Source of the DNA: Candidatus Hydrogenisulfobacillus filiaventi
Lineage (GTDB): Bacteria > Bacillota > Sulfobacillia > Sulfobacillales > R501
Length of the DNA: 64,000 bases
Direction of reading: 5' to 3'
Assembly (NCBI GenBank): GCA_902809825.1
Contig: LR778114.1
Location: 1,426,001 to 1,490,000 of the forward strand
A program made the position numbers and the translations under genes. Shown in pieces: positions 1 to 64,000 of this stretch (within the stretch, counting starts at the first letter, position 1; the number at the start of each line of letters is the position of its first letter). Under the pieces are notes generated by a model. That model was not told the origin of the DNA and searched no databases. It was given only the letters and a program-made list of their open reading frames with translations.

Positions 1-1165
1 CCGCAGCCAGGTCCGGCGGCAGCCGTTCCAGCAGCAGCCACCGTCCCAACCGCTGCATGCGCCCGTCCGGGGTCTCCAGCCCGAACACCAGGTTGGAGGT
101 CAGGGCGGTCACCGCCCGCCCCACCTCGGCCTCGGTGGGCCCCTCCCCAGCCAGCCGCCGCACCTCTTCGCCGGCCACGGCCACCGCCCGGGCCAGGTTG
201 TCAGGACGCACGGTGAGGGCGATATCGGTCTCCCCCCACCCCCCGTAACTGTTGAGGGCTGCCCCCACCGTATAGGCCAGCCCTTCCTGTTCCCGCAGGC
301 GCAGCCAGAGCCGCGAGGTGTTCTGCCCGCCCAGCACCAGGCTCAGCACCAGCTGCTCCCAGTAATCGGCGCCGGTGAGGGCCGGCCCCTCCCGGCCCAT
401 CAGTACATGGACCTGCTCAGCGGCCTGCCGTTTCACCACCTCCCGGGGCGCCGGCCGCCATCCGCCGGCGGTCCGCCGGGGCCCGCGGTAGCGGGGCCGT
501 TGCAGGGCCTCGCGCCAGCGGCGGGCCACCTCGGCCGCCCCGCTGCCCGCCACCACACAGACGGGAGGAGCCTGACTGTACGCTGTCTCCCAGAACCCCC
601 GCAGGGCCGCTGCTGAGACCCGGCGGATAGCCCCCGGAGCGCCCAGGATGTCGTGGCGCAGGGCGTCGTCCGCCCACAGCGCCTCCATATAGCGCTGCTC
701 AGTCACGTCCTCGATGTCATCGCGGGCCTCCGCCATCTCCTCCAGCACGACCGCGCGTTCCTTGGCCAGTTCCCCGGCCTCCAGCCGGGGCGCGGTCACC
801 AGCGTCCACAGCAGGTCCGCAGCCCGGCAGCCCAGCGGTTCCAGGACCTTAGCATAGAAGCAGGTGTACTCCCGGGTGGTAAAGGCATTGACCTCCCCGC
901 CCAGGTCGTCCATCACCGCCGCCACCCCGTCCACATCCCAGGGGCCGGCTCCCTTGAACACCATATGTTCCAGCAGGTGCGCCCAGCCCCATTGGGCCCG
1001 GTCGCGTTCATCCTGGGATCCCACCGGCACGAAGACCCCCAGGGCCACGCTGCCGGGTGCCGGGGAGGAATCCACAGCCAGGGTGACCCCATTGGGCAGC
1101 ACCTCCACCGAAACCGGCTGCCCCGGGGCCCCGGAGGCCCTGCCGCTGCCTACGCCGCCTGCCAT
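1..1165 (-). CDS. M16 family zinc metallopeptidase (partial, C-terminus outside window)
   Basis: Open reading frame from an ATG at 1165 running off the left edge; about 388 residues are visible. The N-terminal half carries the inverted zinc motif HLLEH (HxxEH) followed by MVFKG, as in insulinase/mitochondrial-processing-peptidase-like enzymes, and the downstream glutamate region ERAVVLEEMAEARDD. Bacillota usually carry such a gene (YmxG type) near pnp, or YmfF/YmfH pairs. No signal peptide is seen, so the enzyme is probably cytoplasmic. GGAGGG lies just upstream of the start. The substrate cannot be told from sequence. The family call is secure; the subfamily is not. Confidence 0.88.
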   Translation of the reverse strand, partial: MAGGVGSGRASGAPGQPVSVEVLPNGVTLAVDSSPAPGSVALGVFVPVGSQDERDRAQWGWAHLLEHMVFKGAGPWDVDGVAAVMDDLGGEVNAFTTREYTCFYAKVLEPLGCRAADLLWTLVTAPRLEAGELAKERAVVLEEMAEARDDIEDVTEQRYMEALWADDALRHDILGAPGAIRRVSAAALRGFWETAYSQAPPVCVVAGSGAAEVARRWREALQRPRYRGPRRTAGGWRPAPREVVKRQAAEQVHVLMGREGPALTGADYWEQLVLSLVLGGQNTSRLWLRLREQEGLAYTVGAALNSYGGWGETDIALTVRPDNLARAVAVAGEEVRRLAGEGPTEAEVGRAVTALTSNLVFGLETPDGRMQRLGRWLLLERLPPDLAA

Positions 1166-1261
1166 CCCATCCCTCCGCCTGCGAGCCGGGCAGTTGCCCC
1201 GGCTCCATGCTCCGGCGTCCATGGTCCCATACCGGCGGCACCCAGGCAATGCAGGACCGGG

Positions 1262-1296
1262 CGCAAAATATTGAAGCCCCGGTCTTCCCCGGGGCT
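1262..1296 (-). terminator. Rho-independent terminator after the 101-residue gene
   Basis: An 8-bp perfect stem, AGCCCCGG (1275-1282) paired with CCGGGGCT (1289-1296), with a 6-nt loop. Read on the minus strand it is followed by TCAATATTTT. It overlaps the TAG stop of the small gene at 1295. Confidence 0.7.
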
Positions 1297-1600
1297 ACAC
1301 CCGCTCCGGTCCGGTCCAGGTGCCGACCGGGAACTGGAGCACCGGCCGTTCCTCCCGTACCAGCCAGAGCCGGGCCCGATGCCAGAGGCGCTTGACCTCC
1401 GCCGCCACCGCCGGCCACTCGGTCTCGAAGGTCAGGGTGTCGTCCGGCTGCTTCGGATTCAGGGCCCACAAGGCGTCCAGATCGGCCACCACCCGTTCCA
1501 CACCCAACCGCAGGCTCTCCGGACAGTTCTCGGTTCCCGCCATCCGAAGCAGGACGTGGACGCGATACATCACTTCCCGCACATCGTGCACCGACGGCAC
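1295..1600 (-). CDS. hypothetical protein, 101 aa
   Basis: I do not recognise this protein. It is a soluble, probably helical, tryptophan- and arginine-rich polypeptide with no signal peptide, membrane segment or cysteine pair. The start is taken as the GTG at 1600, with a G-rich stretch (GGAAGGGGG) nine bases upstream; an internal ATG eleven codons in is an alternative. It is a real-gene candidate because a good terminator sits exactly at its stop and it lies between the prkA operon and the M16 peptidase on the same strand. The gene has no recognisable homologue in memory, so function is left open. Confidence 0.55.
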   Translation of the reverse strand: MPSVHDVREVMYRVHVLLRMAGTENCPESLRLGVERVVADLDALWALNPKQPDDTLTFETEWPAVAAEVKRLWHRARLWLVREERPVLQFPVGTWTGPERV

Positions 1601-1743
1601 GCCGCTTGCCCCCTTCCGGACCCTAGGAAGCTGGCATCCCTCCCGTTATTCCTTTCATCTTGACACGAACGGCCCCACTTCGTCCCGCTCCATCCGATCC
1701 CTCCGGGCGGGCCATTGGGCCCCAGATCCCGCACACCGGTCAA

Positions 1744-1764
1744 GCCCGCCCGCGGGGGGCGGGC
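1744..1764 (-). terminator. hairpin downstream of prkA
   Basis: GCCCGCC (1744-1750) pairs with GGCGGGC (1758-1764), 12 bases beyond the prkA stop on the minus strand. There is no strong U tract, so termination strength is uncertain. Confidence 0.4.
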
Positions 1765-1775
1765 CCCCGGTCTTC

Positions 1776-3677
1776 CTATTCCCGCTGCAGCAGGCTCCCG
1801 GCGTAGTCGAGGATGGCATTGGCGCAATGGGGGCAGAACCCCTGGCCCATCAGAACCTCCTGCACCTCGGAGAGCCGCTTCTGCTTTTCCGGGTCCGGGG
1901 TGCGGTTGGTGGTGGTGGTTTGCACCAGCTGCCGCACATCCCCGAACAGCTTCTTCTCGATGGCCTCCTTGAGGCGGGGGTGGGAATCCCAATGGAAAAC
2001 CTCGCCACGCCGGGTCATCGCCCCCACCCGCACCAGGATCTCCTCCCGGAAGGCCTTGGCCGCCACGCCGCTGACCCCGATCTGCTCCTCGATGGAGCGC
2101 ATGAATCCCTCGTCGGGGTCCACCGGTTCGCCCGTCACCGGGTCGAGCACCCGCTGCCGCTGCACCGAGGCCTCGGCATGGTCCAGGTAATGGGTGAAGA
2201 GGCTCTGGGCCGACTCCTCAAAGGCGTGCACGAAGGCGGTCATCACCACCTTCTTGACGATGCGGTCGTACTCCTCCCGGACCATACCGGCGAGGTCCAG
2301 CAGACGCTTCTTGGCTTCCGGGCTGTGGTAGCCCAGAAACTTGCCTTCCTGGGCAAAGTAGCGGAAGCCGCGGATGAGATCGATGGGGTTCACACACGGC
2401 ACCGGCGACTGCCCCATGGCATAGGTGAGGACGTTCATGGTATCCCGGGGCGAGATGCCGGACAGGCCTTCGTTGGGATGCTGCCGGTGCAGCTCCTCCA
2501 CCTGATGGTCGGTAAAGTCCTTGATGCGGTCGCCGTTGTACAGCTTGACCTTGTCCATCAGGGTCAGGCCCTTGTCGCGGGGTTCCTCCAGGCGGGTCAG
2601 CACCGCCGCCAGCGCCCCCATCTCCAGCGTATAGGGGGCGATGTGAATGCCCCCCAGCTCCCCCTGGGACAGCATGGAACGGTAGATGCGCTCCTCGTCC
2701 TGCACCCGCAGCGCATACGGCACCGTCACCATGTAGACCCGGTTCTTCATGGCGTCATTCTCGGGATTAGCAATGAACCGCTCGTATTCGTAGAGGTTGG
2801 AATGGGCGATGACCACCTCGTCCGCGTAAATCAGCGCGTAACGGCCGGTTTTGATGTTCTGCTCCTGAGCCAGGGTGAGGAGCAGCGCCATGAAATCCTT
2901 AGGCTGCTTCAGCCACTCCTGCTCCTCCATGAGGCCGCGGTTGGCCACATTGAATTCGCCGTCAAACCGGAAGGCCCGGGGGTCGGATTCCGATCCGTAC
3001 TGGGTGATCTTGGCAAAGTCCAGCCCCCCCACCAGCAGGCTGGTGTCCAGGTCCTTGGGGTCGCCGGGCGTAAAGGTGCCGATCCCGATGCGATCCCGTT
3101 CGGAAAAGACGATGCGTTGCACCCGGAACTGGGACAGGTCGCCTTCCGCCTCCCGCCAGCGCATCTGGCAGACGGGGCACAGGTCGCCCTCGATCACCAC
3201 CCCCAGCTCGCGCCGCGCCTCCTCCCGCAGTTCATGCGGGATCAGGTGCAGGGGTTCCTCATGCATGGGGCAGTCCTTAATGGCGTACAGGGCGCCGGCA
3301 TCGGTACGGGTGTAGGCCTCCAGCCCGCGCTTGAGGTGGATGAGCAGGCTGCTCTTGCCGGTGCCGGGCGGCCCGATCAACAGCAGCACCCGCTTACGGA
3401 CGTCCAGGCCGGCCGCTGCTCCCCGGAAGTAGTCCATGATCTCCCGCAGCTGGCGGTCGATACCGAACAGCTTGCCCTCAAAGAACCGGTACCGGACCCC
3501 GTCCGGTCCCTCCTCCACCCCCGCCTCCATGATCATGTCGTTCAGGCGGGCGTGCGCCAGACGCGCGATGCGGGGATTCGCGCGCACCATCTCCAGGTAC
3601 TCCTCGAAACTGCCCTCCCAGTTGAGGGCGGAGGCAGTCTTGCGGTACTCATTCAAACGCCCGGCCAGATCGGACAT
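1776..3677 (-). CDS. prkA: PrkA family serine protein kinase / AAA protein
   Basis: A 633-residue protein, close to the usual 630-645 of PrkA/YeaG. The Walker A motif GPPGTGKSS is at about residues 102-110, inside the PrkA AAA domain; the kinase-like C-terminal half follows. Two CxxC knuckles are visible: CPVC near residue 170 and CPHC near 616. The start ATG at 3677 (MSDLAGRL) is preceded by AAGGGGTGG at a normal distance; longer upstream readings have no ribosome site and a poor composition. It is the last gene of yhbH-spoVR-prkA. In Bacillus subtilis PrkA acts in sporulation, in enterics in starvation and stress. The family assignment is firm; the in vivo substrate is unknown. Confidence 0.95.
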   Translation of the reverse strand: MSDLAGRLNEYRKTASALNWEGSFEEYLEMVRANPRIARLAHARLNDMIMEAGVEEGPDGVRYRFFEGKLFGIDRQLREIMDYFRGAAAGLDVRKRVLLLIGPPGTGKSSLLIHLKRGLEAYTRTDAGALYAIKDCPMHEEPLHLIPHELREEARRELGVVIEGDLCPVCQMRWREAEGDLSQFRVQRIVFSERDRIGIGTFTPGDPKDLDTSLLVGGLDFAKITQYGSESDPRAFRFDGEFNVANRGLMEEQEWLKQPKDFMALLLTLAQEQNIKTGRYALIYADEVVIAHSNLYEYERFIANPENDAMKNRVYMVTVPYALRVQDEERIYRSMLSQGELGGIHIAPYTLEMGALAAVLTRLEEPRDKGLTLMDKVKLYNGDRIKDFTDHQVEELHRQHPNEGLSGISPRDTMNVLTYAMGQSPVPCVNPIDLIRGFRYFAQEGKFLGYHSPEAKKRLLDLAGMVREEYDRIVKKVVMTAFVHAFEESAQSLFTHYLDHAEASVQRQRVLDPVTGEPVDPDEGFMRSIEEQIGVSGVAAKAFREEILVRVGAMTRRGEVFHWDSHPRLKEAIEKKLFGDVRQLVQTTTTNRTPDPEKQKRLSEVQEVLMGQGFCPHCANAILDYAGSLLQRE

Positions 3678-3721
3678 CTCGTCCACCCCTTTCGGCAGCG
3701 CTGGGTGCGGCCATTGCGGTA

Positions 3722-5065
3722 TCACGGGTCGTCGCTGTCGTCCTCTTTGAGCCGCGACTCCAGGGGAGGCCCTCCGGGCCGCTCCAGCAGGACCGGGGCC
3801 CCCCACAGGCGTTGCACCTGATCGAGGGTCGCCTGCGCCCACGGCTCATCAAGGGCCATGCCGTCCTCCACCTGGCGCAGGACCAGCCGTCCCCGGCCAT
3901 CCACCCGTTCCGCCACGATCTGCGGTCCCCGGTAGGCGTAGCGGTTGGCGAGGTCATCCCGCACCGCCTCCCAGCCGGCGTCGGTGACCACCGCGTCCCA
4001 GGTCGGGACCATCTGTCCGCCCAGCCGGTGTTCGGCGCGCTGCCACCGGTATTGGTACAGCTCCAGCCGCTCCACGGCCTCCTCCGTCAGCCAGTTGCGC
4101 AGCAGGCTGGCATCGGTCTCCAGCATGACGATCTCCCGGGTCCGCGCGAAGCCGAACTGCTCCACCAGATAGCTCAGGAGTTGAAAGCCGACCCGGTACG
4201 GGTTCATGCCCAGCTCGAAGGGCGCGATGACCTGGGCATGGACCCGGGCGGCCTCCAGGGCCTCGTCGTCGCCGATCGGCAGACGGGAGAGCAGGGTGTT
4301 GTGCACCAGGGTGGCATAGCCCTCGTTGACCAGCTTGGTCACCCGCTGCGGCTCGAAGTAGAGTGCCTCGCGCCGCACCGCCTCCAGCACGTCCCGCTCC
4401 CACTCCTCCAGCACCGGCGAATGGCGGGCCAGGAAGCCCAGCACGTCATAGGTCGGCAGGGGATAGGGCGCCCGCCGGCGGTGGGCCGGATGGGGACTGT
4501 CGCCATCCCCGAAGAGGTCGCGGTAGCGGTCGTGCGCCCCGGCCCCGGCCGGGGCGGCACCCTCGGCCGGCCGGTCGGGCGCCACCTGGGCGCTGAGGGA
4601 CAACGCCGCGTCCAACAGGCGCTCGAGGCGGTCGGCGCCGTATTCGGCCTCGTACTCGGCAAACCGTTCCCGGGCCGCCGCCATGGAACGGTCCATATCC
4701 TTGGGCGTATCCTGGAACCGCTCGTGGTTGGCGAACACGTCGCTGTGCCCCAGCACGTGCGCCACCACCAGCTTCTGGGCTGCCACCGTGTTGGAGTCGA
4801 GCAGGTAGGCATGGGCCGGGTTGGTGTTGACCACCATCTCATACAGGCGGCCGTGGCCGGACTCCATCCGCTGCTTGAACTGCCAGTAATCCCGTCCGTA
4901 GGTCCAGTGGCTCCAATGGCCGGGCATACCATAGCTGGCCAGCTCGAAGATGGCGGTGGAGGGCACCACCTCAAATTCCACGGGGTGCGGCCGCAGGCCG
5001 AGCGTCTCCGCCTCCTCCCAGGCCCGGTCGAGGAACCCCTGCAGGCTTTCCACATTATCCAGCAT
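3722..5065 (-). CDS. spoVR: SpoVR family protein
   Basis: 447 residues beginning MLDNVESLQ. Typical SpoVR features are present: FELASYGMPGHWSHWTYG near residue 45, the NTNPAHAYLLDSN segment, and histidine-rich HVLGHSDVF. In B. subtilis SpoVR affects spore cortex formation. The start at 5065 lies 11 bases inside the end of yhbH, implying translational coupling, and prkA follows after a 44-base gap. The three genes are the conserved stress/sporulation cluster also seen as yeaG-yeaH-ycgB in enterics. Biochemical activity of the family is not established. Confidence 0.95.
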   Translation of the reverse strand: MLDNVESLQGFLDRAWEEAETLGLRPHPVEFEVVPSTAIFELASYGMPGHWSHWTYGRDYWQFKQRMESGHGRLYEMVVNTNPAHAYLLDSNTVAAQKLVVAHVLGHSDVFANHERFQDTPKDMDRSMAAARERFAEYEAEYGADRLERLLDAALSLSAQVAPDRPAEGAAPAGAGAHDRYRDLFGDGDSPHPAHRRRAPYPLPTYDVLGFLARHSPVLEEWERDVLEAVRREALYFEPQRVTKLVNEGYATLVHNTLLSRLPIGDDEALEAARVHAQVIAPFELGMNPYRVGFQLLSYLVEQFGFARTREIVMLETDASLLRNWLTEEAVERLELYQYRWQRAEHRLGGQMVPTWDAVVTDAGWEAVRDDLANRYAYRGPQIVAERVDGRGRLVLRQVEDGMALDEPWAQATLDQVQRLWGAPVLLERPGGPPLESRLKEDDSDDP

Positions 5066-6206
5066 GGGCCTCGTCGCCTCCTCCCGACCCCAGCAGGCGC
5101 TTGAGCCCCTGCATAATCTCCGTCTTGTCGTCGATACGCACGGTAACCACCGGAGGATTCGGCAGCCGGCCCAGGATCTCCCCCAGGCGGGCATGGAAGC
5201 GCTCCGGCGCCAGCTCCACCAGCCCGAACAGGTTAAGGGCGGGCAGCAGCCCCTCCAGGGCGCCGCGCGCCTCCTCCGGCCCCCAGTCCTCCCCGTCGGT
5301 GAAGTGGAAGGCGTAGATGTTCCAGCGATCGGGCGGGAAGGCCTCCTCCATCCGTTCCCCCAGGGCGCGGTAAGCGGCGGCGGAACGGGTCCCGCCCCCC
5401 GCGGAGAGGGTGAAGAAGGCGGCTTCATCCACCCAGAAGGCGCGGGTGTCATGCGCCAGGAACTCCAGCTTGAGATCCCGGTAGAACAGCCGGATCCAGC
5501 GCACCAGCCAGAAGGACAGGGCCCGGGCCAGGTACTTCTTGTCATCGGTCATCGAGCCCGAGACGTCCCGGATCAGCACCACCACCGCATTGGTGACCGG
5601 CTCCTCCACCGGCGTGTACGAGCGGTAGCGCAGGTCCTCGTTACTGAAGCCGTTCAGGCCCGGGTGCCCCTGGGCCGCGTTGCGGGCCAGGGCCGCCTTC
5701 AAGGTGGCCTTGCGGTCCAGGGTGGCGTAGGGACCGTGCCGGCGCCGGCTGTTCCAGACCCATTCCGACTCGCGCATACGCCCTGCCACCTTCGGCTTCA
5801 GGGGGGGCAGGGCCAGGTCCTCGAACACCAGAGCGGCCAAGGTGTCGAGGTCCATCTCCACCTCCACCGTGTGCTCGTGCTCCGCGTCACCGGGTTCGCC
5901 GGCACCGGTCCCCTCCCCCTGCCGCGGGATGGAGGCCACGACGTCCCCGGGGCTGCGGGCACCCTGCCCCTCACCCGTCACCTCCTCGGGCCGGGGCTCA
6001 CGATGGCGGAAGCGGGGCAGGTCCAACACCTTCACCGGCACCCGCACCACCCCGTCCCCCTCCCGGGTGATCACGGGCGTCTCCCCGACGATGGTGGGCA
6101 GTTGCCGCACCAAGGCCTCCTTGAGCCGCCGGCTGTGGCGTTCCTGGTCGATCGAGCCCTTGCGGTTGAGGTCCCAAGGGCCGCGACGGATGGTGCTGCC
6201 TGCCAT
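5055..6206 (-). CDS. yhbH: YhbH/YeaH family VWA-like protein (UPF0229)
   Basis: 383 residues. The N-terminal motif RRGPWDLNRKGSIDQERH and a metal-binding-type DVSGSM (about residues 214-219) of a von Willebrand A-like domain identify the YhbH/YeaH family. The middle (about 70-115) is a low-complexity acidic linker. The ATG at 6206 is favoured because GGGGGAGACC precedes it directly. It is the first gene of the operon and overlaps spoVR. It probably acts with PrkA and SpoVR, as gene order is conserved across phyla. See the separate entry for the long region upstream. Confidence 0.93.
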   Translation of the reverse strand: MAGSTIRRGPWDLNRKGSIDQERHSRRLKEALVRQLPTIVGETPVITREGDGVVRVPVKVLDLPRFRHREPRPEEVTGEGQGARSPGDVVASIPRQGEGTGAGEPGDAEHEHTVEVEMDLDTLAALVFEDLALPPLKPKVAGRMRESEWVWNSRRRHGPYATLDRKATLKAALARNAAQGHPGLNGFSNEDLRYRSYTPVEEPVTNAVVVLIRDVSGSMTDDKKYLARALSFWLVRWIRLFYRDLKLEFLAHDTRAFWVDEAAFFTLSAGGGTRSAAAYRALGERMEEAFPPDRWNIYAFHFTDGEDWGPEEARGALEGLLPALNLFGLVELAPERFHARLGEILGRLPNPPVVTVRIDDKTEIMQGLKRLLGSGGGDEAHAG

Positions 6207-6684
6207 GGTCTCCCCCCCATTCCCCGTCTGTGGGCCGCGCGCCCCGGAGCGGGTCAAGGCCGGCGTCGCGAATCCTGGGGCGGGAACGGTAACGATGGGG
6301 CCGGCCCGCCGGGAATCCCGTCGGCTTGCGCGTACCCTATCGGACGTGGATGCGTCCTGGCTGCCCGGGGCCGGCCGGGTGCCGCCCGCGAGTGCCCGCC
6401 ATAACCGGATGAAAAGTCGGGAAAGGTAAGATGGCCCGGAAACCGGGATGATGATGGCCGCTGCGCCTGAGCCGGGATGACCGCTGACCGCCGCTGAGCA
6501 CCTGAACCGACGTTGACTGGCCGCCTGTGGCCGGCGGGCCCCCTGCGGGAGCCTGCCGGCGTCTTCACCTGCCCTCCATGGGGCTGCCGCTAAGCCTACG
6601 GTAAAGCACCTGCGCCTGCCGGAAGTGCCGCCATCTTCACTGTCGAAAGGGGTCGGGGGTAAGGTCCTGCAGAAACTTGCCCAA
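6207..6684 (-). other. long untranslated region between the yhbH promoter and yhbH
   Basis: About 480 bases without a convincing gene. A good minus-strand promoter-like sequence lies at its upstream end (6685-6714). The stretch contains several short hairpins, for example CCCGG-TTT-CCGGG near 6437-6450, but no rRNA, tRNA, RNase P, tmRNA or riboswitch core that I can recognise. It may be a long 5' leader of yhbH-spoVR-prkA or an unannotated small RNA. Confidence 0.35.
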
Positions 6685-6714
6685 ATAATACACCGGAGAA
6701 GCGGAGCCCGTCAA
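6685..6714 (-). promoter_or_regulatory. sigma-A-type promoter upstream of the yhbH operon
   Basis: TTGACG (6709-6714) and TATTAT (6685-6690) with an 18-base spacer, read on the minus strand. Predicted start near 6678, 470 bases before the yhbH ATG. ppc ends at 6892, so the promoter lies between the two. Confidence 0.6.
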
Positions 6715-6891
6715 AACGGACACGAGGCCGCCGCCGGCCCTTCGCGCCCCGGACTCCCGCCTCCCTTAATGCCGCTCGGCCTCCTGCCGTCATGGTATGC
6801 GCATCCGCCCCGTCCGGTCCCGGACCGGCGGGCACGGATGGCCCTATTGCACTCATACGACGCCGCCGCCGGCCTATGCCGCAGGACGGGC

Positions 6892-9522
6892 CTAGCCGGT
6901 GTTGCGGAGTCCGGCGGCGATCCCCTGCATCACCCGCGCCAGCTCGTGCAGGGTACCGGCCCGCGGGCGCTGCCGGTACTCCCGCAGCAGCTCCACCTGC
7001 AGGGCGTTGAGTGGATCCACGTACGGGTTGCGCAGCTGGATGGTGGTCCGCAGGGTGGGATGGTCCTGCAGCAGGTCCCCGCCCCCCCGGATCAGGCGCA
7101 GCACCTCCAGGGCGCGCTGGTATTCCTCCCGGATGAGCGGCCACATCTCCTCCGCCAGGGGACCGGCCAGCTCCTGGTAGGCCGCCGCTACCGTCAGGTC
7201 TGCCTTGCGCATGGCCAGCTCCAGGTTATGGAGGAGGGTCTGGAAGAAAGGCCATTCCCGCAGCCAGCGCCGGAAGACGGCCAGGCCGCCCGCCGCCACC
7301 GCTGCCTCCAGGCCCGTCCCGGCCCCGTACCAGGCCGGGATCAGCATCCGGTTCTGGGTCCAGGCGAAGACCCAGGGGATGGCCCGCAGGTCGTTCCAGG
7401 TGAAGGTCTCGCGGTAGGCGGGGCGCGACCCCCAATTGAGCACCGCCATCTCCCGGATGGGGGTGACGGCCAGAAAGTAGTCCCAAAACCGGGGATGGTC
7501 GATCAGCCGCCGGTAGCGCCGCCAGGCCTCCTGGGCGGCCAGGTCCAGCACCTCCCATTCCGGCTGTTCGTGCTCGGGCTCCTGGCGGGTGCCCTGAATC
7601 AGGAAGGAGGTGAGCATCAGCTCCAGGCTGCGGTACCCCAGGCTGGGCAGCAGGAACTTCTGCGACAGCACCTCCCCCTGCTGGGTGATGCGGATCCCGC
7701 CCCAGAGCGCCTCAGGTGCCTCCCCCAGGATGGCCAGGGAGGTGGGCCCGCCGCCGCGGCCCAACGACCCGCCCCGGCCGTGGAAGAGCCCCACCCGCAC
7801 CCCGTTCTCCTCCCCCAGCCGGGCCAGGGCGCGGCCGGCCTTATGCAAAGCCCAGGTGGCGGTCAGGTAACCGGCGTCCTTGGTGCTGTCGGAATAACCC
7901 AGCATCACCTCCTGGTAGCGCCCCCGCTGCTCGAGGTGGCGCCGGTAAAGCGGGGTTTCCCAGACCTCCCGGAGGATACGGGGCGCCCGCTCCAGGTCGT
8001 CCAGGGTCTCCAGCACCGGCACCAGGTCCAGGGAGGGCTTGGGCCGGCTGGCCTCCGCCATGGCCAGGGGGATGAGCAGGTCCTCCGGCCGGTGCACCAT
8101 GCTCACCAGGTACCGGTGGACCGCCTGCTCGCCCCAGCGGGCCTGGTAGCGACCCAGGAGGCGGAACAGCTCCCAGGTCTCGCGGTCCTCCACCGACACG
8201 TCCACGCTGTCGGGGTCCCAGTGCACGGCAGGGACCTCGTCCCATCCCCCCTCCTCCCAGCCCGGTTCCGCCCAGCGCGCGAACACCCGCCGGTGCACCT
8301 CGGAGTGCTGGCGCACGTCCAGGGTCAGACCGTGGAACCCGAACAGGCCGATGCGGGTGACGAGTTCCACCAGCCGCCGCGGCCAGCGCAGGCGGGCGGT
8401 GTCCCCGGGGCTGTCGAACCCGGCGCCCACCGCCAGCATATCCCGCAGGAACTCCTCCGCCGATCCGTACCCGCGGGGGTCCTCATCCAGGGTGGCGGCG
8501 ATGCGGGCACGGATGGCCACCAGGGCCTGCCGCAATGGCTCCCCCCGGTAGCGCTGGGCCGCGTCTTCCATCACCTCCGGGAAGAGGCGGAAGCCGGTGG
8601 CGCGGACGGTGTTGAGCGGCTCCCGGCGGTCAACCGCCTGGGCCGCGGGGGAGAAGAGCTCGATCATCTTCTCCAGGTCCTCGAGGTACTGGCGCAGCAC
8701 CGTCCGCCGCATGGTCTCCAGGGTCCAGGCAGTCACGGCCGTGGTCACGCCCGGGTGCCCGTCGCGGTCGCCCCCGATCCAGGAATCGAAGCCGAGCCAG
8801 AGAGGCGGCAGGCCGTCATCCTGGCGCACCGTCTCCGGATGGCGCAGGCGGAAGGCGAGATGGAAGTCGGACAACAGCCGGGGCACCTGCGTCCACAGGG
8901 TCTCGGTCAGGTAGAAGAGTCCCAGCTCCACCTCGCTCTGAACATCGGGCCGCTCCACCCGCACATCCCGGGTGCGCCACATCACCCGCAGCCGCTCCCG
9001 GCCTTCCGCCGCATCCAGGGTGCGGCGCAGCCGGGACCGCGGCCGGCTCTCCGTCTCCAGCAGCCAGGTGCCGAAATCCTTCAGGTGGTTCAACAGGGTC
9101 CGGCGCAGGCTCTCGGTCGGGTGGGCGGTCAGCACCAGGCGCAGCTGGCCGAAAACCTCGGGCAGCGTGGGACCGGCCTCCGCCATGTAGGCCTCCAGCG
9201 AGCCGCGGGCGGGTTGACTGCCGGGTTCGGCCCAGCGCCGCTCCAGGCGGTCGAGCCGGATGGTATCCTCGACCACGTTCATCAGGCGCAAGGTCCAGAC
9301 CAGGTAATGGATCACGTCCTTGCGCAGTGCCGAGACCTCCGGCAGGCGCGGGCGGGGCATGGGTGCCCCGGCCTGCCGGGCCTGAAAGGCATCGGCAATC
9401 CAGCGGTGGGCCAGGGCAGGCGCCTCCTCGCCCGCCTCCTCTTGCGCCACCTCGTCCAGCCAGCCGAGCACCCGTGCAGTTCGCTGCGGCAGGAGCGAGC
9501 GCAGCCGGTCCCATTCCACCAT
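6892..9522 (-). CDS. ppc: phosphoenolpyruvate carboxylase
   Basis: 876 residues. It carboxylates phosphoenolpyruvate with bicarbonate to give oxaloacetate, an anaplerotic step that fits an autotroph. Visible signatures: LTAHPTES at about 131-138 with the catalytic histidine, GYSDSTKDAG, FHGRGGSLGRGGGPT, the ITQQGEV segment, and the conserved C-terminal end RNTG. Length is typical for a bacterial enzyme. The ATG at 9522 is preceded by AAAGAGGTGG at six bases; a GTG three codons earlier overlaps that site and is less likely. It is divergent from phoU. Allosteric behaviour cannot be read from sequence. Confidence 0.96.
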   Translation of the reverse strand: MVEWDRLRSLLPQRTARVLGWLDEVAQEEAGEEAPALAHRWIADAFQARQAGAPMPRPRLPEVSALRKDVIHYLVWTLRLMNVVEDTIRLDRLERRWAEPGSQPARGSLEAYMAEAGPTLPEVFGQLRLVLTAHPTESLRRTLLNHLKDFGTWLLETESRPRSRLRRTLDAAEGRERLRVMWRTRDVRVERPDVQSEVELGLFYLTETLWTQVPRLLSDFHLAFRLRHPETVRQDDGLPPLWLGFDSWIGGDRDGHPGVTTAVTAWTLETMRRTVLRQYLEDLEKMIELFSPAAQAVDRREPLNTVRATGFRLFPEVMEDAAQRYRGEPLRQALVAIRARIAATLDEDPRGYGSAEEFLRDMLAVGAGFDSPGDTARLRWPRRLVELVTRIGLFGFHGLTLDVRQHSEVHRRVFARWAEPGWEEGGWDEVPAVHWDPDSVDVSVEDRETWELFRLLGRYQARWGEQAVHRYLVSMVHRPEDLLIPLAMAEASRPKPSLDLVPVLETLDDLERAPRILREVWETPLYRRHLEQRGRYQEVMLGYSDSTKDAGYLTATWALHKAGRALARLGEENGVRVGLFHGRGGSLGRGGGPTSLAILGEAPEALWGGIRITQQGEVLSQKFLLPSLGYRSLELMLTSFLIQGTRQEPEHEQPEWEVLDLAAQEAWRRYRRLIDHPRFWDYFLAVTPIREMAVLNWGSRPAYRETFTWNDLRAIPWVFAWTQNRMLIPAWYGAGTGLEAAVAAGGLAVFRRWLREWPFFQTLLHNLELAMRKADLTVAAAYQELAGPLAEEMWPLIREEYQRALEVLRLIRGGGDLLQDHPTLRTTIQLRNPYVDPLNALQVELLREYRQRPRAGTLHELARVMQGIAAGLRNTG

Positions 9523-9604
9523 CCGGTCCACCTCTTTCCGGCCCTGGCCCGGATCCGGCCGGGCCGCTATGTTAAGGATCGATTAAGATTCTATGAAAAT
9601 TCGA

Positions 9605-9633
9605 TTGCGACCGCCGCCCCGGCCGCCTATACT
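9605..9633 (+). promoter_or_regulatory. sigma-A-type promoter of phoU
   Basis: TTGCGA (9605-9610), 17-base spacer, TATACT (9628-9633). Predicted start near 9640, about 50 bases before the phoU ATG. The surrounding 9570-9605 stretch is notably AT-rich and probably also holds the divergent ppc promoter. Confidence 0.65.
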
Positions 9634-9691
9634 GCTGACAGGACCGGTGCGCCTCCGGGCGCACACCCACCGGCCGCTGGGAGGTGCCCGC

Positions 9692-10357
9692 ATGGTGTAT
9701 GAAGCTCCCGGATGGGATGCCCTTCTGGCGCGCATCAGCGCCTATGACCGCCGGCTCCGGCAGCTGACCCCGGCCGCTGTCCAGCTGGCGGCCCGCAGTC
9801 ACGCCATGCTGGCTGAAGCGGTGCGGGTGCTCGAGGACGGCAGCGGGGCCGGGGAGGCGGAGATCCGGGCTGCCGACCGGCGGGTGGATGCGGACGCCGC
9901 CGCCATCACCGACAGCGTGCTGGAACTGATGTCCCTGCAGCAGCCGGACCCGGACGATCTACGTACCATGGCGGCCGTCCTGCGCATTGTCCGCGAGCTG
10001 GAGCGGATCGCCGACTATGCCGGCCACGTCGCCGCCTATGCCCGCCGGCCCCTGCCCGGACAGCCCTGGCGGGCCCAGCTTGCAGCCCTGGGCCGCAGTA
10101 CCTTGGACCTGGTCGACCGCATGGTTACGTCCCTGTCGGGCGGGGAAGCCGGCGCCGCCCGCGCCCTGGCTGCGGCGGACGATGAGGTCGACCGCCGCTA
10201 TCATGCCCTGGAGGAGGCCTGGAACCGGGCGTCGGCCGACGGCAGTCCCGGACCCTGGGTCAACCTGGCCCTGATCGCGCGGGAACTGGAGCGCATCGGG
10301 GATCACGCGGTGAACGTGGGCCGGATGCTCACCTTTGCCGCCGGCGGCCGCTCCTAG
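9692..10357 (+). CDS. phoU: PhoU-like phosphate regulation protein
   Basis: 221 residues made of two PhoU repeats of three helices each. Metal-site signatures are seen as IVRELERIADYAGHVA in the first repeat and LIARELERIGDHAVNVGR in the second. PhoU couples phosphate uptake by Pst or Pit transporters to the PhoR/PhoB system. The ATG at 9692 follows GGGAGGTG. No pst or phoR gene is in the window, so it may serve a remote transporter. The gene ends four bases inside the end of the convergent thyX. Confidence 0.9.
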   Translation: MVYEAPGWDALLARISAYDRRLRQLTPAAVQLAARSHAMLAEAVRVLEDGSGAGEAEIRAADRRVDADAAAITDSVLELMSLQQPDPDDLRTMAAVLRIVRELERIADYAGHVAAYARRPLPGQPWRAQLAALGRSTLDLVDRMVTSLSGGEAGAARALAAADDEVDRRYHALEEAWNRASADGSPGPWVNLALIARELERIGDHAVNVGRMLTFAAGGRS

Positions 10358-11067
10358 CGCAGGCCGGCCTCGGAAAGGACCCGGAAGGATTCCGGGAAGG
10401 CGGCCTCCGCCAGTTCCCGGACGGCGCGCGCGTACTCCCGGATTTCCCCCTGCGCGTCCTCGCCTTCCCGCAAGGCGCAGAAATGCCACACCGACCATAA
10501 TGACGCTGTCCAGTACCAGCTGGTGTACAGGCCGTACGCCGGCAGGAACAGGCGGGCCTGTTCGGGGGCGATCCCGGCTTCCAGGGCCGCCCGGTAGCGG
10601 CGGATCCCGTCCTCGATGGCCGCGTCCAGTTCCCGGCTCCAGTATGCGCCGGCCTCCGCCCCTAACGGCCCCGCGGCCGCCTGCTTGTTGCGGGGGTGGG
10701 GCCGCCGCCAGGCCTCAGGCCCCGGCCGGTAGAACTCTGGCTCCTCGCTGACATAACGCCGGGAGAGTTCGTTCCAGGCCGTCTCCTCCACCGTATGCAC
10801 CGAATCCACCACGTGGCGCCACCACTGCCGCGCCACCACCAAGGGGGCTTTGACCTCGAACTGCAGCTTAGGGTGATAAAACGGGCTGCGGTGCTCGTGG
10901 GTGGCCATGTACCGCAGGAGGCGGACGTCCTCTTCCTCCAGCGTCTGCTTGCGCCGGTTATAGGATACCCGGGCCGCGTTCACCACCGTCAGGTCGGATC
11001 CCAGGACCTCATGCAGGATCACATAGCCGTGATCCAGCACCCGCCGCATCAGCCGGGCTTCCTCCAT
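10354..11067 (-). CDS. thyX: flavin-dependent thymidylate synthase (variant signature motif)
   Basis: 237 residues. ThyX makes dTMP from dUMP using FAD, NADPH and methylene-tetrahydrofolate. Family features are HEHRSPFYHPKLQFEVKAP and VARQWWRH, then ELSRRYV. The canonical signature RHRxxSxxExSxRY is altered: after RH the sequence reads VVDSVHTVEETAWNELSRRY, so the second arginine is valine and several residues are inserted. The glutamate, serine and final arginine remain. This could be a functional ThyX subtype; activity should not be assumed. It converges on phoU with a 4-base overlap and has the same orientation as the proBA genes upstream. Confidence 0.88.
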   Translation of the reverse strand: MEEARLMRRVLDHGYVILHEVLGSDLTVVNAARVSYNRRKQTLEEEDVRLLRYMATHEHRSPFYHPKLQFEVKAPLVVARQWWRHVVDSVHTVEETAWNELSRRYVSEEPEFYRPGPEAWRRPHPRNKQAAAGPLGAEAGAYWSRELDAAIEDGIRRYRAALEAGIAPEQARLFLPAYGLYTSWYWTASLWSVWHFCALREGEDAQGEIREYARAVRELAEAAFPESFRVLSEAGLR

Positions 11068-11091
11068 GCCAGCCAGTCCCCCATCCGCGGT

Positions 11092-12363
11092 TCAGAAGTC
11101 GCGCGTCTGCCCTTCGCCACGCACCAGATGCTTGACCGTGGTCAGTGCCTCCAGCCCCATGGGACCGCGCGCGTGCAGCTTCTGGGTGCTGATGCCGACC
11201 TCCGCGCCCAGGCCGTACATAAAGCCGTCCGTGAAGCGGGTGGAGGCGTTCCAGTAGACCGCCGCCGCGTCCACCGCCTCCTGGAAGCGAGTTCCGGCCC
11301 GGTAGTCGTTGGTGACAATGGCCTCCGAATGGTGGGTCCCGTAACGGGCAATGTGGGCCAGGGCCGCCTCCAGGTCGGGTACCACCCCCATGGCGATTTC
11401 CAGGCCCAGGTATTCCTCCGCCCAGTCCCGCTCGGTCGCGGGCAGGGCCTCGGGAATCCTCCGCCGGACGGCCTCATCCCCGTGAATGGTGACCCCGTCC
11501 TGCCGGAACTGTGCCGCAACCATGGGCAGAAAGGCGTCCGCCACCGCCTCGTGTACCAGGCAGGTCTCCAGGGCGTTGCACACCGCCGGGGTGCGCACCT
11601 TGCCGTCGCGCAGGATGGCCAGGGCCATGTCCAGGTCGGCGGCGCGATCGACGTACAGATGGCAGTTGCCGACCCCGGTCTCGATAACCGGGACCGTGGC
11701 CTCCTGCACCACCCGCCGGATGAGCCCGTTCCCGCCACGGGGAATGAGCAGGTCGAGGCCCTCCAGGTGCAGCAGGCCCCCGACCCAGCGCCGGTCCGGG
11801 TCTTCCACCAGCTGTACCGCGTCGGCAGGGGCCCCCGCCGCCTCCAGGCCCTGCCGCAGCGCCGCCACCAGGGCGGCATTGCTGGTGAGCGCCTCATGAC
11901 CGCCCCGCAGGATAAGGCCGTTGCCGCTCTTGACCGTGAGCCCCGCGGCCTCAATGGTCACCCCCGGCCGGCTCTCATAAATGAGGGCGATCACGCCCAG
12001 GGGCACCCGCACCGTTTCCAGCCGCAGGCCCTTGGCAATCCGGCGGCCCTGGGAGACCCCCAAGGGGTCCGGCAGCCGGGCCAGTTCCCCCAGGTTGTCC
12101 GCCAGCGTCGCCAGCTTGGCCGGATCGAGGGCCAGCCGCTTGGACAGGGCGGGGTCGATCCCCTCCGCCTCCGCCCGCGCCAGGTCCTCCCGGTTGGCCG
12201 CCAGGATCGCCTCCGCCCGGGCATGGAGGGCCTCCCGCATTGCGAGCAGGGCCCGGCTCCGCCCTTCCGCCCCCAGCGCCACCAAGGCCCCGGAAGCCGC
12301 CCGGGCCCGGTCGCGCATCCCGGCCAGGGCGCTGTCCACTGCCGTCGGCAGTTCCGTTGCCAT
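11092..12363 (-). CDS. proA: gamma-glutamyl phosphate reductase
   Basis: 423 residues, an aldehyde-dehydrogenase-fold enzyme reducing gamma-glutamyl phosphate to glutamate semialdehyde in proline synthesis. Recognisable parts are VPLGVIALIYESRPGVTIEAAGL, LKSGNG-type VKSGNGLILRGGHEA, and the cysteine segment KVRTPAVCNALETCLVH that contains the nucleophile. The ATG at 12363 follows a purine-rich GGAAGGAAGGGAAGG. It lies 49 bases after proB and shares its T-box leader. Length is normal for the family. Confidence 0.96.
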   Translation of the reverse strand: MATELPTAVDSALAGMRDRARAASGALVALGAEGRSRALLAMREALHARAEAILAANREDLARAEAEGIDPALSKRLALDPAKLATLADNLGELARLPDPLGVSQGRRIAKGLRLETVRVPLGVIALIYESRPGVTIEAAGLTVKSGNGLILRGGHEALTSNAALVAALRQGLEAAGAPADAVQLVEDPDRRWVGGLLHLEGLDLLIPRGGNGLIRRVVQEATVPVIETGVGNCHLYVDRAADLDMALAILRDGKVRTPAVCNALETCLVHEAVADAFLPMVAAQFRQDGVTIHGDEAVRRRIPEALPATERDWAEEYLGLEIAMGVVPDLEAALAHIARYGTHHSEAIVTNDYRAGTRFQEAVDAAAVYWNASTRFTDGFMYGLGAEVGISTQKLHARGPMGLEALTTVKHLVRGEGQTRDF

Positions 12364-12412
12364 TGCTGCCTTCCCTTCCTTCCCCGGATTCCCGGATCCC
12401 TCTGCGTCCCCC

Positions 12413-13165
12413 TCAAACGGTGGGCACAAACCGCGTGCCCACCGCTGTCCCTTCCGCCGCTGCCAGCAGCACATCCTCCGCCCGCCCGTGGGCGATGACG
12501 GTGGGGATGCCCGCCTCCCAGCAGATACGGGCGGCCTCCAGCTTGGTCCGCATGCCGCCGGTGCCCCAGCGGCCGCCAGGCCCGCCCAAGGCCTGAATGG
12601 CCGGCGTCAGGTCCGTCACCAGCGGGATGCGCTCCGCCTCCGGATCGCGATGGGGGTCCCGCGTGTAGAGGCCGTCGATGTCGCTCAACAACACCAGCAG
12701 ATCCGCCCCCATCAGCTCCGCCACCCGGGCGGCCAGGGTGTCGTTATCCCCCACCCGGATCTCCTCATCGGCCACGGTGTCATTTTCGTTCACCACCGGT
12801 ACCACGCCCCAATCCAACAGCCGGGCCATGGTCCGGCGCGAGCGCAACCGCCGGTCGTCACAGTCGAGGTCCTCCCGGGTCAGCAGCACCTGGGCCACCA
12901 TCAGCGGATCCATCGCCCGCCGGTAGGCCTCCATCAGGAGGGGCTGTCCTACCGCAGCCAGGGCCTGCTTCTCCGCCAGCGAGGCCGCGACCCGCCCCAA
13001 CGCCCCGGACCCGCTGCCCACCGCCCCTGAACTGACCAGGATCACCTCGTGCCCCAGCGCCCGCAGGGCCCGCGTCTGCCGGCTGAGGTCCCCGACCGCC
13101 GCCCGGTTGAGCCGGCCGTCTTCATCACACACCGTCGAGGTCCCGAATTTGGCCACGATCCGCAT
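12413..13165 (-). CDS. proB: glutamate 5-kinase, short form without PUA domain
   Basis: 250 residues, the amino-acid-kinase domain only. It phosphorylates glutamate at the gamma carboxyl, the first step of proline synthesis. Seen are VAKFGTSTVC, LVSSGAVGSG, VVNENDTVADEEI with the GDNDTLAA binding loop, and GTGGMRTKLEAA. The C-terminal PUA domain of the longer (about 370-residue) enzymes is absent; such short forms are known. The ATG at 13165 starts at MRIVAKFG. It is the first gene of proB-proA behind a T-box riboswitch, so expression should follow tRNA-Pro charging. Confidence 0.95.
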   Translation of the reverse strand: MRIVAKFGTSTVCDEDGRLNRAAVGDLSRQTRALRALGHEVILVSSGAVGSGSGALGRVAASLAEKQALAAVGQPLLMEAYRRAMDPLMVAQVLLTREDLDCDDRRLRSRRTMARLLDWGVVPVVNENDTVADEEIRVGDNDTLAARVAELMGADLLVLLSDIDGLYTRDPHRDPEAERIPLVTDLTPAIQALGGPGGRWGTGGMRTKLEAARICWEAGIPTVIAHGRAEDVLLAAAEGTAVGTRFVPTV

Positions 13166-13233
13166 CCGAATCCGCCTTCCCTGCCCGCTGTCATGGTACG
13201 GGTTCCGCCGCCGGCCGCGCCCCCGGCGGCCAT

Positions 13234-13260
13234 AAAAAAGCCCCCGACTGCGTCGAGGGC
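13234..13260 (-). terminator. T-box regulated terminator
   Basis: Minus-strand GCCCTCGAC-GCA-GTCGGGGGC stem (13240-13260) with one mismatch, followed by six U (13234-13239). It is the attenuator of the T-box leader, 69 bases before the proB start. Confidence 0.9.
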
Positions 13261-13481
13261 GAAAGTGCAATCCTTCCGCGGTGCCACCCCGCTTGCCGCA
13301 TCCCGCGGCCGCTCACGGCCCGTTAACGGGGGCGCCGCCGGACTCCTCGTCCGGAGCTCGGAAGCGGGTTGGAGCCTCCGGGGGCGGGCTTACAGCCGGG
13401 ACCCGCCTCTCTGTACACCGGGCACGCTCCGCATTCTTCCTTCATCGCCGAACCGATACGCGGATGATGCATCCGTTTACG
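13234..13481 (-). promoter_or_regulatory. T-box riboswitch, probably tRNA-Pro specific, controlling proBA
   Basis: On the minus strand the leader shows the T-box elements in order: GATGAAGGAAGAATGC (stem I base), CAGAGAGG and GGCTGTAAGCC (AG bulge and distal loop region), and the T-box core GGGGTGGCACCGCGG at about 13276-13290, followed by an intrinsic terminator. The descending side of stem I reads CCAACCCGCTTCC, where CCC followed by G fits a proline specifier codon. Uncharged tRNA-Pro would pair with the T-box bulge and favour antitermination. Family knowledge and the downstream proline genes agree. The exact specifier register is my inference. Confidence 0.9.
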
Positions 13482-13487
13482 AGCAAC

Positions 13488-13516
13488 AGTCTAGAGAATC
13501 CCCCGGATGCCGTCAA
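13488..13516 (-). promoter_or_regulatory. promoter of the T-box/proBA transcript, overlapping the galT stop
   Basis: TTGACG (13511-13516), 17-base spacer, TAGACT (13488-13493). The TGA stop of galT (13513-13515) is inside the -35 hexamer. Predicted start near 13481. Confidence 0.75.
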
Positions 13517-14568
13517 GCCGGCCCGCCCTCCGCCGGCGCCGGGCTGAAGCGGGGCCGGAGACGGGCGGCCACCTCCTCCGGGCGCAGCATGGTGATGGCT
13601 TCGCCGTGCAGGGTATGGAAGTAGTTCATGTCGCTGGTGCCGGCAGCCGACAACAGCAGGCGCGGCACCATCCGCAGCTGCACCCGGAAGCTCCGGCGGT
13701 CCTCCTCCGTGACCCCGCTGAAGATGGTCAGGTTGAACCCGCTGTACCCCTCCTCGGCGAAGGCCGACGCCAGCCGGGAGATGCCGTCCGCGAGCCCGCC
13801 CAGGGCGGCCGCGGACAGCTCCTCGTAGCGGCCGGAGTCGGTTATCCCCCACACCTCCAGCAGGCCCTGGGGGGCAAAGGCCGCTACCCAGGCCACGGGG
13901 CCGGTCTCGCCCAGCCACCGTTCCCCGGCCGCCCGTTCCTCCTCCGCCAGTTCCTCCCAGAATACCCGGCCGTGCTCGCGGTAATATCCCCGGCTGGCCT
14001 CCAGCAGATCGGCGTGGCGGTTGGTAGGCTCCTCCCCAGCGATAATCTGAAAATGCGGGTGCACCAGCGAGGCCCCGGCCGTCGGCAGGAAATTCCAGTT
14101 AAAGGTGAAATGCCGGGTGCGTCCCGGATAGGCCTGCGCCAGCACGCGGGCATAGTCCTGGGCCAGCTCCAGCCCCGGCTGCACCCATCCGGCGGTGATG
14201 GCGTTCAGAGGCATGTAATGGTCCCCCGAGAACACCCCTACCGCACTGTTTTCGTCGTAGGGGAAGAGGTTGGGGAACAGGATGGCCGGCCCCCGCACCA
14301 GCCGGCCCTCCCCCGTCACCGCGGCCAGGAAACGTGGGGTGACGGTGGTCACGCGTTCCGGGCAGAAGGGACACCAGCCCGCGCTCTCCTCTGCCGCCGG
14401 CCGGAAATCAGGCGGAGGCGGGAAGTGGGCAGGATAGTCCAGGATGCGGGCACGCAAGCCGGTAAGCGGATCGTGCCGGATCTCGGTCACCCGGGCGGTG
14501 GGCTCCCAGTTGCGGGTGGGATCCAGAAAGGTCAGGGTGCCGCTGCTCTTCCGCCATTGAATGGGCAT
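13513..14568 (-). CDS. galT: galactose-1-phosphate uridylyltransferase-like protein
   Basis: 351 residues of the HIT-superfamily GalT type. Evidence is the zinc cysteine pair CPFCP near residue 68, NLFPYDENSAVGVFSGDHY, and the catalytic histidine motif SLVHPHFQII (HxHxQ). The enzyme would exchange UMP between UDP-glucose and a hexose 1-phosphate. No galK or galE neighbours are present, so the substrate may be another sugar phosphate or an adenylyl donor; ADP-glucose phosphorylase and diadenosine phosphorylase-like members share these motifs. The ATG at 14568 is followed by MPIQWRKSSGTLTFLDP. The end overlaps the proBA promoter. Confidence 0.78.
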   Translation of the reverse strand: MPIQWRKSSGTLTFLDPTRNWEPTARVTEIRHDPLTGLRARILDYPAHFPPPPDFRPAAEESAGWCPFCPERVTTVTPRFLAAVTGEGRLVRGPAILFPNLFPYDENSAVGVFSGDHYMPLNAITAGWVQPGLELAQDYARVLAQAYPGRTRHFTFNWNFLPTAGASLVHPHFQIIAGEEPTNRHADLLEASRGYYREHGRVFWEELAEEERAAGERWLGETGPVAWVAAFAPQGLLEVWGITDSGRYEELSAAALGGLADGISRLASAFAEEGYSGFNLTIFSGVTEEDRRSFRVQLRMVPRLLLSAAGTSDMNYFHTLHGEAITMLRPEEVAARLRPRFSPAPAEGGPA

Positions 14569-14711
14569 GATCGATTCCTCCCGGTTGCTGGCCGGCGGCT
14601 GCCGGTCCGTCCCCGCGGCCGGCGGACGCCCTCCGGCTTTATTTCCGCCTCCCGCTCAGGGAAAATGGAGGCGCACCCGCCGGGGTGCCGGGACCGGGAG
14701 GAGGACGGACC

Positions 14712-15407
14712 GTGCCGCTCACCAGCCATGTTGAACGTCACTTTAACAGCTCCGAGACCGTCCGCGACGTCGTCATCGGCGCCGCCGACGGACTGACGGT
14801 ACCCTTTGCCCTGGCCGCCGGCCTGGCGGGGACGGTGCACGCCCCCACCGTGGTCGTGGTGGCCGGCCTGGCCGAAATCGCTGCCGGTTCCCTGGCCATG
14901 GGCCTGGGCGGGTACCTGGCCGCCCGCACCGACGCCGAACACTACTGGTCCGAACGGCGCCGCGAGGAACGGGAGGTGGACGAGATCCCCCAGGCTGAAA
15001 CCGCCGAACTGGCCGAGATTATCAGCCAGTGGGGCCTGGAACCCGAACGGGCGGAGGCGGTCATCCAGGGTATCAGCCGCGACAAGCAGCGCTGGGTGGA
15101 CTTTATGATGCGCTACGAGCTGGGCCTGGAGGAGCCCCATCCCGGCCGGGCCCGGGCCAGTTCCCTCACGATCGGCCTCTCCTATATCCTGGCCGGCCTC
15201 GTTCCTCTGGCCCCCTACATGCTCCTGCCGACCCTGACCGGGGCGCTGCGGGTCTCGGTCGGCCTGACCATCCTCGCCCTCTTCCTGTTCGGCGCCGTCA
15301 AGGGCCGTTTCACGGGCGTACCCGCCTGGCGCAGCGGGATGGAAACCTGCCTGGTAGGCAGCCTGGCCGCTGCCGCGGCCTACGGGGTGGCACGCCTCGT
15401 CACCTGA
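14712..15407 (+). CDS. VIT1/CCC1 family iron/manganese transporter
   Basis: 231 residues. The first segment RDVVIGAADGLTVPFALAAGLAG is the family signature; EIAAGSLAMGLGGYLAARTDAEHY continues the second helix. A charged cytoplasmic insert (about 80-150) is followed by three hydrophobic segments ending at the C terminus. Members export Fe(II) or Mn(II) from the cytosol. The start is a GTG at 14712, with GGGAGGAGG upstream. It is divergent from galT and overlaps the end of the convergent Toprim gene by eight bases. Metal specificity cannot be told. Confidence 0.9.
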   Translation: MPLTSHVERHFNSSETVRDVVIGAADGLTVPFALAAGLAGTVHAPTVVVVAGLAEIAAGSLAMGLGGYLAARTDAEHYWSERRREEREVDEIPQAETAELAEIISQWGLEPERAEAVIQGISRDKQRWVDFMMRYELGLEEPHPGRARASSLTIGLSYILAGLVPLAPYMLLPTLTGALRVSVGLTILALFLFGAVKGRFTGVPAWRSGMETCLVGSLAAAAAYGVARLVT

Positions 15408-15774
15408 GGGCCGGACCGTCACGCACCGCCTCCGCCTTGACCGGCAGCCCGATGCGGCCCAGCCGCTCCGACAGGTACGGGAGCGGGGTATGCTCCACCC
15501 CCCGGTAGCTGGGCTTGGTATAGAGGTTGATGGCGTCAGGGAACTGCTCCCGCAGAATCCCCCGGATGCGGCGGCCGGAGGCGTCCGCGTCGGTGAAGAT
15601 GACCACCTGGCGATGGCGGGCCATGCGCGCGATACACATCAGCTTCTCCCAGGAAGGAATCCCGTTGGTGGTGACGATGGGCACCGCATCGCCCAAAAGG
15701 CGCCTCAGCTGCCGGCGATCGTTCTTGCCCTCCACCACCAGCAGGAACTCCTCCGCAACCTCCATGCCCGCCAT
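15400..15774 (-). CDS. small Toprim-domain protein
   Basis: 124 residues, essentially one Toprim domain: LVVEGKNDRRQLRR supplies the conserved glutamate and FTDADASGRRIRG the DxD pair. The arrangement resembles ribonuclease M5 (RnmV) and related Toprim nucleases, but it is shorter than RnmV (about 180) and no 5S rRNA or ksgA gene is adjacent. The ATG at 15774 has GGGGGAGGTG eight bases upstream. A nuclease or primase-like role is an inference from the fold only. Confidence 0.8.
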   Translation of the reverse strand: MAGMEVAEEFLLVVEGKNDRRQLRRLLGDAVPIVTTNGIPSWEKLMCIARMARHRQVVIFTDADASGRRIRGILREQFPDAINLYTKPSYRGVEHTPLPYLSERLGRIGLPVKAEAVRDGPALR

Positions 15775-16129
15775 GGGTGCCACACCTCCCCCGCCTCCCG
15801 GGATGGCCGGCACGGGCCGCCCTCGGCCCGCCAGGCGGTCCCCACCACCTCACGACAGGGAACAAACCGGGGGTACCCGGTCCTCCCTGCCTTGGTTGTA
15901 GCATATCCCGCCCCCCTCCGCATGGCAGGGGCCACCCCAGCCGGGGGGACTGGTTGCTTCCAACCGGCATCCCTGACATGACGGTAGGCGTCTACCGGGT
16001 ATCTTGACCGGTATTAAAAGTTTTCATTGACACAATTGTGACGCATCGGATACCATAGGAACAGTTTTGGCAGATTAGCGTCCGATCCGGCCGCTGTTCA
16101 GCCCGCAGGATGATCAAGGAGGCTCATCC
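15775..16129. other. intergenic region between the Toprim gene and amt
   Basis: 355 bases between divergent genes. It contains the amt promoter (16027-16056) and, near 15951-15964, a small inverted repeat GGTTG-cttc-CAACC. No gene or riboswitch was found. The 16010-16060 part is AT-rich compared with the surroundings. Confidence 0.6.
16027..16056 (+). promoter_or_regulatory. promoter of amt
   Basis: TTGACA (16027-16032), 18-base spacer, TACCAT (16051-16056). Predicted start near 16063, giving a 67-base leader that ends in the site AAGGAGG. Confidence 0.6.
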
Positions 16130-17494
16130 ATGTACGTTCCGTCGGCCCCCTACGTAAGTCCCGGGGACACCGCGTGGCAGCTTACCGCCGCTACCCTGGT
16201 CGGGATGATGAGCGTGCCCGGGATCGCCATCCTCTACGGGGGGCTGGTCAAGCGCAAATGGGCGCTGAACTCGGTCATGATGGTGCTGTACGCCTTTGCG
16301 GTGGTGCTGCTGGTGTGGGTGCTCTGGGGCTACAACATGGGCTTCGGCAGCCCGGCCCGCCTGGGCCCCGGCATCCTGTCCAACCTGGTGGGCCGGCCGG
16401 GTCCTGTCCTGGGGTCGGCGGCCGAGATCGGGCGGGCCCGGATCCCGCTCCTCCAGGGCGCGCTGCCCCCGCTGCGCTTCGGCGGGTCGGCGCTCATCTA
16501 CTTCCAGTTCGTCTTCGCCGGCATCAGCCCCGTCATCCTGGCGGGCGCGGTGCTCGGCCGCATGAATTTTAAGGCCTGGATGCTGTTTGTGCCCCTGTGG
16601 TCGACCTTCGTCTACAGCGTGAACGCCTTCATGCTGTGGGGCGGCGGCTGGCTGGCCCAGCTGGGGGCGGTGGACTACAGCGGCGGCTACGTCATCCACG
16701 TAGCAGCCGGGGTATCGGGCTACGTGGCCGCGGCGGTGGTGGGGCCCCGCCTGGCGGCCGACCGCGAGCACTTCCCGTCCAACAACCTCATCATGGCCCT
16801 GGCCGGGGCCGGCATCCTGTGGCTGGGCTGGAACGGCTTCAACGGCGGCGACCCCTACTTTGCCAACGCCGACGCGGCGGCCGCGGTCCTCAACACCAAC
16901 CTGGCCGCGGCCGGAGCCCTGCTGACCTGGTTGTTCCTGGATGTCTTCAGCCAGGGACAGGCTTCCCTGGTGGGAGCGATGAACGGCATGATCGCCGGGC
17001 TGGTGGCCATCACCCCCGCGGCCGGGTTCGTCAACGGCACCGGCGCCATCGCCATCGGCCTCCTCTCCGGGGCCGTGCCCTGGTTCACCATGAACAAGCT
17101 GGGCTCCCTTTCCCTGTTCCGCAAGGTGGACGACACCCTGGGCATCCTGCACACCCATGCCATCCCGGGGGCGCTGGGCGGGCTCCTGACCGGTGTGTTC
17201 GCCGACCCCCGCATGCTGGAGTACCTGGGCAGCAAGGGCACGGCCGCCTTTGCTGTGACGGGAGCCCTTTACGGCAATCCGGCCCAGCTGGAGAAGCAGG
17301 CCCTGGCGCTGCTGGTCGTGGTGGTGTACGACGCCCTGGCCACCTTCGGGCTCCTGAAGCTGGTCTCCTTGCTGGTCCCCCTGCGCCTGGGCGAGAGTGC
17401 CCTCCTGCTGGGCGACCAGGCGGTCCATGGGGAAGGGCCAGCCGCGCCCGAGGGCCAGCCGGCCCGGACCGGCGCATTGCCGGTCCGGGAGTAA
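16130..17494 (+). CDS. amt: ammonium transporter (Amt family)
   Basis: 454 residues with about eleven hydrophobic segments; no cleavable signal peptide is obvious. Family landmarks are PGIAILYGGLVKRKWALNSVMM, YVIHVAAGVSGYVAAAVVGPR with the first pore histidine, WLGWNGFNGG, and ILHTHAIPGALGGLLTG with the second pore histidine. It conducts ammonium into the cell. AAGGAGG precedes the ATG. No glnK or glnB gene follows, unlike the usual pairing, so PII control would have to come from elsewhere. A strong hairpin ends the transcript. Confidence 0.96.
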   Translation: MYVPSAPYVSPGDTAWQLTAATLVGMMSVPGIAILYGGLVKRKWALNSVMMVLYAFAVVLLVWVLWGYNMGFGSPARLGPGILSNLVGRPGPVLGSAAEIGRARIPLLQGALPPLRFGGSALIYFQFVFAGISPVILAGAVLGRMNFKAWMLFVPLWSTFVYSVNAFMLWGGGWLAQLGAVDYSGGYVIHVAAGVSGYVAAAVVGPRLAADREHFPSNNLIMALAGAGILWLGWNGFNGGDPYFANADAAAAVLNTNLAAAGALLTWLFLDVFSQGQASLVGAMNGMIAGLVAITPAAGFVNGTGAIAIGLLSGAVPWFTMNKLGSLSLFRKVDDTLGILHTHAIPGALGGLLTGVFADPRMLEYLGSKGTAAFAVTGALYGNPAQLEKQALALLVVVVYDALATFGLLKLVSLLVPLRLGESALLLGDQAVHGEGPAAPEGQPARTGALPVRE

Positions 17495-17521
17495 GCCGGA
17501 GGCGACCGGGAACACGAGGAA

Positions 17522-17555
17522 GCCGGATGCGGCAGGCGCATCCGGCCCCGGTTTT
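17522..17555 (+). terminator. terminator of amt
   Basis: Ten-base-pair perfect stem, GCCGGATGCG (17522-17531) with CGCATCCGGC (17537-17546), 5-nt loop, then CCCGGTTTT. It lies between convergent genes and may also stop the small gene ending at 17554. Confidence 0.7.
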
Positions 17556-17832
17556 AATCCGGCTCTTCCGGCGGGGGCGGTTCCGGTGCCTTAGCCTCCC
17601 GCCGGGCCAGCTCATCCTCCACCGCTGCAATCAGCTCGTCCAGGTCCTGACGACGGGCCAGCAGGTGCCGCCGCAGGGACCGCAAGGCATAGGGATCCAT
17701 CTGCTCCAGCCAGCCCTCCGGCAGCCGGCCCAGCCCCAGGCCCAGCAGGCCCCGCGGCCCCAGGGCCTGCATCATGCCCTGGGCCCACTCGGCCAGCGGG
17801 CCCAGCGGCCCCCAGCCTCCCCAGTCGCTCAT
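17554..17832 (-). CDS. hypothetical protein, 92 aa
   Basis: I do not recognise the family. The N-terminal half is rich in glycine, tryptophan and leucine (WGGWGPLGPLAEW), the middle is a charged helix with arginine- and leucine-rich RSLRRHLLARRQDLDELIAAVEDELARRE, and the C terminus is proline/glutamate-rich. The helix could support self-association. TAGGGAGGGACGG gives a good ribosome site before the ATG. It begins 12 bases after hemQ and is likely co-transcribed with it. No role in haem synthesis can be claimed. Confidence 0.7.
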   Translation of the reverse strand: MSDWGGWGPLGPLAEWAQGMMQALGPRGLLGLGLGRLPEGWLEQMDPYALRSLRRHLLARRQDLDELIAAVEDELARREAKAPEPPPPEEPD

Positions 17833-17844
17833 AGCCGTCCCTCC

Positions 17845-18594
17845 CTAGCGCAGTGCCAGATATGCCCGCAGTTCGGCACCGGGCAGGCGGGTGCCCACCA
17901 GAAACGGGCCGAAGTCGGCGTAGCGGGCGCTGGCTTCGTCGAAGCGCATCTCATACACGATCTTCTTAAACGCCAGGGGGTCATCCGCAAACAGGGTGAC
18001 CCCCCATTCCCACTCGTCCAGACCCTGCGACCCGCTGATAAGCTGCACCACCTGTTCGGCGTATTTATGCCCGATGGCGCCGTGGCTGCGCATCAGGACC
18101 GCCCGTTGGCTGCGGGGCAGCATGTACCAGTTGTCGGCCCCCTGCCGCCGCTTGGTCATGGGGTAGAAGCAGACATGCCGGGCCGCCGGCACCGGCGGCT
18201 CCAGCCGCGCCCGCAACTCGGGACTACGGGGATCGGCCGGTTTCCCGCCCGCCAGGTAGCCGCTCAACTCGACCACCGAGACGTAGGAATAGCCCGGCCG
18301 CAGGATGTCGCCCAGCCGGGTCTTGTTGAGCGCGGTCTTGGCCGCCTCCAGCTCGTCAAAGGCCGGGCGGAAGTGCAGGAAGAGCAGGTCCTCGCGGTTG
18401 CCTGCCACCCGGTACAGGGCAAAGTCGCCCTCGTGCGCCGCCTCCAGCTGCTCCCAGCCCTGCACCAGCCGGACCAGTTCGTCCATCGCCGCTGCCCGGT
18501 CGGTTTCCGGCCACCGCCGCCAGGCCTGCCAGTCGACCCGCCGGAAGTCATGGAGGACCCACCAGCCCTCCAGGGTTTCCACCGGTTCCCCCAT
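17845..18594 (-). CDS. hemQ: coproheme decarboxylase HemQ
   Basis: 249 residues of the chlorite-dismutase-like fold. The signature FYPMTKRRQGADNWYML contains the YPMxKxR segment with the tyrosine that works in decarboxylation. HVxKYxGxVxQLI-like GAIGHKYAEQVVQLISGSQGLDEWEWGVTLF and the end FGPFLVGTRL match the family. HemQ completes haem b synthesis in monoderm bacteria by the coproporphyrin route. The ATG at 18594 follows GGGAGGCGCGGC. No other hem gene is adjacent; the small downstream gene probably shares the transcript. Confidence 0.94.
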   Translation of the reverse strand: MGEPVETLEGWWVLHDFRRVDWQAWRRWPETDRAAAMDELVRLVQGWEQLEAAHEGDFALYRVAGNREDLLFLHFRPAFDELEAAKTALNKTRLGDILRPGYSYVSVVELSGYLAGGKPADPRSPELRARLEPPVPAARHVCFYPMTKRRQGADNWYMLPRSQRAVLMRSHGAIGHKYAEQVVQLISGSQGLDEWEWGVTLFADDPLAFKKIVYEMRFDEASARYADFGPFLVGTRLPGAELRAYLALR

Positions 18595-18632
18595 CTGCCG
18601 CGCCTCCCATCCGCCTCCAAGGTGCCGCCCCG

Positions 18633-18638
18633 ATGATA
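18633..18638 (-). promoter_or_regulatory. extended -10 promoter candidate for hemQ
   Basis: Minus-strand TGTTATCAT gives TGnTATCAT about 40 bases before the hemQ start. No good -35 hexamer is visible. Confidence 0.4.
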
Positions 18639-18669
18639 ACACACTCCCGCTGCCGGCCCCGGCCGGCGC

Positions 18670-18703
18670 AAAACAGGGGCGGCCGGGACCGTGCCCGGCC
18701 GCC
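18670..18703 (-). terminator. terminator after the ferredoxin-NADP reductase gene
   Basis: Minus-strand stem GGCGGCCGGG (18694-18703) with CCCGGCCGCC (18678-18687), loop of six, then CCTGTTTT. It follows the reductase stop (18717) by 13 bases. Confidence 0.75.
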
Positions 18704-18716
18704 GGTGACTCCTCGC

Positions 18717-19718
18717 CTACTCCTTGATCATCTGCTTCAGGCTCGTGCTGTGGGGCAACTGCCCCTTCAGCTGCGGGTTAAGAATGCCCCGGATGCGGCT
18801 CACCGCCATGCAGACCTCCCCGAACCCGGTGGCGATCAGCTTGACCTTGCCCGGATAGGAGGCCACGTCCCCCACGGCGAAGATGCCCGGACGGCTGGTC
18901 TCCATGGTCGCCGGCGACACCACAATGGTGGAGCCTTCGAGGTCGAGCCCCCACTCGCGGATGGGCCCCAGGTTGGGCAGGTAGCCCAGCCCGCTCACCA
19001 CCGCATCCACTTCGAGCTCCTCCATCTGCCCGCCGGGATTCACCGTCAGGCGGATGCGTTCTACCCGGTCGCCGCCCAACACCTCGGCCACCTCGGCCAT
19101 AGTGCGGATGATGATGTTCTCCGCTTCCCGCATCCGGCGCACACTGTCCGGCTGGGCGCGGAACTCCGGCCGGCGGTGAATCACCGTCACCTGCCGGGCG
19201 TGACGGGCAATCTCCAGCGCCCAGTCCACCGCGGTGTCCCCGCCCCCGACCACCGCCACCCGCTGATCACGGAAATGGGCGAACCCGGGCACAAAGTAAT
19301 ACAGGCCGCGGCCCTCAAACAGGTCCGCCCCAGCCGCCGGCATCCGCCGCGGGGTGAAGGCGCCGATGCCGACCGCCAGGATGATGGTCCGGCTCCGGTG
19401 GCGGACCCCCTGCGCGGTCTCCAGCAGGAAGCTGCCGTCCTCCTGCTGCTCCGCCCGCTCCACCGACTGCCCGACCACGAACTCGGTGCCGTAACGCTGG
19501 GCCTGCTCCACCAGCGCGTCGGCCAGGTCCTTGGCGGGGATGGCCGGAAAGCCGGCCACATCGTAGATGGGCTTTTCCGGGTACAACGCGTACAGCTGCC
19601 CGCCTAAATAGGGCAAACTTTCGATGACCTTCACCCGCATGCCGTGCAGGCCGCCCATGGTGGCAGCAAACAGGCCTACCGGCCCCCCGCCCACCACCGT
19701 TACGTCGAACAGCTCCAT
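18717..19718 (-). CDS. ferredoxin--NADP reductase, thioredoxin-reductase-like (YumC type)
   Basis: 333 residues. FAD motif VVGGGPVGLFAATMGG at the N terminus, NADP motif VAVVGGGDTAVDWALE near residue 160, and the C-terminal FAD segment GIFAVGDVASYPGKVKLIATGFGE. The CxxC redox pair of thioredoxin reductase is missing, which marks the YumC/TrxR-like ferredoxin reductases. It would transfer electrons between ferredoxin or flavodoxin and NADPH. The start at 19718 follows AGGAGGTG. It stands alone with its own terminator. Confidence in the class is high; the physiological partner is not visible. Confidence 0.92.
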   Translation of the reverse strand: MELFDVTVVGGGPVGLFAATMGGLHGMRVKVIESLPYLGGQLYALYPEKPIYDVAGFPAIPAKDLADALVEQAQRYGTEFVVGQSVERAEQQEDGSFLLETAQGVRHRSRTIILAVGIGAFTPRRMPAAGADLFEGRGLYYFVPGFAHFRDQRVAVVGGGDTAVDWALEIARHARQVTVIHRRPEFRAQPDSVRRMREAENIIIRTMAEVAEVLGGDRVERIRLTVNPGGQMEELEVDAVVSGLGYLPNLGPIREWGLDLEGSTIVVSPATMETSRPGIFAVGDVASYPGKVKLIATGFGEVCMAVSRIRGILNPQLKGQLPHSTSLKQMIKE

Positions 19719-19841
19719 CCGGAGCGCACCTCCTGTTGCTGGCGGGACTCCCGTGTCCCCCTCCACGACCCTTCTACACAGCGTAAGCCGACGGCAGCCC
19801 CCGCGTCAATCGAGCGGGGTTGCCGCCGGCTCCGCCGCCAG

Positions 19842-21065
19842 TTATTCGCGCGACTCGTCCCACACCGGGGCCATAGTGAGCGCCGGCACCGCCGCCTCCG
19901 CGAACCGGGCGGCCGTGTCCAGGAACGTACACACGCCCTTGCGCCGGTGCTTCTGCGCCAATGCCAGCAGGCTCTCCGCACTCTCCGCACTGAGGGCGCC
20001 CTCGCGTGCCGCCGAAAAGCCGTCGGCCATGGCCCGGGTGCCCCGGACACACACCGGGCATTTGCCGCAGGTCTCGCGCGCGAAGAACTCCAGCACATCC
20101 CAGGCCACCGAACCCAGGCTGCGGCCGCTGCCGACGACGATGATGGCCGCCCCCAGGCCGGTGCCGATTTCCCTCAGACTGTCATAGTCGAGGCGAACAT
20201 CGAAATTTTCGGACAGAATCCAGGGAGTCGAGTAGCCGCCCGGCAGCACAGCCTGAATCTCCTGCCCCGGCAACGGCCCACCCGCCTCTTCCAGCAGCCG
20301 CAGCAGCGGGGTGCCCAGGGGCAGCTCGAATACGCCGGGCTTGCGCACGTCGCCCGAGACCGCAAACAGCGCCGGACGCTCGGTGCGGTACCATTCCGCG
20401 CCCTTGCGGAGGATAACAGCCACATGGGCCAGCGTCTCGACATTGTTGACCACCGTGGGCATCTTGTTGTAGCCCTGCTGGGTGGGGTAGGGGGGCTTGT
20501 GCCACGGCTGGGCGGGGTTGCCCATCAGCACATTGATGAGGGCGGTCTCCTCCCCGGCGATATAGACGTGGGTCTCGGGGATGATACGGACCGGGGTGCG
20601 CACCAGGCCGCGGGTCCCGTACAGGCCGGCCTCCTTGGCCTCGGCCAGCGCCTGCCGCAGCGCGGCCAGCGAATCGATAAACTTGGCGTTCACATAAAAG
20701 AGCACCGCATCCACCTGCAGGGTGTGTGCGGCGATCAGGATGCCCTCCAGCACCGCGTGGGGGGCCATCGCCATTAAGGTGCGATCCTTGAAGGAGCCCG
20801 GTTCCCCTTCCGCCCCGTTGACGACCAGATACCGCTGAGGAGCATCGGACTCCATCACGCTCTTCCATTTCAGCGCGGTAGGAAAGGCAGCGCCTCCGCG
20901 GCCGCGTAAGCCGGCTTCCTCGAGCCGGGAGACGATGGCGGCGGGGGACAGCTCGAGTGCCCGCTGCAACGCCTGGTATCCGCCTCGTGCCCGGTAATAC
21001 GCCAGGGATTCGTAGCCGTCGGACCACATATGCATGGTGTCCATATTGGGCAGCAGCTCACCCAC
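19842..21065 (-). CDS. NuoF-like NADH-binding flavoprotein, orphan
   Basis: About 407 residues. The NADH/FMN signatures GLRGRGGAAFPTALKW and NGAEGEPGSFKDR and the segment NKMPTVVNNVETLAHV are those of complex I subunit NuoF. The iron-sulfur motif is ETCGKCPVCVRGTRAM with a fourth cysteine in GVCTFL. Unlike ordinary NuoF, no nuoE or nuoG neighbour exists, so it may belong to a hydrogenase, formate dehydrogenase or ferredoxin-dependent diaphorase. Start choice is uncertain: GTG at 21065 is used because a GTG four codons earlier abuts the GAGGGAGG site; an ATG at 21041 is possible. Confidence 0.85.
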   Translation of the reverse strand: MGELLPNMDTMHMWSDGYESLAYYRARGGYQALQRALELSPAAIVSRLEEAGLRGRGGAAFPTALKWKSVMESDAPQRYLVVNGAEGEPGSFKDRTLMAMAPHAVLEGILIAAHTLQVDAVLFYVNAKFIDSLAALRQALAEAKEAGLYGTRGLVRTPVRIIPETHVYIAGEETALINVLMGNPAQPWHKPPYPTQQGYNKMPTVVNNVETLAHVAVILRKGAEWYRTERPALFAVSGDVRKPGVFELPLGTPLLRLLEEAGGPLPGQEIQAVLPGGYSTPWILSENFDVRLDYDSLREIGTGLGAAIIVVGSGRSLGSVAWDVLEFFARETCGKCPVCVRGTRAMADGFSAAREGALSAESAESLLALAQKHRRKGVCTFLDTAARFAEAAVPALTMAPVWDESRE

Positions 21066-21164
21066 GGCTCCCCTCACCCTCCCTCGTTCAAGCGTCTGCG
21101 TTCCTTACGTGCGCCGCCGGTGGGCCAACGCCCGCAATGCGGGGGCGCTCCGCACGGTGTTGTA

Positions 21165-21194
21165 ATTATAGAGCAGGCTCCAGGGGGGTGTCGA
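21165..21194 (-). promoter_or_regulatory. promoter of the NuoF-like gene
   Basis: TCGACA (21189-21194), 18-base spacer, TATAAT (21165-21170) on the minus strand. Predicted start near 21158. It sits at the edge of an AT-rich island (about 21155-21290) that separates two minus-strand units. Confidence 0.65.
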
Positions 21195-21322
21195 CAGTAT
21201 TTCAAGAATTTATTGACCGTTATTTATGGACCAAGGTGAATTTATCTGAATTTAAGACCAAGATCATCCCTTCTGGCTATGGACAGCGGCACCGGCGAAT
21301 CCAATCCTGACCAGCGGCCATG

Positions 21323-21967
21323 TCAGGTATCCCAGAGATGCCGGCGCAAGGCGGCCCGCCACGCCGCCGCTGCCGGTCCCGTCAGGGGGGGATCCCAGAG
21401 CCCTACCGCGTCCCGGCCCTCCCGGTCCAGGTAGGTAGCCGGCGCCGGATGCACCCGCAGGAGGGTAACGGTGCCCGCGATTTCGGCGTCGTCCGCCCGG
21501 ATCCGGAGTTCCACCCGGCTCCCCGCCGGCAGCGGCTGTTCCACAAAAAATCGCAGCCCGCTGGCGGAACCGTCGCGGGTAATGGTCGGATGCCACCCGT
21601 CCCCGCCCTCCAGCCGGTACCGGCCCGGAAAGCGGATGAGGGAGCGCGCTTCCCGGCGGCGGTTGATGCGCTGGGCCGGTCCCTGGTAGCGGACCACCAG
21701 GCCGGGCACCGGATCCAGCACCTCCACCACCACCGCCCGGCGCAGAAAGGCCCGAGGGCCGTCCCCCCAGATCACCGCTACCGGCTCGCCGGCCCGGACG
21801 TAGACCACCTCCCCCCCAGGGGTCCGGGGGGCATCCAGGTAATCCACCTCCCCCTCCCGCTTCAGGACCAGACTGCTGAAATCCGCCTCCCCGGATCGCA
21901 CCGTTACCGCCGCACGCACCGGCGGCCGCTCCGCCGGGCCGGCCGGGAGGCCCCGGTCACGCGCCAT
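21323..21967 (-). CDS. PilZ-domain protein, possible cyclic-di-GMP receptor
   Basis: 214 residues. The C-terminal half carries the PilZ signature: an arginine cluster RINRRREAR followed about 30 residues later by DGSASGLRF, matching RxxxR and (D/N)xSxxG. The N-terminal part is a beta-rich YcgR-N-like region (about 15-90). Such proteins bind c-di-GMP and affect motility, adhesion or polysaccharide. The ATG at 21967 follows AGGAGGGAACGGG and overlaps the preceding MaoC gene by 11 bases, so the two are translationally linked, an unusual pairing. The partner process is unknown. Confidence 0.75.
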   Translation of the reverse strand: MARDRGLPAGPAERPPVRAAVTVRSGEADFSSLVLKREGEVDYLDAPRTPGGEVVYVRAGEPVAVIWGDGPRAFLRRAVVVEVLDPVPGLVVRYQGPAQRINRRREARSLIRFPGRYRLEGGDGWHPTITRDGSASGLRFFVEQPLPAGSRVELRIRADDAEIAGTVTLLRVHPAPATYLDREGRDAVGLWDPPLTGPAAAAWRAALRRHLWDT

Positions 21968-22778
21968 ACCCGTTCCCTCCTGCAGGACCCAGGCGCGCCT
22001 CCGCCAGCATGGCCCAGTCCCCGCCCACCGGGCGCACCCCCATCTGGACCACCGCTCCGCCCGGTTCCGACCGCACCACCTCCACCTCGGCCCCCACCGG
22101 CACCGGGGTGCGGAAGCGCGCCGACAGGCCCGCCAGGCCGGCCTGTTCGGCCGGCGTCAGCAGCTCCGCCGCCAGCCCCATCAGCAGCATGCCGTGGACG
22201 ATGGGACCCTCCAGCCCGAAGCGGCGGGCGGTGTCCCCATCATAGTGGATGGGGTTGAAGTCGGCAGCGGCACAGGCATACCGCAGCACGGCCCGGCGGT
22301 CAAGGCGCACCCGCTCCACGCGCCCCCCGGGCCCGGGCCCGGCGGCCGGGGCCGAACCCCGGCCGCCCAATCGCGCCCCGGCAGCCGGCAGCAGCAGGGT
22401 CAGGCGGGAGCGGAATACCGGTTCCTCCCCGCGCCGGCCCTCGCCGCCCAGCACCGCCATGCCCAGGCCCCCGGCCCGCAGCCGCAGGCTGACGAGCCGG
22501 GTGACCACTGCCAGCTCCTCTCCGGCCTTCAAGGGCGCCAGGTACTCGAACCCCTGCTCGGCATGAATGGCGCCTTCCAGGGCAAAGGGCAGGGACAGGC
22601 TCTCCAGGTCCCCGCCCCCCGGCACCAGCAGGGTGACGGGAAAGGTGGGGGGTACCCCGCTGCCGTTCCCGGTCCCTGCCCATCCGCCGGCCGCCAGCGC
22701 TTCCCGGAAGCGCCGCACCGCCCACTCCTCAATCCGGACCTGCCCCCGGGCCAGTACCCGGCTCTCCTGTTCCCCCAC
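21957..22778 (-). CDS. MaoC-like (R)-hydroxyacyl hydratase, double hot-dog
   Basis: 273 residues. The C-terminal hot-dog has the hydratase-2 motif with DFNPIHYDGDTARRFGLEGPIVHGML, including the catalytic Asp and His. The N-terminal half resembles the FAS1/HadA-type MaoC N domain, so this is a fused double hot-dog hydratase of acyl-CoA or acyl-ACP. The GTG at 22778 is preceded by GGGGGGAGATCA. It overlaps the upstream CoA-binding gene by 50 bases and the PilZ gene by 11. A beta-oxidation or polyhydroxyalkanoate-type role is possible. Confidence 0.85.
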   Translation of the reverse strand: MGEQESRVLARGQVRIEEWAVRRFREALAAGGWAGTGNGSGVPPTFPVTLLVPGGGDLESLSLPFALEGAIHAEQGFEYLAPLKAGEELAVVTRLVSLRLRAGGLGMAVLGGEGRRGEEPVFRSRLTLLLPAAGARLGGRGSAPAAGPGPGGRVERVRLDRRAVLRYACAAADFNPIHYDGDTARRFGLEGPIVHGMLLMGLAAELLTPAEQAGLAGLSARFRTPVPVGAEVEVVRSEPGGAVVQMGVRPVGGDWAMLAEARLGPAGGNGYGA

Positions 22779-23214
22779 TGATCTCCCCCCGCCCGGCCGG
22801 GTTCCGCAGCCGGTGCTCAATCATCATGCAGGCGTCCATTACCACTTCCAGCCCGGCAGCCTCTGCCAGCTCCCGGCTCCGCTCACAGCGGATTCCCAAC
22901 TGCAGCCACAGGAACCGTGCCCCCCGGCGCACGGCGGCCTCCGCGACCGGCGGGGTATCGGGTCCCCGGCGGAAGACATCCACCAAGTCCACCCGGATGT
23001 CGGGCGGAATGGCCTCCAGGGACGGATAGACCCGCTCCCCCAGGATCTCCTGGCCCCGGGGGTAGACGGGAATGATGCGGTAACCCTGCTGCTGCAGGTA
23101 GGCTGCCACCCGATGGCTGTCCCGTTCCGGCTTGGGGGACAGCCCCACCACCGCAATCACCCGGCTTTCCGCCAGGGCCCGCTCAATGGTATCCGCCCGG
23201 CTGGCGTAAACCAC
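22729..23214 (-). CDS. CoA-binding domain protein (YccU-like)
   Basis: 161 residues with one Rossmann CoA-binding domain: VIAVVGLSPKPERDSHRVAAYLQQQGYRIIPVYP near the start, then LVDVFRRGPDTPPVAEAAVRRGARFLWLQLGI, a close match to the YccU/DUF1805-independent CoA_binding family. The C-terminal 20 residues are a glycine-rich tail that overlaps the next gene's start. The GTG at 23214 has GGAGGGAGG at eight bases. It probably binds a CoA ester. It heads the three-gene overlapping run CoA-binding, MaoC, PilZ. Confidence 0.9.
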   Translation of the reverse strand: MVYASRADTIERALAESRVIAVVGLSPKPERDSHRVAAYLQQQGYRIIPVYPRGQEILGERVYPSLEAIPPDIRVDLVDVFRRGPDTPPVAEAAVRRGARFLWLQLGIRCERSRELAEAAGLEVVMDACMMIEHRLRNPAGRGEISGGTGEPGTGPGAGPD

Positions 23215-23289
23215 CGCCGCCTCCCTCCTGCTGCTCCCCCATTCATGTTCGCCGCCCGCGGCGGGGTTCCTGCCCGGCCGGGGCAGGGG

Positions 23290-23895
23290 TTAACCCAGCC
23301 CCGCCAGGAACTCCGCCACCGCCGCCTTCAGCCGCGGGGCTTCCTCCCCGGCCAGGATCTGCTGCGCGTGGCGGCTGCCCGGAATCTCCACCAGCCGCTT
23401 GGGCTCAGCCGCAGCCGTGTACATGGCCAGGGTCTGGTCATGCATCATCTCCCGCTCGCTAACCACAAACAGCTTGGGCAGCGCACCCCAAGCCGGAGCC
23501 AGCGCCGGGTCCACCTGCACCGTGGACCAGGTGATGAAGCCCCCGAAGACCTCCGGGGCCCGTGCCGCCGCCCGCAAGACGGCGCCGCCGCCCATGCTGG
23601 CCCCCAGCGCCACCGGGCGGGGATGCCCGTGCGCGGCCAGCCAGCGCGCCACGGCTACAATATCCAGTTCCTTGGCATCCGGACCCGCCTGCCCGGCGGT
23701 GGAGGACCCGTACCCCCGGAAATCCAGGACCGCCACCGCCCGGCCGGCGGCCGCCAGTTCCGCTCCGTAAGGGAGGAAGCTTTCCCGGTTGAACGCCTTC
23801 CCGTGACAGAGGATGACGGCGGGGTCACGTCCCTCCCAGACCGTGACCGCCACCCGGCCGCCGTCCTCGGTCTCCACCATCAGCTCCTCCGGCAT
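23290..23895 (-). CDS. alpha/beta hydrolase
   Basis: 201 residues with the oxyanion HG (VILCHGKAFNRES), nucleophile elbow GASMGGG (GxSxG), and a C-terminal GSRHAQQI histidine; an acid lies in between. It has no signal peptide. The ATG at 23895 is preceded by GGGGGG at six bases; an ATG two codons earlier is equally open. It ends 75 bases before the upstream start of the CoA-binding gene on the same strand. Esterase or thioesterase activity is suggested by fold only. Substrate is unknown. Confidence 0.82.
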   Translation of the reverse strand: MPEELMVETEDGGRVAVTVWEGRDPAVILCHGKAFNRESFLPYGAELAAAGRAVAVLDFRGYGSSTAGQAGPDAKELDIVAVARWLAAHGHPRPVALGASMGGGAVLRAAARAPEVFGGFITWSTVQVDPALAPAWGALPKLFVVSEREMMHDQTLAMYTAAAEPKRLVEIPGSRHAQQILAGEEAPRLKAAVAEFLAGLG

Positions 23896-24016
23896 CTGCA
23901 TCCCCCCGTCACTGCAGGATAGGTCGTCACGGCGAAGCGGCCGCCCAAAGGCGGCCGCCGCCATGGCCATCGCATGCTATTGTACCGTCCCGGGTCCGAT
24001 TGGGAAACGCCACCGC

Positions 24017-24859
24017 TCAGCGGGTCCGACCCGTTCCCCCGCCGGGAGCGGTGTGGGGCGGAATGAGCCAGAGGGCCACGTGGTAGGCCCGGCCGAAGAG
24101 CTTGGAGGATACCGGTTTGCCCTTCGGCTCCACATAGTAGCGGTGCCAGCCCCAGCTGGCCGGCTCCGACACCAGGAAGCCCCCGATGTCCCCTTTGGAA
24201 CTGACCAGCACCTTGATCCCCGGCCCCGCCGGCGGGGCATAGACGGTATAGCCGCGGAACATGCCAGGCTCCTTGACATACGGGGTCAGCCGGGTATTCA
24301 CCGCCCAGAACTTGGCCTTGCTGGTCAGATCGGTGGGCAGGTTGGAGGGCATGCCTGGCGTGATCTGGCCCGGGGGCAGAAAGTAGAGATGCTCGCTGTA
24401 GAAGGCCACCCCCCCGTTGGGAACCGTGGTCGGCGGATCAAACCAGGGATGGCTGCCCAGCTTCTGGGGGAATTGGGCCTCCACCGCTGTCACCTGATGC
24501 TGGGCGTTGGTCATCACCGTCAGGCCAGGGCAGGGCGTGGCGTAGTGGTAGCCCATGCCTGAAATGAAGGTGGAAACCTCATGCACATGGTGCAACTCGG
24601 GATTGAACCGCTTCAAATACGAGAACGGCGGCAGGGTGGCCAGACTCAAGGGCTTGATGGCCGCCGTCCCTTTGGGCGCCCCCGTACTGGGCCGCGTCCC
24701 CCGCTTGGCGGTGTTCTCCACCTTGTGGACCGTCCGGTTGGCGGTGCCGGACGGTCCCGCCGCCGACGGGCCGCACCCCGCAGCCACCGCCAATGCCATC
24801 CCGCCCAGCATCCCGGTCAGGATCTGCCGCCGGGCCCGCGTACGCGCAGGTCGGTTCAT
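24017..24859 (-). CDS. secreted lipoprotein, function unknown
   Basis: 280 residues. The N terminus is a lipoprotein signal: RRQILTGMLGGMALAVAAGC with the lipidated cysteine at about 29. The mature part is a threonine/serine-rich linker, then a globular beta-rich domain with many tryptophans and tyrosines (YHYATPCPGLTVMT, ASWGWHRYYVEPKG). The ATG at 24859 follows GAGGGG. I do not recognise the domain. It probably faces the cell surface. It is divergent from the editing-domain gene and may share its intergenic promoter region. Confidence 0.85.
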   Translation of the reverse strand: MNRPARTRARRQILTGMLGGMALAVAAGCGPSAAGPSGTANRTVHKVENTAKRGTRPSTGAPKGTAAIKPLSLATLPPFSYLKRFNPELHHVHEVSTFISGMGYHYATPCPGLTVMTNAQHQVTAVEAQFPQKLGSHPWFDPPTTVPNGGVAFYSEHLYFLPPGQITPGMPSNLPTDLTSKAKFWAVNTRLTPYVKEPGMFRGYTVYAPPAGPGIKVLVSSKGDIGGFLVSEPASWGWHRYYVEPKGKPVSSKLFGRAYHVALWLIPPHTAPGGGTGRTR

Positions 24860-24991
24860 GCTCGTCACCCCTCAATTGGGTCATAGGCCCTTCTCCCTCC
24901 CAGCATGGCCCCGGCGGCGGCCGGCTATGCGGAGAGGGGGCACGGGTCCACCCCGTCTCGCAGGCTATGATGGGGAGGGAGGCGAGAGGCA

Positions 24992-25411
24992 ATGCGCGCG
25001 ATCTACTGCCGCATGGAACGGTTTCAGGCCCTGCCCGTCGCGCGGGTTTGGCCGCAGGCCCCGGACAACCCGGCCCCGGTCGAGGTGACGGCGGCGGTGG
25101 TGGTCTATCTGGCGCTGGAGGAGGGGGATGACACCCGCCAGGAGGCGCTGGCGGAGGCCCTGGTACAGGCCGCGGGGCGCCTGGATCCCGCCCTGCCCCT
25201 GGTCCTCCACTCGTTTAATCATCTTACCGCCCGGCCCCTCAAGGCCCGCCCCGCCGCCCGCCTGTATGCGCACCTGGCGGAAGCCGTTCAGGCCCGGCGG
25301 GCCGCCCCGGTCCTGGCCACCGCCTTCGGCTGGACCCACCGTCTCCGGCTGGAGGATGACGGGACCCCCGGCAGCAAGGGACTGCTCCTGGTGCCGGCTG
25401 CCGGCAGCTGA
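24992..25411 (+). CDS. stand-alone archaeal-type threonyl-tRNA synthetase editing domain
   Basis: 139 residues. The sequence follows the N-terminal editing domain of archaeal ThrRS (D-aminoacyl-tRNA deacylase fold): a start MRAIYCRMERF, a strand AAVVVYLALEEGDD, the core LHSFNHLTARPLKARPAARLYAHLAEAV, and the final AFGWTHRLRL, corresponding to the FAHLSS and PFGYY motifs of archaea. Bacterial ThrRS uses another editing domain, so a free copy in a Bacillota genome is unusual. It could deacylate mischarged tRNA-Thr. A strong site GGGAGGGAGG precedes the ATG. This is my comparison by eye. Confidence 0.62.
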   Translation: MRAIYCRMERFQALPVARVWPQAPDNPAPVEVTAAVVVYLALEEGDDTRQEALAEALVQAAGRLDPALPLVLHSFNHLTARPLKARPAARLYAHLAEAVQARRAAPVLATAFGWTHRLRLEDDGTPGSKGLLLVPAAGS

Positions 25412-25432
25412 GCCCCGCCCCGCGCAAAAGCG

Positions 25433-25460
25433 GACGGACCGGGGCCGGCCCCGGTCCGTC
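25433..25460. terminator. bidirectional terminator between convergent genes
   Basis: Perfect 28-base palindrome, 14-base arms beginning GACGGACCGGGGCC. On the minus strand CGCTTTTGCG follows. It separates the editing-domain gene and the diiron gene. Confidence 0.7.
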
Positions 25461-25470
25461 TGCCCTGGTC

Positions 25471-26250
25471 TTATGCCTCCGGTTCGGGGGCTTCCACCGC
25501 CTCCCCCGGTTTCACATGCAGCCGCCGGGCCCAGCGTTCGGTGTCCGCCCACAGCCCGGCAATGAATTCCTCCGGCGACCATTCCAGCTCGTCCATGGCC
25601 GGGCGCAGGCGTCCGCCCAGCACCTCGATCACCCGGAAGAGGTCGTCGCGCATGTCCAGCAGGGCCTGCCGTCCCTCCGGGGTCATGGTGGGCAGCATGC
25701 GGGTAAGATACCGGTCGGAAAACGCCTGGTGCCGGGCTTCATCCTGCAGGGTCCGGGCCGAGAGACGCCCCACCAGGGTATCGGGGAAGCGCTCCACAAA
25801 CCCGCCGTAAAACCGCTTGGCGAAGAGGTCGCTGATGAGGATGCCCCATACCCATTCCGTGGGTTCCCGGCGGGCCAACAGCCGGGCATGATAGCGGAAC
25901 ATCTCCGGCAGCCGGCGGCGGGGCAACGGTTCCTGCCCCAGGAGGTCGTACAGCTGGTGGAGGTTGTGAAAATGGCGGGCCTCATCCAACCCCATGCTGC
26001 TGAGGTAGAGCCCCGCCTCCGCCATGCCGCGGTTTAACACCATGGGCAGCACCGTACTGATTCCCACCATCGCGGTCTGCTCCCCCAGATAGACCGGGGT
26101 GATGACGTCGGCCAGCGCCCGGCGCTTGGCCTCAGAAATGCTGGCGGCACCGCTCCAGTCGATGGCGTCCTGGGTCCATTGTGCGCGGATGCCCTTGTCG
26201 AACAGGCGCAGGAGCTCGTCGTCCGTCAGGTCCGGGTGGATGCGAATCAC
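25471..26250 (-). CDS. ferritin-like diiron protein (R2-like/AurF-type fold)
   Basis: 259 residues, mostly helical. Two carboxylate-histidine motifs are visible: GLDEARHFHNLHQLYDLLG and LQDEARHQAFSDRYL, typical of diiron oxygenases and ribonucleotide-reductase-R2-like proteins; an earlier GEQTAMVG supplies another glutamate. The GTG at 26250 has AAGGAGGT seven bases upstream. It could oxidise an organic substrate or nitrogen group, but no partner reductase is adjacent. The gene lies downstream of a cupredoxin, separated by a strong bidirectional terminator. Confidence 0.78.
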   Translation of the reverse strand: MIRIHPDLTDDELLRLFDKGIRAQWTQDAIDWSGAASISEAKRRALADVITPVYLGEQTAMVGISTVLPMVLNRGMAEAGLYLSSMGLDEARHFHNLHQLYDLLGQEPLPRRRLPEMFRYHARLLARREPTEWVWGILISDLFAKRFYGGFVERFPDTLVGRLSARTLQDEARHQAFSDRYLTRMLPTMTPEGRQALLDMRDDLFRVIEVLGGRLRPAMDELEWSPEEFIAGLWADTERWARRLHVKPGEAVEAPEPEA

Positions 26251-26324
26251 GATCCTACCTCCTTCACGGCGGTCCCACCGGCTGCCCCGCTCGCCGACGT
26301 CGGCGGACCCGACACCCAAGAACG

Positions 26325-26372
26325 CGAAAAAGGCCCCCGTGGCGCAACCTCCGCCACACGGGCACTTTTTCG
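26325..26372. terminator. strong bidirectional terminator between cupredoxin and diiron genes
   Basis: Long imperfect inverted repeat: CGAAAAAG ... CTTTTTCG arms flank a GTGGCG/CGCCAC core. T tracts lie at both ends, on the minus strand at 26327-26331 and on the plus strand at 26366-26370. Confidence 0.75.
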
Positions 26373-26434
26373 GGTCTCGGCCGGACGCCCTACCAACGCT
26401 TATAAAAACTTGTGGGAGCTCATGCCATTGAAGG

Positions 26435-26463
26435 AGCGTAGCCTAGGATCCGGAAACTGTCAA
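26435..26463 (-). promoter_or_regulatory. promoter candidate at the end of the cupredoxin gene
   Basis: TTGACA (26458-26463), 17-base spacer, TACGCT (26435-26440). The -35 lies in the last codons of the cupredoxin. The transcript would meet the terminator at 26325-26372 before the diiron gene. Confidence 0.4.
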
Positions 26464-27031
26464 GGTCCCCTGCATCCAGCCCGGGGTGGCCATGGGGCCG
26501 CCGAAGCCGGTGGGGCCGGTGCCGCAGGGCGCCTCGCAGAACCACGGGAAGCTCCCCGCCTTCTTGGCCACGAAGGTGGCCTTCACGATCTCAGGCTTGC
26601 CCTTGGTGGGGGTGGCCGGCACCGGGATGTTGATGCCCAGGGCCGGAACCGTAAAGGTGTGGGCGATCTGGGCGGCGGGCACCGAGGACAGGCTCTGGCC
26701 GTCAGCCATGATGGTGCCGCCTTCCACCCCGGTCACCTTAGTGTACTGGGCGGTGGGGGGGCGCGGTGCCGTCATCCCAGCTGATGATGGTCAACTCGAC
26801 CTTGGCCCCCTTGGGTACGGTCATGTCCGCCGGGGAGTACATGGGCCAGCCCTTCTTGCCGTCCATGCGGCCGGTGATGATGTTGGTGTAGAGATGGACG
26901 GTGGGGGCCGGCGCCGCCGAAGCGGAAGTGGAGGATGAATTCGAGGGGGCCGCCGAGGAACCGCAGCCGGCCGCGCCGAGCGCCAGCAGTCCTACCGCAC
27001 CCAAAGCCCACACGCGATGCTTGTTCGTCAT
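26443..27031 (-). pseudogene. cupredoxin-domain lipoprotein broken by one extra base
   Basis: Two reading frames join into one copper protein of about 195 residues. The first (27031 to 26738) has lipoprotein signal LLALGAAGC, a serine/alanine linker and the cupredoxin part ending SWDDGTAPP. The second (26775 to 26443) continues with TAQYTKVTGVEGG, AHTFTVPALGINIPV and FPWFCEAPCGTG...GPMATPGWMQG. The junction is a run of seven C on the minus strand (26755-26761); six would restore the frame. The CEAPCG pair, histidine and methionine suggest a CuA-like or mononuclear copper site. A sequencing error, phase variation or true inactivation are all possible. Confidence 0.8.
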
Positions 27032-27219
27032 CGTTGGTTCCGCACCTCTTCTCGATTGGTGGCGGGCCGAGACGTTTCGGATCCGATACGAATTCTAGAG
27101 GGCCGGGGGCGCGGGAACAGTGTCCTACCGGGATATCCCTGACGGGCAGGTGGACGATCTTCACGCGGCCAAACGACGGTCAGTCATGGTTCTTGCGAAC
27201 CGCTTACGCGGCCAGGCCC

Positions 27220-27942
27220 TCACCCGCCGCCCAGGACATCCCCCCCGTCCAGGTAGAACACCTGCCCCTGAAACACGTCCGGCGGCATGGCCAGCAGGGC
27301 CACGATGACGGCCGCCAGGTCCGCCGGCTCCTGCCAGCGCCCGGCCCGCATGCGGGCGGCCAGGGCCCGGCGCCGCGCTTCCGGCAAACTATCCGCCCAC
27401 CGGGTGCGCACCCAGCCCGGGGCCAGGACGTTCACCCGCACCCGCGGCCCCACCGACAGGGCCAGGGACCGGCTGAAGCCGATGATGGCGGCCTTGGCGG
27501 CCGCGTACAACTCGCCAAAGGGACCGGCCATGCCGGTGCAAGCGCGGTCCCAGGCCACATTCAGGATCTGGGGCCGGCCCCGGGGATTGAGATGCGGCAG
27601 CACCGCCCGCGATAGCAGCATGGTCCCGCGCACATCCACCCGCCAGAGGTACTCAAGGCGGTCGGCATACGGCCGCGACCGCCACGGTTCGCTCAAAATG
27701 TCAGCCCCCGCCAGGTTCACCCAGGCATCAAACGGCCCCGCCCGCGCCGCCGCGGCGGCCACCAGCGCGGCGGCCTCCGCCTCCCCCCAGGCCGGGTCGG
27801 CCAGGTCGAGCGCATAATCGGCGTCCCGCCGCCCGAAGCGCACCACCTGCATGCCGGCCGCCGCCGCGGCCGCCGTCAGCGCCTGCCCCAGGCCGCCGCC
27901 GGCCCCGGTGACGCCCAGCACCTGCCCCTGGAGGCTTCCCAT
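27220..27942 (-). CDS. short-chain dehydrogenase/reductase
   Basis: 240 residues. Cofactor motif TGAGGGLG (TGxxxGxG), the NxAG-like NLAGAD, and the active-site tyrosine/lysine LYAAAKAA (YxxxK). The C-terminal end FYLDGGDVLGGG is normal. The ATG at 27942 overlaps by one base the TGA of the preceding zinc-ribbon gene (sequence TGATG). The substrate is unknown. Confidence 0.9.
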   Translation of the reverse strand: MGSLQGQVLGVTGAGGGLGQALTAAAAAAGMQVVRFGRRDADYALDLADPAWGEAEAAALVAAAAARAGPFDAWVNLAGADILSEPWRSRPYADRLEYLWRVDVRGTMLLSRAVLPHLNPRGRPQILNVAWDRACTGMAGPFGELYAAAKAAIIGFSRSLALSVGPRVRVNVLAPGWVRTRWADSLPEARRRALAARMRAGRWQEPADLAAVIVALLAMPPDVFQGQVFYLDGGDVLGGG

Positions 27943-28121
27943 CAGGCGTGCCCGGGGGTCACCGGATGACGGAAGCGGGCTGCAGCCGCCTCCAGCCGTT
28001 CCCCGGGCCGCAGCTCAAAGCGGCAGACGGGATAGCGCGAACAGCGCAGGACGGTCTCCCCCGCCGCATCTTCCACCGGCTCCAGCACCCCTTCGTGACA
28101 AACCGGACAGCGGGTGGCCAT
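27942..28121 (-). CDS. small zinc-ribbon protein, 59 aa
   Basis: A single topoisomerase-C-terminal-type zinc ribbon: CPVCHEG...LRCSRYPVC, four cysteines in two CxxC-like knuckles, as in DNA topoisomerase I tails. The ATG at 28121 has GGGAAGGGAG upstream. It overlaps the SDR gene start by one base, so the two are co-translated. A nucleic-acid- or protein-binding role is likely by fold but nothing more can be said. Confidence 0.82.
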   Translation of the reverse strand: MATRCPVCHEGVLEPVEDAAGETVLRCSRYPVCRFELRPGERLEAAAARFRHPVTPGHA

Positions 28122-28213
28122 AGCTATGCGCTCCCTTCCCCGACGGCCGGGCCGGATGGCGGCCCGGCCTGTAAGCCTTACCGCCTGTTCAAGGGAATTA
28201 TACCGCCTGCGGG

Positions 28214-29326
28214 TCAGGGTAGCGGACGCCGGCGCTGGCTGGGCAGCACCACCTTTTCCTGCCAGAGACGCACGGCGGCAATCCAGGCCGCCACCACAAT
28301 CCCGGCGGTCGGCACGGCGAACACCGCGCCCCACAATCCCCCCAGATGGGCCCCGATCATGAGGGCCAGGACGGACAGGATGGGATGCAGGCCCACCTGC
28401 GACCGCAGCAGGCGCGGGCCCAGAATCTGCGATTCCAGCAGGTGCACCACCAGCAGCAGGATCAGCACCTCAGGCACCTGCACCAGGGGATGGCCGAAGG
28501 CGGCCAGGAGGAGGGGCAGCAGGGCACCCAGCACCGGCCCCAACAGCGGGATGAGCTCGAAGAAGGCGGCCACCGCCCCGATGATGAAGGGATAGGGCAG
28601 GCCGATGAGCCAGCTGCCGAAGCCGAACCCGCTGCCCACCAGCACCGACAGCAGCAGCTGCGCCCGGATGTACCCCCCGACCACCCGGGCCAGGGTATGC
28701 TCCACCGCTAGCGCACTTTCCCGGGCCGGTTCCGGAATGAGGCGGAAGAGGCCGACGTGGATGCGTTCAGCGTCCAGCAGCAGGTAGATGGTGATGAACA
28801 GGATGATCACACTGTCGGTGACCGCCCCCACCAGGTGGGTGAAGACCGCGACCCCGCGGGTGAGGACGATGGAGGAGATCTGGCCGGCCCGGGCCAGGAG
28901 ATGGCTTTCGATGGCCGCCACACTGATGTGAACCCCGAACCGGGCCGCCCACGCGGTCCAGCGCGCGAACAGCCCCGAAACCAGGTGGACGGTGGCCGGC
29001 AGCCGCTGCACCAGGGAGACCGACTCCTCCACCAGGGCCGCCACCACCAGCCCGCCGCCGGCGAACACCACCAGGGCGGCGCCGACGATCACCGCCAGCA
29101 CCGCCCACGGCCGGCGCCAGACCCGGCTCAGGCGGTCAACCAGCGGGCCCAGCAGGGTCTCGAGCAGGAGGGCCAGCAACAGGATGAGCACAATGGAGGC
29201 CACGTGCCCCACCAGCCATGCCAGCACCCAGACGATCCCGACCCCGCCCAGGATCACGATCGTCAAATCCCGCCACAGCCGGACCCGTTCCGCCAGTCCG
29301 CGCTGCGACCCCGGGAGGCTCTGCAT
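28214..29326 (-). CDS. AI-2E family transporter (PerM/YtvI type)
   Basis: 370 residues with about eight hydrophobic segments: two near the N terminus, a long central cytoplasmic or soluble part, and the conserved end LPYPFIIGAVAAFFELIPLLGPVLGALLPLLLAAFG that defines the family. The ATG at 29326 follows GAGGTGAGCC. Members export small molecules; the autoinducer-2 label reflects a few. A sodium/proton antiporter has also been reported for related proteins. Specificity is unknown. Confidence 0.9.
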   Translation of the reverse strand: MQSLPGSQRGLAERVRLWRDLTIVILGGVGIVWVLAWLVGHVASIVLILLLALLLETLLGPLVDRLSRVWRRPWAVLAVIVGAALVVFAGGGLVVAALVEESVSLVQRLPATVHLVSGLFARWTAWAARFGVHISVAAIESHLLARAGQISSIVLTRGVAVFTHLVGAVTDSVIILFITIYLLLDAERIHVGLFRLIPEPARESALAVEHTLARVVGGYIRAQLLLSVLVGSGFGFGSWLIGLPYPFIIGAVAAFFELIPLLGPVLGALLPLLLAAFGHPLVQVPEVLILLLVVHLLESQILGPRLLRSQVGLHPILSVLALMIGAHLGGLWGAVFAVPTAGIVVAAWIAAVRLWQEKVVLPSQRRRPLP

Positions 29327-29479
29327 GGCTCACCTCGCGTCCCCGCCACCGCCCCGCCGGCCCGGCGGGGGCGAATTTTCCTGGTGTGACGGCCCTTCAG
29401 CTATACTAGAATACCATGAGGGAAGGTGGGCGGCCGCCAGGGCGCCCTGTCACCGCTAGGAGTCGGAAGGTGGGACCAG

Positions 29480-31054
29480 GTGCAGGCCGCGACACGCAAG
29501 GCCGCTCATCATCGCAGTCTCGGCCTCCATGCGGCCGTGATCTTCGTGGCCACGCTGCTGAGCCGCCTCAGCGGCTTCGTGCGGGAAATCGTCATGGCCT
29601 ATGTGTTCGGCACCTCCGCCTACACCGACACCTGGCTAATGGCATCGGTCCTGCCCAACCTCCTGTTCGGGGCCATCAACGGCGCCGTGACCACCACCGT
29701 CGTCCCCGTAATGAGTGAAGCCGATGCGGGTTATTCCAACCGCTCCCGCCAGCACTTCGTCCAGGAGGTGTTCACCCTCATCGTGATCACCGCCCTGGGG
29801 TTGTTGCTGGCCGGCGAGCTGGCTGCCCCCTGGCTGGTGCGCCTGATTGCCCCCGGCTTCGGGCCCCGCAAGCTGGCGCTGACGGTGGTGATGACCCGCT
29901 GGATGCTGCCGACCATCCTGTTCTGGGGCCTGAGCGGATTTGTCACCGGCATCCTCCAGGAACGGGAACGCTATTTCGCGCCGGCCATCTCGCCGGTGGT
30001 CATCAACACCGTCCGTATCCTGACCATTCTCATCCTGGGCCGCCTCTTCGGGATCGTGGGGGTGGCGATCGGGTTTACGCTGGCCGTGCTCTCCCAGCTG
30101 TTTGTGGTCATCCCCCCGTTGCTCAAGCTCGGGTTCCGGCTCAAGTTCCGCTGGCGGTTCGGCCATCCCCTGCTGCGGCGGATGATGGTAATGTCGGGGC
30201 CGTTCTTCCTGGCCAGCTCGGCCGGCACGGTGGGCGTCATCGTCGACCGGATCCTGGCCTCCACCCTGGTCACCGGCTCCCTGGCCGCCCTCAATTACTC
30301 CTACGTCCTCGTGCAGGTACCGGTCGGGCTGTTGGTGTCCTCCCTCACCGTCCCCATTTACACCCGGCTTTCCCGGCACTTCACACACCGGGAGGAGGAG
30401 TCGTTCCGTTTCCTGACCATGAAAGGGCTGCGGGTGGTCCTCCTCATCATCATGCCCATCACGGTGTGGTTCATCCTGCTCAGCACCCCTATCCTGGAGC
30501 TCATCTATCAGCGGGGTGCCTTCTCCGGCCGTTCCACCTTCCTGACGGCGGGAACCCTGGCCGCCTTCGCGGTCGGCCTGCCCGGCTTTGCCCTGCAGTT
30601 CTACCTTCAGCGGGTGTTCTTCGCCACCCAAGACACCCGCACCCCGGCGCGCTTCAGCGTGGCCCAGATCGCGGTCAACATCGCCGGCGACCTGCTGCTG
30701 GTGCACCCCTTGGCAGCAGACGGCCTCGCCCTGGCCACGGGCCTGGGCGCCTGGGTGAACGCCTTCCTGCTCAGCGTCACCCTGCTGCGCCACAGCCGCC
30801 GGGAGGAGATCCGGCGGCTGGTCCGCCCCCTCCTCAGCCTAGCCGCCGCCACCGTGGTGATGGCCGGGGCCGTGTTGATCCTCAACCGGGTCCTGCCCCT
30901 TGCCGCCCTGCACGGCCTCTGGGCCCTGAGCGGCGGCCTCGTGGTCACCGGACTGCTGTCCCTGCTCCCCTACGGGCTCCTGCTCCTGCTCCTCCGCTAC
31001 CCGGAGGCCGGCGAAGGCCTGCGCCGGCTGGCCGGCCGGCTGGCGCTCTCCTGA
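29480..31054 (+). CDS. murJ: lipid II flippase MurJ
   Basis: 524 residues, 13-14 hydrophobic segments. Family markers are SRLSGFVREIVMAYVFGTSAYTDTWLMASVLPNLLFG near the start, the MSEADAGYSNRSRQHFVQEVF loop, and RVFFATQDTRTPARFSVAQIAVNI. It flips lipid-linked peptidoglycan precursor. The GTG at 29480 follows GGAAGGTGG. TATACT upstream at about 29402-29407 may be its -10. It may be a paralogue of a second flippase (36194-37429) in the same window. Confidence 0.93.
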   Translation: MQAATRKAAHHRSLGLHAAVIFVATLLSRLSGFVREIVMAYVFGTSAYTDTWLMASVLPNLLFGAINGAVTTTVVPVMSEADAGYSNRSRQHFVQEVFTLIVITALGLLLAGELAAPWLVRLIAPGFGPRKLALTVVMTRWMLPTILFWGLSGFVTGILQERERYFAPAISPVVINTVRILTILILGRLFGIVGVAIGFTLAVLSQLFVVIPPLLKLGFRLKFRWRFGHPLLRRMMVMSGPFFLASSAGTVGVIVDRILASTLVTGSLAALNYSYVLVQVPVGLLVSSLTVPIYTRLSRHFTHREEESFRFLTMKGLRVVLLIIMPITVWFILLSTPILELIYQRGAFSGRSTFLTAGTLAAFAVGLPGFALQFYLQRVFFATQDTRTPARFSVAQIAVNIAGDLLLVHPLAADGLALATGLGAWVNAFLLSVTLLRHSRREEIRRLVRPLLSLAAATVVMAGAVLILNRVLPLAALHGLWALSGGLVVTGLLSLLPYGLLLLLLRYPEAGEGLRRLAGRLALS

Positions 31055-31107
31055 CCCACCGCCCGCCCTACTTCCTTGCTAGTGCTATCGAGTTCCGGCA
31101 ACTGTGA

Positions 31108-31113
31108 TACACT
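31108..31113 (+). promoter_or_regulatory. extended -10 promoter candidate for otsA
   Basis: TGATACACT (TGnTACACT) about 75 bases before the otsA start. The -35 region is weak. Confidence 0.4.
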
Positions 31114-31188
31114 GGAAATGCCACAGAGGGGGGTGGGAGCCGCACCCGGCGTCAGGCGGTCCCGAACCGGCGAAGAGGAGGTGGCAGC

Positions 31189-32703
31189 TTGCTTTCCGGC
31201 CAAAGGCCTCTAGACCGGCACCCGCTGGTGGTGGTCACCAATCGCGAACCCTATATCGATGAACGGGTCGGACAAGGCATCCGGACCGTGCAGAGCGCAG
31301 GCGGGGTGGTCGCCGCCCTGGATCCGCTCCTGCAGGAACACGGCGGATATTGGGTGGCATGGGGCAGCGGCAGCGCCGATTTTCAGGCAGCCCCCGACGG
31401 CCGCCGGCAGGTGCCGCCCCGTAATCCCCGCTACACCCTCTGCCGGGTGGCATTGAGCCCGGAAGAGGTGGAGGGCTATTACGCGTCCTACAGCAATCAG
31501 GGCCTCTGGCCCCTGTCCCATCTCCTGATTGAGCGGGCCCATTTTTCGCGGGAGGCCTACGGCTTCTATGCAGCCGTCAACCGCAAGTTCGCGCAGGCGG
31601 CAGCCCGGGTCGCACCCCGCCGGGCCTGGGTGTTCTCCCACGACTATCAGCTGGCCCTGTTTCCGGCCGCCCTCAAGCGGGCGCGGCCCGACTTGACCAT
31701 TGCGCACTTTTGGCACATCCCTTGGGCCCCCTTCACGGTCTTCCGCCTCTGCCCCCACTACCGGGCCCTGCTGGAAGGGCTGCTGGGCGCGGATGTGCTC
31801 GGTTTCCAGACCGGGGGGGATGTCTTTCACTTCCTGAACGCGGTCCAGCGCACCTTTCCCGAGGCGGTGGTCGACCGCGAGCTGGGGGTCGTGACCTGGA
31901 ACCGCCACACCACCCGGGTCAGCGCCTTTCCCGTCAGCGTGGACTACGCCGCCATCCGGGAGCTGGCCTTAAGCCGGCGGGTCAGCCGCATGGCCCGGGG
32001 GCTCCGCCGCCAGCTGGCCCATGCCGACCTGCAGCTGGTGGTGGCCGTGGACCGGGCGGATTACACCAAGGGCATCCTCCACCGCCTGGAAGCCCTGGCC
32101 GACTTCCTGGAACGCTATCCCGCCTGGCACCGGCGCTTTGTCCTGCTGCAGGTGGTGGTGCCGACCCGCACCGAGGTCGACGAGTACCGCGACCTGTTCA
32201 CCGAGGTGCTGCGCCGGACCCGGGCCCTCAACGAGGAGTGGGGCCGGGACGGTTGGCAGCCGGTGGTTACCATCCGCCGCAGCCTGGACCGTGCGCGGCT
32301 GACCGCGCTGTTCCGGGCGGCGGACGTGGCCCTGGTCAGCTCCCTCTTCGACGGCATGAATCTGGTGGCCAAGGAGTTTGTGGCTGCCCAGGTCGACCGC
32401 CGCGGGGTGCTGCTGGTGAGCGAAAGCGCCGGGGCCTCGGAGGAGCTGACCGACGCCTTTCCCGTCAACCCCCTCGACCCGGAGGGCATGGCGGCCACCC
32501 TCGACGAGGCCCTGCGTCTACCCCCCGCCGAGCGCGCGGCGCGGCTGGGCCGCATGCAGGCCTACCTGTCCCGGCACAACGTCTATACCTGGCTCCAGGA
32601 CATCCTGGACGCCCTCGAGGAGGCCAGCCTCAACCCCTCATGGCTCACGACGGATGCGGAAACCTCCCCCTCCTTGATCGGGGAATCCTGGACCGATTCC
32701 TGA
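31189..32703 (+). CDS. otsA: alpha,alpha-trehalose-6-phosphate synthase
   Basis: 504 residues of the GT20 family. Landmarks are VQSAGGVVAALDP, FWHIPWAPF, ADVLGFQT, VAVDRADYTKGI and LFDGMNLVAKEFV. It makes trehalose 6-phosphate from UDP- or ADP-glucose and glucose 6-phosphate. The TTG at 31189 is favoured because GGAGGTGG stands six bases upstream. otsB starts 64 bases inside its end. Trehalose would protect against heat, desiccation or osmotic stress. Confidence 0.95.
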   Translation: MLSGQRPLDRHPLVVVTNREPYIDERVGQGIRTVQSAGGVVAALDPLLQEHGGYWVAWGSGSADFQAAPDGRRQVPPRNPRYTLCRVALSPEEVEGYYASYSNQGLWPLSHLLIERAHFSREAYGFYAAVNRKFAQAAARVAPRRAWVFSHDYQLALFPAALKRARPDLTIAHFWHIPWAPFTVFRLCPHYRALLEGLLGADVLGFQTGGDVFHFLNAVQRTFPEAVVDRELGVVTWNRHTTRVSAFPVSVDYAAIRELALSRRVSRMARGLRRQLAHADLQLVVAVDRADYTKGILHRLEALADFLERYPAWHRRFVLLQVVVPTRTEVDEYRDLFTEVLRRTRALNEEWGRDGWQPVVTIRRSLDRARLTALFRAADVALVSSLFDGMNLVAKEFVAAQVDRRGVLLVSESAGASEELTDAFPVNPLDPEGMAATLDEALRLPPAERAARLGRMQAYLSRHNVYTWLQDILDALEEASLNPSWLTTDAETSPSLIGESWTDS

Positions 32704-33461
32704 ACGCCCGCGCCCGCCACGCCTGGGGCTTCGACGTCGACGGCACCCTGCTGGACATCGCCCCCACCCCGGAGGCCGTCCGCGTGCCGCCGGGACTGGA
32801 GGCGGCCCTGCTGGGCCGCCTGGCCGGCGGCCTGGACCTGGTCGCCCTGGTCAGCGGCCGGGCCCTGCCCTCCCTGGTCGGGCTATTCCCCGGTCTGGAA
32901 GCCGCCCGCCAGCGGGGGGCCTCCGTGTATCTGGTCGGCAATCACGGGGCGGAATGGCTGGGGCCGGAATCCGGCCTCCGGGTCCATCCGGCGGCGATAG
33001 CGGCCCGGCCCCTGCTGGCCGGCGTCCGCGACCGCCTGGCGGGCATGTTGGACCACTGGCCCGGCACCCGCCTGGAGGACAAAGGCCTCACCCTGACCGT
33101 GCATTACCGGGGGGCGGCCCCCGGGACCGGTCCTGCCCTCCAACCGCTGCTGGAGGAGCTGGTATCCGGTACCAACGGCCGCCTCTACGTGGTGCCGGCC
33201 CGCATGGCCTGGGAAATCCGGGTCCGCGGGGCCCCCACCAAGGGACTGGCGCTGCGGACCCTGCTCGACCGCCGCTACGGGCCGGATTGGGCGGATTCCG
33301 TGGCGGTGGTGCTGTTCGGGGATGACCTGACCGACGAGTCGGCCTTCCTGGCGCTGCCGGGCGCCCTCACCTGCCGGGTGGGGCCGGTACCGCTGAACGG
33401 GGCGCAGACCTGCCTGCCCGACCCGGCCGCCCTGCGGCGGCTCTTGATGAGCGGATGCTAA
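32640..33461 (+). CDS. otsB: trehalose-6-phosphate phosphatase
   Basis: 273 residues of the HAD type: the nucleophile FDVDGTLLD (DxDGT), LVSGRALPSL, GNHGAEW and the metal motif GDDLTDESAF. It dephosphorylates trehalose 6-phosphate. ATG at 32640 overlaps the end of otsA by 64 bases, giving translational coupling; GAGGAGG is rather far upstream, so the exact start is not certain. The gene ends right before a new promoter for the small downstream gene. Confidence 0.93.
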   Translation: MAHDGCGNLPLLDRGILDRFLNARARHAWGFDVDGTLLDIAPTPEAVRVPPGLEAALLGRLAGGLDLVALVSGRALPSLVGLFPGLEAARQRGASVYLVGNHGAEWLGPESGLRVHPAAIAARPLLAGVRDRLAGMLDHWPGTRLEDKGLTLTVHYRGAAPGTGPALQPLLEELVSGTNGRLYVVPARMAWEIRVRGAPTKGLALRTLLDRRYGPDWADSVAVVLFGDDLTDESAFLALPGALTCRVGPVPLNGAQTCLPDPAALRRLLMSGC

Positions 33462-33473
33462 AAATGGCAATAT

Positions 33474-33483
33474 TTGGTATAAT
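33474..33483 (+). promoter_or_regulatory. extended -10 promoter of the small membrane protein gene
   Basis: TTTGGTATAAT gives TGnTATAAT, with the -10 at 33478-33483. There is no clear -35. It lies 15 bases past the otsB stop. Confidence 0.55.
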
Positions 33484-33520
33484 GCCGGCGCGAGGCATCC
33501 TCAACCGGGAGGGAACAACC

Positions 33521-33811
33521 ATGTCCACCCCAGCTGCTCCGCCCACCGGCCGCCGGGCCGGCGGGCACGCGCACGCCCGCCGGCTGCGTCCGCTGCGCTG
33601 GCTGTTTGCCGGCATCGTGATCCTGATAGCGGTCCTGTTCTGGGACCTGAACGCGCTGGTAGCCGGGCTCCGGCACACGGCCGGGGCCCTGGCCCGGCTG
33701 GAGGGGGCCCGCCGGCTGCTGGGCACCACCGCCGCCGTCGCCTGGGCCCACCTCCTGCAGCTGGTCCATCGCATCGGCCACTGGCTGGCTTCGGTGGGGG
33801 GACCCGCCTGA
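33521..33811 (+). CDS. small single-pass membrane protein, 96 aa
   Basis: No family recognised. An arginine/histidine-rich N terminus (GRRAGGHAHARRLRPLR) is followed by one hydrophobic segment LRWLFAGIVILIAVLFW at about residues 25-45, then an amphipathic C terminus. The topology would put the arginine-rich part inside the cell. GGGAGGG precedes the ATG, and its own extended -10 promoter supports a real gene. It converges on the Bax-inhibitor gene with only two bases between. Confidence 0.7.
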   Translation: MSTPAAPPTGRRAGGHAHARRLRPLRWLFAGIVILIAVLFWDLNALVAGLRHTAGALARLEGARRLLGTTAAVAWAHLLQLVHRIGHWLASVGGPA

Positions 33812-33831
33812 GGTCAGCTGCGCCGCTGACC
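33812..33831. terminator. hairpin between convergent genes
   Basis: GGTCAGC (33812-33818) pairs with GCTGACC (33825-33831), loop TGCGCC. It overlaps the stops of both flanking genes and has no U tract, so it is a weak call. Confidence 0.4.
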
Positions 33832-34479
33832 CAGCGAGATCAGGAAAAGCAGCAGGTTGACGATATCCACCAGCAGCGCGACCGCCAGCACTACCGCCGC
33901 CCCGTCCCCGGGCAGGGTGAGGCCGCGGTACTTGAGCAGCGAGAAGTCCACCAGCAGGTAGCCGACAAAGATGGCGACCCCGATCAGGTTATAGGTGACC
34001 GACAGGGAGACCCCGGCCCAGGCAGGGATGATCCAGGAAAGCAATCCGGTCAGGATCAGCAGCAGCAGGCCCACGAAGAGCAGCGGACCCAGCCGGGAGA
34101 AGTCCCACGGGATCCAGGCCACCATCACGGCCGTCAACCCGACCGCCGCCACCACCGAAAGCAGCGCGGTCAGGAGCACCCGGGGCTCGGTCAGCGCGGT
34201 ATACAACACCAGGGGCCCGGCCATGAGGCCCATCCCCAGCGCCACCACCACACCCCAGCCGTAGGCGCCGGTCCCGCGCGCCGCCGCCCGGTTGGCCAGC
34301 AAGGTACCGCCCAGGGCCATCGCCAGGCCCACCCAGACCGACCAGCCGCGCAAGGCGACGGCAAAGGGGGAAGCCAGCATGGCAAATGCCAGATAGGAAG
34401 CCAGGTAACCCAGGGTCTTGCCCAGGGTGGCCCCGTCCAGCCCCTCGTCCAGCCGGGTTGCATACGGTGCCCGGTACAT
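33814..34479 (-). CDS. Bax inhibitor-1 family membrane protein
   Basis: 221 residues with seven hydrophobic segments. The YccA/BI-1 pattern is seen in the N-terminal TLGKTLGYLASYLAFAMLA and the C-terminal LSVTYNLIGVAIFVGYLLVDFSLL. The bacterial members are of unclear function; a calcium leak has been reported for B. subtilis YetJ. The ATG at 34479 (MYRAPY) is favoured over an ATG twelve codons earlier because AAGGGG is correctly spaced. A well-formed promoter is found upstream (34514-34542). Confidence 0.85.
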   Translation of the reverse strand: MYRAPYATRLDEGLDGATLGKTLGYLASYLAFAMLASPFAVALRGWSVWVGLAMALGGTLLANRAAARGTGAYGWGVVVALGMGLMAGPLVLYTALTEPRVLLTALLSVVAAVGLTAVMVAWIPWDFSRLGPLLFVGLLLLILTGLLSWIIPAWAGVSLSVTYNLIGVAIFVGYLLVDFSLLKYRGLTLPGDGAAVVLAVALLVDIVNLLLFLISLGQRRS

Positions 34480-34513
34480 ATCCTTCACCCCTTTTTCTGC
34501 CGTTATCACCAGC

Positions 34514-34542
34514 ATGCTACCATCCGGCGGCTAAAAAGTCAA
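34514..34542 (-). promoter_or_regulatory. promoter of the Bax-inhibitor gene
   Basis: TTGACT (34537-34542), 17-base spacer, TAGCAT (34514-34519). Only six bases separate it from the stop of the acyl-CoA synthetase at 34549. Confidence 0.65.
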
Positions 34543-34548
34543 ACAAGG

Positions 34549-36069
34549 TCAAACCGCCGATCCCCCGGGGTGGGCCTCCAGCCACTGCTGCCGGGCCAGG
34601 CGGCGCACCACCTTGCCGGAAGCCCCGACGGGCAGCTCCGGCACCACCTCAATGACGGCCGGCCGCTTATAATCGGCCAGCAGGGTGCGGGTCAGCTCCC
34701 GCAGGCGGGCCATGTCCACCGTCTGCCCCGGCTTCGGGGTCACCAGGGCCACCACCCGTTCCCCGCGCCGGGGATCGGGCACGCCGAACACGGCCGCCAG
34801 GGCCACGTCCGGGGCATGGAGCAGGACCTCCTCCACCTCCCGCGGGTAGACATTCTCCCCCGCCATGATGATCATGTCCGACTTGCGGTCCACCAGGTAC
34901 AGCTGCCCGTCGCGGCCGAGATAGCCCATGTCGCCCACACTCAGGAACCCGTCCGGGTCGGTGGCCTGGGCCGTGGCCGCTTCCTGGCCCCAGTAGCCGT
35001 CCATCAACGCGGGGCTGCGCACAAAAATCTCGCCGATGCTCCCTTCCGGCTGCAGGCGGCCGTCCTCCCCCCGGATGCGGACGTCCACCCCCAACAGGGG
35101 GTAGCCGACCGAACCCAGGGTTCCGCCGGGGCGGTGGGGCAGCACGCTGACCGCGCCGTATTCGGTGGCGCCGTAGATATCGTAAAGATGCACACCGGGG
35201 AAGGCCGCCAGCAGGCGGTCCCGCAGGGTGGAGTCCAAGGGCGCGGAGGAGGTCAGCATCACTCGCAGGGAGCCGGTGTCAAGCTGCCCGGTCTCGGCCG
35301 CATCCGCCAGGAAGGTGAGGAGACTGGGCACAAACATGCTGAACGTCACCCCCAGGCGGTTGAACTCCGCCACCACCGACTGGGGATGGAAGGTGCGATG
35401 GGGATAAATGGCGCAAGTTGCACCGACCGCCACCGCCAGGCTGACCAGCCACATGGAATTGACGTGGAACATGGGCAACAGGGCCAGTCCGGTGTCGTCC
35501 GCCGTGATGCCGAGCTCCGCCAGCAGCTGCAGGGCGATCATGACATTACTGCGATGGGAGCGCACCGCCCCCTTGGGGCGGCCCGTGGTGCCCGAGGTGT
35601 ACACGATCACCCAGGGATCACGATCCCGCACCGTCACGGGCGGCGGATCAGCCGCAGCGGCGGCAACCCGCGCCTCCCAGTCCCCGGCGCCCTGGCTGCC
35701 GCCGGTAAACGCCACCGGCAGGCCCGCCGGCAACGCCCCCCGGAAGGCGGGATCGGCCAGGACAAAGGCCGAGCCGGAATCCGCCAGGGCGAAGGCGATC
35801 TCCGCCGGCGCCCAGCGCAGGTTGATCGGCACCCCTACCAGCCCGGCCCGGGCCACGGCGAAATAGGCCTCCGCCATCTCCAACCCGTTGGGCAGCAGGA
35901 AGGCCACCCGCTGACCCGGCTGCAACCCCGCCGCCAGCAGCGCGCGGGCGGCCCGGTTGACCCGTTCATCAAATTCGGCAAAGGTGAGACGGCGATCCCC
36001 GAAAATCAGGGCCGGCTTGGCGGCATACCGCCGCGCCATCGCCGCCAGCGCATCGGAAACCGTCAGCAT
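34549..36069 (-). CDS. AMP-dependent acyl-CoA synthetase
   Basis: 506 residues of the ANL superfamily. Motifs are YTSGTTGRPKGAV (P-loop, A3), DIYGATEYGAVS (A5), GDMGYLGRDGQLYLVDRKSDMI (A8, with its hinge aspartate) and the A10 lysine in GASGKVVRR. It activates a fatty or carboxylic acid to acyl-AMP and then acyl-CoA. Chain length cannot be read. The ATG at 36069 is followed by MLTVSDALAAMARRYAAKPAL. It is divergent from the flippase gene. Confidence 0.92.
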   Translation of the reverse strand: MLTVSDALAAMARRYAAKPALIFGDRRLTFAEFDERVNRAARALLAAGLQPGQRVAFLLPNGLEMAEAYFAVARAGLVGVPINLRWAPAEIAFALADSGSAFVLADPAFRGALPAGLPVAFTGGSQGAGDWEARVAAAAADPPPVTVRDRDPWVIVYTSGTTGRPKGAVRSHRSNVMIALQLLAELGITADDTGLALLPMFHVNSMWLVSLAVAVGATCAIYPHRTFHPQSVVAEFNRLGVTFSMFVPSLLTFLADAAETGQLDTGSLRVMLTSSAPLDSTLRDRLLAAFPGVHLYDIYGATEYGAVSVLPHRPGGTLGSVGYPLLGVDVRIRGEDGRLQPEGSIGEIFVRSPALMDGYWGQEAATAQATDPDGFLSVGDMGYLGRDGQLYLVDRKSDMIIMAGENVYPREVEEVLLHAPDVALAAVFGVPDPRRGERVVALVTPKPGQTVDMARLRELTRTLLADYKRPAVIEVVPELPVGASGKVVRRLARQQWLEAHPGGSAV

Positions 36070-36193
36070 GCGGCAACGCCCCCTCCGACGCGGCCGTTCC
36101 CCGCGTCCCCGTCCCCATTATACGGAACCGGCCCGCTAACCGGCCGGATTACCTCCGGCACGGGCCGGGGACACTCCAGGGGGAGGCAGGGAG

Positions 36194-37429
36194 ATGGCCC
36201 GAACGCCGGCAGCAACCGTCCGCCACGACCGCGGCTTCTGGACGGATAATGCCCTCCTGGGTGCCGCCAGCCTGGTCTCCGGGCTCTTCAATTACCTCTA
36301 CCATGTGGTCCTGGCTCACGTCCTGGGCCCCCGCAGCTACGGGGACCTGGCCACCCTGCTCAACCTGACCTCGATCCTCCTCATCCCCCTGCCGGTGGTC
36401 ACCCTGGTCTTTACCCGCCTGGGGCGCCGCCCCGCCCCCCAGCAGCAGCGGGCGGCCCGGCGTCTGTGGCTGGCCGGCGTCGCCCTCTGGCTGGGCGCGG
36501 TCGCAGCCGGCGGCCTTTTGGGCCGCACCTTCAACCTGCCCCCTGGGCTGGTGCCGGTGTTCACCCTGGAGGTGGTGCCGTCCCTCCCCCTGGCCGCCAA
36601 CCTCGGCCTCTGGCAGCACGCCCGCCGGTACCTGCGGGTCGGGCTGCTGGACGTCATGCTTAACGCCTTCCGGGTGGTGGCGGCGGGGGTGGCCGGCCTC
36701 AGCCGCTCCCCGCTGCTACTGGTGGGGATCCTGGAAGCCCTGGCCGCCTGGGCCACCTGGTGGGCCAGCCGCGGCACCAGCCGCCTCCCGGTGCGCCGGC
36801 GGCCCGCGTCCTGGCGCCTGGTGGCGGGCACCGCCACCGCCGGGACTGTCAACGCCCTCTTCGCCCTGAGCGACGGGCTGGTCGCCAAGGCGCGCCTGCC
36901 GGCGGTAGCCGCCGGCCGCTACACCGGGCTGGCGACCATCGGTCACACCGTCCCCTTCCTTTCCGGCAGTGTGGCCACCGTCATGCTGACCGCCATCCTG
37001 GCCCGTCCTGACCGCCACGGCCGCTACCTGGGGGTCACCCTGGCGGTCTACGCCCTGCTGGCGCTCGGTGCCGAGGGGCTGTTCGCCGGCGCCGGTGCCT
37101 GGCTCATCCGCACCGTCCTGGGGGCCGGCTTCCTTCCCCTGGCGCCCCTGCTCCCCCCCTACGGCTGGGGCATGATGGCCCAGGGCTTCCTCAATATCCT
37201 CATGCTCTACGCGGTGGCCCGGCGGAACTGGCTGCCGGTGCTGACCGCCGCCACCGGTTGGGCAGCGTGGACGGCGTGGCTGACCCGGGCCGGCAGCCCC
37301 GCGGGCTTCGTGTCCGTCACCCTGGCCACCATGCTCCCCGCCCTGGCCCTTAGCGCCCTCGTGGTGGGTCTGACCTACCGTAAGGGGGGTCCGGCCGCCG
37401 GCCGGACCCCCCTCGAACCGGTCCCCTGA
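36194..37429 (+). CDS. Wzx-like polysaccharide flippase
   Basis: 411 residues, ten or more hydrophobic segments, MOP superfamily. Features are NALLGAASLVSGLFNYLYHVVLAHVLGPRSYGDLATLLNLTSIL near the start, typical of the oligosaccharide flippase family. GGGGGAGGCAGGGAG precedes the ATG. It would move a lipid-linked sugar across the membrane, for a capsule or exopolysaccharide. No glycosyltransferase cluster is adjacent. The 3' end holds a strong hairpin. Confidence 0.82.
   Translation: MARTPAATVRHDRGFWTDNALLGAASLVSGLFNYLYHVVLAHVLGPRSYGDLATLLNLTSILLIPLPVVTLVFTRLGRRPAPQQQRAARRLWLAGVALWLGAVAAGGLLGRTFNLPPGLVPVFTLEVVPSLPLAANLGLWQHARRYLRVGLLDVMLNAFRVVAAGVAGLSRSPLLLVGILEALAAWATWWASRGTSRLPVRRRPASWRLVAGTATAGTVNALFALSDGLVAKARLPAVAAGRYTGLATIGHTVPFLSGSVATVMLTAILARPDRHGRYLGVTLAVYALLALGAEGLFAGAGAWLIRTVLGAGFLPLAPLLPPYGWGMMAQGFLNILMLYAVARRNWLPVLTAATGWAAWTAWLTRAGSPAGFVSVTLATMLPALALSALVVGLTYRKGGPAAGRTPLEPVP
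37384..37412. terminator. hairpin in the 3' end of the flippase gene, between convergent genes
   Basis: 12-bp perfect stem: GGGGGGTCCGGC (37384-37395) with GCCGGACCCCCC (37401-37412), five-base loop. There is no U tract. codY ends 20 bases away on the other strand, so it could end both transcripts. Confidence 0.5.
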
Positions 37430-37432
37430 GCC

Positions 37433-38215
37433 CTACTTCTTGAGCTTGCGCAGCTCCGGCAGGAGACGGTCGTTCAACACCCGGATGTGGGTCCCCTTCA
37501 TGCCCAGGGAACGGGACTCAATCACCCCGGCGCTCTCGAACTTGCGCAGGGCGTTCACGATCACGGAGCGGGTGATGCCGACCCGGTCCGCAATCTTGGA
37601 GGCAACCAGCAGGCCCTCCTCCCCGCCCAGTTCATCAAAGATGTGCTGCACCGCCTCCAGCTCGGAGTAGGATAGGGTGTCGATGGCCACCTGCACGGCC
37701 GCCTTCTTGCGCGCCTCCTCCTCCAGCTCGTCGGACTTGGAGCGCAGGATCTCCATAGCCACCACCGTGGCGCCGTATTCGGCCAGCACCAGGTCCTCGT
37801 CGTCAAATTCCCGCCCGAAGCGGGAGATGACCAGGGTACCCAGCCGGTCGCCGCCCCCGTTGACCGGGACCAGGGTGGTAATCTTGTTTTCGTAGATGCA
37901 GGGCCGGTCGTGGAAGAAGACGCACTTGCGCTCCTCCTGCGAAATGTTGGGATAGGTCTCGTCCACCTTGAGCAGACCCTGGTTGTAACCGGCCGGGAAG
38001 GCCTCCTTGGCCAGCACCTCCCGGATCATGATGTCGCATTCGAAGGAATCCAGCAGCGCATAGCCCAGGACCTTGCCCCGGCGGCTCACCACGTACACAT
38101 TGGCCTGGATGAGCTCGCTCAGGATCTTGGCCATCTCCTCGAAATCCACCGGGTGTCCGGCCGTCCGCTGCAACAGCTTATTGATACGGCGGGTCTTCTC
38201 CAACAATTCCTGCAC
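37433..38215 (-). CDS. codY: global transcription repressor CodY
   Basis: 260 residues. The N-terminal GAF domain (about 1-155) begins [16 protein letters not shown] and binds branched-chain amino acids; the C-terminal winged helix reads [42 protein letters not shown]. CodY is confined to Bacillota and senses BCAA and GTP. The GTG at 38215 follows AGGAGGC at about eight bases. Unlike the tight genes around it, it has a leader of about 130 bases and its own promoter. Confidence 0.97.
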
Positions 38216-38351
38216 GGATGCTGCCTCCTGTCTCCCGGAGCCGCCCGGGCCCCGCGATCCGCCTTCACCGGCCACGGCATAGCTTGGGGACCTCGCCACG
38301 TCCGAACCTTCCCAAACTTTAAATTTTTCTCCGCCATCCCGATGCGAACCG

Positions 38352-38379
38352 AGTATACCACAGAAATGTACATAGGCAA
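38352..38379 (-). promoter_or_regulatory. promoter of codY
   Basis: TTGCCT (38374-38379), 16-base spacer, TATACT (38352-38357), with an extended TGG upstream of the -10. Start near 38345. The AT-rich stretch downstream contains GAGAAAAATTT, a possible half CodY box, which would fit autoregulation. Confidence 0.6.
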
Positions 38380-38387
38380 AGAACAAT

Positions 38388-39797
38388 TCAGAGTATATAT
38401 CGATTAATGTCAACGGACTCGGCGATGCGGGCCAGCCGTTCCCGGACGTAGGCCTCGGTGATGCGGACCTCCTGGCCCGGGATCTCCGGGGCGGAAAAGC
38501 TGAGCTCCTCCAGCACCCGCTCCAGGATGGTATGCAGACGGCGGGCCCCGATGTTCTCCGTGCTGCGGTTGACCTGGTCGGCATAGCGGGCCATCGCCCG
38601 CACCGCGGCATCGTCAAAGGTTACCTGCACGCCTTCCGCCCCCAGCAGGGCCTGGTACTGGTGCAGGAGGGAGTGCTCGGGTTCGGTCAGGATGCGGTAG
38701 AAGTCGTCCTCGGTGAGGGGGGCCAGCTCGACCCGGATCGGAAAACGTCCCTGCAGCTCGGGGATAAGGTCGGAGGGCTTGGAGACATGGAATGCCCCGG
38801 CGGCAATGAAGAGGATGTGGTCGGTTTTGACGGGCCCGTACTTGGTGTTGACCGTCGACCCCTCCACGATGGGCAGGATGTCCCGTTGCACCCCCTCCCG
38901 GGAGACGTCGGGACCGTGCACCGCCCCCCCGCTGCCGGCGATCTTGTCGAACTCGTCGATAAAGATGATGCCGTTCTGTTCCGCCCGCCAGATAGCCTCC
39001 GCGTTCACGGACTCGGGGTCGATGAGGCGTTGGGCCTCCTCCTGGGCCAGCACCTTGCGCGCCTCTGCCACCGTCATCTTCCGGCGCTTGGTCCGTTTGG
39101 GCAGCAGGCCCTGGAACATCTCCCCCAGGTTCATCTGCATCTCCTCGTTGCCGGGGAAGTTGCCGGCCAGGGGCAGGGTGGGAGGCGGCACCTCCACCTC
39201 CACCTCCACCAGCTCGTTCTCCATCTGGCCGGAGCGCAGGCGTTCCCGCAGGGCCCGGCGCCGCTCCTCAATCCGCCGGCGTTCCTCGGGGTCCACCCGG
39301 GGGCCCGGGGTAGGGGTCCCGCCTCCGAACAGCATCTCCAAGGGGTTACGCATGCCGCCCTCCTCCTTCGGCAGGGGAGCGAGGGCATCGATGATGCGGT
39401 CCTCGGCCAGCCCTTCGGCCCGCTCCCGCACCTCCTGGGAGCGTTCCTCCCGGACCATGCGGACCGCCGTCTCCACCAGGTCGCGCACCATGGCGTCCAC
39501 ATCGCGGCCGACGTAGCCGACCTCCGTAAACTTGGTGGCCTCCACCTTGACGAAGGGGGCACGGGCCAGGCGGGCTAGGCGGCGGGCGATCTCGGTCTTA
39601 CCGACCCCGGTGGGCCCGATCATGAGGATGTTCTTCGGCGTGATCTCCTCCTGCAGCGTATCGGGCAGCCGCGACCGCCGCCACCGGTGCCGCAGGGCGA
39701 TGGCCACTGCCCGCTTGGCCTCCTCCTGCCCGACGATGAAGCGATCCAGCTCGGCAACGATCTGCCGCGGTGTGAGTTCCCCGCTTTCGGCCGTCAT
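38388..39797 (-). CDS. hslU: ATP-dependent protease ATPase subunit HslU
   Basis: 469 residues. AAA+ unfoldase with Walker [10 protein letters not shown] at 61-69, Walker [12 protein letters not shown], an I-domain between, and the C-terminal tail ending VDINRYIL, which inserts into HslV. The ATG at 39797 starts [14 protein letters not shown]. It follows hslV by 28 bases and precedes codY by 172. It feeds unfolded substrates to HslV. Confidence 0.96.
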
Positions 39798-39825
39798 CGC
39801 GACTCCCCCTTGTCCGCCCGTGGCC

Positions 39826-40362
39826 CTAGCTCAGGGTTTCGATGGTGAGGTGGTGATTGGTGTAGATGCAGATATCGGCAGCGATGTCCAAGGCCCGGCG
39901 CACAATCTCCTCCGGATCCGGCATGGGTTCCATCCCGGCCAGGGCCCGCGCGGCCGCCAGGGCGTAGCCGCCGCCCGATCCTACGGCCGCGATGCCGTCA
40001 TCCGGCTCCACCACCTCCCCGGTGCCGGACAGAACCAGCAGGTTCTGGCGGTCGGCCACCACCAGCAGCGCCTCCAGCTTACCCAACATGCGATCCGTCC
40101 GCCAGTCGCGGCTCAGGGCGACCGCCGCCCGCACCAGGTGGCCGCGGTGCTCCTCCAGCTTGCCCTCGAAGCGTTCAAACAGGGTCAGGGCGTCCGCCAC
40201 CGAGCCCGCAAACCCGGCCAGCACCGAATCGTGGTACAGCCGGCGCACCTTGCGGGCGGTATGCTTCATCACCATGTTCTGGGCAAAGGTGACCTGCCCG
40301 TCGCCTCCCACCACCGCCTTGCCGTCCCGGACCACCGCCAGGACGGTCGTGCCTTCAAACAT
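39826..40362 (-). CDS. hslV: ATP-dependent protease peptidase subunit HslV
   Basis: 178 residues of the proteasome-like Ntn type. The mature protein should begin at the Thr in [21 protein letters not shown] after a short MFEG prosequence, a longer leader than E. coli HslV but comparable with the B. subtilis CodW prosequence. The catalytic lysine and aspartate lie in the same segment. It starts eight bases inside the end of xerC. Thr rather than Ser nucleophile is expected. Confidence 0.95.
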
Positions 40363-41312
40363 GCTGTTCGCCTGCCTTCCCGGCCCCGGAGCCGGCCACC
40401 CGCCCGGCCCGCGGGTGCGCCTGCCGGTAGACCTGGTTGAGATATGCCTGGGACAGATGGGTGTAGACCTGGGTGGTGCGCAGACGCGCGTGACCCAGCA
40501 GCTCCTGGACCGACCGCAGGTCGGCCCCGCCGTTCAGCAGATGGGTGGCGAAGGAATGCCGCAGCCAGTGGGGGCTCAGGTGGCGGCCGATCCCGGCCCG
40601 CCGGGCGGCGGCGTCGACGATGCGGCGAAGGGACCGCACATTGAGGGCACCCCCACGCGCGTTGAGGAAGAGCGGCGCCGCCGGCCCCGCCGCCCCCCAG
40701 CCGGGGCCGGCCCGCATTCAGGTAGGCGGCCAGGGCCGCCGCCGCCGCCCGGCCGTAGGGTACTAGCCGGGTCCGCCCCCCCTTGCCGCGCACCTGCACC
40801 AGCCGCTCCTCCGGGCGCAGGTCCCCCAGGGTCAGCCCGGTCAGCTCCGAGGCCCGCAGCCCGGCCGCATACAGGAGCTCCAGCGCCGCCCGATCCCGCA
40901 ATCCCAGCGGACCGGGCCGGCGGGTGCCATCCTCAATCAGGCGCCGGACCTCCTCTTCGGTGAGCACCCGGGGCAAACCGGGCCGGTAACGTGGCGCCAG
41001 CAGGCGGCGGGCCGGGTTGTCCGCCCGCCCGCCTTCCCGCTCCAGGAATTGGAAAAATCCCCGCACGGCAGCCACCCCCCGCGCGAGGGAACGGGCCCCG
41101 ACGCCGGCTTGCGCGCGGTGGTAGAGCCAGGCCCGCAAGTCGTCCCGCCCTACCGCGGCGGGCGCCCGCCCCGGCACAGCCTCCCGCAGGCTGCGGAGGT
41201 CGGCCGCATACGCCCGCACAGTGGCGGGACTGGCCCGGCGCTCCGCACCCAGGTGGCGGGCATAGGCAACCAGCCAGCGCTCCCATTCCTGGGCCGCTTC
41301 ATCCGCGTTCAT
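40355..41312 (-). pseudogene. xerC: tyrosine recombinase XerC, reading frame broken by one extra base
   Basis: Two frames combine to about 318 residues. The first (41312 down to about 40700) starts MNADEAAQEWERWLV with the SAM-like core-binding domain and the catalytic AAGLRASELTGL. It shifts at the run of six G on the minus strand (C6 at 40693-40698); five would continue as [15 protein letters not shown], then [36 protein letters not shown] with the tyrosine. It would resolve chromosome dimers at dif. GGGAGGAGG precedes the ATG. Error or true mutation both remain open. Confidence 0.88.
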
Positions 41313-42645
41313 GATCACCCTCCTCCCCGGCCTGCCGGAGCGCCGCCGCCAACGCCGCCAGGGCCCGTTCCCGGGCGGCGGCCCGCCGCGCCCGCTTATC
41401 ATCCCCCGGCCGGCCGGCGGGCGGCAGGAGCCCGAAGTTGGTATTCATGGGCTGAAAGTGGTCCGGGTCTGCGCGGCTGATGTACTGCATCAGGGCCCCC
41501 CACATCGAGTCGGCCGGCAGGACCAGCGAAGCCTGGCCGCGGAGCCAGCGCACGGCGTTTATCCCCGCCAGCAACCCGCCGGCGGCAGACTCCACGTAGC
41601 CCTCCACCCCGGTCATCTGGCCGGCGAGCCAGAGGCCGGGCCGTCCCCGCACGGACAGATCCGGATCCAGGAAGCGGGGGGAGCGCAAGTAGGTGTTGCG
41701 GTGCATCACCCCGTACCGGGCGTACTCGGCGTGGGCCAGGGCGGGGATGAGCCCGAAGACCCGCTTCTGCTCCCCCCAGCGCAGGTTGGTCTGGAACCCG
41801 ACCAGGCTGAGCAGGGAGCCGGCGGCATTGTCCCGCCGCAACTGCACCACGGCATAGGGCCGGCGGCCGGTGGCGGGGTCCACCAGACCCACCGGCCGCA
41901 TGGGCCCGAACAAGGGGGTGCGGGGACCGCGGCGCGCCAGCTCCTCGATGGGCAGGCAGCCCTCAAAAAAGGTCACATCCTCAAACTCATGCAGGGGGTG
42001 CTGTTCGGCTGCCACCAGTTCGCGAACGAAGCGCTCGTATTCCTCCCGGGTCAAGGGGCAGTTGAGGTAGTCGCCGGTCCCTTCCCGGGAGTCCCAGAAG
42101 GCGCGGGTCATGTCAACGCTGTCGGCAAAGACCACCGGGCTGGCAGCGTCGAAGAAGGCCAGGGCGCGCTCGCCCAGCAGGCGTTCCAGGGCGGCAGCCA
42201 AAGGCGGCGCGGTCAGGGGACCGGTGGCGATGACGGCCGGGGGCTCCGGAACCTCCGCCACCACTTCCCGTACCACTTCCACCAGCGGATGGGCCAGCAG
42301 CCGTTCGGTCACCGCTTCTGCGAACCGTTCCCGGTCCACCACCAGAGCCTGCCCCCCGGGTACCCGGGCCGCCTCGGCCGCCTCCAGCACCAGCGACCCC
42401 GCCATCCGCAGCTCGGCCTTGAGCAGGGCGGCAGGTGAGAGCCCGCCATCGCCGCCCAACGAATTGGAACAGACCAGCTCGCCCAGGCGGTCGGAAACAT
42501 GGGCCGGGGTCATGACCTGCGGCCGCATCTCGAACAGCCGCACCCGTACCCCCCGGCGGGCAATCTGGTAGGCGGCCTCGGACCCGGCCAGGCCACCGCC
42601 GACCACGGTCACCACCGGACCGTCAGAGGGCTTCGTCCTGTTCAT
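41299..42645 (-). CDS. trmFO: methylenetetrahydrofolate--tRNA-(uracil-5-)-methyltransferase TrmFO
   Basis: 448 residues. The FAD motif GGGLAGSEAAYQIARRGV opens the protein; GELVCSNSLGGDGGLSPAALLKAELR and the C-terminal GQMTGVEGYVESAAGGLLAGINAVR are highly typical. It makes 5-methyluridine at position 54 of tRNA with folate and FADH2. The ATG at 42645 follows GGAGGGATG and overlaps the end of topA by 23 bases; its own end overlaps xerC by 14. Confidence 0.96.
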   Translation of the reverse strand: MNRTKPSDGPVVTVVGGGLAGSEAAYQIARRGVRVRLFEMRPQVMTPAHVSDRLGELVCSNSLGGDGGLSPAALLKAELRMAGSLVLEAAEAARVPGGQALVVDRERFAEAVTERLLAHPLVEVVREVVAEVPEPPAVIATGPLTAPPLAAALERLLGERALAFFDAASPVVFADSVDMTRAFWDSREGTGDYLNCPLTREEYERFVRELVAAEQHPLHEFEDVTFFEGCLPIEELARRGPRTPLFGPMRPVGLVDPATGRRPYAVVQLRRDNAAGSLLSLVGFQTNLRWGEQKRVFGLIPALAHAEYARYGVMHRNTYLRSPRFLDPDLSVRGRPGLWLAGQMTGVEGYVESAAGGLLAGINAVRWLRGQASLVLPADSMWGALMQYISRADPDHFQPMNTNFGLLPPAGRPGDDKRARRAAARERALAALAAALRQAGEEGDHERG

Positions 42646-44710
42646 AGCCGCATCCCTCCCGCAGGCACACGAGACTCTCGCGTGCCCCCCGACGCTTGAA
42701 GGCCATCGCCGCCCCGCAGCGGGGGCAGGTTTGGGTGCTGGGACGGCTCCAGGTCACGAAATCGCAGGCCGGGTAGGCGCTGCAGCCGTAGAGGGTCCGC
42801 CCCTTGCGGGTCTTGCGCACCACGATGGGGGAACCGCACTTGGGGCACAGGGCTCCCGTCTTCTCCACATAGGGCCGGGTGTTCTTACACTCCGGATAGC
42901 CGGAACAGGCCAGGAAGCGGCCGAAGCGCCCGTGCTTCACCACCATGGGCCGCCCGCACTTATCGCAGACCTCGTCGGTGGTCTCCTCCTTGAGCTCCAC
43001 CCGGGGGATGGCGGCATCCGCCTGGGAGAGCTCCGCGGCGAACGGATCGTAGAACCGCTGCAGCACCTCCCGCCAGGGTGTCTCCCCCTCCTCCACCCGG
43101 TCCAGCTGGCTTTCCACGTCAGCCGTGAAGGCGGTGTCCACGATTTCCGGGAAGTAGGTCTTGAGGAGGTCCACCACCACCTCCCCGAGCTCAGTGGGTT
43201 GCAGCCGCCGTTGCTCCCGCACCGCGTAGCCGCGGGCCAGCAGGGTCTCAATGATGGGGGCGTAGGTGGAGGGGCGCCCGATGCCCAGCTCCTCCAGGGC
43301 ATGGACCAGGCTGGCTTCGGTGAACCGCGGGGGCGGTTCGGTGAAGTGCTGCTGGGCCGTCCACCCCTCCACGCCCAGCGCCTGCCCGGCCTCCAGCCGC
43401 GGCAGCGTCCGCGTCTCCGGCGTGCGGGCCTTGCCCTCCTCCTCCGCCTCCTGGTAGACCCGGGTATACCCGGCGAAGCGCAAGGTGGAGCCGCTGGCAC
43501 GGAACCGCGCCTCCCCGGCCCCGATGTCCACCGTGCGCTGGTCGTACACCGCCGGCGCCATCTCGCTGGCCAGAAAGCGTTCCCAGACCAGCCGGTACAG
43601 CCGGGCCTGGTCGCGGTTGAGGGCCGCCTTAAGGGCGTCGGGATGACGGGCCACGCTGGTCGGCCGAATGGCTTCATGCGCGCCCTGCACCCCGGGTTTG
43701 TCCTTGACCGGCCGGGGCTGCCCCACGTATTCCGCCCCGAAATGGTCCGCCACGTACGCCCGGGCCTCGGCATGGGCCTGGTCGGCCACCCGGACCGAAT
43801 CGGTCCGGATGTAGGTAATGAGCCCGACCGTTCCCTCGCCGGGCACGTCCAGGCCTTCATAGAGCTGCTGGGCCACCGCCATGGTGCGCTTGACGGTGAA
43901 GCCGAGCTGGCGGGCCGCCTCCTGTTGCAGGGTGGAGGTGGTGAACGGCAGCGGAGGTTGCCGCCGCCGGGGCCGTTCCGTCACCTCCAGCACCCGGAAG
44001 GGAACCCCGGCCAGGGCGGCCTGTACCGCCTCCGCCTCCTCCCGCCGCAGGTGCCCCTTTTCCCCCAGCGGCCCCACGTACTGGGCGGTAAAAGGCTCCC
44101 CGCCGGGGGCCCGCAGGGCGGCCTCGATGGTGTAGAATTCCTCCGGCACAAAAGCCCGGATGGCCCGTTCCCGGTCCACCAGCAGGCGCAGGGCTGCCGA
44201 TTGCACCCGGCCGGCCGACAGACCCGGCCGCACCTTGCGCCACAGGAGGGGGGACAACTGGTAGCCCACCACCCGGTCCAGCACCCGGCGGGCCTGCTGG
44301 GCGTCCACCCGCCGCATGTCGATGTGGCGGGCGTGCTTCAAGGCGTTGGCCACCGCTTCCTTGGTGATCTCGTGAAACTCGATGCGCTGGGCCTGGGCAG
44401 GATCCAGCCCCAGCACGGAGGCCAGATGCCAGGAAATGGCCTCGCCCTCGCGGTCCGGGTCGGTGGCCAGATAGACCTGGCCCGCCTTCCGGACAGCCTC
44501 CTTGAGCTCGCGGATGACCTCCCCCTTACCGCGGATGGTGATGTAGCGAGGCTCAAAGCCATGGGCGATATCGACGCCGAACTGGCTCTTGGGCAGGTCG
44601 CGCACGTGTCCCATGGACGCCTTCACGGTGTAGTTGCGCCCCAGGAAGCGCGTGATGGTCTTGGCCTTGGCCGGCGACTCGACGATGATCAAGGGCTTTG
44701 CCTTCGCCAC
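42623..44710 (-). CDS. topA: DNA topoisomerase I
   Basis: 695 residues. Toprim domain with IIVESPAKAKTITRFLG and the DPDREGEA acidic triad; the catalytic tyrosine is in GLITYIRTDSVRV. The C terminus holds three zinc ribbons: CDKCGRPMVV, CPKCGSPIVV and CPRCGAAMAF. It relaxes negative supercoils. GTG at 44710 is followed by MAKAKPLIIVE. It is the first gene in the topA-trmFO-xerC-hslV-hslU group. The promoter sits on the rnhB stop codon. Confidence 0.97.
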   Translation of the reverse strand: MAKAKPLIIVESPAKAKTITRFLGRNYTVKASMGHVRDLPKSQFGVDIAHGFEPRYITIRGKGEVIRELKEAVRKAGQVYLATDPDREGEAISWHLASVLGLDPAQAQRIEFHEITKEAVANALKHARHIDMRRVDAQQARRVLDRVVGYQLSPLLWRKVRPGLSAGRVQSAALRLLVDRERAIRAFVPEEFYTIEAALRAPGGEPFTAQYVGPLGEKGHLRREEAEAVQAALAGVPFRVLEVTERPRRRQPPLPFTTSTLQQEAARQLGFTVKRTMAVAQQLYEGLDVPGEGTVGLITYIRTDSVRVADQAHAEARAYVADHFGAEYVGQPRPVKDKPGVQGAHEAIRPTSVARHPDALKAALNRDQARLYRLVWERFLASEMAPAVYDQRTVDIGAGEARFRASGSTLRFAGYTRVYQEAEEEGKARTPETRTLPRLEAGQALGVEGWTAQQHFTEPPPRFTEASLVHALEELGIGRPSTYAPIIETLLARGYAVREQRRLQPTELGEVVVDLLKTYFPEIVDTAFTADVESQLDRVEEGETPWREVLQRFYDPFAAELSQADAAIPRVELKEETTDEVCDKCGRPMVVKHGRFGRFLACSGYPECKNTRPYVEKTGALCPKCGSPIVVRKTRKGRTLYGCSAYPACDFVTWSRPSTQTCPRCGAAMAFKRRGARESLVCLREGCGYEQDEAL

Positions 44711-44743
44711 CCGGCACCCTCCCGTCGGTTTGGCAGTTGTTTC

Positions 44744-44752
44744 ATTATATCA
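44744..44752 (-). promoter_or_regulatory. extended -10 promoter of topA overlapping the rnhB stop
   Basis: The minus strand reads TGATATAAT: the TGA stop of rnhB (44750-44752) provides the TG of an extended -10, with TATAAT at 44744-44749. Start near 44737. Confidence 0.6.
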
Positions 44753-45385
44753 GACGTCCCCGTCGGCCTCTGCGCCCCCTTCGGCGTGCAGGAAGCTGCG
44801 ACGGTGAGCGGGGGAGGGTCCCCACGTCTCCAGGGCCGCCCGGTGCTCGGGGGTGGCATATCCTTTATGGCGGCCGAACCCGTAGTGGGGGTACTGGCGG
44901 TCGAGGGCCAGCATGTAGCGGTCCCGCACCACCTTGGCCACCACCGAGGCCGCCGCGACGCTGGCGAAGGTAGCGTCAGCCCGCGGTACCGCCACCAGCT
45001 CCCACGTCCCCGGCACCGTAACGGCGTCGCTTAAGACCACCTCAGGCGGGGCCGGAAGCCGGGCCAGGGCCAGGTACATGGCCAGGCGGGTAGCCTCCAG
45101 GATGTTGAGGCGGTCGATCTCCGCCGGCGGGACCATGCCCACCCCTACCGCCACCGCCTGACTGCAAATCGCCACAAACAGCCGCTCCCGGACCGGGGGG
45201 GTCAGGAGCTTGGAGTCGTTCAATCCGGCCAGCAGCTCCCCGTCCGGCCGCGGGGGCAGCACCACCGCCGCTGCCACCACCGGACCGGCCAGCGGGCCGC
45301 GCCCCGCCTCATCCACCCCCGCCAGGCGGCGGGAGCGCCAGGGGGCTTCCGCGGCCCACAACCGGGGCCAGGCCGCTTCACGCAT
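44750..45385 (-). CDS. rnhB: ribonuclease HII
   Basis: 211 residues. [23 protein letters not shown] carries the DE metal pair; [29 protein letters not shown] and the [17 protein letters not shown] segment complete the family pattern. It removes RNA from RNA-DNA hybrids and single ribonucleotides. ATG at 45385 starts eight bases inside the end of rbgA, so the two are coupled. Confidence 0.95.
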
Positions 45386-46184
45386 GGGCAGGTGCCGCCT
45401 CCTCCGGCGGCTGTTCCAGGCTGACCCGGCCCAGTTCCCCGCGCTGAAAGGCGGTCAGCAGCGCGGTCAGGGTGCGGTTCTCGTCCACCTGGCCGCCGCT
45501 GCGCAGATAGCCCCGCGCCCGGCCCCACCGCCACCAGGGGGCTTCCTCCTCGTCCCCGTCCGGGCCCGCCAGCGCCGGCAGCCGGGGCCAAAGGGCCGCC
45601 ACCACCGCTTCGGCCTCCTCGGCGCTCACCGGGACCACCCCCAGAGCGGCCAGCCGCCAGTCACTCCGACGGGACGGGGTCACCACCCCGGGCAGATCCA
45701 ACCATTCCCATCCGCCGGGCATCCGGATCCACTGGGGACCGCGGGTCACCCCCGGCCGGGCGCCCACCGCCGTGCGCCGGCGGCCCACCATGCGGTTGAG
45801 CAGGGTCGACTTGCCCAGGTTGGGCATCCCCACCACCGCCAGCCGGTAGGGCGGTTTCAGCACCGCCTCCACCGCCGCCTGCACCCGACGGCGGGCCGCC
45901 TCCCCCTCCCGGGCGCTGACGGACACCGCCGCCAGCACCCCGGCCTCCCCGCCCCGGGCAAAGAACGCCTCCCAGCGCCGGGTCACCGCCGGATCCGCCA
46001 GGTCGGCCTTGTTGAGGATCAGGATGCGGGGGGTGCGTCCCACCCACTCCCGCAGGGGGCCGTGGCGGGTAGCCAGGGGGGCGCGGGCATCGGCCAGTTC
46101 GAGAAAACCGGTCAGGTACGGCGCCAGGTCCCGGATCACGCGCTGGGTCAGGAGCATATGCCCCGGATACCACCCGCGCGCCAT
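45378..46184 (-). CDS. rbgA: ribosome biogenesis GTPase RbgA (YlqF)
   Basis: 268 residues. It has the circularly permuted GTPase order: G4 NKADLAD first, then G1 GMPNLGKST and G3 DLPG. The start [10 protein letters not shown] is a well-conserved beginning. It assists late assembly of the 50S subunit. GGGAGGGAGG precedes the ATG at 46184, 17 bases after lepB. The C-terminal residues (about 215-268) vary as in the family. Confidence 0.95.
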
Positions 46185-46201
46185 CGCGCCTCCCTCCCTG
46201 C

Positions 46202-46714
46202 CTAACCCAGCCAGCGGACGTCGTTCAGCGGCCACCAGATGAGGAACGCCTGCCCCTTCACATCCCGCATCGGCAACGGCCCGAAATACCGGCTGTCATA
46301 GCTCTGGGGCCGGTTGTCCCCTTCCACCCACAGGTAGCCCGGGCGGATGGTGATCGGGCCTACAGGCGGCGAGGCGGCGTGCCGCACGAACGGCTCGGGG
46401 TACCGCTTGCCATTAATGTAAACGATGTTGTCGCGGACCATGACGGTGTCCCCGGGCACCCCGATGATGCGCTTGATCCAGTCCTGGCTAGGGATGACCG
46501 GGGAACGGAAGACGACGATCTGACCGACCCGGGGCTTCTCGAAATCGTAAATGACCTTGTTAACCAGCACCCGCTCCCCGGTGTGCAGGGTGGGGCGCAT
46601 GGATACCCCTTCCACCTGGAAGGATTCGAACAGGAAGGTGCGGATCAGCAGGGCGAGGACAAACGCTATCAGCAGGGTCTGCAACAGCTCGCGGGTGAAC
46701 CCTTTTGCTCCCAT
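46202..46714 (-). CDS. lepB: type I signal peptidase
   Basis: 170 residues with one N-terminal membrane segment ([20 protein letters not shown]). The catalytic serine is in GVSMRPTL and the lysine in [31 protein letters not shown] follows. It cleaves signal peptides outside the membrane. The ATG at 46714 has only GGAGT close by; a GGAGGTGG lies upstream of a small GC hairpin. It follows the rplS terminator, so it may start a new transcript. Confidence 0.94.
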
Positions 46715-46777
46715 ACTCCAGGCCGGTCCCGGCCGGCCACCTCCCTTTCCCCAACCGCGCCGCCGGGGCCGCAAAGC

Positions 46778-46809
46778 GCGAAGACACCAGCCGCCGCCGG
46801 TGTCTTCGC
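46778..46809 (-). terminator. terminator after rplS
   Basis: Eleven-base-pair perfect stem, GCGAAGACACC with GGTGTCTTCGC, loop of ten, then a short GCTTTGC. It lies seven bases past the rplS stop. Confidence 0.7.
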
Positions 46810-46815
46810 CTGGCT

Positions 46816-47157
46816 TTAGCGCCGCTCTTTGATGCGGGCGGCTTTGCCGCGCAGCTTGCGCAGGTAGTACAGGCGGGCCCGGCGGACCTTGCCCCGCCGG
46901 ACCACGGTGATGGACTCGATGCGCGGGGAATGCAGCAGGAAGGTGCGTTCCACCCCCACCCCGTAGGAGACCCGGCGGACGGTAAAGGTCTTGGAGAGGC
47001 CCTCCCCCCGTTTGGAGATGACCACCCCTTCAAAGCTCTGCACCCGCTCGCGGTTCCCTTCCCGGACCCGTACCGCGACCCGGACGGTGTCCCCGGGCCG
47101 GAAATCGGGAAGGTCGGAGCGCATCTGCTCCTCTTCGATGAGCCGGATGTAGTCCAA
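46816..47157 (-). CDS. rplS: 50S ribosomal protein L19
   Basis: 113 residues, the usual size. [26 protein letters not shown], the [10 protein letters not shown] core and the end [19 protein letters not shown] are diagnostic. The TTG at 47157 is chosen as start because AGGGGGG lies six bases upstream and the protein then aligns with MxxLIxxIxxEQ of other L19; a GTG seven codons earlier would give an atypical extension. It has an internal promoter at the trmD stop. Confidence 0.95.
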
Positions 47158-47186
47158 GATTTTCCCCCCTCTCGACACACCGTGCC

Positions 47187-47192
47187 ATTATA
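47187..47192 (-). promoter_or_regulatory. extended -10 promoter of rplS, overlapping the trmD stop
   Basis: The minus strand reads TGCTATAAT. The TAA stop of trmD (47188-47190) is inside the TATAAT. The -10 also lies in the loop of an inverted repeat CCGTGC ... GCACGG. No good -35 is seen. Confidence 0.5.
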
Positions 47193-47904
47193 GCACGGGC
47201 TTTTTGGGACCGGCAACGCGGCCCGCCAGCAGGTCCGGGCGCCGGGCCGCCGTCAGCGCCCGGCTCTGTTCCTGCCGCCAATGCGCCACCGCGGCGTGGT
47301 TGCCGGAGACCAGCACCTCCGGCACCGCCAGGCCCCGGTAGACCAGGGGCCGGGTGTACTGCGGCGCCTCGAGCCCCCCGTCGGGTCCGGAAAAGGACTC
47401 CTCGCGGATGCTTTCGGCGGACCCCAGCGCTCCCGGCAGGAGCCGCACCACCGCATCCACCAGGGCCATGGCCGGGATCTCGCCCCCGCTCAGGACAAAA
47501 TCCCCCACCGACACCTCCTCGCCCCCGGTCAGCAGGAGCGCCCGTTCATCGTAGCCTTCGTAATGCCCGGCCACCACAATCAGGTGGGCCTCCCGGCTCA
47601 GCTCCGCCGCCAGCCCCTGGGTCAGGACCCGGCCACGGGGGGAGGTGAAGAGCACCCGCGCCGGCTCGGGGGCGTGGGCCTGCGCCCACTCCACCGCGGG
47701 CACCAGCACATCCGCGCGCAGGAGCATCCCGGCCCCGCCGCCGAAGGGGTAATCATCGGTGCTGCGGTGGGGACCCCGCCCGAAGGGGCGCAGGGGGACC
47801 AGGCGCAGGTCGATCACCCCCCGCCGGCGGGCCCGGCCGATGATGGAGGTGCCGAACACCCCCCGGAACATCTCCGGGAAGAGGGTCACCACCTGAATCC
47901 GCAC
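47188..47904 (-). CDS. trmD: tRNA (guanine(37)-N1)-methyltransferase TrmD
   Basis: 238 residues of the SPOUT knot type: VVAGHYEGYDERALL, EEVSVGDFVLSGGE and the start MRIQVVTLFPEMF. It methylates G37 of tRNAs with S-adenosylmethionine, preventing frameshifts. GTG at 47904 follows GGAGGAGTAAG. It is one base from rimM. Confidence 0.96.
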   Translation of the reverse strand: MRIQVVTLFPEMFRGVFGTSIIGRARRRGVIDLRLVPLRPFGRGPHRSTDDYPFGGGAGMLLRADVLVPAVEWAQAHAPEPARVLFTSPRGRVLTQGLAAELSREAHLIVVAGHYEGYDERALLLTGGEEVSVGDFVLSGGEIPAMALVDAVVRLLPGALGSAESIREESFSGPDGGLEAPQYTRPLVYRGLAVPEVLVSGNHAAVAHWRQEQSRALTAARRPDLLAGRVAGPKKPVL

Positions 47905-47905
47905 C

Positions 47906-48460
47906 TTACTCCTCCTCCCCGCCCGGGCGGCCGGCCTCCCAGAGCCCGGGCAGGGGGTCCACCTCCAGCTCCCCGGCCGCGAGGTCCACGCGAGGGATGA
48001 CTGCCTTCAGGGCCGGCACCAGGGCGCTGCCGCCCTGGTCCAGCTGCACCTCCAGCACGTCATGCACCCCGCGCGTGCGCAGCACGTGCACCACCGTGCC
48101 GACCACCCCGCCCGTCTTGCGGTCGCGGACGCGCAGGCCGATCAGCTGGAACCAGTAGTACTCCCCTTCCGGCAGCGGCGGCAAAGCAGCCGGGGGCACC
48201 CACAGGCGGGCTCCCCGCAGCCGCTCGGCCGCGGTGCGGTCCTCCACCCCTTCCAGGCGCAGGATGACCAGTTCCCCCTGCACCCGCACCGCCAGGACCC
48301 GGCGGGCCTGTGCCGGCTGCCCCGGCGGTTCCAGGAAGACGGTCCCCATCTTCACCAGGCGTTGCGGTGCGTCCATGGAGGGGTAAACCCGCAGGGAGCC
48401 GTCCAGTCCCTGCGGGGCCACCACCTCGCCCAGGGCGATGCGCGCCCCCGGTGCGGTCAC
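47906..48460 (-). CDS. rimM: ribosome maturation factor RimM
   Basis: 184 residues. The N-terminal barrel [19 protein letters not shown] and the C-terminal PRC-type barrel ([33 protein letters not shown], then [11 protein letters not shown]) are both present. It helps 30S maturation and binds S19. The GTG at 48460 overlaps the end of rpsP by four bases. The khpA (ylqC) gene often found between rpsP and rimM is missing. Confidence 0.94.
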
Positions 48461-48750
48461 GCCCCGGCTTCCTCCCCGCCGCGCGCGGCCTGCCGCATCT
48501 CATGCATGCGCTTCAGCACCCCCGCCTGCCGCAAGAGCGAACGGGCGGTGTCCGTGGGCTGGGCCCCGTTGGAGAGCCAGCGCATCGCCTTCTCCACGTC
48601 GATGTGCACCACTGCCGGATTCTTGGTGGGGTCGTAGTAGCCGAGCTCCTCAATGTACCGGCCGTCCCGCGGGGACTGGGCGTCCGCCACCACCACCCGG
48701 TAAAAGGGGTGCTTCTTGGCACCCATGCGCCGCAACCGGATCTTGACCAT
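48457..48750 (-). CDS. rpsP: 30S ribosomal protein S16
   Basis: 97 residues. [41 protein letters not shown] is unmistakable. GGGGAGGAGGTGCAGG gives a strong ribosome site for the ATG at 48750. It is 29 bases after ffh and overlaps rimM. Confidence 0.97.
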
Positions 48751-48779
48751 CCTGCACCTCCTCCCCAAGGCCGGCGGCG

Positions 48780-50126
48780 TCAGGGTTCGGGAAACCCCCC
48801 GCCGCCGAAGGGCAACGGCCAGCGCCGGCCCTTCTTTTCCATCTGTTTCATCTGCTTCATCATCTTTTTCATGTCCTCGAACTGCTTGAGCAGCCGGTTG
48901 ACCTCCTGCACCGAGGTGCCGCTGCCCATGGCAATCCGCCGCCGGCGGCTGGCGTTCAGGATTTCGGGCCGCCGGCGCTCGGCGCGGGTCATGGAATCAA
49001 TGATGGCCTGCACCCGCACCAGGCTGCGGTCGTCCACCTGCCCCTTGAGCTTGCCGAGCCCGGCCCCGCCGGGCAGCATCTCCAGGATCCGGGACAGGGG
49101 GCCGAGCTTGCGCACCTGCAGCAGCATGGAACGGAACTCCTCCAGGGTAAAGTCGGCCTCCTGGATGCGGGCCGCCAGGCGCTCCGATTCCTCGCGGTCG
49201 AAGGTCGCCTCCGCCTGCTCGATGAGGGTCTGCACATCCCCCATGCCCAGGATGCGCCAGGCCATCCGGTCGGGATAAAACGGCTCCAGCGCGTCCAGCT
49301 TTTCCCCCGAACCCACCAGCTTAATGGGCACCCGGGTCACATAGCGCAGCGACAAGGCCGCACCGCCCCGGGCATCCCCGTCCATCTTGGTGAGCACGAT
49401 CCCGGTGAGGGGGATGCGGGCCTGGAAGGCCTCCGCCACCCGGACCGCGTCCTGACCGGTCATGGCATCCACCACCAGCAGGGTTTCATGCGGCGGCAGC
49501 ACGCCGGCCATGGCTTCCAGTTCCGCCATCAGGGCCTCGTCCACGTGCAGGCGGCCGGCGGTGTCGACCACCACGACGTCCCTTGCCAGGCGCTTGGCCT
49601 CCGCCACCGCGCCGCCGGCAATGCGGACCGGATCGGCGCCGGGCACAGTGTACACGGGCAGGTTCAGGGAGGCGGCCAGGGCTTGCAATTGATCCACGGC
49701 CGCCGGCCGGTACACGTCGGCCGCTACCAGCAGCGGGCGGTGCCCCTGGGAGACGAGCATCCGCGCCAGCTTGGCGGCGCTGGTGGTCTTGCCGGATCCC
49801 TGCAGCCCCACCAGGTAGATAACGGTGGGCGGCTGAGAGGCGAGGGTAACCCGCTCCATGGATCCACCCATCACCGCGATGAGCTCATCCCGCACCACCC
49901 GCAGCACTTCCTGGGCGGGGCTCAGGCTTTCCAGCACTTCGCGACCGACCGCCTTTTCGGCCACCGCGTCCAGGATGGCCTTCACCACCCGGAAGTTGAC
50001 GTCCGCCCCCAGCAGGGCCAGGCGCACCTCGCGCAGGGCGAGCTGAACATCCCCGGCGGTCAGATGCCCCTTCCGCCGCAGGCCCTTGAAGATGCCTTCC
50101 AGTTTCTCGGTCAGCGCCTCAAACAT
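48780..50126 (-). CDS. ffh: signal recognition particle protein Ffh
   Basis: 448 residues. N and G domains with [10 protein letters not shown] at about 106-115, DTAGRL, and [11 protein letters not shown]; the C-terminal M domain is methionine-rich ([16 protein letters not shown]). It binds signal peptides and SRP RNA and docks with FtsY. ATG at 50126 overlaps the end of ylxM by eight bases. A glycine/proline-rich tail closes the protein. Confidence 0.97.
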
Positions 50127-50475
50127 CGTCCAGCCCTTCCTCTTCCGCCCAGGCCGCCGCCCAGCCCTCCAGGGCCCGGCGCACTGCCGGGTCGGACACA
50201 CCCGCGGTCAGCGTGCGCAGTTCCTGCAACCGGCGCCGCCGGCGCCGCCAGGCCTCCACCAGGTGAAGGCCCGCCTCATAGGCCGCCAGTTGGGCCTCCG
50301 CCCGATGGAGCTGGTCCTGCACCGCCGCCCGGCTGATGCCCGCAGCCGCCGCCACTTCGGCCAGCGACCAGTCGAGCTGATAGCGGAGGCGCCAGGTTTC
50401 CTGCTGGCGGGGGGTCAGGAGGGAGCCGTAGAACGCCCACAAGAGCTCGCGCTCCACCAGATCGCCGGTGCCCAA
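50119..50475 (-). CDS. ylxM: YlxM family HTH protein (UPF0122)
   Basis: 118 residues, all helical. A sigma-70-region-4-like helix-turn-helix reads LLTPRQQETWRLRYQLDWSLAEVAAAAGISRAAVQDQLHRAEAQL. YlxM neighbours ffh throughout Bacillota and interacts with SRP RNA in some species. TTG at 50475 is used, with GGGGGTGGGG upstream. It is the first gene of the ffh unit and has a promoter on the ftsY stop. Confidence 0.9.
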   Translation of the reverse strand: MGTGDLVERELLWAFYGSLLTPRQQETWRLRYQLDWSLAEVAAAAGISRAAVQDQLHRAEAQLAAYEAGLHLVEAWRRRRRRLQELRTLTAGVSDPAVRRALEGWAAAWAEEEGLDDV

Positions 50476-50525
50476 GACCCCACCCCCGCCCCTGTAAAGG
50501 TTTTGACCTTACCAGGGACCTTCGT

Positions 50526-50555
50526 ATCCTATCCCGTCCGGGGCCCCGTTGTCAA
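50526..50555 (-). promoter_or_regulatory. promoter of ylxM-ffh overlapping the ftsY stop
   Basis: TTGACA (50550-50555), 18-base spacer, TAGGAT (50526-50531). The TGA stop of ftsY (50552-50554) lies inside the -35. Confidence 0.65.
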
Positions 50556-51493
50556 ACCGGCTCGCCGGCCGAGGCGCCGGTCCCCAGCATGGCGGCGACA
50601 TAAGCCTCGGGGTCGAAGGGCATCAGGTCTTCCGGACGCTCCCCCACCCCCACCCAGCGGACCGGGATCCCCAGCTCCCGGCGCACGGCCAGCGCCACCC
50701 CGCCCTTGGCGGTGCCGTCCAGCTTGGTCAGCACGATGCCGCTGACCGGCACCACCTCCAGGAAGGTCCGGGCCTGGGCCAGAGCGTTCTGGCCCGTGGT
50801 GGCGTCCAGCACCAGCCAGCTCTGGTGGGGGGCGTTGGGCATGTCCCGCTGGACCACCCGTACCACCTTGCCCAGTTCCTGCATCAGGTTGGACTTGGTA
50901 TGCAGCCGGCCGGCGGTGTCGATCAGGGCGACGTCCGCGCCGCGGGCCCGGGCCGCCTGCACGGTGTCAAAGGCTACCGCCGCCGGGTCGGCCCCCATGC
51001 CCTGGGCCACCACGTCCACGCCTGCCCGCCGTCCCCAGGCCTGCAGCTGCTCCACCGCCGCGGCCCGGAAGGTGTCGGCGGCCCCCAGGATGACCCGGGC
51101 CCCGCGGGCCTGGAGCCCGAAGGCCATCTTGCCGGCGGTGGTGGTCTTGCCGGTACCGTTCACCCCCACCAGCAGCCACACCTCCGGCCGCTCCCCGCCC
51201 AACCGCCAGGGGTCGGGGGATTCCCCCAGCATGGCCACCATCCGCCGGCCCAGCAGGTTGAGCACCCCTTCCTCCGTGGGCGGCCGGTTGCGGCGCACGT
51301 CCTCCCGAAGGCCCTGAAGGAGCTCCTCTACCGTCTCCACCCCCACGTCGGCCTCAAAGAGGACCTCCTCCAGCGAGTCAAACAGGCTGTCGTCCCACTG
51401 CCGGCCATGCACCTGGATGACCTGCCGCAGGCGGTCACCCAGGCTCTGGCGGGTCTTCTGCAATCCTTCCCGCAGGCGGTCCCAGAGGCCCAC
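50552..51493 (-). CDS. ftsY: signal recognition particle receptor FtsY
   Basis: 313 residues, an N-G module with GVNGTGKTTTAGK, DTAGRLHTKSNL, TKLDGTAKGG and VGERPEDL. The acidic A domain of E. coli FtsY is absent, as in many Gram-positive proteins. It delivers SRP-bound ribosomes to the membrane. The GTG at 51493 follows AAGGGGGAGCG. It is 20 bases after smc. Confidence 0.96.
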   Translation of the reverse strand: MGLWDRLREGLQKTRQSLGDRLRQVIQVHGRQWDDSLFDSLEEVLFEADVGVETVEELLQGLREDVRRNRPPTEEGVLNLLGRRMVAMLGESPDPWRLGGERPEVWLLVGVNGTGKTTTAGKMAFGLQARGARVILGAADTFRAAAVEQLQAWGRRAGVDVVAQGMGADPAAVAFDTVQAARARGADVALIDTAGRLHTKSNLMQELGKVVRVVQRDMPNAPHQSWLVLDATTGQNALAQARTFLEVVPVSGIVLTKLDGTAKGGVALAVRRELGIPVRWVGVGERPEDLMPFDPEAYVAAMLGTGASAGEPV

Positions 51494-51513
51494 CTTCGCT
51501 CCCCCTTTCCTGC

Positions 51514-54500
51514 TCAGGCCCGGCCGCCCTCGGGGGCAGCCGCCGGTTCCGGAGTCAGGCGCACCGACAGGAGCCGGCTGGAACCCCGGCCGTCGCCGCC
51601 CACCCCCCACAGCACATCCGCCGCCTCCATCGTGGGATGATGATGGGTCACCACCAGCACCTGCCGGCCCTGGCGGTGGGCAGCCAGGTAGCGGGCGAAC
51701 CGGCGGGCATTGGCCTCGTCCAGCGAGGCCTCCACCTCATCCAGCACCACCAGCGGCGCCGGGCGCACCTGCAGCAGGGCGAACAGCCAGGCGATGCCGC
51801 CCAACGCCTTTTCCCCGCCCGAGAGCAGGGCCAGACTGCCCGGCCGCTTGCCCGGCGGAGCCACCCAGAGGTCGACCCCCTCCGGGCCCCACCGCAGGCC
51901 GGCATCGCCGCCGCCGAAGAGCTCGCGGCACGCGGCGGCAAAGGCGGCCTCCACCGCCCGGCCGGCCTCCTCCCGCCGCCGCGCCATCTCCTGGTCCAGC
52001 TCGGCAATGGTGCGCTCCAGCTCCTCGCGGCCTGCCTGCACGTCGCCGAGCTGCCCTTGGTAGTAGACCACGCGTTCCTGCAGCCGTTCCCAGAGGGCCA
52101 GGCTGCCGGGCTCCACCGGCCCCAGCTGCTCCAGCGCCCGTTCCGCCCGCGCCCGCTCGCGCTCCAGGCGCAGGCGTTCCTCCTCGTCCAGGATAACCGG
52201 ATCCCGCACGCCCCGCTCCTCCAGCTGGCTCCGTTCCAGCAAGGTACGTTGGCGGACCTGCTCCAGCTGCGCCCGCTGCCGCTCCAGCCGGGCGCGCTCG
52301 AGGTCCCAGGCCCGCACCGCCTGGCGGGCCGCCTCCACCGCCTGGCGCTGCTCCCCCGCCGCCGCGGTCTGCACGGCCAGCTGGCCGTCCAGCACCTCCA
52401 ACCGCCGCCGCGTCAGGGCCTCCGCCTCCCGCGCCGCTGTCAGCCGGGCCCCGAGCCCCTCGCGGATGCGGTCCACGGCTGTGAGGCGGGCCTCCAGCTC
52501 GGCCCGGGTACGGGCGGCATCCTCCAGGCGGCGCCGCCGTTCCCCGGCCGCCGCCCGGGCGGCGGCCGCCCGGCTTTCCAGCCCGCGCAGAGCCGTCAGG
52601 GCCTGGTCCCGGGCCGCCCGCGCCGTCTCCACCGCGGCGGCGGCCGCCGCCAGCTGCGTTTCGGCCGCCTCGCGTTCCGCCGCCGCCTGCTGCCGTAAGG
52701 CCGGCAGCTCATCGCCGGCCTCCTCTGCCCAGCCCTCCCACAGGGCTTGCGCCTGCTGCCATTCCGCCTCGGTACGGGCCAGGGTCTCCCGCACGAAGGC
52801 CCACTGCTCCTCCAGCCGGGCCAGCTCCTGCTCGCTCCCGCGCAGGAGCTCCTCCCGGCCGGCCAACAGGGCCAGGCCTTCCTCCACCTGGCGGGCGGCC
52901 CGCTCCCGCTCCGTCCGACGGGCCAGCCGCGAATCCCGGGCACTGGGGCTGCCGCCGGTGATGGCGCCGCCGGGGTGCAGCAGCTGACCGTCCAGCGTCA
53001 CCGTCCGGTACCGGAACCCATGGGTGCGGCCCAGTATCACGCCCTCCTCCAGCGTCCGGCACACCAGGGTGCGGCCCAGCAGGTGGCGGATGGCCGGCTC
53101 CACCCGGGGCGGGCACTCCACCAGGTCCATGGCCCATCCTACAGCGCCCGGCGAGGATCCCAGCGGAAGGTCGGCGGCCGGGACCGGCGTGGATCGCACC
53201 GTATCCAGGGGCAGGAAGGTGGCCCGTCCCAGGCCATGGGCCTGCAGGTAGCGCACGGCCGCCCGCGCATGCCGCTCCCCTTCGACCACCACATCCTGAT
53301 GGGCGGCGCCCAACGCCGCCCAGATGGCCACCGCCGCCTCCGCCCGCGGCTGCACCAGGGATCCCGCGGTGCCCAGGATCCCCTCCAACTGGCCGCGGGA
53401 GGCCGCGCGCAGGATCGCCCGCACCCCGGGCGCCAGCCCGTCGCCCTCGGCCTCCGCCTGCCGCAGCGCGCTCAGGCGGGCCTGCCGCTGGGCCTGCTGG
53501 TGCCGGAGGGTGTCCACCTGGCTGCGGAGCCCGGCCACAAAGCTCCGCAACCGCTCCCGTTCAGCCGCCAGGCGGGCCGCCTCGTCCCGCAAACCCCGGA
53601 CCTTGTCCGCCAGGCGGCCGGCCTCCTGCCGGCGCACAGCCAGATCGGCGGACGACTCCAGCCCCAACCGGCCCTGCCAGCGTAGCCAGCGGGCCTCCAC
53701 CCCCTGCTCACGAGCGCGGGCCGCCTCCAGCGCGGCGCGGGCGGCCCGTTCCCGCTCCAGCGCTTCCTCCAGTGCGCTGCCGGCGCGCCCGGCAGCCGCC
53801 CGCGCCGCCTCCAGCTCCGCGGGGGCCGGACCCGCCTCGCCGCCGGCCTCCAGTTCCTGTTGGCGGCGCCGGGCGTCCGCCACATCGTCGGCCAGCCCCG
53901 CCGCTTCCCGGGTCCGCGCCTCCAACTGGGCTTCCAGCCGGGCCACCTCCGCGGCCTGCTCCGCCTGCTGGCGGCGGGTGTCCTCCAGCTCCTGCCGGGT
54001 GGCCGCCAGGGCCAGATCCGCGTGCCGGGCCGCCCGCTCCCGCCGCGTCACCTCCTCCTCGGCGGCGGCCGCCGACCGGCCCGCCTGCTCCAGCTGGTCC
54101 GCCAGCGCCCGCAGGGCCGCTTCCTGCTCGGCCGCCTCCGCCAGGACGCGCGCCAGGCGGTGGCGGTCCAGCTCCCGGCGGGCCCGATCGGCCTGCTCCG
54201 ACCAGGTCCGGTACTCCCGCTCCCGTTCCGCAGCGGCAGCTACCGCTTCCGCCTCCCGCCGGGCCTCCGCCAGCAGGTCTGCGATGCGCGCCTCCTTTTC
54301 CGTGGCGGCACTCAGGTGAACCAATGCCTCCCGGCGGCGCAGCTTATAACGGGACGTGCCCGCCGCCTCCTCGATCTGTTCCAGACGCTCCTCGGGCCGT
54401 TGCAGCAGGGCCTGTTCCACCCGGCCCTGCCCGATGATGGCGTAGCTGAACCGGCCCAGCCCGCTGTCCAGGAAAAGGCCCGTCACCTCCTTGAGGGAGA

Positions 54501-54855
54501 CGGGCCGGTTGTCCAGCAGGTACTCCGATTCCCCCGACCGGTAGTAGCGGCGTCCGACCTCCAGCAGCTCCGGCCAGCGCTCCATCTGCCCGTCGGCGTT
54601 ATCAAACAGCAGCCGCACCTCCGCCAGCGGGCGGGGCCGCGTCTCCCCCCCGGGCTGGGCCAGCAGGTCCTCCCAACGCGCCAGGCGCAGCTCCCGGGGA
54701 CGCTGTTCGCCCAATGCCCAGCGGATGGCGTCCACCACGTTGCTTTTGCCGCCCCCGTTGGGACCGACCAGGGCCGTAATCCCCGGCGCCAGCACCAGGC
54801 GGGTCGGTTCGGCGAAGGATTTGAACCCGTACAGGCGGATTTCCCGCAAATACAC
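51514..54855 (-). CDS. smc: chromosome segregation protein SMC
   Basis: 1113 residues. N-terminal ATPase half [18 protein letters not shown] with Walker [15 protein letters not shown], two long coiled coils rich in Ala, Glu and Arg, the hinge at about 450-620, and the C-terminal LLSGGEKAL signature and Walker [19 protein letters not shown]. It condenses and segregates chromosomes with ScpA and ScpB. The GTG at 54855 starts 13 bases after spoVS. The usual upstream rnc and acpP genes are not here. Length is slightly below the typical 1180-1190. Confidence 0.96.
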
Positions 54856-54868
54856 GCCCGACCCCGCC

Positions 54869-55129
54869 TTAACGCGGTTCCACGGTGAAGCGGACCGCCG
54901 TCCGCGTCTCCCCGCCGATAGCGGTCTCAAAGATCTCGGGCACCACCGCCAGGTCCACCGCTTCACCCGACAAGTAGGTGCGGGCAATCGCCACCGCCTT
55001 CACCGCCTGATTAACGGCTCCGGCTCCGACCGCCTGCAGCTCCACCGCACCTTCCTCCCGCACAATGGCGGCCACCGCCCCCGCCACCAACTTCGGCCGG
55101 GAGGACGCGGCCACCCGCAATACCTGCAT
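54869..55129 (-). CDS. spoVS: stage V sporulation protein S
   Basis: 86 residues of the Alba-like SpoVS family: [51 protein letters not shown], and the end [10 protein letters not shown] are almost canonical. It is needed for spore coat and core assembly in B. subtilis. The ATG at 55129 is chosen over an ATG 15 codons upstream because SpoVS proteins begin with MEVLKVS. A sigma-H-like promoter precedes it. It lies next to smc, an unusual place. Confidence 0.96.
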
Positions 55130-55183
55130 GCCCTGTCCCCTCTCCCTGTCACACCAGGCGCCGATACCAACCATAGGCGGATG

Positions 55184-55209
55184 GTTCGCGACCAGGGGCG
55201 CAAATTCCT
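55184..55209 (-). promoter_or_regulatory. sigma-H-like promoter of spoVS
   Basis: AGGAATTT (55202-55209), 11-base spacer, CGCGAAC (55184-55190), close to the sigma-H pattern AGGAWWT-n11-12-RnnGAAT. spoVS is sigma-H-dependent in B. subtilis. The -10 differs at its first and last base. Confidence 0.45.
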
Positions 55210-55276
55210 GCCGGAGGCCCTTACCACCGCCGCAGGCGGGGATGGCGGGGAAGGCCCGGCCGCAGAACCGGCGGCC

Positions 55277-57697
55277 CTAACCCTGGGGCAAGGTCTGATT
55301 GCCCGGGCCCCCGCCCTGCCCCGTGCTGTTGGGCGGGGGCGGGGGAGGGACCGCGCCCGGCTGACAGCTCCGCGTCGGGGCCCAGTAGCGGGAATCCCAG
55401 GGCTTGGGCACGCCGGGATGCCAGTCGGGCTCCCGCTTCAGGAACACACTAGTGATGTAGGGGCCGCAGCCCGGCTGCCAGAGGCGATCGGGCTGGGCTG
55501 CCGAGACCTTGACCGGATAATGGGTGTCGCCGAAGGTGGTCGGCTGGGTGCCGTCGATAAACCACGCCCCCTCCACATCCTGGGGCGGCGTGTAGGGTCC
55601 CGCCAGCTGCCCGGAGGTGATGCTCACATTGGGCACGTACACCATTCCGGAGGGCCGGGGGAAATGCTCCACCGGCAGGTTGAGCCGGCTGTCCACCTGC
55701 TCCATGATGGTCTGCCAGATGGGACCGGCCGCGGTGGCACCGAACGCGGGGCCCGCGCCGGACAGGGTATAGGGCTGGGGGACGTTGCCGCGGATGTCCC
55801 CTTCCCAGACGGCGCACACCAGCTGCGGGGTAAAGCCCACGAACCAGGCATTGGTCTCGTTGTTGTCGGTGCCGGTCTTGCCGCCGGCGGGACGGCCGAT
55901 ACCCAGGGCATAGCCGGTGGTGAGGTTGGCAGCCCCGCCCGGGCCGAACCCGGGCAGGGGATGGGGATCCAGCACCCGCTCCAGCATCTTGTCCATCACG
56001 TAGGCCACCTGCGGGCTGAACTCGGCCTGCCCGTGCGGCTGGTCCTGGAAGATGACCGCCCCGTAGGGGTTGACCACCTTGGTTACAAAGATGGGCTGCA
56101 TGCGGACGCCGCTGTTGGCAAAGGTGGCATAGGCCTGGGTCATCTCCGCCACCGTCACCGGGGTGCCGATGGCCAGCCCCACTCCCCGGTTCTGGACCTC
56201 CTGCGGGGAAATCCGGATCCCGAACTTGGTGCGGGCGAAGTTGACCCCGTAGTTGACGCCGATGTCATGCAACAGGTGCACCGCCACATCGTTATCGGAG
56301 ATGCCGAGTGCATCGCGCAAGGTCATGTAGCCCCGGTAGATGTGGTCGTCGTTCTGCGGCCACCAGGCCTGCCCGTCCACGTTGCGGAAAATGGGCACAT
56401 CCTGGATGACCGACATCTGGGTGTAACCCTTGGCAATGGCCGGGGTATACTCCAGCAGCGGCTTGATGGAGGACCCCGAATCCCGGGTGGCGTCAAACGC
56501 CCAGTCCGCCCCATCGCTGATGGTGGGGGTGCGGCCGCCGATGACGGCCAGCACGTAGCCGGTGTGGGGGTTCTCCACCATCACCGCCGCCTGGCGGTGG
56601 GGGTTGGACCCGAAATTGACGTTCATCCAATGGTCCACCGCGGCCTGGGCGATGTTGTACACCGTCGGATTGAGGGTGGTGTAGATCTTGAGGCCGCCGT
56701 TGAAAATTTCGTTGTAAGGGATGTGCTCCTGCGTGGCCAGGTAATGGATGACATGCTGGATGAACCAGGGATAGGGATAAAGGGTGCCCCCTTGCTGGCT
56801 CAGGGTTCCGGCATGGAAATCCAGCGGCTCCTGGTACGCTGCCTGGGCCTGGGCCGCGGTGATGTACCCGTACCGCACCATGGCATCCAGCACCTGCAGC
56901 TGCCGTTGCTTGGCCAGCTTGAGATTGGTCAGGGGGTCGTACAACGAGGGCGCCTGCGGCAGGCCGGCCAGCATGGCGGCCTGGGCCAGGTCCAGCTGCG
57001 AAGGCGGAATCCCGAAGTAGGACTCCGAGGCGGCGTAGATCCCGTTGGCCCCGTTACCGAAGTAGACCTCATTCAGATACATGTCCAGGATCTGGGGCTT
57101 ACTGTACAACCGGGCCAGTTCAAGCCCGATGATGAACTCCTGCAGCTTGCGGGTCAGGGTTTTCTTATCACTGAGATACAGGTCCTTGGCCAGCTGTTCG
57201 GTAATGGTACTGGCCCCCTGCACAGGCGCCCGGTGAATCAGGTCGACGATGGTGGCCCGGATGATGGACCGCAGGTCGAACCCCGGGTTGGAGTAGAAGT
57301 TGTGGTCCTCAATCGCCACAATGGCGTGCTGCATCACCGGGGCGATCCGGCTGAGCGGCACATCCACCCGGTTGGTGCTGCCGTGAAGGGTGGCCACCGG
57401 CTGCCCGTACACGTCGTAGACCACGCTGTCCTGGCCCATGTCCCCGGCCGCCACCAGCTGCTGCACCGAGGGAAGGGTTTGCCAGGCTCGTACCACCGTG
57501 TAGGCCGCAGCGCCCCCGCCGACCAGGAGCACCCCCAGCGCCGCCAGCAGGGCCGCCCGGCCCCAGTGGATCCGCCGGCGCCGCCGGCCGGCCGGGTTGC
57601 CGGGGGGAGGGGTATGCACCTGCGGCAGCTTGCGGCCGCAGAAGCGGCAATACTGGGACCCCGGACTATTTTCCTGACCGCATCGCGGGCAGCGCAC
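55277..57697 (-). CDS. class A penicillin-binding protein with an N-terminal zinc ribbon
   Basis: 806 residues. Residues 3-20 form a zinc ribbon (CPRCGQ...CRFCG), then a basic stretch and one membrane helix (about 47-70), a GT51 transglycosylase domain with [12 protein letters not shown] at 130-141, and a transpeptidase with SGSSIKP (SxxK), SDND and GGKTGT. The C-terminal end is proline/glutamine-rich. It polymerises and cross-links peptidoglycan. The zinc ribbon on the cytoplasmic side is not usual for PBP1a/PBP2c. GAGGTGAGG precedes the GTG at 57697. Confidence 0.94.
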
Positions 57698-57735
57698 ACC
57701 CTCACCTCATTCAGCTCAGCTGCGAACCGGAGTGC

Positions 57736-58239
57736 CTACTCCCGGCCGCCAGGCCGGACAAAGCGGGCAGCCTCCATCAACACCAGTCCAAACGCTATCC
57801 ACTCCAGGCCGGTTACCGGGCGCGCGATCCCCCACAGGAACCCGGCCACGGCAAACACCAGAGCGCCGGCAAACAGGACCCGGTCGAGCGTCAGGGCCGC
57901 CCGCCAGGTCTCCCACTCCCGGCGCGGCAGCCGCCCGGCGGCGCGGCCCGCGAGCCACCCCGCTGGATCCTCCTCCGCCCCGGCATCCGCCGGGTCGGCG
58001 TCCCCCCCGGCGCCCGGCGGGGCAGGGGTGCCGGCCGGACCGGCATCGCCCCGCCCCGGACCCCCGGACGGTCGCGGTGCGGCGGAGGCGTCCGCCGCCG
58101 GCGGCGCGACGGCAGCCGCCGCCGGTGCCGCTACCGGCGGCGGAGGCGGCTCCAGGGTCCGCAGTCCGAGCGCGTGCCCGCAAAACGGGCAGAACCGGCT
58201 GTCATCAGGCACTTCGCGGTGACAAAACCCGCATTGCAT
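57736..58239 (-). CDS. zinc-ribbon membrane protein, function unknown
   Basis: 167 residues. The N terminus holds a zinc ribbon, [25 protein letters not shown], followed by a long alanine/proline-rich linker (about 30-95) and two hydrophobic segments near the C terminus ([19 protein letters not shown] and [16 protein letters not shown]). It precedes the zinc-ribbon penicillin-binding protein by 38 bases on the same strand, so the two are likely co-expressed. No family name is known to me. Ribosome site is unremarkable. Confidence 0.75.
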
Positions 58240-58300
58240 GCGTATCGGGCGCTCCCTCTCCAAACCGCGCTCCAGGCCGGACGGGACACAATCAACCCTC

Positions 58301-58328
58301 ATTGTAACATAGCCCCCGGACGGCCCAA
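58301..58328 (-). promoter_or_regulatory. promoter of the zinc-ribbon/PBP pair
   Basis: TTGGGC (58323-58328), 16-base spacer, TACAAT (58301-58306) with an extended TGT. Start near 58294. Confidence 0.6.
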
Positions 58329-58337
58329 GGACGCAGC

Positions 58338-58367
58338 GGCGGCGGCAGGCACCCGCCTGCCGCCGCC
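58338..58367 (-). terminator. strong hairpin downstream of cbbR
   Basis: A 13-bp perfect stem GGCGGCGGCAGGC/GCCTGCCGCCGCC with a four-base loop, 21 bases past the cbbR stop. No U tract follows, so factor-dependent termination is likely. Confidence 0.55.
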
Positions 58368-58388
58368 AGGAGTCCCCATCCGCCCCGG

Positions 58389-59330
58389 TTAACCGGGCTG
58401 GCGGGGCAGGACCTCTGCCACCGTCCCCTCCTGTCCGGCCAGGAGAAAGGATTTGAACAGCCGAGCCGGCGGGGGCAGGAAGCGGTTCCGCACTTCCACT
58501 ACCTGCCAGGTGCGCAGGCGGGGAAAGCCCTGCACATCCAGCACCACCAGCCGTCCGGCCTCCAGTTCCAAGGCGATGGCCCGCCGGGGAATGACGGCAA
58601 TGCCCAGGCCGTTGGCCACCGCCTGTTTGATGGCGCTGTTGCTGCCCAGTTCCATCCCCGCCCGGAGGCGGACCCCGGCCTCGGCAAAAAAGCGTTCCGC
58701 GGTGGCGCGGGTGCCCGACCCGGGCTCCCGCAGGAGAAACGTCTCCTGCTCCAGTTCCTGCAGCGGGATCCGGTGCTGCCCGGCCAGACGGTGATCCGGC
58801 CCCGCGATCACCACCAGCTCATTGACCAGAAAGGGGGTAGCGACCAGTTCGTCTGCCTGTTCGGGCACCTGGCCGATGACGGCCAGATCCTCCCGCAGCA
58901 ATAACCGCTCGACGGCAGCCGTGCGGTTGGTCACCTCAAGGCTGATGGCGATGCCGGGATGCAACCGGCGGAAGGAACCCAGGTAGGCGGGGACGACATA
59001 CACCCCGGCGGTGGTATCGGCTGCCACCTCCAGCCGTCCTTCCTGGCCGCCGGCCAGGACGCGCATGGCCTCCACGGTTTCATCCAGGAGGGCAAAGATC
59101 CGCTGGCTGTAATGCAGCAGGCGCTCACCGGCTTCGGTCAGGACGATGCGGCGGCCCACCTTCTCGAAAAGGGGCAGACCCAGCTGCCGCTCAAGGTTCT
59201 TGATATGGATGGAGACGGCCGGCTGGCTCACAATCATGTCCTCGGCGGCCCGGGAGAAGCTCATGCGCCGGGCCACAGTCTGGAAGATCCGCAGTTGATG
59301 CAGGCTGAAGGCATCCTCCGGCCGGTTCAT
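58389..59330 (-). CDS. cbbR: LysR-type regulator, CbbR-like
   Basis: 313 residues. The N-terminal winged helix reads FSLHQLRIFQTVARRMSFSRAAEDMIVSQPAVSIHIKNLERQLGLPLFEKVGRR; the effector domain has GSNSAIKQAVANGLGIAVIP. Its closest context is the RuBisCO operon, so CbbR is the natural call; CbbR proteins bind metabolites of the cycle. The ATG at 59330 overlaps the end of the preceding gene by four bases. Here it is the last gene of the operon, not divergent as is usual. Confidence 0.85.
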   Translation of the reverse strand: MNRPEDAFSLHQLRIFQTVARRMSFSRAAEDMIVSQPAVSIHIKNLERQLGLPLFEKVGRRIVLTEAGERLLHYSQRIFALLDETVEAMRVLAGGQEGRLEVAADTTAGVYVVPAYLGSFRRLHPGIAISLEVTNRTAAVERLLLREDLAVIGQVPEQADELVATPFLVNELVVIAGPDHRLAGQHRIPLQELEQETFLLREPGSGTRATAERFFAEAGVRLRAGMELGSNSAIKQAVANGLGIAVIPRRAIALELEAGRLVVLDVQGFPRLRTWQVVEVRNRFLPPPARLFKSFLLAGQEGTVAEVLPRQPG

Positions 59331-60301
59331 CCGCCCCACTCCCATTCCGCCTCCGGGCCGTCCTCCTCCAAGGGGACCTCGGGGTGCATGCGGATCACCA
59401 GCGCGACCCGCCCCACGGCCTCCCCGCCCTCCCCGGAGGCCGCCTTCCCCACCTCCCAGGTCCCGGCCCGGGCCACCAGCACCGGCCCCGCGCCAGCTCC
59501 GTTGGGGGGTGGTGCGGTCTCCACCACCAGCAGCGCCTCCCGCCCGGGCCCGCACGGCCCAAAGCCGGCCGGACAGGGCACCGCCAGCGGACGCTGCAAG
59601 GCCTGAAGCTCCGGCCAGGGCGGCAAGGCCAGGTACGTTCCCTCCGGCACCGTCGCCAGCCCCCCCGGCGGCAACAACGGCACCGGCTCCGGTCCGGGGA
59701 CGGGCCGGTAGGGCACCAGGCGGGGCGCAGCCGGGGCGCCGGACCACGCCCGTACCGCCACCTGCGGCCGGACCGGTCCGGCAGGCGCTTCCAGGGCGGC
59801 CGCGTCCGGTCCGGCATAGGCCTCCGCCTCCGCCCGGTAGCGGGCGCGCATGCCGGGGTCCGGATGGGCCGCCGCCTGGCGCCAGCGGCGCCGGGCCAGT
59901 TCAGTACCCGGCCGGCAGCCTCCCGGCGGACGTCCCCGGCGCCGGCAGTCCTTTAAGGCCTGAACCAGCTCCTCCACCGGCACGCCGCGGAAACGCCGCG
60001 CCGCCAGAAACCGGGCCGCCGCCTCCCGTTCCGGGACGGCCAGCTCCCGCAGCTGATACAGAGCCCCGACCGCGTCCTCCGCCTCCAGCGCCCGGCGCTC
60101 CTCGACCGCCCAGCGGCTGGTGTCGAGGCTTTCCAGCACCAGGAGGGCTGTGGTCCATTCGCGGAGCAGCCCGGCCCCCACCCCCAACTCGCCGGCCACC
60201 CGGTCGGCCGGCACCCCCCCGGCCAGAACCGCCTGCAGGCGGCGCACCCGCGCCGGCCAGGAGCGTGCGCCCAGGACCTCCGTCACCCACGCCTCCGGCA
60301 T
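59327..60301 (-). CDS. unknown protein in the RuBisCO operon, 324 aa
   Basis: I do not recognise this protein. Residues 1-130 are helical and contain a helix-turn-helix-like segment VPADRVAGELGVGAGLLREWTTAL (about 29-52), reminiscent of ParB-type or transposon-regulator folds. The middle (about 130-200) is arginine/alanine-rich. The C-terminal 120 residues are beta-rich, proline-rich and acidic at the end. It has no Walker motif, so it is not CbbX. It lies between cbbS and cbbR, overlapping cbbR by four bases. The ATG at 60301 is preceded by GGGGAGGG at six bases. Confidence 0.75.
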   Translation of the reverse strand: MPEAWVTEVLGARSWPARVRRLQAVLAGGVPADRVAGELGVGAGLLREWTTALLVLESLDTSRWAVEERRALEAEDAVGALYQLRELAVPEREAAARFLAARRFRGVPVEELVQALKDCRRRGRPPGGCRPGTELARRRWRQAAAHPDPGMRARYRAEAEAYAGPDAAALEAPAGPVRPQVAVRAWSGAPAAPRLVPYRPVPGPEPVPLLPPGGLATVPEGTYLALPPWPELQALQRPLAVPCPAGFGPCGPGREALLVVETAPPPNGAGAGPVLVARAGTWEVGKAASGEGGEAVGRVALVIRMHPEVPLEEDGPEAEWEWGG

Positions 60302-60347
60302 CGTCATCCCTCCCCGGTTCCTGCCCCGTTCGGCCGATACCGGCAAA

Positions 60348-60370
60348 GGCCCGGGGCCGTCCCCCGGGCC
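60348..60370 (-). terminator. hairpin between cbbS and the unknown gene
   Basis: Nine-base-pair perfect stem GGCCCGGGG/CCCCGGGCC with a five-base loop, then TTTGCC, 13 bases past the cbbS stop. It probably attenuates or processes the transcript, lowering the downstream genes compared with cbbLS. Confidence 0.55.
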
Positions 60371-60383
60371 CTTCCCGCCCGAT

Positions 60384-60710
60384 TCAGCGGCCAGCATCCG
60401 GCCAGTGGGCCACAAAACTCACCGCCTGCCCCTGGCGTATGGGATCGTAGCCATTGATTTTGATGTACTGGTCCGGAAAGGCCTTGCGGCAGGCCTCGAA
60501 CTCCAGCCAGACTGCGGCCGCATCCTTCACGTCGAACATGGGCAATCCCCACATGCGCCAGAACAGATTCCGGGGGCTCGGGTCGTCGGTATACTCGACG
60601 CTGACCACGTAGCCCTGATCCAGGATCCACTGCAGCTGGTCACGAATCTGCTCATCCGTCAGCGGGGGAAGGAAGGCAAAGGTCCCCTGCTGCACCGTCC
60701 GTAACTCCAC
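60384..60710 (-). CDS. cbbS: RuBisCO small subunit, red-type without the C-terminal hairpin
   Basis: 108 residues. The order TVQQGTFAFLPPLTDEQIRDQLQWILDQGYVVSVEYTDDPSPRNLFWRMWGLPMFD and YIKINGYDP matches red-type (form IC/ID) small subunits, with the short loop between the first strands. Those proteins normally continue for 25-40 residues as a beta-hairpin; here the chain ends right after the core, at VSFVAHWPDAGR. No frameshifted continuation is seen downstream. GTG at 60710 has GGAGGCGG upstream. It follows cbbL by 65 bases. Confidence 0.93.
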   Translation of the reverse strand: MELRTVQQGTFAFLPPLTDEQIRDQLQWILDQGYVVSVEYTDDPSPRNLFWRMWGLPMFDVKDAAAVWLEFEACRKAFPDQYIKINGYDPIRQGQAVSFVAHWPDAGR

Positions 60711-60775
60711 GCTATCCGCCTCCTTTTCGCCCCTGCGGCCGGCCGTCGGCCGTACGGGCAGCCAGGCCTTCCGCC

Positions 60776-62269
<1,494 letters not shown>

Positions 62270-62342
62270 TTACCCTGAGGGTAGCGCCCCGCCGGGGGGA
62301 AGACTAATACAAATACTTTCGGTGATATATAAGGCGTATTTT

Positions 62343-62389
62343 ATGTCACATACATACATAAATTACCAATTATACTTATCATGTCACAT
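62343..62389. repeat. direct repeat ATGTCACAT in the cbbL upstream region
   Basis: Two identical nine-base copies at 62343-62351 and 62381-62389, 38 bases apart start to start. They may be sites for a regulator of cbbLS. Confidence 0.6.
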
Positions 62390-62392
62390 TCA

Positions 62393-62412
62393 ACACGATA
62401 TTAACGTCGTGT
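62393..62412. promoter_or_regulatory. inverted repeat, candidate CbbR operator
   Basis: ACACGA (62393-62398), eight bases, TCGTGT (62407-62412), a 6-bp perfect palindrome. LysR proteins bind such interrupted dyads; it is about 180 bases before cbbL. Confidence 0.5.
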
Positions 62413-62512
62413 GTCAACCCCCGGCCCCGGCTGGCCCGGCCAGGGGCTTCGGCCGGACCCGCACCGGCCACCCGGCCTGTCCCCTCCGCACCCCGCCCCA
62501 TACCCGTCCGGG

Positions 62513-62541
62513 TTGTCGCGTATGAACCATCATGTTATGGT
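62513..62541 (+). promoter_or_regulatory. promoter candidate of the winged-helix gene
   Basis: TTGTCG (62513-62518), 17-base spacer, TATGGT (62536-62541), with start near 62549 and the GTG at 62577. Confidence 0.45.
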
Positions 62542-62576
62542 GTTCTGGGATAGCCTTACCCTGAGGAGGGACCCGG

Positions 62577-62915
62577 GTGGCCGGAACTGCCGCGCTGAAG
62601 CGTGAGACGGGCTGGACCTTCCTGACCAATCATTCGCACGTGTTAATCTGTCTGGCCCGCAATCCCGAACTGCGGACGCGGGATCTGGCGGCCATGGTCG
62701 GCATCACGGAGCGGGCAGTGCAGCGGATTGTGGCCGACCTGGTCGCGGAGGGCTTCCTCACCCGGGAGCGGGTCGGCCGCCGCAACCGGTACCGGGTGCA
62801 TGCCGACCGCCACCTCCGTCATCCGGTGGAATTTGAGGCCACGGTGGGGGCCCTCCTGGCCCTGGTCGGCACCCCCACCGCCGTCCCGACGGCCGGGGAT
62901 GCCGGCGGCCGGTAA
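62577..62915 (+). CDS. winged-helix transcriptional regulator
   Basis: 112 residues. The helix-turn-helix LRTRDLAAMVGITERAVQRIVADLVAEGFLTRERVGRRNRYRV with its wing is complete; the N terminus is GWTFLTNHSHVLICLARNP. It resembles a MarR/ArsR-type family widely distributed in bacteria. The C-terminal 40 residues are alanine/valine-rich. GAGGAGGGACC precedes the GTG. It is divergent from cbbL and could control either side. Confidence 0.85.
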   Translation: MAGTAALKRETGWTFLTNHSHVLICLARNPELRTRDLAAMVGITERAVQRIVADLVAEGFLTRERVGRRNRYRVHADRHLRHPVEFEATVGALLALVGTPTAVPTAGDAGGR

Positions 62916-63231
62916 GCCCCTGCGCCCCGGGCCCTGCCCGGACGCCCTGGGACCGGTCCCGTCCGCGGGCCCCGCGGCCGGCTGCACCGCCCCCGCAAGG
63001 CCGGTCCGCTGCCCCCCCGCAATGCCCGGCCCTTCCGCCCCTGTTGACCCGGCCGGCGCCGTATAAGCCGCCCTTTAGACCACGGTTAAAAACCCGAATT
63101 GGCCCCCCCGCCAGCGGGCCGTTTACCATGAATCCGGCCGCACCGCCGGCTCCCCCGCTTCCAGGCCCGCTGTCCCCGCCGGCGGTGCGCCGGGTCCCGC
63201 AGCCATGGATTGCCGGAAAGGGATGAACCGC
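62916..63231 (+). other. intergenic region after the winged-helix gene
   Basis: 316 bases, GC-rich. I see no gene or RNA. TTGACC at about 63042 with TATAAG twelve bases later is too close for a normal promoter. The last bases hold the ribosome site of the Dabb gene. Confidence 0.5.
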
Positions 63232-63528
63232 ATGATTCACCATCTCATCGTCTTCAACACCCGCCCCGATGTGCCGGAGGCCGTCTGCCATGACATGGCG
63301 TCCAGGGCGCGGGAGGTGTTAACCCGTATCCCCGGCGTCCGCGGGGTCTCCTTCGGGGTCGCCGACGCCCCCCAGCCGGCGTACCGCTACCTGCTGGTGG
63401 TGGAATTCGCCCATCAGGACGTCATCCGCTCGTACCGGGACCACCCCCTCCATGGAACCTTCGCGGATCACATGTTCCGGCCGTTGGCGGTGGATCCCAT
63501 CACCATGGATTACCGGATGGTGGTTTAA
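63232..63528 (+). CDS. Dabb (stress-responsive alpha/beta barrel) domain protein
   Basis: 98 residues of the dimeric ferredoxin-like Dabb fold: MIHHLIVFNTRPDVPE, LTRIPGVRGVSFG, YRYLLVVEFAHQDVIRSYRDHPLHGTFADHMFRPL and the end IDYxM-like TMDYRMVV. Such proteins are found near carbon-metabolism genes and are of unknown enzymatic role. ATG at 63232 has GGAAAGGG nine bases upstream; an ATG three codons earlier abuts the ribosome site. It is followed by a class II aldolase. Confidence 0.85.
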   Translation: MIHHLIVFNTRPDVPEAVCHDMASRAREVLTRIPGVRGVSFGVADAPQPAYRYLLVVEFAHQDVIRSYRDHPLHGTFADHMFRPLAVDPITMDYRMVV

Positions 63529-63547
63529 CCGGAAGGAGCACGACCGG

Positions 63548-64000
63548 ATGAGCCTGGTGAACGGGATCGCCATGCTGGCACAGGCCCGGGCCCGCGGGTA
63601 CGCGGTCGGGGCCTTCGACGTCATCAACCCGGAGTTTCTGGCCGGCGCGATGGAAGGAGTGACGGCCGCCCGGGCGCCGGTACTCCTCAGCCTGGCGGAA
63701 ATGCACCTCGATTATGTCGACCGGGAAGGGTTTGCGCCCGCCCTCCGGCGGGCGGCGGAAACCGCGCCGGTGCCCGTCGCGGTTCATCTGGACCACGGCA
63801 GCCGGCTGGATACCCTCGCACGGGCCTTGGCGGCGGGCTTCACCAGCGTCATGTTTGACGGCTCCCGCCTGCCGTACGCGGAAAACCTCCGTCTCACCCG
63901 CGAGGCGGTCCGCAGGGCCCATGCGGCGGGCGCGGCCCTGGAAGCCGAACTGGGCCAGGTTTGCGGCCATGAGGAAGCGACCGGGGAACCCGGACCCGGC
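63548..64000 (+). CDS. class II fructose-bisphosphate aldolase family protein (partial)
   Basis: 151 residues visible to the right edge. AVGAFDVINPEFLAGAMEG, the zinc/substrate segment VPVAVHLDHGS, GFTSVMFDGSRLPYAENL and EAELGQV identify the class II aldolase family, which includes Fba, GatY and KbaY. In this place a Calvin cycle role (fructose or sedoheptulose bisphosphate) is likely. GGAAGGAGCACGACCGG precedes the ATG. The C-terminal part lies beyond the window. Confidence 0.9.
   Translation, partial: MSLVNGIAMLAQARARGYAVGAFDVINPEFLAGAMEGVTAARAPVLLSLAEMHLDYVDREGFAPALRRAAETAPVPVAVHLDHGSRLDTLARALAAGFTSVMFDGSRLPYAENLRLTREAVRRAHAAGAALEAELGQVCGHEEATGEPGPG

Follow-up and report, generated by a model that had tools for sequence, protein, structure and literature searches.

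The cbbLS pair analyzed here probably encodes a stem red-type form I RubisCO, expected to be an L8S8 complex, that split off before the C-terminal betaE-betaF hairpin of red-type small subunits evolved, kept the ancestral hairpinless small subunit and would be assembled with the assistance of Raf1. The pair lies in a 64,000-nucleotide stretch of DNA (the window) from 'Candidatus Hydrogenisulfobacillus filiaventi' R50, a hot-spring hydrogen-oxidizing bacterium. The reading is built on the position of the enzyme in the trees, on three hairpinless orthologues, on the linkage of raf1 to cbbLS and on the linkage of cbbX in two of the three genomes. From these observations we infer that Raf1 has an assembly role for this enzyme and that CbbX acts on it.

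In the window, cbbL, cbbS, raf1 and a LysR regulator gene follow one another on the minus strand, all with intact open frames. The form I large subunit encoded by cbbL (60776..62215; R50_v2_1596) has 479 amino acids and a red-type C-terminal tail, in line with the sequence-only reading, to which the large subunit looked red-type. After a gap of 68 bases follows cbbS (60384..60710; R50_v2_1595), which starts with GTG and encodes a hairpinless small subunit of 108 amino acids; with cbbS so placed, the pair is not of form I', in which the small-subunit gene is absent. Another 76 bases separate cbbS from raf1 (59327..60307), which encodes a RubisCO accumulation factor 1 homologue of 326 amino acids and whose stop codon overlaps the ATG of the regulator gene (ATGA). 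The LysR-family regulator (58389..59330) has the LysR domains and is probably CbbR, its NCBIfam CbbR score of 215 bits being under the model cut-off of 450. A gene for a small MarR-type winged-helix regulator (62577..62915, plus strand; MarR_2 match) is divergent from cbbL. On its 3' side, a Dabb-domain protein is encoded at 63205-63528 (plus strand), and the next frame, cut by the window end, resembles a class II fructose-bisphosphate aldolase by eye; a similar frame is found near the G061 cluster described below. Scans for promoters and terminators gave nothing above chance.

The sequence-only reading had noted that the small subunit ends at 108 residues, right after the core, and the open reading frame, the Pfam match, the alignment and an AlphaFold2 model all bear this out. 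RuBisCO_small matches the protein in full length (model positions 1-97 of 97, E 3.5e-36), and the stop codon comes 4 residues past the core, where hairpin-bearing homologues have at least 24 further residues. In the alignment, the protein has neither the C-terminal betaE-betaF hairpin nor the 2-residue betaC-betaD loop insertion of red-type small subunits. The AlphaFold2 model (mean pLDDT 86.5) shows a four-strand core sheet that ends at residue 102, with no later strands. The core, too, had looked red-type to the sequence-only reading. In the alignment the N-terminal half is strongly red-like; the betaC-betaD insertion is missing, and the core is not that of the red crown (forms IC, ID and IE). 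The closest matches in both sequence and fold are the reconstructed ancestral small subunits of PDB 7qsw, 7qt1 and 7qsy, which are likewise hairpinless. Those are laboratory reconstructions, whereas the window enzyme is natural and has a chaperone gene beside it.

Two relatives of the window locus were found in Thermaerobacter-class genomes, G061 (a MAG labelled Thermaerobacter) and G796. Their large subunits (partial in G796) are 84-85% identical, and in both genomes cbbLS, raf1, cbbX and cbbR form one cluster. The order in G796 is cbbL, cbbS, a MarR-type regulator on the opposite strand, raf1, cbbX, the LysR regulator, purE and purK, the two pur names being assigned by eye. The order in G061 is similar, with genes for an SbtA-like bicarbonate transporter and a PII-like protein ahead of raf1. 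R50 keeps cbbLS, raf1 and the LysR gene together, with cbbX outside the cluster, elsewhere in its genome. Linkage to cbbLS thus holds for raf1 in 3/3 genomes of the clade and for cbbX in 2/3 (G061 and G796), and in the cluster that the relatives share, a green-type assembly factor sits with a red-type activase. The MarR-type gene is also part of the cbb cluster in both relatives (a MarR_2 match at L162, a similar gene at L161). In G061, the transporter and PII-like insertion (L161:4217-5586) resembles the bicarbonate uptake pair of cyanobacterial style. The same locus contains, directly after cbbS, a Raf1-matching fragment (L161:2730-3194, 3.4e-13) in addition to the complete raf1 gene farther along, a layout that would fit a duplication or displacement of raf1 at this site.

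Raf1 serves green form IB RubisCO as its assembly chaperone and is otherwise known from cyanobacteria and plants.

The alpha-helical Raf1_N domain was found in the window product at 36.8 bits (cut-off 26.8). When a profile of the window protein and its two orthologues was compared with the PDB, only Raf1 chains were matched at E up to 0.1 (6kkm at 2.4e-22, 6smh at 1.5e-18 and 8ilb at 1.5e-17), and the alignment with plant Raf1 covered positions 10-341. The C-terminal beta domain RuBisCo_chap_C (cut-off 25) scored 25.1 bits in G061, 18.3 in G796 and 14.0 in R50. A model of Raf1 predicted from two sequences was of low quality (pLDDT 52.6); the fold search with this model ranked Raf1 chains first, which may lend weak support to the identification.

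In the family search, Raf1_N was present in all three clade genomes and in the cyanobacteria tested. It exceeded the cut-off in R50 only among 398 genomes sampled from the phylum of R50, and in G061 and G796 only among 153 genomes of the class of G061. Among the 65 genomes with a hairpin on the form I small subunit, none had a match. Since the genomes searched are related, these counts are not independent tests. Four genomes of other hairpinless lineages ('Ca. Chlorohelix', G762; G633; G554; G076) also had no Raf1_N match, so that a strict rule by which a hairpinless subunit implies Raf1 fails, and Raf1 is not needed by every hairpinless enzyme. A sub-cut-off match (5e-4) at L124 (G397:C315:2486-2722), in a Bacillota genome without a RubisCO match, is probably due to chance.

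According to reviews (PMC9833100, PMC9833052), Raf1 and RbcX keep large-subunit dimers associated and are then displaced by small subunits, the red-type hairpin can substitute for RbcX, and red-type organisms have neither Raf1 nor RbcX. On this model, GroEL would fold the large subunits of the window enzyme, which would then dimerize. Raf1 would hold the dimers together as L8, and the hairpinless small subunit would displace Raf1 to yield L8S8. CbbX would reactivate the inhibited enzyme via the red-type tail of the large subunit. In the red crown, where Raf1 was not found, the hairpin would later have taken over the assembly role. The sequence-only reading had named another mode of assembly as one of two possible consequences, and a raf1 homologue directly downstream of cbbS, linked in all three genomes, supports it, with Raf1 as the presumed agent.

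The main rival accepts a stem red-type enzyme but takes Raf1 to be a later horizontal acquisition and optional, assembly being basically spontaneous or dependent on GroEL/ES only. That Raf1_N was found only in this clade and in cyanobacteria speaks for it, as does the lack of a match in the other hairpinless non-cyanobacterial genomes. However, raf1 has been kept beside cbbLS in all three genomes although their large subunits share no more than 84-85% identity. This Raf1 is moreover just 23-33% identical to two cyanobacterial Raf1s, which are 47% identical to each other; these values make a recent transfer unlikely, an argument that does not cover an old one. We consider late acquisition rather unlikely.

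The preferred reading of a stem enzyme assembled with Raf1 can be extended backward. Raf1-assisted assembly may have been ancestral to the common stem from which green and red form I enzymes arose, in which case this clade would be its last red keeper, and hairpin gain and Raf1 loss would be one linked event. We put this forward tentatively, as a possibility that is less likely than not. If it is true, a built-in structure, the hairpin, replaced a separate chaperone in all crown red enzymes.

The window enzyme may show an assembly mode from before the hairpin evolved, and it stands in contrast to the reviews that deny Raf1 to red-type organisms and give the assembly job to the hairpin (PMC9833100, PMC9833052). 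As a natural enzyme just outside the crown, with Raf1 and, in two genomes, CbbX, it makes the shift from chaperone to built-in hairpin directly testable. It also allows a test of whether a green-type chaperone can assemble a red-lineage enzyme, which is relevant to the problem that red-type enzymes are hard to assemble in plant chloroplasts.

The placement outside the crown comes from trees of both subunits. The large-subunit tree was built from 72 sequences (LG+C20, 475 columns), with form ID left out and form IE labelled by taxon only. The window enzyme, G061 and G796 formed one clade (100/98). Together with 'Ca. Chlorohelix' (G762) and a crown of 44 rows, this clade made up a red total group (100/99), and green IA and IB formed a separate group (100/99). 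The crown itself (100/100) sat on a long stem, and each of its 44 members had the hairpin. The large-subunit tree leaves the order of 'Ca. Chlorohelix' and the three-genome clade below the crown unresolved; in the tree of the small-subunit core, from which the hairpin was excluded, the three-genome clade was sister to the crown (99/93), with 'Ca. Chlorohelix' next. AU tests rejected a grouping of the three-genome clade with the green enzymes (p 0.017) and with the red-type enzymes of Sulfobacillus inside the crown (p 1.4e-4).

The window enzyme thus belongs to the red total group both by its grouping apart from green IA/IB and by its red-type tail and CbbX activase, and it lies outside the red crown (IC/ID/IE) by the missing betaE-betaF hairpin and by its large-subunit placement in a tree without form ID. 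It is not a green form IB enzyme, as its large subunit does not group with cyanobacterial IB. Form IE was considered as a group in which the hairpin is consistently missing and was rejected as the explanation, since the sampled crown members from its usual phyla, Actinobacteria and Chloroflexota, all carry the hairpin. The earlier suggestion of a separate form I clade is supported, with both trees and the AU tests putting the clade just outside the sampled hairpin enzymes. A 2023 paper had already placed the window large subunit outside IC/D. Our literature search, with most subscription papers and all preprints outside it, did not turn up any description of the hairpinless subunit, of the linkage with Raf1 or of a position immediately outside the crown.

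On the large-subunit tree a single change suffices to explain the hairpin state, most simply as a gain where the crown begins. For this count, the form IA row L179 was recoded as short, tail length alone having scored it as hairpin; the small subunit in question (G1087) carries a C-terminal extension of about 24 residues that is unrelated by eye and misleads a length-only test. This lineage most likely never had the hairpin, as opposed to having lost it. Secondary loss from an ordinary red-type ancestor, with Raf1 recruited in compensation, would fit the strongly red-like N-terminal half of the small subunit. Yet the trees of both subunits put the enzyme outside the hairpin crown, the AU test rejects nesting with the Sulfobacillus enzymes, the betaC-betaD insertion of the crown is absent as well, and another lineage outside the crown, that of 'Ca. 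Chlorohelix', is hairpinless too. Such a loss is very unlikely. In G061, a second RubisCO (L005:3929-5766, G061:C103) with a hairpinless small subunit, its large subunit 72% identical to that of the window, branches deeper, near the base of form I, where the large-subunit tree resolves its placement weakly.

Among known systems, red-type form I (IC/ID, IE) is the large group that both subunit trees place closest to the clade, and with it the clade shares the red-type tail of the large subunit, seen in the window, and a linked CbbX in two of its three genomes. It differs from that group by the lack of hairpin and betaC-betaD insertion, by its position outside the crown and by having Raf1. The RubisCO of 'Ca. 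Chlorohelix allophototropha' has been published as a deep-branching class IC-ID enzyme (PMC10972752). It resembles the window enzyme in its stem position within the red total group and in its hairpinless cbbS, which adjoins its cbbX. It is nevertheless a separate lineage, with no Raf1_N match in the genome and with cbbS about 10 kb from cbbL. We had considered form I' for it, as no small-subunit gene was found within 1.5 kb, and dropped this when the hairpinless cbbS was found beside cbbX. The cyanobacterial form IB enzymes also have a hairpinless small subunit, and Raf1 is present in the cyanobacterial genome searched; unlike that of the window enzyme, their large subunits stop short of the red tail, and a grouping with them is rejected.

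Besides the window locus, the R50 genome has two further cbbL loci. One is a complete cbbLS (L085) whose small subunit has an ordinary hairpin, so that R50 carries both kinds of enzyme. Transcripts of the window pair were low in R50 under batch and O2-limited growth (PMC10080006); we take the published low-transcript pair to be the window genes because only the window cbbS and the hairpin-bearing cbbS are intact in the genome. The text of that paper does not mention a hairpin, Raf1 or CbbX. The low transcripts and the two other cbbL loci would suit a decaying or rarely used extra copy, with R50 depending on its hairpin-bearing RubisCO and the window locus doing little. This is hardly credible, however, as the frames of cbbL, cbbS, raf1 and the regulator are intact, the cluster is conserved in two other genomes, and the published growth conditions are few.

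A frameshift or sequencing error that conceals a hairpin in cbbS, for which one could cite that another cbbLS copy of the same assembly probably contains homopolymer errors, has a practically negligible chance. The three frames past the stop hold nothing hairpin-like (compared with four hairpin sequences, the best local score is 22, while shuffled sequence averages 25-27), the G061 and G796 orthologues from two independent assemblies stop at the same place, and both the alignment and the core tree set the small-subunit core apart from the crown type. The frameshift that the sequence-only reading had wished to exclude is thereby ruled out at the level of sequence.

The copy with the probable errors is the third cbbLS locus of R50 (L086, G000:C1:257217-258986), a 99% DNA copy of L085. 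The differences between the two are partly deletions of one base within G-runs, by which both frames are broken; this looks like long-read consensus error. If so, the three cbbL and two cbbS genes published for R50 may in fact be three of each.
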